Below are positions 1-64,000 of a stretch of 64,000 bases of DNA, one piece after another. The translations under genes and the position numbers were made by a program. The notes under the pieces were generated by a model. The model searched no databases, was not told where the DNA came from, and was given only the letters and a program-made list of their open reading frames with translations. The stretch is taken from assembly GCA_947568835.1 (NCBI GenBank), contig OX387608.1:8842001-8906000 (forward strand), in the 5' to 3' direction. The first letter of the stretch is position 1; each line of letters begins with the position of its first letter. This DNA comes from Protonemura montana. Taxonomy: Eukaryota; Arthropoda; Insecta; Plecoptera; Nemouridae.

Positions 1-295
1 TTTTTTTATTATACGGAAGCTTACTTGAGCTTTTAAAATATCCAGATCCACTGAGAATGAAAACACGATCGATAAAATGTTCAAGAGGCAAGAGGCACGT
101 TGTTTAGCACAATTTTCGAATTTTTTGTCACTGGCTCTATGCCTGACGATGCTGACAAGTTGAGCATCCCCAAAATCCAACCTGATTCCTCTTCCACTAA
201 GTCATCATTTTTTGCACCCTTGCTGACACCACACAGAGTTAAACCCAGCCTCTTTGCCACCATTTGCAGTGCATCAACCACCATGTCTTTTGCAG

Positions 296-751
296 GCGTT
301 GTGTCTATTGCCATGTCCCTACGCGTGGACAAACTATACGACAGACGGGTCGCGTGGTCACCAAAATTCCAGAGCCCCGACTCCGAGGAATACAGGCAGC
401 TGCAATATGAAGCCAGCAGGGCTGTAAGTATTGATGCCACAATATTCACGCCGAGATATTGGTCTCCGCATGTAACTAGAATTGGCGTTTAGCTCTTTTG
501 AAAACGAATGAACAAACGACAAACGAAGGCAAGGTCTTAGGTTCATGAAGTTGGTGTCCGTGGAATTCTTACTATATTCAGTGCCGAATTAGTGGTATTT
601 AGTGTCACCGATCTAAGAATTAGTGCTGATACTTTTTAGAACCCAGAGACGGATTTGTATGAGAGGTGCTAGTTTCACGATGCACCCCTCATCTAAAATG
701 ATCGAATAATTAGTGCAGAATTGGTGCAATTTAGTGCCGTCTAGAACTACC

Positions 752-782
<31 letters not shown>

Positions 783-3700
783 CCAAAAAAAACATAGAAC
801 AGATAAGATAAAATAACATCAGTCTCCCATGAAAGATTCATCACATTGAGGTAGAGGAAATTATCGACAAAATCGTGTTGCAACCTTAAAATATATAAGT
901 GCATTTGCATCAGCAACCACAAAACCACCCGCCCGCATGTCCACAGCTCGACTCCGCAATGTCTATGACTCCCTTCTCCGACGAGTTCATGGGCGCCAGA
1001 GTTATCAACGTCTACCCCGGAGGCGGCGTCGCTAACGACGACTCACCGTCGGCACAACCGGCCCCGACTGCCGTCTTTGTCAATGTCACCCTTCAGCTGG
1101 AAGAGAACGCCGAGACGGCGCGGCCGGCCGTCAAGCACGACATACAACGCCACCTGCTCGGCGTCATCCATCGGCGAAATAACAACGTCGGGGACAGCGC
1201 CTTGTGGGTGGACAGTCCTCCTGGTTCGGTGTCACAGTTGCAAGGTATGCTGCTCTTGTCTTAAACACTTAAACTATTGATAGTGCGTGCATCGTAAGTT
1301 CTTTCTAAAACCTCGTTAGTGCGTTTATTATTGTAAAAGTACCCCTATTATTTCGGATACGGATACCGTGTATGTATCTTTCAATACAGCGAAGCTTACG
1401 GTATTCTGAGTCTAAAAAAAAAACGATTTTTCCCTCCGTATCAGAGACGAAATGGGACGAAACTTTCAGCTGTTTATAAATACTTATTATTTTTCTTCTG
1501 AAAATATTCTAGTGAGGACAAACTGGTTAGATTTTCTCCCCTATCACGAAGTATTGGTAGCAATACACATTTTGTCGCTGAGATGTCGTTGGATGGGCGT
1601 AGCAAGCAAAGCGAAGACTCGATTTGACTCCTCGGAAACAAATTGTGTTTTTACATGTGTGTTTGTTTGGTAAACAATTGGCCAAACATTTAGACCGACT
1701 CGGATAAAATTTGCAAACACCGTCGAAATAGCAAACAGTGTCCAAATAGCTCAATGGTTCAGAGCAACACCCGCGAAAGGTGGAGATCGGGATTCGAGTC
1801 CGCGTTTGGACATCAATTTTTGAGACGGTTATAGTGTGGTTAATAATAAAATACCGCGCGCATTGCAAGCGTTTGTAATTTAAATAAGATTTCATCCTAA
1901 TCATATCTGATAAGTTTTCTTAACTTATCAGTGAAACAGCCTGTGCTAACCAAAAGAACCGCAGGAAGCATGAAAGGGTACCCCATTCCAAAAAATAACG
2001 ACAAAAGAAAATGCGCCTATCTTTAGCGCGATTCAAATTTGCTGGGCAATGCAAATGACCAACCACCAAAAAACTAACATCCGACGTGTGAATGAACCAT
2101 AATAGAAGTTTTAACTTAGAATTGGTATTTTCTCTCGTTTCAGACATCGACGAGTGCACCAGCCGGGAGCTCAACGACTGTCACGCGGAGGCTACGTGCT
2201 CTAACGTGTTCGGCTCGTTCCGGTGCTCGTGTGTGGAGGGTACGCGTGATCCGTGGGCCGGAAACGTGCATCGCCAAGGGCGCCAGTGCGAGACTTGCGC
2301 GGCCGATCACTGTCACCAACGCGGCCAGTGTCGCTTTGACGCAGCAGGACAACAAGTCTGCTCGTGAGTGCCGGACAAATATAGGATTTTCCGAATTTCC
2401 CTCCGATATCGACCCTCTTTCAAAAAGCAACATTGCTATATTTAATTTTTGAGAAGTTTTTAGAGATCTAAATAATAGAATTCTTCGCGCATCGCAAGCG
2501 TTTACAATTTGATTTAGATTTCACTGCTAGATTTTATACTTTTCCAATGTACCAATTTTCGTGATATTAGCTTGAGATATTGATGTTTACATTAACATCT
2601 TAAACTACTTCCAGCGAAAAGGAAATTTAAGGCCACTGTAGGAGATCACAAATTCATGCTTCCATCCTTTCAAGTATAATCCCTTGCAATTTCTTTGCTA
2701 AATTTGTGAATCTTCCCTGACTCTGGCATTTAAAATCATCTTTCAATTTACCATCGGTTTGTTTATATTGGGCCGAACCTGACAGTACTGCAACGTCAGG
2801 ACGACCCGTGACAGAGGAAGAGCAAGCTCTTATCGCTCCATCGTTTTCCAAAAATCAGCTAAACTTGTAAGCCCACAGTGTGGACTTTACCAGAGTTCAG
2901 GCTGATAAGAACAGATACTACACTTTGATCTTAGCTCAGAGAGCCGAGAAGCGATAACTCTCCATCGGAAGGCGAGTCTTGTATCTAACTAAGGCATTAG
3001 GATCGGTTTTGAGTGTTGACTAGTTATAACGTATGAGAAGTCAGCGCGCTCTAGCGGAGACGGTTGAAACCTGCTAGCACACTGAGATTTTGACCGTCGT
3101 TCACACTGGATAGGCACATCAGCTATTGCACCGAGAATTCAATTCGGTATTAAAGGGGCATTTATCTCGTCATTTAAACATTTATCTACTGCTTTTAATT
3201 ATCCCTACAGTCGCGAGAAGACAAATAAAAAATTCCCTCATCGCCACTTACGTTATTCCGCTTCGGTGTGTATACATATTGCAAAAAATCTATCATAAAT
3301 AACCTTTTTATCTTGCAATAAAAGAAAAAAAAAAAAATCGAACACCAAAAAACCGTAAAATTATTTTCAAGTATATATCAGCAATCTGTCAAAATCGTAC
3401 TGTCCCACAGAGTCCATAATTCTTTGCAAAACAAAACACTTTCACGATGCTGCTCTTTGAAGAAAAAAAGACCAAGCAACCCACATATGTGTGTGTAACC
3501 CATTCCGACCCCCCCCCCCCCCCCCTAACTAACTTATAACTTACCTAACTTCGGCAGTTAAAGATATCTTTCTATATACCATTGGTTAATTTATATTGGG
3601 CCGAACCTGACAGTACTGCAGCGTCAGGACGACCCGTGACAGAGGAAGAGCAAGCTCTTATCGCTCCATCGTTTTCCAAAAATCAGCTAAACTTGTAAGC

Positions 3701-6700
3701 CCACAGTGTGGACTTTATCAGAGTTCAGGCTGATAAGAACAGATACTACACTTTGATCTTAGCTCAGGGAGCCGAGAAGCGATAACTTTCCATCGGAAGG
3801 CGAGTCTTGTCTCAAACTAAGGCATTAGGTTTGGTTTTGAGTGTTGACCAGTTACAACGTATGAGAAGTCAGCGCGCTCTAGCGGAGACGGACTGAACTC
3901 GTCCTACACGCGGTCGTTTTCCTTGCCGTTTAAGCCCCCTGTAGTCACCAACACACAAGACTATGTGCTTAATATGCGATTGCACATTTGCACATTGCAA
4001 ATTTTGAAATTAACATTTGCCGCTGATTTATGTTTACACTTGCGACTTTGGAGCCAAATCTACCACAGGATAATGCTAGATAGAGTTTTTAGGTGTCAAA
4101 TTTTTTGCCGTGGAACTTGATAATACGAAAAAAATAGTAAGGAAAGACTCCTTTTTTTCTATTTCTATTTTTCATCTCTCGTTTGAGAAGTTAATAAATG
4201 AATGTAGAGAAAATAAGTAATCTAACCATAAACCTAACGCAAAGCATTCAACAAATACCAAGCTGGTTCATTCTAGTACAGTTTACGGTCATAATAACGA
4301 CTGCTTATGCTTATTTTAACACCAGGCGACCTACTAATTGACCGGGAACACTACTCCGCTAGTTGCATGTGGCTAACACGTTGTTTCTCTGCACCAGATG
4401 CTCGAGCGGCTTTTACGGGTCTCAGTGCGAGGTTGACGGCGAAGTCCTGGGCGTCGCCATCGGAGCATCCGTCGCTGCTGTCATTATCATTGCCCTCACC
4501 CTTGTCTGTCTCTGCATGTGGAGGTACGTTGCTCCACCCACAGCAAACGATCAAGAGGGATGGGGTGGTTATTTCACGACCCAATTCCTTTTTGAGCCAT
4601 TGTGTCATGTTACCTCTGTTGCCGGCTTGTTTGCTTAGCAGAAAGATTTGCCAGCCCTCTGACTATACCTATAAATTCAGCAGTGAGATAATGGTTTTCT
4701 TGAAAAGTGGTCATGTTTACTAATTATCACCATCTCTCTACCATTCAACAATGCCACTAGACCAGTGCTAAAAAATGCCTGAAGCCTAAAAAACGAATCG
4801 AAACATCACACTCATTCACTTGACCCATAAACAATAACGAAGAGAATTTCCCTCATTACGTAACCTTCTACACTTTCAGTCGTCGTTGGAGTCGTGAACA
4901 GAAATCCGCTACCGGCCCGGGTTCTCCTGTTTTCGGCTATATGGCGGGCAACACAGTCAAGACGCCTCACATGGGCGGTCCACCATACCAGGTCTCAATG
5001 GAGGACAGGCTGCGTTGGGCGCAGATCGCCGACGTCATGGCGCAGGCAAACCATTACGCTGTGAGTATGCTTGTCACAAGGTCACACAGGGTCACAAGGG
5101 TGCATTTTTTTTCAAAGTGTCCAAAAATTGGGACTTAAATGTCTACTGGAACTTTTAACTCCAACTCCTAATATACCGTTATAATTGTATATGTTCAAAA
5201 GGTCTCTCAGAGATGTTACCAGTCTTACTTGTAAGCCAAATATCCATTTTTTTATAAACAGTAAATAATCTGTTTTAAGGAAGTGCCACTCCACTATTTT
5301 TATTATTTTTATTATTTGTCTGTTAGATTTAAGGTCGCTTGACAATCTTTGGTTTATTGGTTGTACCAGATTTGTAAAATATACACACTCTGGTACTCTC
5401 CCACTAACGGCTCCGGTCTCTCTGCCAGCAGCCAGAGCCGGTACCTGGAGGCGGTCCGACTCGTCCTTCGTCTGCAGTGTTTGGCTACCCTTCGTTGACG
5501 CATACAGGACACCTCAGCCATATGGGCACCATGCCGTCTATGCACCACAGCCACATGGGCACGCTAACGCACAGCTTGCATGGTACCATGCAACACGGCA
5601 AGATGCCCCTGCCGCCGGTGCCATTGCCCAGACATAGCTTGCCCCACAATGCACACAGCCTTAATCGGTCACAAGGTATGTACGATTTTAGGTGGAATTG
5701 TGCGTTTGTGTTATGATTGCATTGGGTTTGTTAGGAATAACTAGACCTTCAAAGGAACAGTTATAAGTCTTTGCATAGAACTGATTCAGTTCCTATTTTA
5801 TAATTCAGTGCGTAGTGGAATAAAACTGACGAACGTAAAAGAGAATTACCACACAATCACTCAGTTGCCCTTCACTTTCAGTCCTTATAATTACTAAGAA
5901 AGGTTTGGCAGTTTATCACAATGTTACTTGAATGAAGGATATTTTACTCATTTACTTTTCTTCTGTAATCTTATCAATCCATTTTCCAGCCTTTTGCTAA
6001 CTTTTCTCTTCATTTACTCTAATGAAGGTTTGGCATGGAAGCAATGATTTGCTTCAGAATCAATCAATTACCCTTGGTTTTTCTACTTTAACTCAGAAAG
6101 TAGTTTTGCATTTGAAACTTAAATAACATTGTAGATTGGTTTCAAGAACAGAAAGCCTAGAATGTAGCATGATTTATAGCCAAGTAACTTACTACCAAGT
6201 GGAAAAGACCTGACAACACTTAATGGTAAGGTTCTGGAAACAGAAGCAATATGCTCTCGGTTGTCCGGTACTGTATTGCTCACCGGTTCCCGCTATGGTT
6301 GCAGCTGCAATGAGCATCCACGGAGGAGGCTACAGCATCCATGGAGGCGGAACATACAATCCCCACGCTGGGATGCGAACACCTGACACCAAGAAGGCGT
6401 TCGACTCCAGCTCAAGCGACGAGGAGGATCGCACGGACCTGCTCGGCAGGAACTTCCACGTTCCGCGACCTAAGAGTCGGTCGTCAGTAGCGGTACGTTT
6501 ACGGATCTCTTAGTGCTACTTGTCAAAAGGGAAAGCGTAGTTGGTTGGTTAATTGGCTTCAGCAACAGTTGCAAGAGGTTAACTAAGTGTATTCTTTACT
6601 ATACTGTAACTGAGGTACTAAATGGTGTGGTCGATGTCACCTGGAGCTTGAATCTCACAAGGTCAGGTTAAGAAAAATATATTTTAGTATTTAAACTATA

Positions 6701-7797
6701 TCATGGTTGACAACATTTAACACTGGCATAGAATAAGGTATATTTGATGATATTTAGAGAAGAATTATCCAACTCTGTTCCAACCAACTACAATTGCCAA
6801 ACAGACTCTGATTCTGGAAACCTTTGTACTCTTTTAACAGGTGCATACCTGTAACTTTACAGTTCTCCCATCCTTGCAGTTATGAACCACAGTCACAAAA
6901 ATACTACATTATAAAATTTACATATTGCCACCATTGTAAAAATAACCAACTAGATTGACAGCTGGAATAAAATGCTGCCAGAAATTCAGGGGTAACAATC
7001 TAAGGAATCAGAAAAAACCCAAGGAACCTTTGCCGGTTGGTTAAAAACTGTGGGAATGGGATGGAGTTGTTGACCTTCAGGTATTACCTGGATCAGACAT
7101 ACCTAAAGTTGGCTCATAGTCATGACTGAGAGGGAATAAATACATTTAAAACAAAGACATTTAAAAACCATTACTTCCTCCAGTGTCAAATTCTATATTC
7201 ATTGAAAGAGGTTAGTGTTTGAAGGGTTCATGGAATTCTTATTTTTATATATTTTTTTTAGAATTCTTTTCTAGAATTTGAGAATTAATTTAGTATTACA
7301 ATTTTTAATGTAATACACCCTAAATGCAAGTGACATTGCAGGAGCTACATGTACTATATTCAGCATCATGATTTTATTTGTCAATCATGCAAGTGTTGGA
7401 TTTACAGGATATATACAAATATCAACAAACCATTATCAACAGATAAATGAAAATCGGACTTATAATTAATCTAAAAGTTTTACAAGTTCGTAGGGTCGAA
7501 AATTTCTCCCATCATATTCTTAGCCGTGCCACGTCTATCTGTTTTTATAAGAAATCCAATGCAACTGTCTCTTAGCTGTATAGCAACAACTAACTTGGCT
7601 AGCCACTCTGATGTAACAGGTAGTAATGGCAACAATTATGGATGTTTCTATGAGAGCTTTTATTTCAGAATCAGAGCGGTATCTACTATGATGTGGATAC
7701 AGATCAGGCTGACTTGTACTCAAAACCTCCGCAACAACCGAGCATCCCGATGAGTCTCTATGGCATGCGTGCCAACAACCAGTATTTCATGCAGTGA
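296..7797 (+). CDS. SEA-EGF single-pass transmembrane protein (5' partial)
   Basis: Eight exons join in phase with GT-AG borders: 296-423, 947-1244, 2144-2363, 4398-4523, 4880-5060, 5432-5675, 6305-6492, 7669-7797 (stop). Upstream exons lie off the left edge. The first two exons read as a SEA-type domain (LRVDKLYDRR, then EYRQLQYEASRA, then VFVNVTLQLEENAE). Next comes a calcium-binding-type EGF (DIDECTSRELNDC) followed by further EGF-like cysteines ending SGFYGSQCE. A hydrophobic helix (VAIGASVAAVIIIALTLVC) precedes an arginine stop-transfer. The cytoplasmic tail is about 250 residues: a conserved-looking block (SMEDRLRWAQIADVMAQ), a His/Met/Gly/Pro-rich section, an acidic serine patch (SSSSDEEDRTDLL), and a tyrosine-rich end (YYDVDTDQADLY). 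The family is visible; I cannot name the orthologue. SEA domains often self-cleave, which is inference here. The acceptor at 5427-5431 is a NAGNAG tandem, so one glutamine may be optional. AATAAA signals lie at 8423 and 8683. Confidence 0.85.
424..946. other. Intron with long poly-C run
   Basis: This intron of the SEA-EGF gene separates the two SEA exons. It has a short AT-rich stretch with several TTAGTGC-like words and a C homopolymer of about 29 bases at 753-781. I see no coding sequence in it. Confidence 0.6.
1740..1905 (+). repeat. tRNA-derived SINE, family A, fullest copy
   Basis: The head (1740-1811, 72 bases) folds roughly as a tRNA. The acceptor arms GTCCAAA and TTTGGAC pair 7 of 7, an A-box-like TAGCTCAATGG sits in the D arm, and a B-box-like GGGATTCGAGTCC in the T arm. 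The T stem has mismatches and the base before the anticodon is not T, so it is not a working tRNA gene. The head runs into a tail (CATCAATTTTTGAGA, then ATAATAAAAT, then CGCATTGCAAGCGTTTG) that recurs near 2470, 18380, 37990, 43700 and 46750. Confidence 0.75.
2455..2520 (+). repeat. SINE family A, tail fragment
   Basis: Only the distal tail is present (CGCATCGCAAGCGTTTACAA, then GATTTAGATTTCA), matching the tail of the copy at 1740-1905. It sits in an intron of the SEA-EGF gene. Confidence 0.5.
2768..2955 (-). ncRNA. U2 snRNA-like gene, copy a
   Basis: Read on the minus strand, the transcript starts ATCGCTTCTCGGC and carries the branch-site-pairing segment (GTGTAGTATCTGTTC), an Sm site (GATTTTTGGA) and the 3' hairpin loop (TGCAGTAC) bound by U2B''. 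About 188 nt, close to insect U2 at roughly 190. Stem I carries U-A in place of C-G at the top pair with a changed loop. This copy is the most diverged of four: stem IIa has a G-U wobble and loop IV differs by one base. About 110 bp upstream is conserved in all copies, as expected for a snRNA promoter with a proximal sequence element. U2 is a core spliceosomal RNA; whether this copy is transcribed is not visible. Confidence 0.75.
2956..3070 (-). promoter_or_regulatory. Putative snRNA promoter of U2 copy a
   Basis: This block directly precedes the U2 start and is shared nearly base for base by all four U2 copies (TCTCCGCTAGAGCGCGCTGA, then TCATACGTTATAACTAGTCA). The conserved core lies at about -50 to -75, where insect proximal sequence elements sit. 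No TATA box is evident, which fits a polymerase II snRNA promoter. Assignment rests on position and conservation. Confidence 0.5.
3071..3595. repeat. Spacer of the left U2 tandem dimer
   Basis: About 500 bp separate the two U2 units and match the reverse complement of the spacer at about 27700-28175. Shared landmarks include a C run of 17 at 3509-3525 (a G run of 16 at 27740-27755 in the other locus), a TGCAATAAAAG segment and TATGTATACACACCGAAGC in the right copy. No gene is visible in the spacer. Confidence 0.7.
3596..3783 (-). ncRNA. U2 snRNA-like gene, copy b
   Basis: This is the second unit of the left tandem dimer, 828 bp from copy a and in the same orientation. It has the same landmarks: ATCGCTTCTCGGC start, GTAGTA branch-recognition segment, intact stem IIa (ATCAG with CTGAT), stem IIb (GTCCAC with GTGGGC), Sm site GATTTTTGG, stem III (AAGAGCTTGCTCTT) and stem IV (CCTGAC with GTCAGG). 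Every helix closes, so the changes from usual U2 look compensatory. Just past the 3' end lies an A-rich stretch (GAAAGATAT) that could be a snRNA 3' box. It lies within an intron of the SEA-EGF gene, antisense to it. Confidence 0.78.
3784..3900 (-). promoter_or_regulatory. Putative snRNA promoter of U2 copy b
   Basis: Same conserved upstream block as the other three U2 copies. The shared sequence extends a little further upstream with the promoter of copy c (GGACGAGTT), marking the outer edge of the duplicated dimer. Confidence 0.5.
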
Positions 7798-10700
7798 TCC
7801 CCATGCCAGAAAAGAAGAGAAAACAGAACTGAACTGACTAACAAAGTGCAGCCACCAAAATTGCAAAGGTGGTAAGAAGAAGAATGCTGGGTTGTGTAAT
7901 GTTTGCCTTGTGGGTCTTAAATATTACCAGAAAAATTTTGGTGAAGAACAGTGTTGTGAAGGGAGAATAAATCTTAACGAAGACAGTTGTGTCATAGATG
8001 AATGACTTAAACAAATACCTACTGAAATATTCTTCTAATTACAAGTTTGAAGTACAGTGAACAAACTGTGTTTTATTTCTCAAATGCTTTTCAAAGGAAA
8101 CATTAAAAATGTTAGCAATGAAAAGGGTTATCTTTTTTCACGTTAGTCAATCGCGATATCTGACTCGATTGTGTTTCTGCCACATATTAGAACTGCACTT
8201 GTTGAAAATTGCTTTATTTATCAACCAGAACTGAAGGAATATAACTAAATGAATAGGATGTTAAAGTTAGCAATCAGAATTGAGTAGCAATTTGGTTCTT
8301 ACGATGAAAGAACATAGCACCATGGAAATGCTGGATTTTCATTGACTTAAATGAAATACAAGCTTTCTGTAGCAAGATTTTTTGTCGTCTACAGCAATCC
8401 TAGAAAAAATATCACGAACTGAAATAAACATAACTTTTTATGATATGTAACGTATAAAAATCGTTTTTTTTTTTGTTTAATAAAAAAATAAAAACTTAGA
8501 AACATGTAAATTTGTTAAGAAATATGTACTATATTCGATACATTATCCCAATGTAAATCGAGGAATTTCATATTTGGACGTTGCGAGAGAAATGACCTCA
8601 CCAGACTTTTAAAATAAAATCTGTTCTAAGAGACTCTGCAAGGTTTGAATGTAAACTATTTAAGACTTAGAATGTAAGTGAGAATAAATATTTTTCAAGT
8701 TTTAAGTCTCTTTTTTTGTACACATTTACCCTGGATTATGCCAGACAATTTTATTGCCAGAAGAACCTTATTTTGTTGTACAGAAGGAAAATAGTCGCAG
8801 AACTCATTTATAGTAAGACACAGCTAAGAATTGTTTTTTAATGAACGAGTCATTTTCATGCTTTCATGAGGGATGAGGTCAAACTCAGAAACTCGGGGCT
8901 CTAAGTAGGGTGGCTAACTAAGCCCAACCACTGATCTGTCTCAAAATCTGTGCATGTTCTCCTTTCCTAAAATCGGCCAGTAATCAATCATCTCTTCCAA
9001 TTGATGTTTCATTCTCCATAAATTCAAAAACCATTTGCAAAAAAGTGTTTTCACTACATAAATTTACCCAATCGGGGAATCGAACCCATCAACTCAAGTT
9101 TTTAAAGAATGACATTTTGTGTTTATTACATTCAAATGAGAATGATTTTCAGGTGATAGTTCACAGCCATAACAACCAAATAATTACTTAAATGTGCAAA
9201 ACTATTTTAATTACTACAGGCTAACTGTGGATAAGGAAATGGAAAATGCACAATCCACTTTCAAAAGTTGGGGAAAGGCACAGAAAATATCTTGCAGACC
9301 ATATTCACCAGAAATGGAATAGACGCATACAATATATTAATATTTAACACTTTCATTTAACAAGTATTGGTAAATAATACCATTTCAACATTTGTGTGCA
9401 TTATATATAATGGATATTTTTACCTCAACACTAGCTAGCTAGTAGGTACTATCCCAAAAAATTCATATCAAAAAGAGTGAGGCCAACTTTGTCAACAGTA
9501 TCATAGATAATTTATATAGTCTTAATATATAATATATATTTATGTAATTTAAATATAATATGTAGTATATTTTAAATGGAGATAGGTACAACAAATATTA
9601 CCGATATTTGGTTGATTTTGAAAAGATTAAGTAGAAAGAGGAGAGTACAAAACAGTAACACAGAGGAGCACTGAAACAACAATATCTTCAAATGCAGGAG
9701 AGAACTCATACACATTGTAACATGCATTGATGCTTATACATCATAACCTCACAATTCGAGTGATTTCTCTCAAGGTGATGCCAGCTCGAAATTCACTCGC
9801 CCTCTCAATCGTGAGACGGACCTTTGACTAAGAATTGACGCCAAGTTCTCGTTACGCTACACTAGATGGGGTGAATCACCCAGCTGTTGAAAATTTGGCA
9901 TTAGGCGGCAATGTATGAGTATTACACAAGAAATAGGCCCGGAATAATCGACATTGCCACGGCAATAAATCTTTCCCAGTGGCTCTCGTTACGACGTCAA
10001 GGCAATCAGCGCAGTCTTATTAATGAGATATAATTAACATGAATATAATGTGTGAGACACGTAGAATTTTAGGTAAACATCTTTCGAGGGGCAACGATGA
10101 ATATAGCGACATTTATATATAGAGATGTAAGAAAGTTATAAGTACAAGAATATCGGTGCAACTGCGATGCCGTAAATGGCTGTTGCTAGGTCCGGCCCCA
10201 GTGCTAGCGAGACATATTACATGTCTGCGATAGCACATGGTTAAAGAGAAATTAAAAATTAACTTGGTGGATAAAGCAGTCATGGGAAAAAAAATGTCTC
10301 AGAATTGTTATTTTATCGTTGGGAATACACAACCAAGTTGATATCTAGTGGTTGGTTAAGTTCTGCTGTGTTTACTCACTAGATAGAGCATCAAATCCCT
10401 GTCACTAGATTTAAGGCATTTTCATGAAACGAATAATTTAATAAATGGTAGGCCTTTTTTAAATGTCGTAATTCAGTAAGTAAAAGAAAAACACGGTCAA
10501 CTGTCAGTGCTTCTGGCGCTTTTTCCACCGAGATATTTTTTAATACAAGCTAGAATTTGGCCGGGAGAGTCGGTACATTTCCCATCAAAGATAATACTCG
10601 AAATCAGCTAAACGAACAGTCAGCATAGATTTCACGACAAGGAAGCGTAGACATTTAGATATCCAGCAAGAAAGAACCGACAACATTCTACGCAGCTAAG

Positions 10701-11676
10701 TATTGTATCAAATTTAGATTATAAACATTTCTTTATATTTGTTATTATTTTTTTTTAATATACTTACAGTAAAAATTTGAAAAAAGACTCGTTTTGACGG
10801 AGAAAAATGTTACGATGCGCGATGCCAGACGGCATTGAAGTGCACACGGCGTCGGTGAAAGCCACCCACAACTTGCTAATTTACTCACAACCAACCTGCT
10901 AATGGATACACGTAAACGAGTGCGTTACAAAATATTTAAAAAAAATTCGGCAACGAAAGTAGGCAGGCAACAGAACTCTGCGTGAATCGTGTCAGTCTTT
11001 GTAAGATGAACGCATTGCGATGTGCTGAAAACGGTGCTAGCGAAACGAGTTGGGCGACGGGTTGTCTCTGCGGCTGTTTATCCTGTCGCTACAAGCGGAA
11101 TAAAGTATTTTTTTAACCGAACCCTAGTTATAAAAACTGTTTGGACCTAGAGTAGCTAATCCCAAAATATTTATGTCTTTTTTGATGAGAATTCAAGTCA
11201 CCAGGACTAATAATCATTGAGAACATACGTATTCACATACAATATTTGTCAACTAGCTCGACAGCCCAATAAACTATTATCTAGGACATTGAAAAGAATA
11301 CAATCGAAATATAACTGTCAGTGAATCAGATTGGCAAAAGTAAGTTCACATAAATATTCACCAACAGAAGTAAAGTAATAAAAATTCAATGGTTTGTCAA
11401 ACAAAATGGCCAAACGCTTAGCATTCAAACCTCGGATTGGATTTTTTTATAACTAGTGCTAAGGTTAGATTCAGTAAATGCGCATCAAAAACCCATACAA
11501 ACGTAACAGAGCTTTGGCTCCTCAGACTAGATTTACACGGTTGTAATAGTGTAAAAACCAACAGCGAATTAACCAAAGAAAACTGACAACGGCTCAAAGA
11601 AACGCGTGCTACGCGTACAACGACGCGATCGCTTGAGACAACCCGACGGAACGATGCATTGGAGGGAGCGGTGGAA
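7798..11676. other. 3' UTR of the SEA-EGF gene and intergenic DNA
   Basis: The first 900 bases are AT-rich with several AATAAA signals (8423, 8683) and are probably 3' UTR. The rest is AT-rich intergenic DNA, including a very AT-rich stretch at about 9500-9570. I found no convincing coding sequence on either strand. The last few hundred bases may hold the 3' UTR of the minus-strand NTAQ1 gene. Confidence 0.5.
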
Positions 11677-14600
11677 TCACGGCTTTGCGTAGAATGTCGC
11701 CACTAATTGCGTGAGATTGTGCACCGAACCCGGCTTGACGGTCGGGTCCATGTTCAGAAACTCTTCCAAGTTGTTGTTCGTGGCTGGAACAGAGCGGGAA
11801 AGGAGATTTAAGGGGACTTTATGGGCAGCGATATGAAAAACATGCAACTGATCTCTGACGTAAGGCGATGAGATCGATGGAAATGAGTTTGGTACAAAAG
11901 GGTCACTCAAAATATACTAATCTCCCACCTGAAGAAAAAGTAATGGGGCAGGTATGAATTTAAAAAATATTTAAAAATTTCTGTCCAGGCATATTCAGGG
12001 ATATTAAACAAAAAATTGCAGGGATCCATTATTCTACCATGTGCAGCTAGAACCTGTGTGCCTGTATAGATCAGCTGGTAGAGCACCAGACTGGCAATTG
12101 GGAGGCCAGGGTTTGTATCCCAGTTTGGTCGCATATCTTTCCAGTCTAGCTAAGTTTAAATAAAAGATCTTTGGTTTCAGTGCTCGAAAAACCGCCCAAA
12201 AGAATAACAAGAAGACATTTTGGGCCCCTAGCAACATTGTGCCTTGTTTATTGCAAAAAATTACATAAATCTAATCAGAAGTTTTGTTCAGAAATTGTAA
12301 AACGTTAACCAAAGTAATGTGTCAGGTTGTGTCATAGTAATGTGTTAGCAAATTTCTATGTTGAAGTTGATGGAGGTGCCCTGAGCTGCGGCTGAAATCT
12401 AAAATAATTAAGAAGAAACTTCTGCCGGAAACACTTTTAAATGTGAGTTTAGGCTTCACATAAAAAAAATCAGAAGAAGATAATAACTTCTTTACGGCGC
12501 TAGCAGTAAAACACACTCACCTTGCGTGAGGATGGGCGGGTACTGCGGCGGCGGCTTGATCCATGTGCCATCCTTGCGCTGCATGTGCCGTCGGTCTGAA
12601 GAGAACGTGGCCATGAACTCAGCAGCGGGCACCACGCGAAAGTATCGGAAGTAGTCCGACTTGAGGATGTGATCCGTGCGGAACGTTTCCGTCACGTACT
12701 TGTGGAAGTGTGTCGGGAATGGGAGGTCGGAGTCCATGTCGTAGACGAGGCAGCGCTCGTCCGGGTGGTACATGAAGAAAACGTGGTAGTCCTACGGACA
12801 ACGAAAAGGAAATATTATAACTGTGGTTAGGTTGTAGCCTCCTCCCCATTGCACATAAAACGAAGATGCACATTTTCCTGATACAGCATCTATGGAAAGC
12901 ATGTGCTTGTTCAGTCTTGAATCTATCTTGCCGAAGCTGGAAATGCAAAAGACTTGCAGAGTCACCCTTTTAACTTCTTTGCTTTTGAAGCCAACGTTCA
13001 GTGATATGATAAGAAATCAATGCTATGGCATTGCTTTGTTCTTTGCTTAAGCGAATATTTTGAACTTCTCGACTCTTAGTAGGATCGGTATCTTGTTCAT
13101 GTATCGAAACAAATTATTGGTATACCACTAAACTTGCTGTCTCCATGTGATTGTGAAATAAATGAAGAGAGACAAAAAAAGAATGCTTGGAACACCTCAA
13201 AAACATGCCTAAAAATGCATAGAATGATAGAATCCTTTACGTATGAATAATATTTGTGCAGAAACCACGTAACAGTCCAAACTCTAGTAAAATAATGTTC
13301 CAAGAATATTTTTTTTTTTTTTTTTTGATTCTCAAAAGAAGGATCCTGCAGAAATAGATTTTTAAAAATATTTCTGCAATAATACTATATTACCTACAGA
13401 CCCTAAAAACTGCCTGAAAATGTATTGAAGAAAAAAAGGTTCATATCCGTTTCCTGTTGGGGAGACACGACTGAAGAATGCCTAGTTTCAGAAGGCTTCC
13501 CTGAATGCATGTTTTTCTGTGAACTATTACTGCAAGTCAAACAAAAACCAATCAACATTGAGCAAAAATCGTGAATGAAGGCGAGAAGAATTTTAGATCT
13601 CCGATGTTCTTACAGAGCTATTATATTTATAAGCTAATGAAAGTTTCCATACCAAATTGTTTTTATGCAATTCTAGTACATTTCATTTTAGGTTAAATAA
13701 AGTAAAGCATAGCCTTTGTAGTTGTTGAAAGCGCAAACGGTATTTATTTACTTTGTCCAATTACCTGTACAGATAATTCAACCTTACTTTCTTATCAAAT
13801 AATTAAATTCTTCATGCCATGATTGATAGCAAGGTTTCTAAGTGGTATTATTAACTATAATATTCTGGATTATGCAACCTGACCTATTTTATTGGGTGCT
13901 ACTTGGAAATCTACCATGAACAAGTTTTAAGGTTTATTTTTATGGTATTGCTTGCTCTGTTATGAAGATTTGTTGACCCAAAAAAAAGCCGGGTATCTGA
14001 TCAGTACTCCAGAAGATTCCAGGCTATATCCAACCAATACGTCAAAATATCAGTGCCTTAAAACCCTAACATGCCGTAACAAACTCACCTTCATAATGGG
14101 AGGAAGTAAAGCTCAATTGTTTCTAACAAAATTTAGCAAAAAAAAAAATATATATGTTTATATAACAATTATAATAATAAATAACTAAGAGATTTTGTGT
14201 TAAATTAGGACCCAAACTAAAGTCCCAAGCCAGAATTTGAAAGTATGGAAAAGTTTCAAGAAACCAAACCGAACTTGTAATTTCATGTTTTATAAGAATC
14301 CGAAGCAGAACAATAGTTCCAAAGTTTGCTGGATCTGTAACCATAATTTGAATTCTAACTATTGGTTCTTAAAAGTATGACATTGATTTCAATGCTAAAA
14401 GATTTGTGGAATATAAGTATAACCATAGGATCTGTTTTGCAGGAAACTGTATTTAAAAGCCTCCCTCCTCTTTTCGTGGAACCATAAAAGGGACCTACAC
14501 TTAATCCCAGGACCGTAATCGGAAACTACATTAATAGTTTTCAAGAAATAGAACCAGAAAATTCATTTCAAAAACCAAAGAGGTTCAAGAATCTGAACTG

Positions 14601-16400
14601 CTATCAGTTTGGTTTCAGAACACTATTCTTTACCCCACCAAAATGAATCGCTAAATGCCTGGTATGCTGTCCCCTTACCCAGATGACCAGCTTCTCTTCG
14701 TCCTTGCCAGCTTTCTGTCTCCAGAGCGGCACTGTCCTACGGTCGTTGGACACAAACACGACTTTGCATCGCGCCAGTTCGTTCGGCAACCGAACGCTTA
14801 CATCTTCGCACAGCTTCCACACGTTTTCCTCGCTGCAAACAGAAAGCCATTTGGATTTTTGCAAGACATTCTTTGTGTGTGCCACACCGTTTAAATTTTT
14901 AGATCAATTTTGCAGATTATAATATTTGCATGACAATTGATATAAATTGTTCAGAAGCTTGTTCCCTTATTGGCATTAAAAAAATACAAAGTTTAGTACC
15001 TATTACAAAGTTAGTACCTATCCTGGTTATGTTACATATTTTTCCAGTCTAGCTTCCTTTCCAGAAATGTTATATGGTGCCTATACTTAGCCAACATTGG
15101 GCAGTACCTAGGTGTTAGTAACAGAGGAATGAAATTCCAAGAAAAAAGTGAATATGCTACAACAGTAATCGTTTCTAAGAGTGGAATGGTATACTTTTAA
15201 TGAAAATTGTTTTACATGTTAACAAAGATCATTGTATACAACCAAAGACCATGCATTTTAAAATACTACAACCTCAATATTTTATGCTATAACCGTCCTT
15301 AGTTCAGTATGTAGATATGGACCATAATTTGGCATAAAAATAATTGTATTTATGTGACAAACTAGTTTAGTATCAACTTCCATACGTTATGTAGAGGTTT
15401 ATGTAAGTACCTAGTGTTAGTTTGTTGATTATTGATCTTGGAAGGTTTGGTACTGATACCGTACTGGGTATTGAGGGCAACTTCCAATGGGATATTTTTC
15501 TTATATTTTTCATATTTGTATTTTAGATTCCCTGAGTAATAAGAAGAGGATAGGAGGACTGTACACTGATCAAGCGTGAATTATATTTAAGAAGGGCGTA
15601 TCTTTGTTAATGTACAGCATTAGCAACAAAAGCAAAATTTCACACATCGTTTTGTATAATATTTGTGCTAAGATAGAGAAAGTCCAGAAAATATGCCAAT
15701 TAGTAACTAGTAAAATAAGGTTTCCTTACAGGATAAATGGGGGTAAATTCCTTATCTCTGTTTCAATATATTTTCTGGTTTTTTTCCTGTTTTTCCTGGC
15801 CAAACAATATGAAATCATGTCATAGAACAAGTCATTTGAATAATTCATTTGAATAATTCATCAGGTGAAAATTACCTTAATTAGTGACTGTCAACTAATT
15901 AGAGTGGAGATACATGTCGTGGCCTGACAGTCGTCCAAAATATTGATTTCCCTCAACTAGCCTGTTGGGTGTGTGTGCCATAGCAAAAGAGAATAATAAG
16001 CAAGTGTGCATTAATAATTAATCCCTAGAGATAACAATCCAGCCATGTGGCGTGTTAATGGCCCATGTTTATGAACCAACACACTGGCTAAGCTGCTGTA
16101 CTGCAGTCATGCTTTCATTATTGATCTGTTTGACTGCAGTGGCAGTGGCCAGTTCCAACAAGGCATACAAAACTTTGAACGGAAAAAATAATGGAGTCTT
16201 TAAGCCAAAACTCATCCCAAAAAATATGCTTGGTTGAAGCGTTTACACAAGGAACAGGTGATAAATCCTTACCAATAATGAGAGTTGTAGATACAATCGG
16301 AAATGTGCGTAAAAAGGCTCAACAAAGGTTTCTTGGTTGTGTTGGTTAGGGCGCCAGTGTCTTGACGCTGAAGTTTTGTCTTGTCGTTGGCCGTTGCCAT
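11677..16400 (-). CDS. tun: Protein N-terminal glutamine amidohydrolase (NTAQ1 / tungus)
   Basis: Four exons: 16273-16400, 14679-14832, 12521-12791, 11677-11783. They splice in phase to 219 residues; the human protein has about 205. The start is the ATG at 16400 in a good context (CAAAATGG). The enzyme deamidates N-terminal Gln to Glu, feeding proteins into the Arg/N-degron pathway; it is cytosolic or nuclear. Family landmarks are all visible: CEENVWKLCE with the catalytic Cys at about residue 43, split across the first splice junction; VFVSNDRR; the DYHV box with catalytic His at about 97; and VYDMDSDLPFP with catalytic Asp at about 112. Downstream are FASDRSH-like (FSSDRRHM), PPPQYP, and FLNMDP near the C-terminus. 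The spacing matches the human triad at 28, 81 and 97. Long AT-rich introns contain a tRNA-derived SINE near 12050 but nothing coding. The gene looks intact. Confidence 0.95.
12045..12262 (+). repeat. tRNA-derived SINE, family B
   Basis: The head (about 12052-12133) has an A-box-like ATCAGCTGGTAGAGC and a B-box-like GGTTTGTATCCC, with an anticodon stem CTGGC and GCCAG around a loop that is too long for a tRNA. The acceptor ends do not pair. A non-tRNA body follows (CCAGTCTAGCTAAGTTTAAA). It lies antisense in the third intron of NTAQ1, between 11784 and 12520. I saw no clear second full copy. Confidence 0.6.
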
Positions 16401-17690
16401 TTTGAGCACAGAATTTACTCACTAACAGATGGAGGAAGATCTATTCTATCTAATTGACGAGTAGTTAGTGCTGTCTCTCACATTTCTAGTTTAAAAGGGT
16501 AAAGATTACAGACACCGCGACCAAAACGTACCACTGACTAGCGCCATTTTGACACACTGCGCCTGGCGAAGTGATTTTCAGCGTGTTCTCGCGCACGTAG
16601 ACGTTGCCAGGTTGAGCAAGTAATTTTCGCCAGCTATTCCCACGTAGTGCTAGAAGGAAACTCAATACCAAGATAAGATACCAAGAATCAATAAGAATAC
16701 CCATAAGAAACACAAACAATTCTTACAGGAAAATCTCTGGAGCAGATCAAAGATACTCTTACAAGATTTCTTAACAGAAAAAAATTTTTTCTTGTACCAA
16801 ACTACACATCTTTGTCTTTCTATTTCATTCATTTTTTTTCAAATTTATTTACAAAACGGTATCAGAATAAAAATGCACAGAAAGGAAGAGAACAATAAGT
16901 TTCGATTTCACATACAACCAAATGATTACATTTTTTTTAAATTTCGATGATTTTGTAACTCTCAAATGTATTAATGTAAGATTACAAAGGTCCTCTTGAA
17001 TGCCAAAGGTCCTCAAAGGCTCGACAATTGTATCACAAAATAGCACAACTCCAAACCATAGTACATTGGTCTTGCTATCAGTTATTTTCGACAAGCAGTT
17101 GTAGGCACATTAATGGATTTGATTGTCTTTTGAAAACGGCCACATTCTGGATTTAAAAATCGTATCTCAGTATTCAGATACGTAGCATCGTATCCTCAGT
17201 ATTGTATCTGTATTGCTTACAAGCAAATTCAGGTAAAACCCTTTACCTTTTCCACAACTCACATCAAGCGAGCAAGCCATGATCAGTCCACCATCATTGG
17301 GTTTATAGATTTGAGGGTCTCAGCGCTAATGTTAAGTGGTCGTCGCCAAATCATGAAAATTAACCAACCGAACAAATATCACAACAAAAACACACAGGGG
17401 GAGTTACAGTTGTGTCTAGCAAATTACTCACATTTGAGACTGACATATGCACAGTTAATCTTTATTAATGCTAACCTCAACGATTGATATACATTTATCG
17501 TTATTTTGAGAAGATAATTATTTAGCTGTTAAGGTTCATAGAAAAGGCTAGAAAAGGCTAGAAAAGGCTACGTTACCACATGTTCAGGCTCCTTTGCTTA
17601 GTAGAATATTCAACATAAGCGCTGTAACTCTTACCAACCATAAGCCCAATACCATCATAAAATCACAGCCTTTCAACATTTATCATAACC
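16401..17690. other. Intergenic DNA with GC-rich segment upstream of NTAQ1
   Basis: A GC-rich block at about 16515-16650 stands out from AT-rich surroundings and lies 100-250 bases upstream of the NTAQ1 start on the minus strand. It contains an arthropod-initiator-like TCAGTG, and is probably promoter or 5' UTR. The remainder includes three tandem copies of an AGAAAAGGCT-like unit at about 17541-17570 and a dispersed repeat at about 17310-17525. No gene was seen. Confidence 0.4.
17310..17525 (+). repeat. Dispersed repeat D, copy 1
   Basis: This copy shares CAGCGCTAATGTTAAGT and a later block (TCTTTATTAATGCTAACCTC, then CGATTGATATAC) with the copy at 53155-53400. It is diverged and incomplete, with no coding content, and lies downstream of the LRR gene. 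Family unknown. Confidence 0.5.
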
Positions 17691-20600
17691 CTATCGAACA
17701 AGCCACAAAACGGCAAGCAGCATTGCCAACGCTTCAACCATTGCTCTCATCCCCTCGGCCCCCGCCTTGACGCCGTCCACGCGGACACATTGTGACTCCC
17801 TCCACATCCGCACTGCGCCGCCGCTTTCGCGTGCCAGTACGCAAAGCTGGCCTGCCTCGGCGCCGATCTGCACTGGCGACAGCACGATGCGGCGCGTCAT
17901 GTATGAAACGTCGGTCTCGAAGCGCGGTGCCGAATATGTAGACTTCGCGGTGATGTCGCGCAAGGTGATTTGGAAATCACCGACATCTGCACGCGATGAT
18001 ACGAACCAGGTGGCTGTGACAGTGCCGTCGCGGGATCTGTTAAGGATTGGGTGATGAAGAACAATGGGTGTTTGACGTGTTCAATTCCATAGCGTAGAGC
18101 TGAGGCTGGACAAATGACAAACTGCAATCAACAGGAACAGATTGCACAAGGAGACATTTTTTTCTCAGTTGAGTTGGAAACTAATTGCAGTTTGTCACTC
18201 CAGTAAAAGCTGGGTACTCTGATGAATAACACCATAATGCACCTGTTTCTGAGTGTGTGCATATTAGATTTTTTTTTTTGCTTATGGAAGGATGAAATTT
18301 CCTGCATTAACGTTCATAATGTAAATTACGTATAATAGTCAACTTTCATCAGCCTGTGGAGGGGTTCAAGTTCCCGTTTAGGCACCAATTTTTGTGAAGG
18401 TAGTAGTGTTCATAAAAGAAAAATACAGCGCACATTGCAAGCGTTTGAAATTTAAATAAGATTTCAAATAAGATCTGCATGGATTTATTTCCACTAGCAC
18501 TTACCCCACAAATTACTTTAGAGGGTGTTGATTTGGTATCTTATCCCACTGAATGGACAGTTTTTATATGCACACAGGTGCAGACAGACCTTCAAAGGTG
18601 TAGCTTGTAAGTCCAGTTGAAATATTGAAGGGCATATGTATTTATTTATAAAAAGCAAAAGAGAGTAAAGTGGCTTGTACCTTGAGACATCTCTGAACTT
18701 AAGATCAGGGCTGATGTCGAACTCCGGCCCGTCGTGGTTGACCCCAAGGTCGCAAGGCATGCTCTCCTCGTCAATGCTGACCAGGAGTTGGCCGACCAAC
18801 GGAGTGGGTGTGTCACAGGTGGCTGACGCCCATTCGGGTGGAGCCACGCCTCCAGGCAGCGCTGACAGCCAACGACGCAACGGACGAAGCTGGCAGTCGC
18901 AGCGCAGCGAGTTGCCTGGAATTGGTAGATAGGCGATAGGTAGTCCATATGATATAGAACTTGTACTTTTTTTTTTACTAAGGATGAAAGCTGATCTGGT
19001 CGAATTTTTTATTTGCATTTTAATTGATTAAAAATGTTCTCTAGCCATTGCAAACCCAAAAGGGTGCCAATTGCGCTTGAACTGTTTAACACGCTAAACA
19101 CAACAAATCAAACAATCAAACTTTGATTGCTATTTAGAACAATGAGATATCTCACCTTTATACAAGACTGTTGTCCCATTGACGACCATGCGCGTGATCT
19201 GCGGATCCAGCTGCTCAAGCCGATTGTCTCGCACGTCGAGCAGCGACAGCCTTATCTTGGCCAGCTCACGCAGGGGCCACTGGTCGATCTGGTTACCGGC
19301 CACACGAAGCGTGGTTAGGTTTGGCGGGGGCCCGAACGTGGCGTCCACGAAGCCCGGCAGCAAGTTGTACGACAGGTCCAGAGAGCGGAGTGCGGTTAAG
19401 TTGCCCAACACACCTGTGACAGGAAAATTTGAGGGATTTTAACAATCCTTTTATTTATTCAAACATGCACCATACAATAAGTCCACATGGAATGAGGTGC
19501 CTCAAAATGAAGGTCGAATTCACCAAAATCTTCAGAGATGACAAGCAAGTTACAATTACCATGTAACTTGTCAGTAGCCTAATAAAAATAAATAAATAAA
19601 TTAATTAATATAATAAGATCATAGGTAATACAAATAAATAAGATGAGTTAGCATTATGTTACAAAGAGTGTAGTCGTAAACAAAAAATAAGCAATTAAAC
19701 TAACAGACAACAAGAGTCTAGTGCCGATTTCCAGCTCAGCAAAGTTTATTTTTTTATTAAAGAAATAGTTTCTTTTTTCCAAAAATGTACATGTAAAAAT
19801 GGCTTTTAGCTAATAAAAATACATAAATTATATCAAAATTATCAAGCAGATGACTAATTGACTAAAAAAAACCGTAATTTAACAGAATCTTTGTTCAAGA
19901 AATACCTCTTCGAATCTCTGCGATCTGATTATGACTGACGTCCAAGGTCTCGAGCGACTTAGTGCCAAATGTGAGGTCGTAGGTCAGCACCGGCATCTGG
20001 TTCCAACTGAGGTCAAGATCGCGCAGTCGATACGGTATCCACGGCGACGACGGGAACGACTTGCGCGTGACGAACGAGAACTCATTGCGCGACAGATTGA
20101 CTCGTTCTAGGGACAAGCAGTCGTCGAGGAGACCGTTCGTCTTGTTGTCCAGTGACGTGAGTCGGTTGCGTGACAGGTCCAGGGTGCGCAGGGATACGAG
20201 ACCTGTACGGGAATCAGGAGAGCGTGTCAGCCAAATTTTGTTATATTACTGCAACTTGGCGTTCTGAAATTCATAGCTTGGAAAGAACGAAAGAGAAAAC
20301 AGATGATAATTAACGGGTATTGAAAATATGATGTCAACTTTCTGGTAAGTTGAACAAATGTTCTTGTACCCTGCATTTGAGCATCTTAGCCAAAGATGCT
20401 AATATATAACCATCCTACCCAACAAATGCATTGTGAAAATGTTCTTCTCTCTCATTCCTTTTTTTTTTAACTAATATATTAGGCATATTTACCCAGCATA
20501 CTCTCATTTCACACCCCTGCTTGTAAGAGGCCACAATAAACAATAAAATACGTATAATTCATAATCCCTGTGACACAATACTTTAATTTCTCAACCCCCT

Positions 20601-23600
20601 AATCTCTTTGTCTTGCCGTCCCAGTCTCACACATGAATCACAGCCATAATTCTAGAGTTCAAAGTAAGATAAGAGACTCTACATTTTAAGCTTCTGCTAC
20701 ACAAATTGCATAGGCTTTTTAAAATCAACAAGTCGTTTTGAAATCTACCTCATGACACCCTGGCGGGGATACCTTGGAAGGCGCCGTTGGGCACGTGAGT
20801 CAACTGGTTGCCCGACATGTTGAGCGTGAGCAACTGCAGCAGACCTTCGAAGGCTCTAGGGCTGACCTCGGAAAGTTGGTTGTCAGCCATGTTTAGTTCG
20901 AAGACGACAGGCAGACGGCCGAAGGCACCACGACCCAACGACGTCAGATTGTTTTCCTGCATAAAAGGTACTTCATCACATCGTTTTCTATGCTACGGAA
21001 GTCTGCTGGAGGTGATCCTTACCGATGAATTAGGTAAGAATGGTGTTATAAGCCAGGAGTGGTGACAAGCAATTGCATAAAAAATTCTATGAAATGTAAG
21101 TAAATTTATTGGAAAAATACGTCCTTTTAATATTAGACTTTACGTTTAAAGCTCCAATGCTGAACGCTAAGTTAAATGGGCACTGTGTTTTTGGTAATTG
21201 ATTTTTATGTTATTTTGTTTCAAGGAGATAGGTCCACAATGTCTGAAAACTCACAAGGCTAGAGTATCACACTAGAGTATTTTGGCACATTTGAGAGTCC
21301 AGTTTTCTTTGAATCTCGTCTATTTTCTACCGCACAGGTACAACAAGCAATGAACCATGTTCTCTTGCCATCCTTACCTGCAGGAAGATATATTGCAAGG
21401 TAGCCAGCGAATTGAGTGCATCCTTTGGTGGTAACGAGATGTCGTTTCCGCGGAGGTCCAGCCGCTGAAGAGTGAGCAGGTTTTGAAACGCACCGCCAAC
21501 CAGCGAATCTTTCAGCTGATTCCATGACAGGTCCAGCGCAAGAAGCGAGTTCATGCTGGGGAAGGTAACCAGCGGCTCGATGCTTGAGATAGCGTTGTGC
21601 GAGAGATCCAGCGTCGAGAGGGAGATCGGAAGTTGGAAGAACGAGGACAGCCGGTTGTGGCGCAGGGACAGCCATCTGCGGAATGAAATTTGGCTAAGTT
21701 GCATAGTTTATATTGGTAATGTGTTATTCTGTTTTGCTCAGGTATAAAGACTTACAGTTCTTAAAAGAACCTGAGTTAGACTCAATTCCTTTTAAGGTTG
21801 TTCTTTTGCAACCTGTTAGTTGCGGTCCTTTAAGGAGCGCAAGTATTTTATTCTAGAGAAAAACCATATCACGGCTCACGGCTATAAACTACTCCGCCAT
21901 TCCATAGTTAATGTTGTTTTCTTATGAATGCAGACTTGATTTGAAGGATAATGCTATAAGAATTGTTTTGTTTAGAAATGGCCACCTAATAACCTGATTA
22001 TGGAATCGCAAGACTGAGGTGCAAAAGAGTTACGCACCGTAACGAAGCCAGCCTCTCGAGTGCGTGCTCGTTGATGTCCTCAAGTTGGTTGTGCCCGAGA
22101 TCGAGCTCGGTGAGCGAATGCAGCGTACCAAGCGTCGAGCCTTTCAAAGCTAAACGCCACCGGAAAAAAAAAAAATTTTTTCTTGATATTGTCAAGTTTT
22201 GAAATGAATTTACTAGCTTTTCAATGGATTAGCTAGCATGAAAACTTTTTTATCAATGTAATAATGTAACCATAATTGCTATGTGAATTTCACAAATTCA
22301 AAAATTATTTCTCTGTGAAATGCACTGTTACAGATGAGTTACTTGACAGATTTACCTGTCATTGCATTGTGCGAGAGATTGAGAGCCCGCAACGAGAGCA
22401 GCGGCTGAAAGGCTGCTGACCACAGTTCGTGGATGAGGTTATGAGATAGGTCCACCGTGTGTAGCTCGTACAGCTTCGGAATTGAGTTTCTCGGCACTGT
22501 TGTCAGCAGGTTGTGACTGACATTGAGCTTCTTGAGGCCTGTCATATTTTGTAGGGGCACCTGGATTCAGAAATGTCAGAGCCACATCAGGTTGGAATAT
22601 TAAAAATCTTTAAGAAAAACTGTGAAAAAGATTTAATTCAAAACATGGGAAGTTTTAACGGAGTCTATTCTCACCTGACCCAGCGAAGTGAGCAGGTTGT
22701 GCTGAAGTCGCAACTCGGTCGGGTAGGTAGTGATGTCGAACGCCTGCCGCGGAATGGAGGCGATTTGGTTGTGCGACAGGTCGAGCAGGGTTATGTTGGC
22801 ACAGTTCTCAAACGAGCCGTCTTCGATCCGTGCAATTGCGTTGTGTGACAGGTTGATCGAAACCAGGAACAAGTCTTTGAACGCGAGTTTTTGTATGTCT
22901 TCGAGCATGTTGTCTGACACGTCGATTATCTGTTGGCGTGGCGAATGCAGAGTATGTTTTAGGTAATTTGTTTCTCTTTGCGATATTAGGTAGATAGAAG
23001 GATGGCTGCTCTCAAGGTAAACAAAAATAATTGTGTGCATTAGGAGAAGTGAAAATAATGTGGAATTAAGGAACGTAACGAGAGGAGCTATGGTATACTG
23101 CAAGAGCTTAAAAACCGTGTTGCCTTTTTGGCTGATGCCTTTATCACTTGCAGAGAGAATTGATCAGTTGCTCTACACCTGATTTAGGTAATAAGGGCCA
23201 ACAGAATTTTTAAACAATCGCAGCATAACATCACTCTTTGATAAATAATAAAATTAGTCCGTGCTCAGTAAAAATCTCTACGCGAGCCTATCGGAGAGGC
23301 AATCCACACACTCATATGCAGTAAAAGCTAAAAAATGCTCACCTCGACATACTGTAGCTGGTGGAACATCTGATAGTCAACGTGCTTGAGCTTATTCCTC
23401 GCAAGGTCTATGGTACCGATCCGGGTCATCGCCGAGAATGTGCCCCTGCCGACTTCTGCGATCTCGTTGTCTGCCAAGTACAACCGTCGCATGAAACGCA
23501 TTCCGCGGAACGAGTTAGAATCGAGCTTGCGCACCCGGTTGCCGTTCAGGTTCAGCACTCTTAGCACCGTATTGCGAGCAAACGTTCCTCTGGCAATCGG

Positions 23601-26597
23601 AAAAAAAATGTTATGTGGATTATACATAGGTCCTAGAACTTCAAACTAGATTTACAGGTAATTAAACATCTAGGTTGCAAATGGTGATTTATGTGGTCAA
23701 TCATTTAAAAATACTGGCTTTTGCTAATTGGTCACGAGCACCGTAACAATATATTTTTAGTTCGAACTGTACTGTTTTTAAACTTTCAAACCCTCTGCCC
23801 AAAGTGTAAGTGTAAGCTGATTAGGAACTGTGGTGTAAAACTGAGTAATATATAATATTAACACATTTTTGTTTAACTCCACCTTAAAAAGTGCATCAAT
23901 TTGAACTGTGTTAAACAAACTGTTAAAATTTTGCCAGAATTTAAGTATGACATCTATTTATTTCGTGATCTTGGCAACAGCTTCACAAGCAGAAAGATAA
24001 GAGTTCATCAAAATATCCCAAAGTTACTGAAAGTTTCTTCACCTGGGCAAGTCTTGCAAAGCATTCCGCGAGAGATTGCACCAGGAGAGCTTAGCGAGGT
24101 CTGCGAGATGGGACGAGTCTATCTTTGCGATGAGGTTGCCCGAGAGGTCGATGGCCTCTGTGTCTCGGAGTCCTTTGAACTGGGCCCGTTTCAGCGCTGT
24201 GATGCGATTCCCGGAAAGATCCAAGGACTTGAGACGCTTCAACGGTGCGAAAAGGTCTGCCGGTATGTCGCCAACCTGTCGCAGAGGGGTGTAGATGAGA
24301 CATTTTTTAGTCAGTCAGATGATGTTAAAAATTAGATTAGGTTAAAGGTTTAGGTTGTAAGAACTCTTTGCAATGGTTGAGTGGTTGTTTTCAGAGCCAT
24401 GGTTTGATTTTGTGATGTGTTTTTTCGGATATGCTCGTGCATTGAAGAGGATTGCGGCCCTCTTTGCAATATGTTTTTCTTTGGTTTCTTAACTCCAAAT
24501 CACATTTTCTACCCAGTAGCACCAGCATCAATTGAATATTTAATATAATTATAAGAAAAATATTGTTAACCTGTAAGTAATAAATTAAACTAAAATAAAA
24601 AAAAATAAAACTGTTAAAACTCTGGTAAGGACACTTCAAACAATAACTTACAGTGTCTGTCTAGACATCTCACAGAATATAGGCTTCTAGAAAAGGAAGA
24701 CCTGTCAGCTAAGTATCAACATCATCTTACCAATCCATTGGAAACTGTGAAGCGTTCCAGCCGTGACGGAAGCGAGCTGTTAGAGAAGATGCTGGACGGC
24801 AGGGAGCTGATCTCGTGGTGGGAGAGTGAGAGAACCGTCAGGTTGCCCAGAATCTACAGGAAAGGTGCAACAGAGTGGGTGAAGACATGTTTTAGCATTG
24901 ATAAGGATGTGATTTACTAACTTAACTCAGTATTGAACTGCAAATTAAAATAATATAAATATCCAGAATTGAGTTTTGTGTGGTTGAAAATGGTATTTGT
25001 TTTAATATTCCTGCAAGCACTATTGTGCCTTGACTTCTCTCTCAATTTTGGAAAAATACTTTTTAATTTCTTTCATTACAAGTCCTAAAGCTTAAACACA
25101 ATCCTAGTTTTCCAGCTAATCATTTAGAATCAAACAGTTCATCGAGCTAATATATTTCAAAATACAATCAGAATAGTATATATTTTTTAAATTTGTGTCA
25201 TATTTACGCTTAAAAATCATGTCATAGATAAATAGCTCATTAGGCTGAACCATTATTATGTATTTAGAACTATTTTCATGAAACATTGTAAAGTGTCGAC
25301 TGCTACCACTAGCATTACACAAGAGGGAAAGACATGCCAGCTTCATTCAATCATCAATCAGCACTTTTTGAGACGGGTCTATTTTATAAAGGAGCACAAT
25401 TTTATAAACAACTTCCTAAAAATTGTATTAATGTCAACAGCATGAAAATATTTAAAAGAAATGTTAAATTGTTTGTAATAGAAAAAGAATTTTACCATTG
25501 GACTGACTACAACCAAAAATATTAGATTGGTGCCTTTTATGTACATTTTTGTTATTAGTTGCTCTATATTTCATTTTTAAGTTTGACGAAGCATAACATG
25601 TAATATTGTATACTGCGAATAAAACAATTTATATTATTATTATTATTATTATCCGACTGACCTGCATGGCAATAGCGGGAAAGTCCAGTAGTCGCGAGTG
25701 CAGAATATGCAGCTCGTTGAGTGTCTGGTTTGTGCCGAGAAAGACTCCTGGCTCGACAGACGTCAGCGGCGTGTGCTCGATTCGCAAAACACGCACTCGC
25801 ACAGTGTGCAGCAAGCTGCCGTGGAGACGACCTGGAACAATGGGGCATGAATACAGACGCATGTTTTGGGGCAATCGGGTTTCATTTGGGTTATGCATGG
25901 TTATATGCAAGGCTTATGCAAGGTTTTTCCAAAATCTTAACTCCTATTTGAAGTGTTCCAATAACGTGAAGTGATTCAGATTTTCTTATTGGTAAAACTG
26001 GGCTTTATTGACTAACTGACTTTTTTAATTTTTTTTTTTTAATTATCAGTCAAAAAGGTTGTTAAACAATACAAAATTTACTAAAAAAAATTTCTTGTGC
26101 TCTGGATAGCTATAAGTTCGAATTATTTTAGCACCAAACTGTAAAAATTTGTAGTACTAACTACAGGGATACTTGGTAAGTTTATGTGTTTATTAATTAT
26201 TTTTTTCAATGTCATTTGAGCACTTGTTTAAAACATGATATGCTCGTAGTACATTTACAAAGTTTACAAACGTACTTTCTACAATTAAAAGGGTACCTAG
26301 CAGCATCAATATAACGTTAACAATTCAAACCAGGAAGCCAAAATTACCAATCTGACACCGCGAGATGGTCAACTTCTCAACAGGCATCCCTGCGGCCCCA
26401 AGGTTAGCTAATGCAACTCCCAGCGATGCCAGGTTGGCGTTGTCACAGAGAACCTCGACACCAGTGTCCCCTGGGGCGACACACTGGCATGGGAAGATGG
26501 CATTGGGCGACAGCGGGCACCGATAGCGCGGTCCCGGCGCAATGTAGACGGCGTGAGTCACCGCAAAGAGGGCGGCAAACACGACTAGGAGGCGCAT
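17691..26597 (-). CDS. Leucine-rich-repeat surface protein, artichoke/chaoptin type
   Basis: Fourteen exons splice in phase to about 1070 residues: 26348-26597, 25662-25831, 24731-24853, 24043-24275, 23343-23589, 22675-22929, 22356-22560, 22038-22149, 21378-21675, 20773-20956, 19906-20202, 19156-19413, 18681-18915, 17691-18036. The start (MRLLVVFAALFAVTHA) is a clear signal peptide. A cysteine-bearing LRR N-cap (FPCQC, then VEVLCDNANLASL) follows, then a long run of typical LRRs (LxxLDLSxNxI, often DLSHN), then an LRR C-cap (NSLRCDCQLRPLRRWL). A beta-rich, possibly FN3-like segment precedes a hydrophobic C-terminal tail (ALAMLLAVLWLV) typical of GPI signals. The N-terminus resembles insect artichoke more than Drosophila chaoptin, as I recall them. 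Such proteins act in adhesion or apical matrix. A splice acceptor at 26603-26604 shows a further 5' UTR exon upstream. Confidence 0.9.
18350..18475 (+). repeat. SINE family A copy
   Basis: The copy retains a B-box-like GGGGTTCAAGTTCCC, then GGCACCAATTTTTGTG, then CGCACATTGCAAGCGTTTG and ATTTAAATAAGATTTCA, matching the copy at 1740-1905. The tRNA-like 5' half is degraded. It lies antisense in the last intron of the LRR gene. Confidence 0.6.
25330..25655 (+). mobile_element. 3' end of a LINE (non-LTR retrotransposon) with ATT-repeat tail
   Basis: A 63-codon open stretch (25334-25525) reads like the C-terminal end of insect non-LTR reverse transcriptases (SALFETGLFYKGAQFYKQLP, then FKRNVKLFVIEKEFY). 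It is followed by a short 3' UTR with AATAAA and ends in (ATT)n at about 25632-25652. The 5' part of the element is not recognisable, so it looks like a 5'-truncated copy. It lies antisense in the intron between LRR exons 25662-25831 and 24731-24853, its repeat tail ending about ten bases from the splice donor. Confidence 0.65.
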
Positions 26598-26604
26598 GGT
26601 GGCT

Positions 26605-27359
26605 GAAATAGATGGTTAAATTTGTGGCGTTATAAGTTGCACTGTGTCTTCATATTGGGTCCTTTGTGAGTGGCATCAGCCGGTATAATGACGTTGGTAA
26701 ATGATTAGGTGATGATGGTGATGAATCTTAGTCCTAACCTTTTCTAGGAGGAAAGAAGGGAAATCAGTTGCAATAGAAAATTGCAGAACAACTCAATTAG
26801 CAAGATTCCTTCACTTCTCCTAGCTGTAGAGGAATTGATAACATAAAAAGTGAATCTAGGGCTGTTACTTTTTAGGTGAGGGGATAATTCATTTTCTCCT
26901 AATTTTCTTTATTTTTCTTCAAAGAAAAGGAGATAAAAGCATGAAGAAGTAGAGGGAGCTGCACCCCCTAATCTACCCTTGTACTCAAACCCTCTTACCA
27001 TCATACTTATTTTGGTACTTTCGGTACATCAAAAGCTCCTTAAATTTCGAACTGGGAACATTTTATTATAAAGAAAAATCAAATAATGCATTTTTTTCCC
27101 AAGATGGTTGGCCAAAATTCCATGCCTACTGTTTTCATTGGACAAAATACTAAATTTTTAGATAGCTAATTTAAAAATCTTTCAAGCATATGAGATTCAA
27201 TTGTAGATTCAATGTTCAGTATCCTTGGAGATGCTGAGATCACCTGACAGGGCTTCTCAAATCTGATTTCTTCTGTTACCGTAGGTACTATATAACGTTT
27301 ATTTTGTTTGTTTATTTTGTGGTGGGAAGGGGGTGGGAACCTAACCGGCCCCCGCGAGT
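26605..27359. other. AT-rich non-coding DNA upstream of the LRR start exon
   Basis: This is the first part of the 5' UTR intron of the LRR gene, if that gene starts further right. It contains polypyrimidine and A-rich stretches. No coding sequence or repeat family was recognised. Confidence 0.4.
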
Positions 27360-27481
27360 TGGACGAGTTAAGTCCGTCTCCGCTAGAGCGCGCTGACTTC
27401 TCATACGTTATAACTAGTCAACACTCAAAACCAAACCTAATGTCTTAGTTAGAGACAAGACTCGCCTTCCGTTGGAAAGTT
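27360..27481 (+). promoter_or_regulatory. Putative snRNA promoter of U2 copy c
   Basis: This is the conserved 110-base block upstream of the U2 start, with the same TCTCCGCTAGAGCGCGCTGA and TCATACGTTATAACTAGTCA cores as the other copies. The shared region begins near GGACGAGTTAAG, as in the promoter of copy b. Confidence 0.5.
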
Positions 27482-27669
27482 ATCGCTTCTCGGCTCCCTG
27501 AGCTAAGATCAAAGTGTAGTATCTGTTCTTATCAGCCTGAACTCTGATAAAGTCCACACTGTGGGCTTACAAGTTTAGCTGATTTTTGGAAAACGATGGA
27601 GCGATAAGAGCTTGCTCTTCCTCTGTCACGGGTCGTCCTGACGCTGCAGTACTGTCAGGTTCGGCCCAA
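27482..27669 (+). ncRNA. U2 snRNA-like gene, copy c
   Basis: This is the first unit of the right tandem dimer. It begins ATCGCTTCTCGGCTCCCTGA, has the GTGTAGTATCTGTTC branch-recognition segment, closed stems IIa and IIb, the Sm site GATTTTTGG, the AAGAGCTTGCTCTT hairpin and stem-loop IV with GCTGCAGTAC. Its partners in the other locus run on the minus strand, so the two dimers are inverted relative to each other. About 20 bases past the 3' end a GATTGAAAGAT motif resembles a snRNA 3' box. Confidence 0.78.
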
Positions 27670-28175
27670 TATAAATTAACCAACGGTAGATTGAAAGATT
27701 ACTTAAGATGTCGAAGTTAGGAAAGTTAGAAGTTAGTTAGGGGGGGGGGGGGGGGAACCGCTTGTGGCTACACACACATGTGTATAGCCTGGTATTTTTT
27801 TCATCAAAGAGCAGCATCATGTAAGTGTTTCGGGACAGTAAGGTTTTGACAGATTCCTGTAATATATTTGAAAGTAAATTTACGGTTATTTTTGGTGTTC
27901 GAAAATCGTTTTTTTCTTTTATTGCAAGATAAAAAGGTTATTTACGATTAGAGTTTTTGCAATATGTATACACACCGAAGCGGAATAACGTTAGTGGAGA
28001 TAAGGACATTTTTTATTTGTCTTCTCACGACTGTAGGGATAATTAAAAGCAGTAGATAAATGTTTAAATGAAGAGATAAATGCCCCTTTTAATACCGAAT
28101 TGAATTCTCGGTGCAATAGCTGATGTGCCTATCCAGTGTGAACGACGGTCAAAATCTCAGTGTGCTAGCAAGTTT
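27670..28175. repeat. Spacer of the right U2 tandem dimer
   Basis: This spacer matches the reverse complement of the spacer at 3071-3595, including a homopolymer G run (27740-27755), ATTGCAAGATAAAAAGG and GGATAATTAAAAGCAGTAG. The two spacers differ by scattered substitutions and small length changes, so the duplication is old enough to have drifted outside the RNA genes. Confidence 0.7.
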
Positions 28176-28286
28176 CAACCGTCTCCGCTAGAGCGCGCTG
28201 ACTTCTCATACGTTATAACTGGTCAACACTCAAAACCGATCCTAATGTCTTAGTTAGAGACAAGACTCGCCTTCCGTTGGAAAGTT
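28176..28286 (+). promoter_or_regulatory. Putative snRNA promoter of U2 copy d
   Basis: Conserved block upstream of copy d. Its left border (CGTCTCCGCTAGAG) marks the start of the tandem repeat unit, because the sequence before it differs from that before copy c. Confidence 0.5.
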
Positions 28287-28474
28287 ATCGCTTCTCGGCT
28301 CCCTGAGCTAAGATCAAAGTGTAGTATCTGTTCTTATCAGCCTGAACTCTGATAAAGTCCACACTGTGGGCTTACAAGTTTAGCTGATTTTTGGAAAACG
28401 ATGGAGCGATAAGAGCTTGCTCTTCCTCTGTCACGGGTCGTCCTGACGCTGCAGTACTGTCAGGTTCGGCCCAA
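28287..28474 (+). ncRNA. U2 snRNA-like gene, copy d
   Basis: This is the second unit of the right dimer, 805 bp after copy c and nearly identical to it through the RNA-coding region. All helices of the U2 fold can form. After a short shared A-rich stretch and ATGGTA, the downstream sequence differs from the other copies, so the duplicated block ends there. Confidence 0.78.
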
Positions 28475-29263
28475 TATAAACAAACTAATGGTACCCAATA
28501 TAAGTGTATAAATTGGACAGGAAAAACTGGTGAATTATTTTACTGCCCGCATGCTACAAAATTTAAAATAGACTCTAACCATTGCATCCAATGTAAAGTA
28601 GGCGGCTTAATTAGGACAATTTTTAGTTTCTTTAGATTTGCATTGGGTTGAGAACAATTTTCCCGCAAAAATCAGTTGTCAGGAAAAGTCTGAATGGAAA
28701 AAATCGAAATGAAATTGAACAGCCGAAAAGTTCTATATCTGGGAAGTGCCTCGTTGGGCTTAGTGAATGCAATTACAGTTCTGTTGTAAATAAGCGTAAT
28801 TTTTTTATTTTATTTTAATCGCAAATAGGGCTAGGGGCCCTTTTGCTTCAGAACAATCAGAGGTGTCTTAAAACTTGCATCGAAGTAGGATCAGGCGAAC
28901 AAACTCGAACAAAAAATAAACACATCGTTGTTTTATAAATGGAGGATTCACTTCTATCATAAATCATTATTTTGCTACCTACAGACTAATCACCCATCCA
29001 AAATAATTCTCCTGAAATGTTACTTAACCTGAGTGATCCCAAAATACCAGCATTTCGATGCCAATACCTGAGCCCTACAAACAACGTCTCAACATTCCTT
29101 CTCTTGAACGAATTAGAATGACCAATGTACCTAAATTAGTATAATCATAACAAAAGTTGATACGTTTGAGTTTTGATGTATTTCATGGTGATTAATGACG
29201 CACTTTTCTATCTGTGGTTTAATTGATGAGCGTAGCGAGCGGAACGAAATCTCGAATTTGTAT

Positions 29264-29290
29264 TATTATTATTACTATTACTACTATTAC

Positions 29291-29340
<50 letters not shown>
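29264..29340. repeat. ATT microsatellite
   Basis: A trinucleotide tract of ATT with interspersed ACT units, about 75 bases long. Its reading as a poly-tyrosine open frame is an artefact of the repeat. Confidence 0.9.
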
Positions 29341-29341
<1 letters not shown>

Positions 29342-30305
29342 TACTATATAAATATACCATTATTATTATTAATTTATCATATTATATTACATATATATAT
29401 TTTTTATCTCTACTACCTACTAAGTCAGGATTGCAAAGTCATATCATCTGTGCAATCATCTTTTCGGCAAATGTTCCTTAGCACTTAGGCTCACACAAAT
29501 ACTATGTAATTGTACGCAGCATTAAATTAATAAAATAAATAAATCACTTGTGTGTGTGTTTTTTTTAGTTTGTTTTTCGCTTTTTTGTTGTCGCTCTAGC
29601 GGCCAAACGCCTCCTCCGCTTGGAACGAAATTTGTAGAGCACATGTTTGTGTTCTCAACTCGATCTCCATGCGTTTTTCAACAATATCGGTTGAACAGTT
29701 TTAAAACTATTCAAAATTTACGAAAATATTCATATTTTCTATAATTGCTTTGGAGTTGTACCGCCGAAAGCGTTTAATATTTTTTCACCAAACTTTGCAG
29801 AGATGTGAAATGCATTTAAATTAAGTAGTTGTGAAGTTTTTGAGCCCGTTTGTGTTCTTTCTATTTTAATTAAAAAACTGTCTGGTTTACATTTTTCAAC
29901 TTTGGCTGTATTGCTTTGATCGATAATCCATACCATGGATTAACTTCACTTTTAATTATCCCAAAATATCGCTACAATATCTTACAACTCAATGTTTTTT
30001 GCGTACGCGAAGCCCAAGGTTTAGCAAATGCATGTTTGAATACTCTATGGATATACGTTCGAATTCAGCTCGACTTTATGACATTGACCATGAACGCAAG
30101 TCGCCTACATTAGCTACCCAATGTTTACAAATTGCCAACCCATTCCCAACCAATCGTTCATCACATTTACAAACGTTCGTCGAACCCTTGTTCATCTTCA
30201 AACTAGCTTCCCGTTTGGCAAGTTTCGCAAACCGACCAAAACCATCTAAAACCCACACTTTACAATTAGCGGCCTCCATGCGTACGGTTCACCACCACAG
30301 GTCTG

Positions 30306-30342
30306 TGAACCACGTGGGCGAGCACGTGGGCGTCACGTGACC
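30306..30342. promoter_or_regulatory. Triple CACGTG E-box cluster
   Basis: Three CACGTG palindromes start at 30311, 30323 and 30334; the last is the extended form TCACGTGA. Such sites bind bHLH factors (MITF/TFE, USF, Myc, CLOCK-type). Two more lie at 31096 and 31277. The target gene is unknown. The nearest candidates are the LRR gene on the minus strand and the receptor genes on the plus strand. Confidence 0.4.
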
Positions 30343-31925
30343 AGTTGTTCACCCCGGACAAGGAAGCATACGCGGCGCGGCAAACAAAAACGGCGAAGGT
30401 CACCAAAATGACATTTCGACGGTGACGTAAAACAGGTTGACAGTGAATGTGGGTGGCATTGAACGAGCATGCCGGATTTGAAAGGTGATTCAAGGGGCCG
30501 TGGCCGCAGTTTTGCAGGAATTTGTCTTGCATGTTCGCACTGCGTTTCACATCGGCAGGTCTACCGTGCAAATGTCAGTTGCGTTCATGGTTTTTTATTA
30601 AATAGAGAATGTGAACGTACTGTGTCGTCTCACACGATCTAAATAAAATCGTAGCGAGGTCTGGCGAGGACTTGGAGGACAAGATATTCGGTACATTTAA
30701 GCAACTATCTCGTGTACGGTCAAATTTCAAATAACTACAATAATTTGTCAGGGAAAAACACTAATAAGTACGTGAAGACGAGTAGGCATATCTAATTTAG
30801 TCTCCGAGAAAAAAGTATCTAAACTGTTCAGTTTGATCATCTCCTAAATTATCATCTCACACCATAAAATTAAACAATAGATACAGGTATGATATCATTG
30901 ACGCCCTCACACTGTGCTCTTATGGTGCGAAGCCCAAGAGTATCGAAAGGTCTTTACAAATCATTGTGTTGTGGTTACTCACAGCTTTCAAACGGCGTGA
31001 CAAAATCTTTCCAGCTGTCAAACCCATGCAGTCCCCATGTTACTGATCACAACCCCAACGCACTACCCTAACAACACGCACTCTTGTTTCACGGGCACGT
31101 GGCTTCGCTGATCTTGCGTTAAAATCTCGAAGGAAATAGCTGTGTACTGCCAGGATGTGCAACGGAACTCGGAAGACGCGAGTCTTACGTTGTTTAGTCG
31201 AGGAGACGGTCTACTGCACTGACACAGCGACCCACTTTGCTAGCCCGAGGGCCTGCTCGGTGATTGGCTGGCTGGTCACGTGAGAAGCTGGCGGGAGAGA
31301 AAGTGTTGGTGTTGGGGAGACGATGGATTGACCACTTGACGAAGTCGACGAGACGCTGGCAAGACATTTGTACGGAAAAGTCTTGAGGAAGGGAAGATTT
31401 GTAGCGTATGGGATGTCTGGTGCTTTTCGCATTGAGTAGGCAATTACGCTCTTAGTTTAAAGTTTGCTCAAAGCACTGGCAAAGTTTATGGATCATAATA
31501 GTAATTGTCTTTAAAACAAATTTCTTTGAAACTCTTTACTGAACGCATTATCATTTTAGTACCGTTCAATTTCCTCAGTCTCGCTCCCTTTTAAATAATA
31601 TATTAAGTCTATATTTTTATTGATTTATTTTGGCATGGTATACGTCATGCTATGTAATGGCATCCAAATATAATTTGTTTGCTCATTAGATGTTTCGGTT
31701 TTTCATCGACCATTTTAGTGGCCTTCTTTTTAAACTTTTGCTCACTTCACGTCTTCAGATGGTATTAAATAGAAGGAGCAACCAGATCTGCAAAATATTC
31801 ACTCATTTCAGAAATCCGAGTGGATCCTAGTGCATTAATTTAAACATTGATTGATTACAAACTTATTGATTTACAAATTTCAAACAATATAACTTAGCTA
31901 AAAAAACCTCCAAAACTGACGAAGT

Positions 31926-34900
31926 ATGGCTAACCAACATGCAAAGACTCCTTCGGTAGTGGCTTACCGGTCGACCGGTACCCCCTTATACTTCTTAGGC
32001 CGTATTCTCTGCTTGACACCATTCGGCCAAGACTTTAGCCAGTCGCCACTGGCGTCCCTCTGCAGCCTGGGTGCAGTGGCGTTCATTCTTGTCACCATGC
32101 AACGCTTCTTGGTGTTGACCGTCATGATGTTCCACAGCGGTGGATATCCGCTCACCATATTCCTGTCCAGCATCGCTCTCACTGTCACAGCTGGCATAAG
32201 GTAAACACTCAGAAACTAGCACGGATTTATAATTATAACTACAAGATACAATTATGCATCGTTATAAATACAATATTTTTCTCACCGAGCTGCGAAAGTT
32301 GAATGCTAGACAAGAGTAACTAGCAGCCAAGAACAGAAGAACTGTAATTCTGTAATCAGTTCTTTCAATGTAAGTACTACCAGTTCAAATGGCCAATTTT
32401 CAGAATAATAACCAACACTCTGTTTTGACAACGGACCATGTGGCACTGGTTAAATAGCGTCGGTAAATGAGTGGATAAAGAAGATGATGAAGTTATGAAC
32501 CCATCCTAGCAAAAAATGGACGAAAAAATATATTTTGGTTGCCTACTTCTGTTGTACCAAGGAGACCACCGGCTTAACGTGCCTTCCGAAGGACGGTACA
32601 AAGCGAACAACAGGATTCTTCTACAAATCTATGCTGTCGAGATATTGATAAGCAAGGTGAATGAAGTTGCTCTACTAACTTTCATCGCTCCAACCTCTCT
32701 ACCGAACAGAACTGGGAATGTACCCATCCAATTCTTGAACCAGCGCAGTGTTGCTTAACTTTGGTGATCTCAAGCTCGTATTTCCAACATGCCAAACTGT
32801 TCGAAGTAAGACCCAAGGTAAATATTAATGTTGGTTAATGTTAATGCCCCCTCCCCCTCCCCCTCCCCAGAGCATCAATGTTGCACATAACTCACAAATC
32901 AGAAAAACTGACACAAGTGAATCAATCGCTATTTTATGAAACATTTTATTTTTTGCATCGTAAATCAACTGCATTATTTAAATATAAATGTTCAATAATG
33001 TCTCGATAATATATTAAAATAAACCTCATTCTATGCTTTTTAGCACCATTCTATCCGTCCTTTGGACAGCAGTCCGAGCTCGCAACGACTTTAAAGCAAT
33101 CGACACCCTCCTGGAAACCGTCGACCGAAATCTGGCGTCGATAGGCGCCGATCATCCTTTGAGACCGTCCAGGACGACATTGATCCTTACCGTTTCCAGC
33201 GTCACCGTGATAGCCCTCAACACTCATGACGTGGTATACTACGGGGGAGTGCTCACAGAATCTTTGAGTGTGCGGTATTTTACTTTTCTGACGTCAGTCT
33301 ACAATATGGTTCATTTCCTGTCTCTGGTTGACGCTTTGGGGGAGAGGTACCGACGGATTAACACGTGGATGGAGCTGGAAGTTGGCACAGGACGAGAGAG
33401 TCGTTCGGAGGAACACGTTCCCGTCGAGCCGAAGCATGACGGATGGTTTATTGGGGAAGACGACCGCCTCAGAAACTTGATAAAGTAAGACATTTTTGTA
33501 CTGTTTTAGCTGTGAAATATTTTCCGATTAAACTTATTGATTATTTTTGTAATCAATTAGACGTAGTTTTTTTTGTTAAACGTCTTTTAATTTCAGTTAA
33601 TAAAAAATTGTGTTATGTTTAAACGTTTTGGACGAGATTTTTGAAGAGAACGTTGAAAAACTTTAACTTGGTGCGTTTTTGCTAACGCTTGGCTAAATAG
33701 ATTATTATAAATACATTTTACGTTTTTTGTGCAACATTTCAGCACTTTTTTCAGCTAACCAACCAATCTTATTATAAAACGATACAATGACCACAAATCT
33801 CTGCACTACATTTTTGGTAATTTGGACCCTTGTGTCTGTCTCACTCCAAAACTAACAACAATTTATCTCATATACGCTCATCCTAAAACAAAACACTACT
33901 TTGCCTGGACCTTAGCCTTTGCTTACTTTACTTTTGCCTAAAACTAGTTGATATTTTAGTACTTATTCCTGCCCTTCTTATACTATTACACCCCCATAAC
34001 CCACAGACCACAAATCTCCGAGACTCCAACATCCCTGCTGCGACATCTTCGTATCTCACACCACCTACTTCACGAAGCTAGCCTCGCCGTCAACACCCAA
34101 TTCGGCGTCCGCATGATCGGAGAGATCCTCCACCTTCTGGTCTCCCTAGTGGGGTACACTTTCTTCTCCATCGCGTTCTTGGTGGCTCACCGTGAGAGCG
34201 CCATCAGCGATGTGACCCAGCCGATAAATATAGCCATAACAGCCCTGGGGTGGCTCGGTATCAACCTGGTGGCATTGTCCATGATGTCATGGTCAGCGCA
34301 GACGGCAATGGACGAGGTGATCTGGGTTAAAAATACTAACAGTTATATATCCTATTATCATACTACCACAAAGACAATAAAAATTGTCTTTCTCGGGAAA
34401 CAGCCTCCAAATGACTTCTTAGAGTGTGAAATTTAGTTAGGTTGACGGTGATGTAATAATTCAAGTTTTAAATTCCCCTTTTTTAAACAATTTGCTCTAC
34501 TATCTTAAACCATACTTCACCCCTTTAGCTAATTATCCCCATCTAATCAGCTAATTATCTCACCTAATTACCTAATTAGCCCCATATTTACCACCCTGTG
34601 AACGTCTTTTTTCTTGATTTTTGCGGGCGATTTGGATTACTAACACTCAGATCATGGATACGAAGTCACTTACGAATTAATTACATCATACATACGGTTT
34701 CAATCCAGAGATAATAAAAAAAAAAAAAAAAATTATTTGCTTTCAAATATTACTGTACTTTTAATTCAGCCTCATAAAAAAAGAAATGTGTACTCAATAA
34801 TTATACAAAATAAACATTGACGATACCTTATTATTATACAATAATCAATGATATCTAGCAAACCGACAGTCCTCCATCCCTTTCCAGGCAAAGAAGACGG

Positions 34901-35097
34901 CCTGGCTGATCCAGCGGCGTGCGGTCGACCCCAGTATCTGTCCAGCGTACCGCGAGGAATTGCTAAGATTCTCGGCTCAGATGCTCACCACTGAGACTGT
35001 GTTTTCGGTGTGCGGTATCTTCCGTCTCGACATGACGCTCTTGCTCAGCGTTGCTGCCACCATCACCTCGTACACCATCATACTGTTGACCTCATGA
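31926..35097 (+). CDS. Gustatory receptor, tandem copy 1
   Basis: Four exons in phase: 31926-32200, 33044-33484, 34007-34316, 34888-35097, giving about 411 residues, normal for insect gustatory receptors (7tm_7 family). These are ligand-gated cation channels in sensory dendrites with an inverted seven-helix topology. Hydrophobic helices are visible in each exon. The C-terminus has the conserved pre-TM7 region (RFSAQMLTTETVFSVCGIF) and ends TSYTIILLTS, a modified form of the usual TYxxxxxQF motif lacking the QF. The start ATG matches that of the neighbour in position and in the following residues (AYRSTGTPLYF, GYRSTGTPLYF). The ligand cannot be inferred. Intron 1 holds a copy of dispersed repeat C. 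A 5S rRNA-like sequence starts about ten bases past the stop. Confidence 0.9.
32420..32812 (+). repeat. Dispersed repeat C, copy 1
   Basis: Roughly 390 bases match the reverse complement of 41035-41462. Shared landmarks in order: GTGGCACTGGT(T/C)AAATAGCG, ACCGGCTTAA, GCGAACAACAGGATT, TTGATAAGCAAGG, CAACCTCTCTACCGAACAGAACTGG (in variants), and TTTCCAACATGCCAAACT. I associate the GGCTTAACGTGCCTTCCGA word with repeats in moth genomes, from memory. It lies in intron 1 of the first receptor gene. Element class undetermined; no coding content. Confidence 0.7.
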
Positions 35098-36511
35098 AGA
35101 TACTTCAAAGTTAAGCAACAATGTGTTGCGTTAGCTACTGGATGGGTGACCAATAAGGAGTTGATAACACATCGTAATGTTGATATTGAAGATTGGGCTA
35201 GTGTTTTAATCCCCCTTGCTGATCTATGCATGGACGTTTGATCGTCCAAGAAGTTATCATAGCTCTTTGGATGCCCAAGTGATATCTTCGACATCTTATA
35301 AGTATTTAATAGGTAATTCCAGCTGGCTGAAGGAAAATAAGCGAAGACAAGCGTGGTAAGAAGTTAGAATTACCGATGAAAGCAGAAAAACGTACTAACA
35401 AGAGTAAAAGCGGAAACGTACTAACAAGGTTTCTCTGTTGAAGAGCAAGAAACGACTCTGTGACATCAAAACGTAAACATGGACATGAAAGACTCACAAA
35501 TCAAGGAGCAAAGTAAATAATTTTTCTGAAACTGATTCCTAGGAGTCATGCCTTTTTTTTTAAACTTAAGAAAAGTGGATTTGCGTATTTATCTTGTCAC
35601 ATTTGTTGACGGGAACGTTCCTCCAAGCTTTGGCGACGCTTCGTGAACGAGTACCGATATTTCAGTGTGAGAAATAAAAAAAACCTCCTCGTTCTAGCCT
35701 CGGACGCCCCTAATTTGAAGTCACATGATCCTCGATTACTCTGAAAATTCAGTTGTTGGGTGAAGAAACTAAAGAAGTAGAACAGCCAGACTTGGCTATT
35801 AACGATCTTAAAATGTCTTTGGTGTTATGATGCTATGATTTATTAGTAGAAGGATATACGCGCGAAATTTGTGAAAAGTAGTGGTTTAAAGTTGCTGATT
35901 AAATAATGTTGATGTCTGATTGAAACTATTTGCATCTTATATTCTTTTTAAGGACCTTCAGTCTTTGAAATTAGAGAAGCACCATAAACTATACCAATAA
36001 ACGCGACATTCCTTGGACTGGAATCAGGCATTGTATGTTTAAACTCCAAAAAATATACTATTTTATGAATTTGTGAATAATACCGATATGAAAATGTTAT
36101 ATGGTCTATTTGGATGATTTTATGACAAGCGTATTGATTGGGCTAAGTGTGTTTGTTTCCGCAATGTATCGAAGCATAAAACAAATGTCCAAATTGTTTA
36201 CTAAAAATTCGGCGAAGCTCTTTTGTCTTTCAATCGCATCACTTGTGCTGTCAGCCTCATGCAATATTAATCGTAGGTAAATAAGTGTTGTCGGCACTTG
36301 ACGGCAACATATTTTAATTTGTTTACCACATTACGGTTTTTATTTACCCAGGCCTGTAAAGTGTCTTAAACCGATGAGACTACAAAACATAGCGGAAACC
36401 TTGTGAATATTAAAGATGTCTACCTTAACTGAAATGGTTAATCGATTAATACAGGTATATATACAAACCTACCAGTGACTTGCCACGAAAGCGACATAAT
36501 TTTGCCGAAAG
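35098..36511. other. Intergenic DNA between the two receptor genes
   Basis: Besides the 5S-like segment at its start, the interval is AT-rich and holds no open frame I would support. It probably contains the 3' end of receptor copy 1 and the promoter of copy 2. Confidence 0.5.
35105..35158 (+). repeat. 5S rRNA-derived sequence after receptor copy 1
   Basis: AAAGTTAAGCAAC and then TACTGGATGGGTGACC, with about the right spacing, match the internal promoter region of 5S rRNA. Less clear sequence follows. This suggests the 5S-derived head of a SINE lying in the receptor 3' UTR. A more decayed version sits at the same place after receptor copy 2. Confidence 0.6.
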
Positions 36512-39197
36512 ATGACCAAGAAACTTGTAAAACCTTCGTCAGCAGTGGGGTACCGTTCGACCGGCACTCCCTTGTACTTCTGGGGCCGTGTTCTCTGCTT
36601 GATGCCTTTCGGAAAGGACTATAGCCAGTCGCCACTGGCGTCCCTCTGCAGCCTCAGTGTCGTGGCGTTTATCCTCGTCACCATCTATCGCTTTTTGGTG
36701 CTGTTCGTCGAGCTCGTCATCAGAAAATATATCCCTCTACCGATGTTCTTGTCTGGCGTAGCGCTGAACCTGACGGCGGGCATAAGGTAAACGAAAGGCA
36801 TTCAGAGGGTCACATTTATGTACACTAAAATTTTACTACTATTGCGCTAATTTCAAAATGTCTGCGCAAAAAACGGCCTCCAAATGACTTCTTTACCGAC
36901 AGAAATGGAGGATGCTACTAGGTGGAGTCACCGTAGTTTAGAGTGTTAAGAAATTTCATTTCGTTGTTACTCTCAGAGCTCGCTTCACTCGCTACGCTCA
37001 TTCTCTAACAGTTTTCTCTATGTTATAGATGCATGTTTTATAAGCAAGTTTTTGGAAGGAATCTTCCCCATGAAACTTATCAAATTCGATTTTTATTATT
37101 TCTTTTCTTCTTTTCAGCACCATAATTTCCACCCTCTGGTCGGCACTACGAGCTCGCCAGGACTTGAAAGTAATCGACGCCTCCCTGGACACCATCGACA
37201 AGAACTTGGCGTCGGTAGGCGCCGACCGTCCTTCAGACTCGTCCAAAACGACGCTGATCTTAGCCGTCGTCAACGTTTTCGTGATGGTTCTCAACTCTCA
37301 CGACATCGTATACTACCCCGGCCGTCTGACAGAGACAGTTTTGGTGCGCTATCTCACTTACTCGACGTTGATTCACACGGTGGTTCATTTCAAGACGTTG
37401 GTTGATGCCCTAGGCTTGAGGTACCGACGGATTAACACGTGGTTGGAACTGGAGATTGGACAGGCGAGTTGTGCGGAGATCCATGTGGCTGAAAAAAAAC
37501 TCCATTTTGCTAACAAACCGAAACGTGATGGGTGGTTTAACCTAGAAGAGTACAGAGGAAGAAAATGTAGCAAGTAAGCCATGGCAATGTTCATATTATA
37601 CTTGACTTCGTGTACCCGTCACCACAAAAATGCATACATCATTCGATTAATACCAAATGAATTTCGACCAAATGAAAAGATCAACTGTCACTTACCACTC
37701 ATCCGTTGCTTGCTAGTTCGGGGGTCTCGACGGGTTACTACGAGCTGTGCTTTTTTTATTGTTAGGACCACTATTAAGAACACAAAAATCGGTGCCCAAC
37801 GGGTGACTCAATTTCCAGCTGTCACGGGACTTGCTCTCTCCATTTGAACTAATTGGACATGACTTTTTGAGATGATTTTATAGCATTTAAAAGAATACGA
37901 ATCTTCAAGGAGTAGAATCTAGGTTCTACTTCTTGGAGTGGAGATCAAATGTTATAGCAACTTTCGCGACATGTGGGATTCGGAGTTCGAGTCCAGATTG
38001 GGCACCAATTTTTAAGAGGTGATTAGTGTTCCTAATAATAAAATTGTACGTCGTTTTACTTCTAAAAATGAAATGAGTTTCAGTGTTGTTCTTGTTCTGT
38101 CTTCAGACCTCTGGTCGCCGGCACTTTAGCAACTCAACTGCGACGTCTGCGTGCCACACACCACATCATCCACGAAGTTAGCATCGTTGTCAACACCCTG
38201 TTCGGCCTGCCCATGGCCGGTGTCGTTCTTTACTTACTGACCTCTATAGTGGCGTTTACGTTCTATTTCCTGACGATGACAATTATCCGTAATTCTGACG
38301 TCCTCGGCAGCGTTGCACAACCTATTAACATGACTATCACGTCTTTTGGATGGGTTGCGGTGCACTTAGGGACATTGGCGGCTATTTCGCGGTCGGCACA
38401 GAAGACTATGGATGAGGTGGGCATGGGATTTAAGAGATATTAGGTCCGGTTTTACCAAAATCTCGCCTTCTAGTTAAAGTTTTAGTTGAAACTATTGCTA
38501 TGGCGACTTCCAATCACATGCAGTGGAATTTAAATGTTTCTGTGAGTTAGAGATCCAACTTATGGTTGAACATTGTGGTAACACCCGACCTTAGTTCTCC
38601 ATGTGTTTTTAAGATATCATGATTCGTGATTTGTGCTATTATTACCTATATTTTCGAAATCTTATTTAAATTTCGATTGCTTATTAATATTTCAGTCAAA
38701 TTGGAGATATTCGAGCATGAAATATCCGTTTTAAGCGTTCGTCGTATTCAAAATATTATTTCATGAACATGTTATGGTGTTATACAGATGAATGATCCAT
38801 AAAACTTACAAGCGCCTTCACATTTACTATCTTTGGAATAAGAGGTTAAAAATGTGTGTCATGCCTGGTTAAAATATTCCTGACGCAGTATTGTGATTTT
38901 AGGTCATCACTCAATTCTCGAGTCAAATTTTCTTTTACTCGAACTTTTCATTTCTATTCTTACCAAATATCCTCCGTTCTCTTCCAGGCAAAGAAGACGT
39001 CCTGGCTGATCCAGCGGCGTGCGGTCCACCCCAGTATCTGTCCAGCGTACCGCGAGGAATTGCTAAGATTCTCGGTTCAGATGCTCACCACTGAGACTGT
39101 GTTTTCGGTGTGCAGTATCTTCCGTCTCGACATGACGCTCTTGCTCAGCGTTGCTGCCACCATCACCTCGTACACCATCATACTGTTGACCTCATGA
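36512..39197 (+). CDS. Gustatory receptor, tandem copy 2
   Basis: Four exons with the same phases as copy 1: 36512-36786, 37118-37573, 38107-38416, 38988-39197, about 416 residues. Exons 1 and 3 are exactly as long as in copy 1, so the two arose by tandem duplication. Exons 1 to 3 differ substantially, apart from a near-identical run in exon 1 (GCCAGTCGCCACTGGCGTCC and neighbours). Exon 4 differs from copy 1 at only four of 210 bases, and all four change the amino acid (A/S, D/H, A/V, G/S). The C-terminus again ends TSYTIILLTS. The introns contain a dispersed repeat (about 36865-36970) and a SINE (about 37945-38050). It looks intact. Confidence 0.9.
36865..36970 (+). repeat. Dispersed repeat D fragment
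   Basis: Shares CCTCCAAATGACTTCTTTACC and TTAAGAAATTTCATTTC with 53185-53280; a shorter piece lies at about 34399-34435. It sits in intron 1 of receptor copy 2. Confidence 0.55.
37945..38050 (+). repeat. SINE family A copy
   Basis: The B-box-like GGAGTTCGAGTCC, GGGCACCAATTTTTAAGAGG and TTCCTAATAATAAAATT match the family A tail. The 5' half is degraded. It lies in intron 2 of receptor copy 2. Confidence 0.6.
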
Positions 39198-40197
39198 AGA
39201 TACTCCCAAGTTAAGTAACACTACGGTTTTTTTCGTTCTGGATGAGTGCCCTTCAATAAACACAGCGTACAGAAAATTAAATAATAAAAAAAAATCTAAA
39301 AATATGATCGATTTAGTGAAACTAATCTAGTTTGTACGTTTTAGTTGTATAGTGCAATAGCTGACTTTGTATTATTTAAGTACAAAAATGTATAAACACA
39401 CCCGTATTTGTGCCCATATGTTCTGAGTTTCTGCTTTAGAAAAGCAAAACTCGCTTGAAACAATAAAACGAAACTGAGGTCACAATTGAACCCACTTACA
39501 ACAAAGTCCACTGAAATGGGCATCAACTTCTTGAGCTTACCACGGCCCGAGATTTTAGTGTATTTATATTGCCAACCCACATTCATCACAGTTAACTCCT
39601 TGTGCGTCGAAAAAATCCAATAAAATGCTGTTATATTGCAGCAAAGTTAAAACTAAACATCTCAACATCTGTCATTTCTGTCGAATTGTAGGCTGATTTT
39701 CACTGTATAAATCATTTGTTTTTTTCAATGTCATATCATAGACATTGATTGGCATCAGTCAGACTATCTCACCAGACAATCTTACTTGTAGTACGTATAA
39801 GCTCAGAGCTTCAAGCAAATTATGATCTTGATGGTCCCAATAGGTTTTAATCTGCCCCAACATGATCGGAATCCTACCTATAAACGTTGTTTTCTGGTTT
39901 TTTAATGAGGTTGAGGATTAACGAAATGTGAAAAAACCAATTGGTGTACTGTCTCAAGTTTAATGTAAGAATTAATTCGGCCACAAAAATTACTTTGAGT
40001 GCAATGAGACGAAGGCCACGTGCGGTTACAAGCATTTTAAAAATATCATATGATAGCCGGTTGATTAAAAAAAGAGATTAACATCAGAAGGAAATTTGAA
40101 AGTCAACCACCTAAAATGCGTTTGAAGAGTGAGTAAGGTTTGTTTGTTAGTCGTGTAAATTTGTTCCTTCTTTAAATAACTGGTGAAAATGCACGTC
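39198..40197. other. Convergent intergenic region
   Basis: Lies between the 3' ends of receptor copy 2 (plus) and the pickpocket gene (minus). AT-rich, probably both 3' UTRs; apart from the 5S-like start I see no feature. Confidence 0.5.
39203..39254 (+). repeat. 5S rRNA-derived sequence after receptor copy 2, decayed
   Basis: CAAGTTAAGTAAC followed by CTGGATGAGTGCC occupies the same position relative to the stop codon as the 5S-like segment after copy 1. Shared placement suggests it was present before the duplication, or was carried across with the homogenised last exon. Confidence 0.5.
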
Positions 40198-41034
40198 CTA
40201 CTGTGGCGCAATCCCCCCTTGCTTCCTCTGGACTACTGCCTCCCACCTATGCAGCTCTTTCTTCTCTCCGACGTCGACGTCTGACGGCGCCACCATCGCC
40301 CGTTTGCCGCACAACGGACGCAGGGTGACGAAGTAGAAGATCTCTGCCAGAGACAAGATGCTGAACCCGAGGAACAGGCTGAGGATGCCACCGCAGTCAG
40401 CTGAAGAGGTATGGGGTTCAATGTTATTTTATCGTAGTTTTCAGGCCGTTTTCATATGAATGCCGAGAGATGCCTTCCTGTTATTTCTGATGGTAAAGTA
40501 AAATGTTTTAGCAATTTAATGTCAAGACTCGAGAGGAATTCACTCGGTAATGCCAACGCCATCGATCGCTTTTGATGGTGATTTTCATAGATGTTCTCCC
40601 AAATCCTAACGCTTGTTAAAATACCTCCTTCAAAACTCCGTATTCTTGTAATAGTTTTTAAATACATACCATTTAAGATTTGAAACAAAGTCATAAGGTT
40701 CGTTTGTAAGATGTGTCCACACATTAGTCAGTGAATATTGCAAGTACTCACAGATAAATTCAACAAAGCCGAACAGCTCGTTTCGATGGACGCTGACGAA
40801 CTGGTCGTTTTTGAAGAAAACAGCAATGCTCGTCCACATGGTCGACCTGCAACGTGGTCCACCAACCGTCAACCATCAACCTACGATCGCCGTCTTCTTT
40901 ATCCCGATATAAGCTGAGCTACTTCAACTATATTGAGAGTAGCTAAGTCCATTGAAAAAAAAAACTTTGATCATTGGTCAGTAATGAAGAGGAATGTCGA
41001 AACTTGTCTCAATGAGATCCAGGGGTTTTCATGT

Positions 41035-41462
41035 TTTAGCCGTGTGCGTGCGAAAAAACTCCGTCGCATCTGAGCGAGGAACTGTCAAAAAGCACCGACG
41101 AGTTTGGCATGTTGGAAACAACGATTTCATACAATTATACACATGACCAGTTCTGTTTGGAAGAGAGGCTGGAGGGATGACAGTTAGTTTCTCGCAACTT
41201 CATTCTCCTTGCTTATCAACAGCTAAAACAGTATGGATTTCCTAGATTCCTATAGGAGAAATCCTGTTGTTCGCGTTGTACCGTTCAGACATTAAGCCGG
41301 TATCCCCTTGGTGCTCTCCGACAGGAGTAGCATTTTTACCGGCACTGAGTTTCCCCTCCTCTCTTCTAGGTTAGGATAGGTTAGGATCATTATCCACTCG
41401 TTGATTGACGCTATTTGACCAGTGCCACCGGGCCCGTTGTTAAAACAGTGCGTCGTTGAGCT
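41035..41462 (-). repeat. Dispersed repeat C, copy 2
   Basis: Inverted partner of 32420-32812, lying in the intron between pickpocket exons 41549-41702 and 40752-40846. It carries the same ordered landmarks on the minus strand, with scattered substitutions and a different internal stretch. Confidence 0.7.
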
Positions 41463-43664
41463 CCTTTAATCAACCAATTAATCAATAAAAATACAAAAAA
41501 ATTTGGAATTGACCCAATAAGGTATGTTCGATAATGGGTTACACTCACGAGTTTTCGGGCTGCCCCATCTCACGGTAGAAACCAGCCCAATCCTGGGGCG
41601 ACGCAGATGTCTCGCCATCGTACTCTAGCTGGACGCACGACGGCAGGCAGTCACAGACGGCGTCGTTCGCCAAGAAGCTCATGTTTACCTGCTTTGCCAA
41701 TTCTGAAACATCCACATCGCCGTAATTACCGGTAGAAAGAATGAACTACCACCTAATGGATGCCGAAATTGATGCACCACTACCGGCACCGTTTGGAAAA
41801 ATCTTTCGTAATTTTCAAAATTGGGCTTTGAAACTCGTGTTATCAAAAAATAAGTAGTTTAACTCAAAATTGACTTGCATAACGGTCCCTAGACTGTTGC
41901 GCCGTCTGACACGGTTACAGATCTGGTAAGAAGCTTCGACAATTGAACTCCTGGGCTCAACCACTGCGCACAAACATACTCGACGGCAATAACCGTACTA
42001 CCAGAGCGCAAATTTTATTTTTTTCCCCAAAAAATGACCGACAAATACCGAAACAAAAATGGAAAATGCTACTTGAAAAAGTTGTACCGTCCTCCGAAAG
42101 GTACGTCACTGATCTTCATCAGGAGTAGGCTACGTGCCGTGTCCTTAAACACAACTGCAATCGTATCTCTCTGTCAAATTACGGGCACTTACTGCGTTCC
42201 CTGCGTGAGGCCATCACGCATTCCAGCGCGCCTGCGTCACACACGGGCGTATTGTGACGCGCGGGCATGTAAAACATAACGCATGCGCAGCGACGCAGCG
42301 TGACGTTGGTAATGCACTCCAGTCGGCAGTTTTGTTGCGAGTAGGTGCGGAAATAAGCGAGACGCTTCTCTTCGGCGAAGTAGCACATGCGCTTGCGTGG
42401 AGAGACCTGCAGTCAGACATGTTATAAAGTTTAAGGGTATAGTCAGTGGGCCAGCTCTAATGATAAAATTTCTGCTGAGAAAACGAGCAGGCAATGCGTA
42501 CATTAACGGTAGGCGATGGCTCTTGCGTCTGTATTTAACAAACCTCTACAATTAAACAATTTCAACGCAAAATATCGATTTCTGTATGTCAATCGGTGTT
42601 TTATGTGTCAAAAGTTTAATATTAGCGCTATGATGGTACATAGCTACAGTTACTCATGAGCAGTGCACCATGGGCATGTAGTAAAGTTGAATTGATAGGT
42701 TTCGTATCGTGGGGGACTGGGGATTTAGTGTAAATGCATGTCTTGCATTCAGCATACCTTGACAAGCGAGTCATCTGTCCCAAAGACGTTCGGTTTCACC
42801 GCAAACACGAACTCCATGTTCGCCCCGGCTCTAGCGAAAAACTTGTCCGGTCTCGGCACTTCGGCAGGGGAGTGAAGGGACACCTAAAAGGCACCAGTCA
42901 GACCTCTGATATACACTGGTAACAGCATACTTATACACCTGCAATGGCCGAATCGTGGCTTGTGCCCGGACAGGAAGACTACATAGACGATAGAAAGACA
43001 ACATATGGGACATAGCTGACCTTGAATCCTGCGTAAGGGCCTGAGCATCGACGGTTGACCTCTGTACTGTCTTGCCTCAAGGTCAACTGCAGCCCGTTGT
43101 ACATGCCCCCGCCGCCAGAGCGCCTTGGACGAGCATATGCGTCGGCTTCACCGCTGTACCCCAGGTCTTGCGACCATATGTTAGCGTCTTCATTGCTCTG
43201 CACAACCGGACTGGGCTCGTAAACGCCCAGAGATCTGTGCACATTGAGCACGGAGAGCGGGGAATAAAATGTATTCCTGTTTTCCATCTCAAACAGTGTT
43301 TCAAAAAGTTCCAAAAATTGTACATAGCCTAGAATTTGGTTTCAGACCAGTGACCGCACACCATTCTGGTAATATTCACTGACACGAGCGATAACAAAAC
43401 CGTTGTTATCGTGGTAAAACATTCGGGACACTCACATTCCAGGACGCAGTAGCTCGCCTAGCGGCAGCATGTTGAAAGTGAAACATAGGCCCTCCTCAGT
43501 GATGGTCGGCACGAAGTCTGCGCACGCTTTGTGCGTCTCGCCCATCCACTTTTAGTTTACCATTGTGTCTTCACAGCTCGGTGCAGCCTGCGTCAAACAT
43601 GCGCATTATGTTCTGTCAAATGCTGGCGAGTGTTGGGCGTGGAAGGTGAATTTGTAAGGTTTTA

Positions 43665-43815
43665 CATTTTTCAGGTAAAAATATTGAACTAGATTTAAAA
43701 AAAATATTATGAACACTACTACAGTCTCAAAAATTGATGCCCAAACGGGGACTCGAACCCCTATATCCACCTGTCGCGGGTGATGCTCTTTGATCAGTTT
43801 CCCATTATATATTGA
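43665..43815 (-). repeat. SINE family A copy
   Basis: On the minus strand it reads AGAGCATCACCCGCGACAGG, then a well-paired T arm (GGGGTTCGAGTCCCC), then GGGCATCAATTTTTGAGACT and a tail. It sits in an intron of the pickpocket gene, in the same orientation. Confidence 0.65.
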
Positions 43816-43934
43816 ATCAATGGTTAGTGCCCTTGGCAACATGGGTGGTCCAATTTTAGCCCGAGAATTATTATGCGATCCCTTGAAACAAGAGGAAGAC
43901 TGGTAATAAAATCCAAGCTATTTTCGATCAGTTT

Positions 43935-44058
43935 ATCGAGAGGACTGCTCTAACCCTTGAAGAAGTAACTAGTATATGTTACGAAATGTCGGGAAATTTA
44001 GTTGTCCTTTACTTAGCATTCAAAACCCATTTCAAATAGGTTTTGTTAGAACATATCT
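43935..44058. repeat. Half copy of the fold-back element
   Basis: AGGACTGCTCTAACCCTTGA, then GGGAAATTTAGTTGTCCTT and CATTCAAAACCCATTTCAAA match the right arm of the palindromic element at 60955-61296. The left arm is absent. Located in a pickpocket intron. Confidence 0.65.
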
Positions 44059-44064
44059 TATTGA

Positions 44065-44345
44065 CAGAGGCAAAACCAGTCGTTTTGGGGTGACATGCGG
44101 GTCAAACGTAAAAATAAAACACTAAATATCATCTCCACTGATGTCCGTCATTTTTCTTTTGCTCTTAAACAATTTGGTTTTTGAATTTTTGAATTGTGAA
44201 TTTTTCACCCAATCGTAACAATCTTGAGAATCCTTTTGCAGATAAAATATGTATTCTGAAATCCCGAAACTGAAATCATAACTGAAATTCCATTCATGAG
44301 CTGGTGACAAGGCAGGGGGTAGTCCTTGTGCTTGCATCTTCTCTT
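44065..44345. repeat. Dispersed repeat F, copy 1
   Basis: Shares TTTTGGGGTGACATGCGGG and a later GTAGTCCTTGTGCT with 47600-47720, though the sequence between differs in length. The region abuts pickpocket exon 44395-44500. Class unknown. Confidence 0.45.
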
Positions 44346-44879
44346 CTTTCACGGGCTAGAACGTAGAGGCATTGTGTGTATGGCGACCACGTACTTGCGT
44401 TATGAAGCTGGCCATTGCTTCGGCATCGAGCAGGTGTCCGTGCTGGATATCCTCCATGAAGGGGCACAGCAAGGACGCATGCGAGAGACACTCCACCTGT
44501 CTGTAATGCATGTGGAGAGTCAAAGAAGTTAACTTCAAGTGGCACCATGTAAACAAATATCTATTAAAATCGACAAAACTGGTGCTAATGGTGACTCACT
44601 CCTGAGGTGTGCGTCCTTGATTCTCGCCGGGCACCAGTGAGAGAAAGGACGTCTTGACCTTGTTGTCATTGCAGATGGTGACGGCCGGAAAGGGGATGTC
44701 CCAAATGGGCGAGACGTGGTCTCGGAAGGCGACTATCACCGGGTTGCGTTCCCACTTGTCCCACACAAGCGAGATGACGACGACGCCACTGCAGAGACTG
44801 GCCAGGAAAGCAACGCACCAGAACACTCTGTAGGAGAACAGGAAGGGGTTGTTGCATCCGGTGGTGATCCTAAAAAACT

Positions 44880-44965
44880 CTACTCGGATATCTTAAGCAG
44901 TTCTGGGGTAAGATGACTGAAGTTAAGCAATACTAATGTAAAAGGGTACAGATGGGTGCCAAGAC
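44880..44965 (+). repeat. 5S rRNA-derived SINE fragment
   Basis: AGATGACTGAAGTTAAGCAA then GGGTACAGATGGGTGCC aligns well with the 5S rRNA internal promoter region. It lies antisense in the pickpocket intron beside exon 44600-44869. It supports a 5S-derived repeat family in this genome. Confidence 0.65.
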
Positions 44966-46724
44966 AATCGTACTCTTGACTTGCTCTGTTCGGGAGAGAG
45001 GTTATAGAAATCTAATTTAATATAAATCGTTCGTTGGCTTGTTTATCTACCTGTAGACGTCATGGATTAGTGGAGGAAGTCTGTTCGAGTTATAACCGTT
45101 GGCGCTTGACGACAAGAGCTGTTTTTGTGTACCGAGTTTAAATTATAGCACGCACCTCTCGACCGGCGTTGACTCCTGCGCGCCGATGTAACGCAGCCCG
45201 TGAAGCGAGCTCACTCGTGCACATTCGCTAAACAGCGACCAAGTTTGCTGGAGCATATTCTGCGACTCTTTCTCACCAGTTCTTGGCTGTGCAGGACTAA
45301 CTTCGGCCTCGCGAACGTACACCACCTTCGAAGGGTCTTCAACATACCAAACCAATTAATTTACTCGCACATATATATATTTTTAATTTAGCATTTAAAT
45401 GAGAGTAGTACATCTCCTCACTTCGTTTTTGTTTTGCTATCATGGAGGCTCAGTTATCGGATCAAATATTGCCAGAAAGATGTAGAAAATGGTAAACGCA
45501 GAGAAAATAATCAATCTCATTTTCGAGATAATTATACCACCAATAAACGTGCTATGAAGAGTTAATTGGCTGAGCAGAGGAAAAACTCAATTTGAATTAC
45601 CGGAAAAAAGCACGGAATGTGTGTTTTATTATTTTTTTAAGTTTGTTTGCTCCCCACCGGCCAAATGGTCGCCCGATTTGGATGACATTTTTTGAATCAC
45701 GCGTTTGAATTTGGATCCTTTGAATTTGCCGACAGCTCCGTGGCAAAACGTTTACACTGTGTACGTTGGAATCTAAATTTTTTTTTGTGAACTGAAAGTA
45801 CCTAGGTACCAAAATAAGCATGAGCAGGCTACCCTTACCCACATAAAATAAATATATAATGGACACCCGAAAAAAACGCTCATCTAAAACGCAACTACGA
45901 TTACTTTGAGTACAGTAAAATATTATAAAATGTCTTACGAGACCGGGTTTTGGTCGTTTTAAATTCTCGAAAATACTTGACATTGTTGCGAGAAGGCATA
46001 TTGAAGAGAATTTGCCCCTTGGCGTCTTGAGAAGGTAGTACAAGATTGTAACTGACCAACACACAAACAATTTCACAGATGTGGCAACAAAATGCCAGTT
46101 GCTACAAGTCACTGGAAAACTTTTGCGCGTCGCAGTTCTAGAAGGAAAGCTTGGTTCGATTTTCTAGCAAAAAATACCCATCCACTCCTCCCTCTTGTTT
46201 ATTATTATTCTTTACGCATCATCAGTCATAACGACCTGCAGAAATAATGATGACAACACAGATAACTTGAAACGCATCATTTGAATTGTGATCAACATTT
46301 TTTTGTTTTGTGAGGCCTTATCTTCGCTAATTTTAAATGGGGTGCAGAAAAGTGAAGTAACTGTTGACTAATGTAAGTCATACTGGCAATTACATGAAAG
46401 TTATTTTGTTTTGTGATCGACTTCATGAATATTTGATAATTTGATTCGATTAGAAGTTCCATACGTTAATGTTATCTTTTGGTGTTGTCAATGATGGATT
46501 AGCTAAGTGAATAAGCATTGTGTGGTTATGAATTGGTTACCTACTTTAATGTATGGCTATACCATTAAATTAAGTGGTCTGTCTGTATAAACTTACAAAA
46601 AAGGTCTCCAATGATCAACGTTCAGATCTTATGATGTCATTTGCAGCCCTAAGAACCAACAGTTATTTTTGTGAATATAAAATTAAAAAAACTTGTTTTA
46701 GTTTAATTAGGCAACAAGTTCTGC

Positions 46725-46870
46725 TCCTGTGAAGTTTTTGTTAAATTGCAAATGCTTGCAATGGGCAGAATATTTATTATTAGGAACATTAAGAACCTCT
46801 AAAAAATTGGTACCCAATTACGGACTCGAAATCCACCTGTTGTGTCACCTGCGGCAGGCAGAAATCAAGG
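46725..46870 (-). repeat. SINE family A copy
   Basis: The minus strand reads GATTTCGAGTCCGTAATTGG, GTACCAATTTTTTAGAGG, TTCCTAATAATAAATATT and CATTGCAAGCATTTGCAATT, matching the family. The tRNA-like head is degraded. Confidence 0.6.
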
Positions 46871-47599
46871 AAAATGTGTTGCGTACGTCAGGGTAAGCCT
46901 CGCTCGCCCACTTAAATATGATTGTTTTCACTTTTTTAATCTTCCCAAAGCAGAAAGTGAAAAATAGGTTTAAACAGCTGACAAAAAGGTTGCATTTAGA
47001 AGGTCAGCTAAGGACCTGTCATTTAAACCAAAGATATTTTCAACAAATAGGATCTAAAAAAAATGTTCTGTCAATTGAATTTAGTAGGCCAGAGTACCAG
47101 CTGCAAAAGCTGAAGGAACTGGGTAGGTTTTCATAACTGGTCTATTTTTTTGTAAGGAAATTGTGGCAAACAAATTTAAAATTGTACCTATAAAATGGAA
47201 ATACACTACATTTCCTCAAAAATTTGAAACTTCTGTGCAGGAATGCACATACTTAAAGCACATATGTTTATTTAAGATGAAAAAAAACAAAAAAACAGAC
47301 AATTCTATAAACTTTTATAAAAATATTGTTGCACTTTGTTGTACAAAAACTTTAACAAATTCACCTGTAAACAGTTTACCAAAACCAATTTGTAACATTG
47401 CTTATGTAATGCACTTTGGGAAGAATGTAGCATCTATTACAAACAAAATGTTGTCATGGCACTTAAATGGCAATTTTGCACAATTGACACAAAAGTGTCT
47501 TGAGTGCCAGCTACAATGACAACTCAATTCTTACCATAAACCCAAAGTAGCTGCAAATGTGTGTACCGTAATCCATAAAACAAGAGAACACACTTTTCT

Positions 47600-47720
47600 G
47601 GCAGAGTCGCCAGCAGTCATTTTGGGGTGACATGCGGGCCAACTGTCATTTTGAAAAATATACACTACTTGGTAGAAAATTAGGGAGTAGTCCTTGTGCT
47701 GATACTTTATCTCACTGGGT
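47600..47720. repeat. Dispersed repeat F, copy 2
   Basis: Carries CATTTTGGGGTGACATGCGGG-like sequence and AGTAGTCCTTGTGCTGATAC, shared with 44065-44345. No coding content. Confidence 0.45.
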
Positions 47721-48542
47721 GCATCGTAACGCTTACGTTTTCTGCATACTTCTCTTCAGTACCATGTAGGTAATTGGTTTGGAAGAAATTGATTTTTTAG
47801 TCAAAAGGACTTCGATGCTCATCAATCTCCTTGATAAAAGCTATACCGTCAAATGCAATGAAACTGACATTAACCTATTGTTAATTATATTATAAGTTTT
47901 TCTCAAAATTATTTTGTACTGGGAGAACATATTCTCTTCCTTGAGGCTGATCCTGAAATTTGCCTCTAACATGACGGCAAGAAATAGTAGGCACATGGAA
48001 AAATATTAACACTATGCTAGTTTACCAGTGATATAAATCACTGGAAGATTTGATGATGCATTTCACTAACTTCAGTTAAGTTAGCATGAATGTTCAATAC
48101 AAACAACTGAAGACGAACAAATGATAATTGATGTGAATTCATTTTTCAAATTTGCTGTACATCTGTTCTTAATTTGGAATGTTTTCAGAAACTCTGAAAT
48201 TTTCTTACAGACACTCATTTTGTGTCCTAGCGACAACTGAATACGTAGGTACATTCAAATCACAATACATTCCCTAACATAAACGACAAAACTGTACCTA
48301 TACCGCTGTAGCCCAACATATGGACACATAAAGTGATAACCAGTTAGTCACGAAACATTTTACCCGTGAGAGGTAAAAGGGAACAACTTCATTCAGAAGA
48401 TTTTCTTACCGTTTTAAAAATAGACTGTTTGTACCAAAGAAGATACAGATTACCTACACTCATCATCCAGCAACCTTCCTCCTGGTTCCCTGAAACCAGC
48501 TGCATTCCCTGAGGTAAGACGACCAATGTTTTGATATCCGGC

Positions 48543-51500
48543 TCACATCCTGAAGACGCCGAAACGCGTGTCGGGTATCGGAGCATTTAGAGCTGCGCTC
48601 AGACTAAGACCGAGAACTGCACGCGAGTCCACAGGATCAATCACACCGTCGTCCCAGAGCCTGCGCAAGAAAAATCGCTTCAATATTATGGTTTTTAAAC
48701 TCATGTCTACTTTATCAACCTTAGCACCAGTTTTGATAAAAATAAAACTATTTACGGGGTTTTATTTAGCATTTAAAAAACCACTTTTTAAGTTTTCTTT
48801 CAGCAGCTTCAATACCTCAAGATCTTTTAGTCAATTACAGTAGCTTTTTTTGGCTGTGTCAGAATTTTGATAGATCAGAGTGGTCAAGTACTCTACTCTA
48901 CTCTAAACTATCCCTCTCTAATCGAGTGGGATAGCTTAGGGGATAGTTTAGAGTTGAGTAGACCATTTTCAACACCTTTAATTTGTTTTTGCTCCAACTC
49001 AAACAACCTCCTAGACTGGGGCAGGAATGACGGCCATGTTTTAGCACGTACATTATCAAAAAACACTGAAAAAGTCAGATCGAGCAATGGATAGAAAAGA
49101 TCAACAAAAACAAACTATTGTTGTTTTATGGAAGTACAGTAATGGAGAACCTTGATCTAATTTTGGCCATTTACAAGATTTTTGTTTGTTTATTAGCATG
49201 GCAAGATGACTTAGACTAAAACTGTAGTGTTAATAGCCTTCAGTTATACCATAGGTTCCCAATGTGGTCCGTATGGGCTGGCCACTGGTCCACGGAAAAT
49301 AAAAAGACCGGGCAAGGTGTCCACAGGAAAAAAAAATTGGGATCTATGAGTTAGACCATCACAGTCTTGCTGTATAACATTACTTTGGTAAAAAATTTAA
49401 TACAACTTCTAGAACGAACTAGAAGATATGTGGTACACACCGTGCCGTTGAGTAGTACGGACTCCCTTCCCGCTCAAACTGTTCCACGATCGGCTTCTGC
49501 AACGCATCGTCCTCGGCTTGCGTCCACTCGCGGCCGGCGCGCTTGCGCTGGGCACGAGTTATCTGCGCCAGCACGCCCGCAGCCTGCGCCCCACCCATCA
49601 CCGAGATGCGTGCATTCGGCCACATGTACAGGAACCGTGGGCTGCAAGGGGAAAGCACACTATGTTAAAGCGCTTGGCCTGCAATTGCGCAAGGCGTCTT
49701 AGGTCGCAGTTGAAATCATCTGAAGAATGACGACGATTCACAAGGAGTTAACGTCAGGGAAGATTTTCACTTAAGACAATTGGGAATTATTTTATTTTAA
49801 CATTGAATTCACTAAATAATAAATATACAAGCAAATAAAGAGTTGTTAATGGCTGCATTTTTAAATGAATTTTAAATTTCTGGTATTTTCCTTCTCTATT
49901 TTTGTTGTTGCATACTCATTATCCAGACTTTTGACACTCAACCTCAACACTTTATATTTTTACTGTATACTTTGAAGCTGGTGCTGCAAAAATATTTTTT
50001 AAAGATATCTGAGGACTTAAATTTGATGAATAGGACAAATTTAATCATTTAAATGAAAGAAAACCAACCAAAATGGGATTTGTCAAAAGCTACCATTTTA
50101 GGGTTCAAAAATAGTAGGCTAGATAAATTATGTTACGCAAGCATAAAGGATAAAGCTACCAAACTTACTAACAGAAGCAAAGCACAATTGTGGATTACCA
50201 CCATTGCTTTGTTTTTTTTTAGTAAGTTCTGTAACTGCTTCCTTTTCTTTTTAGCACATTCAGTCTTTTGGCACTTGATACACCAACATTATTATTAATA
50301 AAAAATATTTCATATTATAAAATAAACTATAACGCAGACCTAAGAAAAGTACGAAAAAACCTAGCAGATTGGTCACAAAGAATATGGTCCAAAGAAAAGT
50401 TAGAGGAGCATTCCAAACTTGCCAGCAATCAACATAAACGGTTACCATGTTGACATAACATTAGTACCTAACCAAACACCAACCAAAAAATACAACTTAT
50501 CAAAACCTAGAGGAGTCTCCTCTGCTGCAACGTACCTGTACGCCCGACCGCACATGCCATAGTTCCCGGCGCCATACGACCCGCCGACAACAAGCGTGAG
50601 CTTCGGCACGTTAGCGCACGCGACCGCTGTCACCATCTTGGCACCATGCTTTGCAATCCCACCTGCCTCCGCCTCCCGTCCCACCATGAAGCCTGCGTTA
50701 GTTCAAAGAAACGCGATGAAATTTAGGCATTGTAACAGTTGCCATGACGAATTCAATTACATGCAGTGAAGTTCAGACATTTCTGAGTTGAAGGCTCATC
50801 ACCAAAGTGAAGAATTTGATAAAACTGAGGAAAAGAACACTTTCACAAAAAAAGTAAAAATGAAAAACTAATCCACACCGCATTTTTGAATGCTAAGTAA
50901 AAAAAAAATAAAAAAACTCTCTTAGGTGGAAGCTAAGAATTAGAGTAATGAACTATCAAAACAAAGGAAACAAAGTAAACATACAAACTATTATCAAGCG
51001 AAACTTATTTGACATGGTTACGCACCTGTGATGTTCTGCAGGAAGATGAGCGGGATCTTCCGCTGGCAACACAGCTGCACAAAGTGGGCGCCCTGCAACA
51101 AGCAAAATCCAGGGTCATCATTCTCACATCAGTCATAGACAGACGTTAACAAAATAGGGAATACATTTCAATTTCTCACTTCTATTTTGAATTCTATTTT
51201 AAAAATATGTTAATACTTACATTTTTTTAAAAATAAAATTAAAGGTGGCTTGTAATTGGCAGGATATTTAATTATTAAGGGAATATAAACACTCAATACC
51301 CCCTCAAAAAGATTGTCATAGCTGAGGAATAGAACCTGGATATCTAAAGAGTATTTGGAATGCCTTGCTATGAGCACATACTTTAGGAATAAAAAGTCCT
51401 CTGGTAAAAAGTAAAATTATGAACATTTTGGCCCTTTTAAAGGATTCTGGCTCACCAGATATTGAAACATTTAATAAAATCTCTCTAGGTATAATTGAAA

Positions 51501-54500
51501 TGTATCTATAATTTGTTAAAATATGTTTAGACCTAGCACAAAATCATTTGTCATTATTTACGAACCAATAACACACCTTCGTCTAAAAAGGACACGAATG
51601 AAGACATCTTCACATGGCTGGGATTTTATTATATTAAAGCATACAAACCAAACAACACACTTCATTTCAACCTACACTGATTTATGTTGAGCAAGCCCAG
51701 CTATTTTTAAGAATTTTAATGACACTGTGGTTTACCAAATCTAGAAACATTTTAATCTAAGAATTCAAAAGAAGAGCTTTACCCTAGCTAGCGACGCAAA
51801 CTGACCTTGAGTGCAGACTCTGCAAATAGCACGCCGTTGTTACCGATGACGCCGACCCGGTGCCCGTAGAGCGACGCAAACCCCGTGACGAGCGTCTCAC
51901 CGTAGCGTGCCTTGAACTCGTCGAATTGGGAGCCGTCCACGATGCGAGCGATCACCTCGCGAATGTCGAAGCTAGGCACGGGAAGGAGGACTTACTGCTT
52001 TGTGCACAAGATTATAATCAACGTCAGACAATATCAAAATTAGTTCAAAAGTATATTCACAAAACACCTCAATACAGATCTCATTCTTTGGGGATATAAC
52101 GATATGTACCGATGTTTGTTGCGGTGAAGATAAAAAGAGAGAAGTAGGGGAACATACCGGAGAAGAATATCAGCGCTGCGTAGAGGACTTGTCAAGAAAT
52201 TTCTAGAATTCCCGAGAATTTTCAGGTTTAGGCGCAAATTTGACAAACAAATTTTGTATTCATATAAAACACACAATACACAGCTGCAGCTAGATCAACA
52301 AAGCAGAGTTTAAGCGTAACCCCCAGAAACTTGAAAAATAAAGGTTTTATCACCACAGTGACTAAATATCTGAGAATATCTGTTACTTATTGGCTGACCA
52401 TCTTTTAACTCCTGGGTGAACTTAAACTCTCCTCTGTGGATAGGGTCCCAGGAGGCTTCAAGGTAGCACTTCATGATAACAGTAGCTGAACAAGGTAACA
52501 AAAGACAATTGTTACTGAGTATTAAAGAGGTGAAAAATTGGAACACAATCAGAAAAACAATATATTGTGGCATTAAGCTGTAGCAGACAGTTTGAAAAGT
52601 GCTGTTTTAAAAACCCATTCATGTCAAAGACCCTCTCAACAAACCTCTTCTGCAGATTAGCTCCAACAATGCCGTAGAGTTGCTCAGCAGGGAAGATGGG
52701 CTCCAAGGGGACGGTGGAAGCTGCAATAGGTGGGGCGCTGTTGAGGTTGCGGACGATTCCTCGAGTCAACGTCAGCGCGTGTGCGTCGTCCAGGGCGAAG
52801 TAGTCGGTCACGCCCGATGTGCTAAAACGTCACGGGACACAATTGAGTAACTTTTGATTTCGTTTGATTTAGAGGCTTTGCCTTTGTGCTAGCAAGTTAT
52901 CTATAGAATGAAAATGAAGCTTACAAGCCATACAACTGTTGAGTATTTCCAAAGCCAAGGGCATTTTTCTTTGGGTCTTTATAATTTTCTATTTTTATTT
53001 CATAAGACAAGATCTTGTCACAAAAAGCATTGTTTTTCTATTGTAGGAAAACATTATTTTAAACAGTAAACTTTTGCACGGAATTATTAATCTATTCTGT
53101 TATACCCTTGATTGTGGATAATACACACTCAACAATTAAACTACAGTTCTACCACAGCGCTGATGTTAAGTTGTCTTCGTAAAAAATAGCCACCAAATGA
53201 CTACTTTACGAACAAAAATAGAGGCTGCTTCTTGGTCGAGTCATCATCGTTTCAAGTTTTAAGAAATTTCATTTCATTATTTCATGCATATTAAACTATC
53301 ATTTGAGATCGGTCCACATTTGATGAATCTTTATTAAAGCTAACCTCAACAATCGATATACTGTATCGATATTTTGAGTCGTAAATGAGCAATTGCCTAC
53401 AAAAAGCCACTTCATTTTTACTACATTAAATCTAGTTTGTTAAATAGAGAATGCTAGATAAGATAACATATCGCCTTCAAAAAGTTTTGGCTGGTTTTGG
53501 CTGCAATTTTCATCTGCATAAAATCTGAGGACAATTACAATTCCAAAACTAATTAAATTTCAAATAAAAAATGTTGAATGGCGTGTCTTGAGAGTGGCTC
53601 TTTCCTGACAGCAGGAACACAATGGTCCAAGATTTATTGTTACGAAGAACAGAATCCGGAAGCATTCATCCGGAGCTGACTCACGAGCAGTGCAGATCAG
53701 CGCCACCAAGGTCTTCCGCGGAAACATCTTCTCCCGTAGCTGCTTTGACTAGCGGAGGCCCGGCGAGGAAAATTGTACCTTGCCGGCGCACGATGGCGCT
53801 CTGATCTGCCATCGCCGGGACGTACGCTCCACCAGCTGTGCACGAACCCAGCACCACTGCAATCTAAGCAAAAATATGCATCTCTTACTTGCTGGCGATT
53901 TGAGGTCATCTCGCTACTGGGTTAATCTGCATCAATGCGCTATCATCTAAGAAGTACTGCAGGGCTTGTAAAAATAGTAAGGTGAAGAACAACAGAAAAT
54001 TGCATGGTCTTGATTGATCGACAGCTGTTCTAGGCCCCTCGTTACCTAATGATTTGGACACAACTGCAAAGTTGTACTAAGAATATGACTACTATACAAT
54101 AAATACAAAATGCACAACTGTAGTAGATTATGGAATTTTAATTAAGAAGAACATACTTGAACAAACAACATACTGTTAATGTGAAAGCTGATTTAATTGA
54201 GGTAATTGATTGTTAGTGACCATCATGGCAATTAATGCTTAACTGGTAGTTATTGTTGTAGGACTGACCACTGATGCACTGGAGAATTAAAACCTTTCTT
54301 TCATTATTATTATTTTGTCAGCTGGTCTGTTTTATTATAAGCCAGAAGTTTTCTGTGAAATTATATTTTGAGTAAAATGTTGAACATTTTGAAAATTTTC
54401 TGCTCTAGGTCAGGAGACTTTTGTACCATGACTGCCAGTATCCAATGGAACTAAAATGCATTCCAGATATATCTCCAAGCAAAAGAACTACCCCATAAAT

Positions 54501-55419
54501 GCAAAACTTACAAATGATTAATAAAAAATAAATCTATGTCTCGTTATCAGCCATGATAACAGAACGCGCGAGTGCATACCTGTGCAATCCCTTGCGCCGA
54601 CATGTTCGCCTGATTGTAGAAGATCCTTCCAAAGTGGTCGCGGTCTGGGAAAACGTCCGCCTGCCGCGGCAGATTGGCGCCGCCCGAGTCCACCAGGTAG
54701 ACGCACGGTAGGCGGCATTCACGAGCCACCTCCTGCGCTCGCAGATGCTTCTTGACGGTGGCCGGATAATAACTGCCACCCTTCACTGTCGCATCGTTGC
54801 CGACCACCATACACTCCTGGCTGGAGTCAAAGAAATGCACGTTATTAACAAGATCTACCCACAATCAGACCATGCAACTTACATGACCCTAAATTCCAAG
54901 AAAAGTGATTTTGTAACTATTTTTGAGTGGAATGGAATTCCTTAATTTTTTCTAATGTTAGCTTACAAAAATATTTTTGAGACTGACTTGAGGTACTAAA
55001 CAGGACGTAAATAGTCAACATTTCGTCGGCATTGGCACCGACATCTAGATATTTTTCAGAAAGTCGACTTTTTAGGTCCTTTTTAGGACCCCAAGTCAGT
55101 CTTAACAGAGCAAATCCGTACAATAATCACAATGAGCCTGGAATTATTTCATAAACGGCACTCACCCAGCAATGCGACCAACGCCAGTGACAATGCCGGC
55201 TGCAGGGACGTGCTCGTCTCCGTACAGTTCGTGTGCGGCTAGCGGACTCAGCTCAAGGAACGGCGTTCCGGGATCGAGGAGTCGGTCAATTCGTTGACGT
55301 ACTGTCAATTTGCCGGCGGCAATGTGGCGCGCGACAGCGGCATCGCCTCCACCGCGAGCCGCAGCTGTCACCAGGCCACGTAGCTCCGTAGACAGAGCTG
55401 ACATGTGCACATGATTTGC
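48543..55419 (-). CDS. MCCC2: 3-methylcrotonyl-CoA carboxylase beta subunit (5' exon not found)
   Basis: Nine exons join in phase: 55166-55419, 54580-54820, 53685-53863, 52645-52821, 51806-51971, 51026-51092, 50536-50692, 49441-49641, 48543-48660. They give about 519 residues. The protein carries the carboxyltransferase half of a biotin enzyme in the mitochondrial matrix, converting 3-methylcrotonyl-CoA to 3-methylglutaconyl-CoA in leucine breakdown. It matches the human sequence closely throughout: [107 protein letters not shown], and the C-terminus FGVFRM. The human protein has 563 residues, so one upstream exon with the transit peptide is missing; an acceptor at 55420-55421 shows this exon is spliced. 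That exon was not found between here and 55900 and may lie beyond the COX7C genes. Confidence 0.96.
48889..48964. repeat. Imperfect palindrome in the last MCCC2 intron
   Basis: TACTCTACTCTAAACTATCCC and GGGGATAGTTTAGAGTTGAG are near-perfect inverted arms around a short loop. It could be a tiny fold-back element or a structured intron segment. Confidence 0.6.
53155..53400 (+). repeat. Dispersed repeat D, fullest copy
   Basis: Joins in one stretch blocks that occur separately elsewhere: CAGCGCTGATGTTAAGT (also 17320), ACCAAATGACTACTTTACG with TTAAGAAATTTCATTTCA (also 36870), and TCTTTATTAAAGCTAACCTC with a TATCGAT-rich end (also 17455). Located in an MCCC2 intron. Confidence 0.55.
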
Positions 55420-55900
55420 CTGGAAATAGATTTTAGGGTGTTTTAAAAGTTACTTTACTCATTTCATTGAGTGTGTAGTTTTAAATACCTATGGACAAGA
55501 CTTTTTTTTTACATTGGGGATTATTTTAATTATTATTATTACTACATTACATTACAATTGTTTATACCTTATAAGACATTATTAGACATTATAACCTGGA
55601 CAAAGCAGAAGTTTTTAGGAAGTGTTCATACAAATTATTTATAATTTAAATAAACCAACAGAAGGTTTGAATTTTAAGATGCACTTAATTTCTATGCACT
55701 TTTATCCAATGAGGTAGCCAGAATTTGTAACCTGCCAATCAACTGCTACCTTTTACCAACTTGAAAACTTTGAACCATTCACCATCCCAGTGCCCCATTG
55801 TTGTCCATTTATCCTTCTCTGTCTCACTCCCTCCCTCTCTACATTCAGCTGTCTGACTTGTTAAGTTGCCTGATATATTGCCTGCTGGTGCACTTGAATA

Positions 55901-56459
55901 ATGTCTCTCGCAAAGATTGCCATGAATTTCTCTCGAAACTTGCGCACAATCTCTACAATGAGAATGTGTGGGCAGCAAAACGTGAAAATACTACAAGTGA
56001 TTCCAAGTGCGAAGAATGTATCACGAAACTTCCAAACTTCTCGCCGACTGGGTGCTCAGTACCACAATGAAGGTGGCGTTCCATGGGTGGTAAGACATTT
56101 ATTAACCTACCTACATTTAATCAGTAGTTACCAGCCAAATAATTCTAATTATCCACTCACATTTTATGTAAAGTCTTAAAACTGAAAGTAGTACCTAATA
56201 AAATAAAAACAGACAATTATAAATAGATATCCAAAAGAGAGTAAATTAGCTTAATTTCCTAGCCTTGATGAAACAATCACTGTGTTTGTAAATTCAATTA
56301 TGAATTAAAAATTGTTTAATATTGGATTTTTATTTTCAGAATTTGCCTTTTAAATACAAGGGCGCAACTCGCATGACGATCAACTTTATTTTATTCTTCG
56401 GAGTTGGGCTGTGGGCTCCGTTCTGGATTGTGCAGTATTCTATTCTTAAGAAACAGTAA
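55901..56459 (+). CDS. Cytochrome c oxidase subunit 7C, diverged tandem copy
   Basis: Two exons, 55901-56089 and 56340-56459, make about 102 residues from the first ATG. The second exon is COX7C-like: NLPF at its start, then a single membrane helix (TINFILFFGVGLWAPFWIV) and a short basic end. The splice junction just before NLPF is in the same place and phase as in the neighbour, so the two are paralogues. The N-terminal exon is twice as long as usual (63 against 32 residues), rich in Ser, Arg and Asn as expected for a mitochondrial presequence. Later in-frame ATGs at 55922 and 55958 could be the true start. AATAAA at 56625 ends this gene before the next. Subunit 7C is a small inner-membrane subunit of complex IV. 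A tissue-specific (for example testis) paralogue is possible. Confidence 0.85.
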
Positions 56460-56847
56460 TAATTAACTAGGGAAAAAGAAAATTTTGTTGTGTTCAAGCT
56501 CAAAATTGAATTTGAAAAAGTCCACGATTATTAGTTTCCGAAAGTACAAACCTGGTATTCCGCTGAGTTCACATCAGGACTTGTACCTATAGTGACTGCC
56601 TCCTCTGTATGAAAACATCTTTTCAATAAATATCTATTCAAAGTCAGCCGCCTTGTGCTTTTTAACATAGTTATTTAATTAATTATTGTACCAAATACTT
56701 TATTGACGTTACATTAACCTACACGTTCACCGGAAAACATATGTTGTGAAAAATATATTTATTTAGCTCCGCCCATTCTTCGATCAGCTGTGGACAAGGT
56801 CTTGTACTCCATTTCCTGTCGATAGCAGAATAATTTTCAGCAGCAAA

Positions 56848-57279
56848 ATGTTGAGTGCTAGATTTTCGCAAGTTGCGAGGGGTTTCATGACTTCTTCCCT
56901 GCGAAGAAGTGCAGGTCACAACGTCGGTGGTGTACCCGGAGAGGTGAGTTTCCCATTAATTGTCCTTACCATCCTAAAATTTTAGTTGCTAGTCTCCCAA
57001 CCAAGTACTAGAGCAAACCTACCTAACCTTCCTTTCTTAAATTTTTTTTCTTAAAACTTTCCAAAAATTTAACTGCTATCCTCACTTAGTAGCAAATCTA
57101 AAGCTTAACATAGAACATAAAAAGATTAATCATATAATGATTAATATTTCCTTTGTTTGTAGAACCTGCCATTTGGAATTCACAACCGATACCGATTGAC
57201 AGCCTTGTTCATCGTGTTCTTTGGATCTGGACTTGCGGCTCCATTCATGGTCCTGCGTCATCAACTTCTCAAGAAGTAA
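56848..57279 (+). CDS. COX7C: Cytochrome c oxidase subunit 7C
   Basis: Exons 56848-56943 and 57163-57279 give 70 residues, the usual precursor length. A basic presequence (MLSARFSQVARGFMTSSLRR) leads to the mature start (SAGHNVGGVPGE, NLPF), one membrane helix (LFIVFFGSGLAAPFMVL) and the conserved end RHQLLKK. This closely matches animal COX7C, a nuclear-encoded inner-membrane subunit of complex IV. The gene begins about 220 bases after the polyadenylation signal of the diverged copy. After the stop, a further GT-AG intron in the 3' UTR is possible (about 57290-57381). A polyadenylation signal follows near 57630. Confidence 0.95.
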
Positions 57280-58313
57280 TGATGTATTAGGTATGTATCA
57301 ACATTGAGCACTGATTTCGTGAATGTGTCACATTTTCCAGTCAATGAGTTAGATATAATATTTCTGTCTTCTCTTTTCCAGGTCGCGATAAACTGTAGGT
57401 AGTCTGTATTGTATTGGAAATCTTTTAAATTTTCGGCAGGGCATTGCTACATTAATGCTAGATGGCTGCAACAACTGTATAATGAACATCTTATAATGAA
57501 CCCTAGTATATAATCAATGGCTTCCTGATTTATTTCTATATCATTTCCCTTCCTTTCCAGATATATTATTATATGTAACTAATGCATGCCATTAGATGTT
57601 AAGCTTGCACTTTTTTCTCCATTGGCCAGTAATAAAAAATCCTGACATAAAAGATTCAAAATTTTGACTTATATGTTGAACTTAGCAAATTCCATAGGTT
57701 CACTTTAGCCTCGTGCCTCAACTTTGGTTATTTATTTGCCTAGAGCTCACAAATCACAACACAGAATATTACAATCAGAACAAGTCCTGACTTTGACACA
57801 GTAATTATATTTTTAAAATTTCATAACTTAGTTCAAAAGCTATTTGACATAAGTGTATGGCATTAAACAATAGCATGTGAAAGAAATCTTTGATTTGTAG
57901 AGGTAACAAATCAAATAACAAATTCACTACAACCACTTGAAAGACTGCCCAAGCAAACCAAATCAAACATCACTGTTCGAAGTCTTGTCAGAATCATGTC
58001 GGTGGCGTCCATATAATATCATTTGACAACCTCCAGCACTTTAGCATGTGATCAATCGCCAGGCAGGCCCTCGGGCTAGTAAAGTGATTCGATGTGTTTG
58101 TGCAGTTAACCATCTCAAAGTCAGATCAACGCACAGCATAAGGTTTGCGAGTTCGATTGCACATTTTAGCAGAGGGTAGCTGTTTGCCTGGAGATTTTGA
58201 CGCATTACCGTAGACAGGACGGAATGTTGTTGAGGCTGTGGGTGGGATTATGTAGAAAACTACTAGTAGTTTGGATCTTGAAATATTTTAATAAGTTTGT
58301 AAACACTGTTTCA
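57280..58313. other. Convergent intergenic region
   Basis: Contains the 3' UTR of COX7C and then AT-rich DNA. A repeat at about 58045-58105 contains CAGGCAGGCCCTCGGGCTAG, shared inverted with 31225-31260. A TTTGCGAGTTCGATTGC word near 58143 resembles a tRNA B box, so this may be a decayed SINE. Confidence 0.45.
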
Positions 58314-61300
58314 CTATTCTTTATCTTTGCGTCTTGAGAACATTCCATCACCGTCGTTTCGCTTATGCGCTGTCTCTTTCTTCGGTTGGATACTTGGCGG
58401 ACTCCACAACGAGCTCAAATGACCCTCTGAATCAGCGACTGTTTTTGTGGCATCCAAGTCATCATCTTCGTCGTAAGATACCTCTCTTATGTCATCAGCG
58501 TCACTTCGCTTTTGTGTTGCCTCCTTCTTTGGCTGCATTCCCAACCGACTCTTCAAAGAGCCCAGAAAACTATCTGACTGGCTATCATCATTCTCAGAGT
58601 CATCGTTCCAATCGCTGAGCAAATCTATCTCCTGAGAACCACTGTGGTCCTTGCCACGCCGTTTTGCCACGTCCTTTTGCATCGCCTTGGCACGAGCTCG
58701 TTTCTCTGAGATTGAGTCATGTGACACCGGGCGAAATCGTTTCCTCAGGGACTCCAGAGGCGACATATGTTTAGCTTCGTCAATCTTGGAACCTTTCACT
58801 GGCTTCTTCAGCATCGCCGAATGTTTGGCTGAAGTACTTTTCTTCTGCTTCTCCGTGTCGACACACATGTGAGTCTTTTCGCCAGAATGCGTATCATGTT
58901 TATCATGCCTCCTGGCTTCCTCTTCACGTGCCTCATGACACAACTTCTCCAGCTTGGTCAACAGGTTCATGTCGCATTTGTCTGCCGTCGGGTGCTCGCA
59001 CGCATTAGTTTGAGTCGAACCGCTTGCAACAGCATGGTTGTCCTGCTCGCCTTGTAAAGTGGTATGCGGCAAAAACGTAGTCTTGTTGCCGGTTTGCTGA
59101 TCGCTGATCACCTCCAGGGCAAAGTCATCGCTAAGTTCTTGGTCACTCTCGAGGTCAGGCTCGTCGAGTTGAGTGGGTTTTGTGGTCAGTGAAGATGCTG
59201 TTGGTTGGTAGCTGACCTCTGACCACTGTGAATGCAACGACTGGTGCGAGGTATGACCCGATATAGTTGTGTCAACAGTCGTGGTATACGACGATGGAGA
59301 TGTTTTACTAGCTACATGAGTGCTATCAGTGTGTGTACAGTTTGGCTTTGACTCAAACTTAGCTGCGTCGTGTGGAGTTACTGGATGTGAGAAATTATCG
59401 TGGACTGTGGTGTGTTCTAAGAGTGAAGTGAGTGGCAATGCGTGGGTAGTTTGTGTTGCTTCTTCAGATGTTTCGTGGAGATGGAGACGTGATTCTTTGG
59501 CACAGGTCGTCGCCTGGGGTATGATGGGTATTTTGGACACTGTGGAGATTTTCTTGGAGATTATGGTCGGTGCAGATGAATGAGTGCTAGAGCCTGCGTG
59601 CGAAGTTAAAGGAGGGTGTTGTGTAGTTGGTTTTGACGGGTGGGTTGTGTGTGCAAAATGTATGCGAGTTGAGCAGGATGTCTTATGGGTGGAAACCATG
59701 CCAGCTTTGGTGGTACTCAAAGGAGATTTATTTGCAATATCTTCAGTGACCAGTTTTGAAGTACTATTACTATGTGTAGAAGAATGGCAAGTAGATATTT
59801 TCAACATTGGAATAGTTGGATGAGTATACTCTGTACTTTTTTGTTCTTTGGAGCTAGAAGTTGATTCCGGACCATGTTGCTCAATTGTCGTCGATGATGT
59901 CAAATTTGTTGTACTGTGAACTTGGGTGCTGTTTTCGTTAGACAAAGTAGAATTTTCATAGGACTGAGTAGTTAAAGCTGGATGCGACAATTCTTGGGCA
60001 GCATTACTGGCCTCTTTAGCAATGTCAATATCAAAATCGCACAGCGTGGTGGTTGGCGTTTTCTGCGTAGAAGTTATATATGTGGCATTTGTAGCCAAGG
60101 TCATGTTTGTCACATAATCCTTGCTTGAATGTTCGGTAGAAGTTAATGAAACTGGCTTTTCGGAAGTTGTAATAGAAATTGTACTTGTAATCGCTTCAGA
60201 ACTCGCATCATGCAAACTGTGTGTAGTAATCGTGTTCATCGAATCCATGCTTGCTTGTTGAGTAGAATTCTCGCTGACAGTGACACCGACATCAGGTTTG
60301 TGCATTGAGACAGTTTTGGCGAGGTCGGTCGTTTTGCCAAATGTTTCGAAGCACTCTTCGAACGGGTCTACAGTGTCGGGAGTGCCGGTGCGAAGCGGTG
60401 GGGGTGGCGGGGCTGTGCGTTGCCAGACACTGTCGTAGTCGCGGTCTGCCGGCAACGAAACCATCACCACCACCTGGAAAAAAGCGGGAACAGCATTGAT
60501 TTGTGATATCTTCTCTTGCGATCGCATCACATTTGTATGCATTCCATTCTCTTAGGCGTTTTACTATGAAATGTGACCATCTGATGCTAGTTTATTGCCA
60601 ATGAGCTTCGAGCTAAAAAATGAAGGAATTTGAGCTACTAACAATCTGTCACATAGATAGGAGCCATTATTGAACCTGATCATCATGAGCGTTCACTCCA
60701 TAGGGTTTACTCATTTTAGTGATTTTCTGCAACGTTTTGAACCAAATGTTAGGTTTTTAGATGTGGAGCCTGTGTTTTAATTCCCAACCAAAATTGACAT
60801 TGAATGGAATATTTTGTACTGCCGTTTCCCACTGAAGGTTACATTATTTGGCTGAGAAACGAGGAATTGCGATAATAAAAGCCGATAAATAGCGATTGAT
60901 AAACCATTACGATTGTTTTTAGACTCATGTCTACTTGATGTAACCTTAGCACTAGTTTTAACAAAAACTATTTGAACTGGATTTTGAATGGTAAGTGAAG
61001 AACGACTAAATTTCCCAACGTTTCGTAGCTTGTACGGGTTACTTCTTCAAGGGTACAAGCAGTCCTGACAATTTTTTGATAACAAAAGAACCACACAAAA
61101 TTGTAACAATTACCTGTTATATATTTTTATTAATTATTATATAATTGTTATAATTTTGTGTGGTTCTTTTGTTATCAAAAAATTGTCAGGACTGCTTTAA
61201 CCCTTGAGAAGTAACCGGTACATGTTACAAAACGTTGGGAAATTTAGTTGTTCTTTACTTAGCATTCAAAACCCATTTCAAATAGTTTTTGTTATTGAAA

Positions 61301-64000
61301 AACCAGTTTTTTCAAACGCTGTGTTTCCATGTGATCTTTTCAACGTTTGCAACAACATTGAACATGGGACGTGAGTGGTGGTGCCGTTTTAGTGGAGGAG
61401 CCACGATTTATGTTGTTTTTGGGCTCTTAGTTCGATTCTCATTACTTTTCTCGCATCTACCGAGCTTCTACTATTGGCTCAGAGAAAGGAAAGGAGAAAG
61501 GAAACTAATAAGGGAGAAAGGAACCATTCCTTTCTCTAAGCTATGGGGGGGGGGGGGGGGACTATTTATCATGGAGAAATATTATTCAATGATTTAAAAG
61601 TAAGTAGATAGTCATGGGTAGGTACCATTAGGCTACCTTGTCGGCGCATGGACGGGTTGGATCCCTCTGCACTCTTCTGGCCCATCGCGCTGTCTTGACA
61701 GTGTCGTTCTTGCCGCCTTCCTCGAAGTCCCCGTCCTGCGTCTCATCGGCGTCTTCTACATCCTCGTCGCGGTCCGGTGACACCAACTCCAAGTCCTGCT
61801 CAAACTCGTCGTCCAAATCCTCCTCCTCATTCTCAGGAACCATCTTCACCTAAGCAAATAGCAGATAGCAGACCTTTTAGTAGAAAGTAAACATTTTACC
61901 ATGGTAAAAATGTTTAGGCTCAACTCGCAACCGTCGAGGGTGGAACTACTGGGGATTTTTGTTACAAATATCTAATAATCTCTATTCTTACTGAGAGAAA
62001 GCCGACACAAAAAAAAATAACAGAAAGTCTGCCAAAGTCGGAAATCCCCAAAAAAATGTAGAATGGATCATGAGTTTATTGTACCTATATGTTTCGTTTC
62101 ATCATGCCTGACGTCATTTAATGTAGGGCACATCACCAAATCAAACTCTTTATGAGATGCCTCAGACCATAGTGGTGTAGCATCTGTTCACTTTTGTTAC
62201 TTGACTAAAAAATCTATGAATGGCCGTTATGGCCGTCGGTAAACAGAAATGAATCACACTTACTTCCTTCTCATCCGTCGGCTCCTCCTCATCAGGCTCA
62301 ACATCGTCCTCCTCGACGCTGGCTGTCGAGCTGCACTCCTCCCTCTCCACCCTGTTATCTTCTTTGCTGCGGTCAAAGCCTTCCGAGGCTGAGCTATCGC
62401 TTTGACCGCGCTCCCAGAAAGGGTTCTGCTGTAAACTGACCGACCGTTTACGCACTTTGACCATCCGCTCAGGCAGCTCGAAATTGTGATTGCTTGCGTC
62501 TACTGGAGGCACGTACATTCGTGGGGGCGGTGCCGTCGGCCTCTCTTCTTCTGGCGCGGGCTCTTCATGGCATCGTGGCTTGGGGCGTCTTTGTGGTCGA
62601 CTATCTTCTTCCTCGTCCATATCCCGGTAGCTGGCTTCGCGTTCCTGTCCCAGACCCTCATACTTCCTCTCCAAGTACGGATCTCTCAAGTGGTGCCATT
62701 GGCGTTTTCGTGGCTCGTATACCATCGCCTGATGTCGCAGAAACTCTAGGGCTCTGCGGGGATCATTTTGTTCGTCTTCGTAGTCGTCTAACTCGTCGAC
62801 GAAGTGGTCTTGATCTCGGCGCTGTCGGTCGTATGCGTCAACATCGTCTTGGTATTGGCGTCGCCAATCATAAACGTCGTCAACGTCTCGCCGCGGTCGC
62901 TCAAAGTCGCCAAACTCTTCGACGTCGTCGTAGTCAATGTCTCGCCGAGGTCGCTCGTATTCGTAAAACTCATCGCTGATGCCGTCGGACGGACTTCTAG
63001 CATGACGCTCTGTGCCAGCACCGTCTGGCAAGACTTGGCGTTTGCCATACGCAGTTGCAAGGAGGTGCTGGATCAGTTCCTGCTCTTGTGGCCGTGGTTG
63101 TCCCAGGACATTGTCCAGGTACGTCTTTGAATTCACCGACGGCAGATATATGTCTTTTAGCGACGTGTCGTATTTGTGTGCCGTGTTGGGGTTCCCGCTG
63201 GCCTCCTCGTCGACCTTCACGATAGGGATTTGGAAGGGATCTGCTAAATTGAGACCGTATGGCTCTAACGGTTTTTCCACCTCCTTGACGGCGAATGAGT
63301 TCGGCAGAGGCGCCGCCTCAGTAAGCTTGAGTTCACTGACTTCGCCAGCCGGGAACTTTTCGGGGGCAGATGCTACGTCAAGACTGGGTACAGCATTGTA
63401 ATCAGCTTGTAGCTGGTGGAAGGCATCGCTTTTAGCGTCAGAGTAGGGGGTGAAGGCTGCCGAGGAGAAAGTGAGGCCGTTGGAGTCACCCTGTGCCACT
63501 TTGGCAGCGGGGGACGCTTCCTGTTTTGCGGCTGTCAGCGGCGCGAGGTGGACTGCGTCCTGGACTGGGGCCGATAGCAGCGACGAGGTGGATAGCGCGT
63601 TCGGCCGCGTCCTGCCTTTCATCGCCGACTTTGCATTACCAAGGAGTTTCGATGATGCGGGTCTCGCGGGTTCCGCGATTGACGCTACCCTATCGGCACC
63701 AGAAGAACCTTGAAACTCCACTTGTTGTAGATCGCCGACTGCGAACTTCTCTGTGTTGAGCGCCGTCGGATAGGCTCCGGGGCCGACTTGTTTGGCGTCG
63801 GGCAGTGGTTTCACGTACACGGCGTCGTCCAGGCCTAACTGGTCGTACGAGTAAGGCCTAAAGTTATATAATTCTGCTCCATTCGAGTCAGAGGCCATGT
63901 TTGAGGGCACTGCTTTGGCGTTGGCGTTAACGTTGGCATTGGTGTTGGTGTTGGTGTATACATTGGCGTTGGTGTTGGTGTTGGTGTTGATGTTGGTGTT
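58314..64000 (-). CDS. Large Ser/Thr-rich and acidic low-complexity protein, family unknown (5' partial)
   Basis: Three exons join in phase 0: 62264-64000 (open to the right edge), 61637-61849 and 58314-60473 (stop), at least 1369 residues. The visible start is an Asn-Thr-Ala repeat encoded by a minisatellite at the window edge. A domain-free part follows (YNFRPYSYDQLGLDDAVYV), then a charged segment where RPRRD or RQRRD recurs with Asp/Glu/Tyr-rich spacers. The middle exon is strongly acidic. The last exon has a Pro run (PPPPPL), a long Ser/Thr/His-rich stretch with many N-x-S/T sites as in mucins, then a Lys/Arg-rich end with a doubled QPKKExxxKR motif. The basic RxRR sites could be furin-type cleavage points. 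No signal peptide or membrane helix is seen, so location is undecided. I recognise no family. Low conservation is expected for such a sequence. Confidence 0.75.
60955..61296. mobile_element. Palindromic fold-back (MITE-like) element
   Basis: Two arms of about 150 bases are inverted copies of each other. The left starts AACAAAAACTATTTGAACTG and the right ends with CATTTCAAATAGTTTTTGTT. The inner part AAAAATTGTCAGGACTGC faces its reverse complement across a short AT-rich loop (about 61105-61150). It codes for nothing. A single right arm occurs at 43935-44058. The flank (CTCATGTCTACTT, then CCTTAGCAC) is also found near 48702, so it inserted into an older repeat. It lies in the intron between exons 61637-61849 and 58314-60473 of the unknown gene. 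Confidence 0.8.
61545..61560. repeat. Poly-G tract
   Basis: A G homopolymer of 16 bases in the same intron, about 75 bases from the exon at 61637. Similar long G/C runs occur at 753, 3509 and 27740. Confidence 0.85.
63914..64000 (-). repeat. Coding minisatellite (Asn-Thr / Asn-Ala)
   Basis: GGTGTT and GGCGTT hexamers repeat to the window edge. On the minus strand they stay in frame with the downstream exon, giving alternating Asn-Thr and Asn-Ala residues, so the repeat is probably translated. Confidence 0.7.

Follow-up and report, generated by a model that had tools for sequence, protein, structure and literature searches.

Introduction

Concerted evolution is reported for the gene families of small nuclear RNAs (snRNAs), in which stable groups can as a rule be recognized only among members of one genus (PMC4291461, with reference to earlier work). 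Under concerted evolution, lasting functional divergence of snRNAs looked unlikely according to the same source. Species with several U2 genes falling into sequence classes are described among the snRNA isoforms of Drosophila, mouse and others, the Drosophila U2 paralogs differing at four positions (PMC4291461). The genome studied here likewise has several U2 genes in sequence classes, but these classes are only ~77% identical.

The second system that bears on our locus is Utopia, a retrotransposon that inserts into U2 genes (PMC4640811). In Phytophthora, the U2 sequence downstream of Utopia starts at nt 39. The same paper presents it as a puzzle how the parasite can persist while destroying an essential gene of low copy number. 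The element found here shares with Utopia an R2-group reverse transcriptase (RT), an R2-like C-terminus and U2 sequence following the 3′ end of the element. It also shares insertion behind approximately nt 37 without target duplication, as described for arthropods, and, within the canonical class, an excess of disrupted over intact U2. What differs is that nearly all intact genes here belong to an insertion-free sequence class. A related R2 protein reads its target in a region matching that where the divergence described below begins (PMC10499050). Literature searches that were directed at wider subjects met with no description of a U2 class resistant to Utopia; the main text of PMC4640811 has no word beginning ‘variant’, and the terms ‘resistant’, ‘escape’ and ‘target site variant’ are absent from PMC13188248.

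Compared with the Rfam U2 family (RF00004), the genes reported here retain all model stems, the U6-pairing 5′ end, the GUAGUA branch region, an Sm-type site and the 3′ domain. They depart from it in that 42–43 substitutions separate classes within one genome, the stem I apex is remade with one more base, stem IIb is largely rewritten and, in class B, the stem IV loop is altered.

Results

The window, i.e. the whole analyzed stretch of 64,000 nucleotides from Protonemura montana, was searched with the Rfam RF00004 covariance model. All four U2 copies detected scored 150.9–153.0 bits across the full model (positions 1–192), the gathering score of the family being 46 bits. Dimer 1 consists of a first member at 3591–3783 (minus strand, 150.9 bits) and a second member at 2763–2955 (minus strand, 153.0 bits, E 1.2e-31, positions 1–192), arranged in tandem 828 bp apart and antisense to an intron of a host gene. 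This intron spans approximately 2364–4397 of the plus strand, as read from its GT/AG signals and the frame. The preliminary description of a tandem U2 dimer within an intron was thus borne out, with full-length genes at 2955–2763 and 3783–3591. The preceding exon (2146–2361) encodes an EGF_CA domain (Pfam, E 1e-7), and a Pfam search of the following exon gave no match. Dimer 2 comprises genes at 27482–27674 and 28287–28479, both on the plus strand and at 150.9 bits, whose RNAs are identical (0 differences). The dimer is upstream of an ATG on the minus strand at ~26597, at a distance of ~0.9 kb; we read this ATG as the probable start of a leucine-rich repeat (LRR) gene. The second dimer, as well as the retrotransposon and the damaged state of the canonical class reported below, are additions to the preliminary description.

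To place these genes in the genome, the best 46 of 12,325 candidates were scored in a U2 family search, which was supplemented by further genome searches. Ten loci with an intact U2 branch-recognition core were found in the assembly: one canonical gene (L001, 180.6 bits) and nine divergent genes, three of class A on C2 and six of class B, the class of the window, on C11. The A and B variants score 150.9–157.2 bits, i.e. at least 104.9 bits over the Rfam cut-off. Canonical and divergent classes are separated by 42–43 substitutions (~77% identity). The 29-base branch region is free of mismatches in all ten loci, the nine divergent ones included, and nt 1–13, the U6-pairing 5′ region, are the same in canonical, A and B genes. 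Classes A and B are each located away from the canonical clusters, class A lying on C2 at a distance of 2.5 to 4.1 Mb from L001. A further A-like copy, L019, has decayed (99.7 bits, pairs lost, promoter core absent). The existence of a distinct variant class, one of the options raised in the preliminary description, is supported genome-wide by nine divergent loci against one canonical. The same description had named an absence of reads from these copies combined with a canonical locus elsewhere, or covariance scores far below those of true U2 genes, as findings that would speak against it; the canonical locus exists (180.6 bits), but the scores of the variants are not low (150.9–157.2 bits). 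A U12-like role for the divergent genes was rejected, since a separate U12 is present in this genome (113.9 bits).

Each window gene has the proximal sequence element (PSE) core CACTCA at -60, located at 3010–3015 (minus strand) for the 2955 gene, 3838–3843 (minus) for the 3783 gene, 27422–27427 (plus) for the 27482 gene and 28227–28232 (plus) for the 28287 gene. A 3′ box ending in TGGTA follows three of them (2749–2762 and 3577–3590 on the minus strand, 28480–28493 on the plus strand), and the 27482 gene is followed by a box ending in CGGTA (27675–27688, plus strand), one base off the searched pattern and read from the flank. An upstream element, CCGCTAGAGCG, is found at about -100, at 3047–3057 and 3875–3885 (minus strand) in dimer 1 and at 27380–27390 and 28185–28195 (plus strand) in dimer 2. 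Its core, CGCTAGAGCG, is shared by the nine divergent loci and L019, and is missing from L001. Across the genome, the snRNA promoter core CACTC is at -60/-59 in 9/9 divergent genes, each followed by a GGTA-ending box, which leaves the suggestion that these copies were recently silenced unsupported. The promoter pattern occupies -60/-59 in all ten complete U2 genes and deviates from -60 by at most one base in 20 of 26 U1, U4, U5 and U12 hits, in a table from which U6, a fragment of U6 and every U2 hit of interrupted or satellite type were excluded. Similar 3′ boxes follow U4, several U1 genes and the canonical U2. Between L002 and L003, homology is limited to -122 to +13.

The nested stems of the divergent class are kept by coordinated change. 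In stems I, IIa, IIb, III and IV, 43–44 of 45 nested pairs are retained in 9/9 divergent copies versus 38 in L019, counted on an alignment that was gapped by hand and leans towards structure. From canonical to B there are 43 substitutions, with six of the 45 nested pairs changed on both sides yet kept and none lost. When these substitutions were placed at random 20,000 times, in a test that ignores mutation bias, no placement lost so few pairs (mean 7.7) and two reached as many double changes. The comparison of L019 with L002 resembles the random case, with five pairs lost and no double change. Taken by themselves, the double changes from A to B are unremarkable, being reached in 1,397 of 20,000 random placements.

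The stem I apex is remade with one extra base and stem IIb is largely rewritten in divergent U2. The sequences that the preliminary description cited as rewritten helices of stems I, IIb and IV are indeed present; for stem IV, however, the window sequence CCTGAC/GTCAGG differs little from the Rfam consensus, CCUGGC/GCCAGG, and the departure there is on the side of this genome's canonical gene. The alternative stem IIc has 11 of 13 pairs in the canonical gene and in 6/6 B copies, and 10 of 13 in 3/3 A copies. Among its loop pairs, three double changes and one single change are kept from canonical to B and none is lost, and two are lost in L002 (class A). Folding was done for a single representative of each class; the best structure over the first 147 bases includes IIc in L001 and the 27482 copy, and lacks it in L002.

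The U2 core was described beforehand as kept, and this holds for the 5′ end, branch region and Sm site of the window genes, but not fully for the U2B″ loop. The Sm site of B is GAUUUUUGG, the same as canonical; that of A is GGUUUUUUGG, with U replacing A at the border of the site. In the stem IV loop for U2B″/SNF, class A keeps AUUGCAG in 3/3 copies, two of which have one later change. Class B has G for A at base 1 in 6/6 copies and C for U at base 2 in three of the six (3783, 27482 and 28287).

Substitution counts differ between genes and their surroundings, a contrast that could partly be produced by gene conversion restricted to the genes: genes versus spacer are 3/386 versus 56/486 in the D1–D2 comparison and 5/386 versus 55/483 in D2–D3, and gene versus flanks are 2/193 versus 45/152 in L003–L006. 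The D1–D3 comparison showed no rate contrast (genes 6/386, spacer 13/507, p 0.36). Together with the paired changes and the promoter core, these rates agree with the original proposal that a working RNA is under selection, as opposed to decaying.

In the canonical class, eight 3′ halves of U2 begin at nucleotide 38 behind a non-LTR retrotransposon, and one gene is intact. Three shorter 3′ pieces (L020–L022, nt 95–193) and satellite hits were left out of the eight. U2 nt 1–36 are left upstream of the element at one locus and nt 1–31 at two, with nt 38–193 downstream and no target duplication seen; the border T is ambiguous when the insertion point is placed. The insertion point is thus one base off that in Phytophthora. 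The RT of the element matches RVT_1 (E 1.6e-29), and its closest solved relatives are R2 proteins, both over the RT and over the C-terminal part. A Pfam search of the 462-residue C-terminal part gave no hit; in our own reading it contains a putative restriction-like endonuclease (RLE) motif. The element is probably a Utopia-type non-LTR retrotransposon, its separation from other NeSL/R2 lineages resting on the target site. An initial spliced-leader reading of the U2 3′ ‘chimeras’ (L011–L018) was dropped, as their upstream part is the 3′ end of the retrotransposon. Hits to the element protein lie on C2 in 34 of 35 cases, inside or within ~1.1 Mb of the canonical clusters. The element copies c2 and c3 share 99.9% identity across 3,759 bp, so the number of eight disrupted copies is inflated by duplicates, and independent insertions may number three or four.

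Interruptions were sought in ten divergent copies, i.e. the nine divergent genes and L019, and none was found. Two further U2-like fragments, on C12 (nt 9–135, 83%) and C16 (nt 101–193, 80%), were left out of these ten; the C12 match crosses the insertion site unbroken and the C16 match begins beyond it. With half of the targets taken as canonical, the chance of such sparing would be 0.125 for three independent insertions or 0.06 for four. Divergent and canonical U2 do not differ in the 34 bases that surround the insertion site. Divergence starts just outside this shared core, at the stem I apex (-24 to -19, with one added base) on one side and with many positions from +17 onward on the other.

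Discussion

We interpret the four window genes as U2 snRNA genes of working type that belong to an old divergent class, and give this explanation, including the supply and escape steps set out here, a probability of roughly 0.7. The divergent RNAs would be made and assembled as Sm snRNPs, and they should still pair with branch sites and U6, since their changes lie outside the branch-pairing core. Because nine of the ten genes are divergent, this class would supply most U2, and on gene number (9/10 loci) it is plausibly the main U2 of the species. Counting against a main-supply role, expression of the one canonical gene could be high, and the assembly could lack further intact copies of that class. 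The altered U2B″/SNF loop in B, the Sm-site border in A and, in L002, the loss of two IIc loop pairs and the absence of IIc from the best fold also count against the explanation as a whole, as do the missing rate contrast in D1–D3 and the unremarkable number of double changes from A to B. A working-type class ~77% identical to the canonical one in the same genome runs against the expectation from concerted evolution.

Escape from Utopia is a plausible reason for the divergence. The cut site is the U2 branch-recognition core, so a host could hardly evade the element by changing it. The changes instead flank the core, where RLE-type elements read their target, and for this reason the divergent genes might be poor targets, which in turn may have helped them to replace the canonical set. 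In its strongest form, Utopia would itself have driven the divergence, with the flanks remade, the fold kept by paired changes, splicing running mainly on resistant U2 and the canonical cluster left as a refuge of the parasite; we consider this unlikely. The arrangement suggests an answer to the puzzle of Utopia persistence, namely that a host may keep a second U2 set that the parasite does not use.

Among the alternatives, a neutral partition fares best and is a possible account, if one at less than even odds. Two lineages at separate sites would have ceased exchange and drifted under structural constraint, the sparing being due to chance, clustering or chromatin. The separate locations of A and B fit this account, as do independent insertions of perhaps only three or four in number, and the position of 34/35 element hits on C2 near the canonical clusters could mean local preference. 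Class A, however, is also on C2, 2.5 to 4.1 Mb away from L001, yet is unhit, and drift apart within one genome is at odds with the concerted evolution and within-genus groups reported for snRNA families (PMC4291461, as cited above).

Doubtful, in our estimate, is that the divergent genes encode isoforms specific to a stage or tissue, e.g. the embryo or germline, with canonical U2 as the dominant form and Utopia unrelated. Switches between snRNA isoforms are on record for Drosophila and mouse (PMC4291461), and the common upstream element at about -100, which L001 is without, means that the divergent genes may be regulated together. On the other hand, the Drosophila paralogs vary at only four positions, as against 42–43 substitutions here, and for a minor isoform it is unexpected that 9/10 intact loci found are divergent. 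Finally, it is very improbable that the divergent genes are relics, recently silenced and heading to decay: the altered loop IV bases of B and the decayed A-like L019 would suit such a history, but nested pairs are kept in 9/9 copies, the 29-base branch region is mismatch-free in 9/9, and promoter core and 3′ box are present. A pseudogene reading was rejected for the nine divergent genes on their stems, promoter and rate contrast; it is L019 that displays the pattern of decay.

U2 genes in the window and in the genome

With the Rfam model, four complete U2 genes were detected in the window, scoring 150.9–153.0 bits. Two lie on the minus strand (2955–2763 and 3783–3591) and two on the plus strand (27482–27674 and 28287–28479), and all four belong to a divergent group, class B. 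The 2955/3783 pair lies antisense in an intron whose host gene has an EGF_CA exon; a tRNA-Ser (CGA) at 1739–1814 is read as sitting in another intron of this gene. This contig has a third class B pair (C11:8771325 and C11:8772151), at a distance of about 70 kb. Since their spacers align, we regard the three pairs (D1, D2 and D3) as copies of one dimer.

The genome was searched with the U2 family (40 matches listed; 46 of 12,325 candidates scored) and with one class B gene as DNA query (24 of 24 candidates scored). The 29-base branch-recognition core, with up to three mismatches allowed, occurs at 10 loci genome-wide, without a single mismatch in any. L001 (C2:4955912; 180.6 bits) is the sole canonical gene among them; class A accounts for three, all on C2 (L002, L003 and L006; 153.0–157.2 bits), and class B for six, all on C11 (150.9–154.9 bits). 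The stem I pattern of the divergent classes, with two mismatches allowed, also gave 10 loci, namely the nine divergent genes and a decayed A-like copy, L019. Going by gene number only, it would follow that the divergent genes are the main U2 of this species.

Divergence and conservation of the fold

In a hand-gapped alignment, the canonical gene and class A (L002) are separated by 42 substitutions plus 4 gap columns, the canonical gene and class B (the 27482 copy) by 43 plus 2, and A and B by 29 plus 2; the MAFFT identities are 77.5, 77.0 and 86.5%, respectively. At sites where A and B share a base that differs from canonical U2, the Rfam consensus matches canonical at 15, A/B at 8 and neither at 5; because the consensus is split in this way, both lineages have changed.

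We compared the paired changes with a null in which the same substitutions were placed at random (20,000 trials). From canonical to B, the 45 nested pairs include six double and six single changes with pairing kept, none lost and one unpaired in both; the null lost 7.7 pairs on average and never zero, and reached six double changes in 2 of 20,000 trials. From canonical to A (L002) there are eight double changes and one lost pair, against null averages of 1.4 and 9.8; none of the 20,000 trials reached either value. Between A and B the two double changes are unremarkable (1,397/20,000), and the absence of lost pairs was never matched (0/20,000). The decayed L019 behaves like the null relative to L002, with no double changes and five lost pairs (6,648/20,000 trials lose as few), and its fold is no better than that of shuffled sequences. 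Stem IIc, with which stem IIa alternates, was also rewritten in step in B: of its eight loop pairs (a gap affects one), three changed on both sides and none was lost. It is less well kept in A, with two double changes kept and two pairs lost in L002. In best folds of the first 147 bases, IIc is present for L001 and the 27482 copy and absent for L002.

Promoters, flanks and rates

A CACTC core at -60 or -59 precedes all 10 complete U2 genes and is gone from L019. Among the other snRNA hits, 20 of 26 carry the pattern [AC]ACT[ACT][AG] no more than one base from -60 (U1 8/9, U5 8/11, U4 4/5, U12 0/1), and a box ending GGTA follows every divergent U2 gene. Divergent U2 genes are preceded, at a distance of about 100 bases, by the element CCGCTAGAGCG (window 3047–3057, 3875–3885, 27380–27390 and 28185–28195), which was not found in the canonical U2 locus; a fifth perfect copy, at 29592–29602, stands alone.

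Homology between L002 and L003 is confined to -122 to +13, and that between the neighbours L003 and L006 extends further (-207 to +79). L003 and L006 differ at 2/193 gene and 45/152 flank positions. Likewise, D1 and D2 differ at 3/386 gene and 56/486 spacer positions, and D2 and D3 at 5/386 and 55/483; D1–D3 show no such contrast (6/386 vs 13/507). Gene conversion restricted to the genes could mimic part of this contrast in rates. That the window genes would function as U2 is well supported by their sequence.

A retrotransposon in canonical U2 genes

Eight loci (L011–L018) carry canonical U2 nt 38–193 with at most one difference from L001, each preceded by a 3′ tail of one type (somewhat different in L011) with a match to the element protein immediately upstream. 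The locus at C2:27970030 has the canonical promoter and nt 1–36 on one side of a 1.65-kb insert and nt 38–193 on the other; the insert contains an open frame of 462 residues. At two more loci U2 nt 1–31 joins the element 5′ end, and the 3′ half follows about 4.7 kb further. Three of the four promoter-bearing canonical 5′ ends found are interrupted in this way, the remaining one being L001.

The element protein matches RVT_1 (E 1.6e-29), and the closest solved relatives of its reverse transcriptase (4.2e-61) and C-terminus (8.4e-24) are R2 retrotransposon proteins; Pfam gave no match for the C-terminal part. Its protein hits number 35: C2 has 34, C4 a weak one (25% identity) and C11 none. A study of Utopia (PMC4640811) describes a U2-specific family whose downstream U2 begins at nt 39, arthropod families without target duplication, and genomes with more disrupted than intact U2. 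Our element agrees in insertion site and make-up, and was classed as Utopia-type on these.

C2:27965001–28075000 (L059–L069) contains a satellite of 72-bp units that derives from the 5′ end of U2, with 852 profile hits (E up to 1) over the 110 kb. It retains the stem I sequence and abuts element 5′ ends at two copies; none of its 218 exact 72-bp units has GTAGTA. U2-derived satellites are reported from Ciona in PMC4640811.

Divergent U2 copies without insertions

No insertion interrupts any of the 10 divergent copies, counting L019 with the nine genes, as against 8 of 9 canonical copies that are interrupted (Fisher 1.2e-4, with copies that are not independent); two U2-like fragments, on C12 and C16, were left out of both counts. 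The element lengths (1,649 and 2,358 bases and about 4.67 kb) and one different 3′ tail suggest three to four insertion events. If half of the targets were canonical, sparing would arise by chance with a probability of 0.125 to 0.06. Because independent events are so few, the sparing of divergent U2 by the Utopia-type element is suggestive, not proven.

All ten intact genes share the same 34 bases at nucleotides 20–53, a stretch that includes the insertion site (between 37 and 38). Upstream of this site divergence starts at -24 to -19, where the apex of stem I has an added base, and downstream at +17 (A) or +18 (B). For the related Bombyx R2 protein, PMC10499050 reports that an upstream motif at -34 to -22 restores nicking of a mutated target, places a zinc finger at -23 to -18, and finds that spacing tolerates one extra base, no more. 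By analogy, the stem I change falls within the upstream zone corresponding to R2 target reading, although the N-terminal domains of Utopia and R2 differ and the single added base, taken alone, would be tolerated by R2. Altered flanks around an unchanged insertion core may make divergent genes poor Utopia targets. The boldest reading, that divergent U2 escapes Utopia, is one we consider rather unlikely.

Other genes

Other snRNA family matches in the genome comprise U1 (9), U4 (5), U5 (11), U6 (2, one full) and U12 (1). U5 genes lie near canonical U2 clusters (C2:3925285, 4126240, 4961512, 28030132 and 28067190), so whole snRNA clusters may have been duplicated together. Two divergent U1 matches (L041 and L042; 85.4 and 70.8 bits) are both altered at the end that pairs with the 5′ splice site. 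A weak 5S rRNA match (L002 2167–2287, minus strand; 45.6 bits against a cut-off of 38) adjoins a class A U2 gene. Finally, a COX1 copy at C4:5760925–5762262 scores equally to mitochondrial COX1 (C34); it is either a recent transfer to the nuclear genome or an error of assembly.
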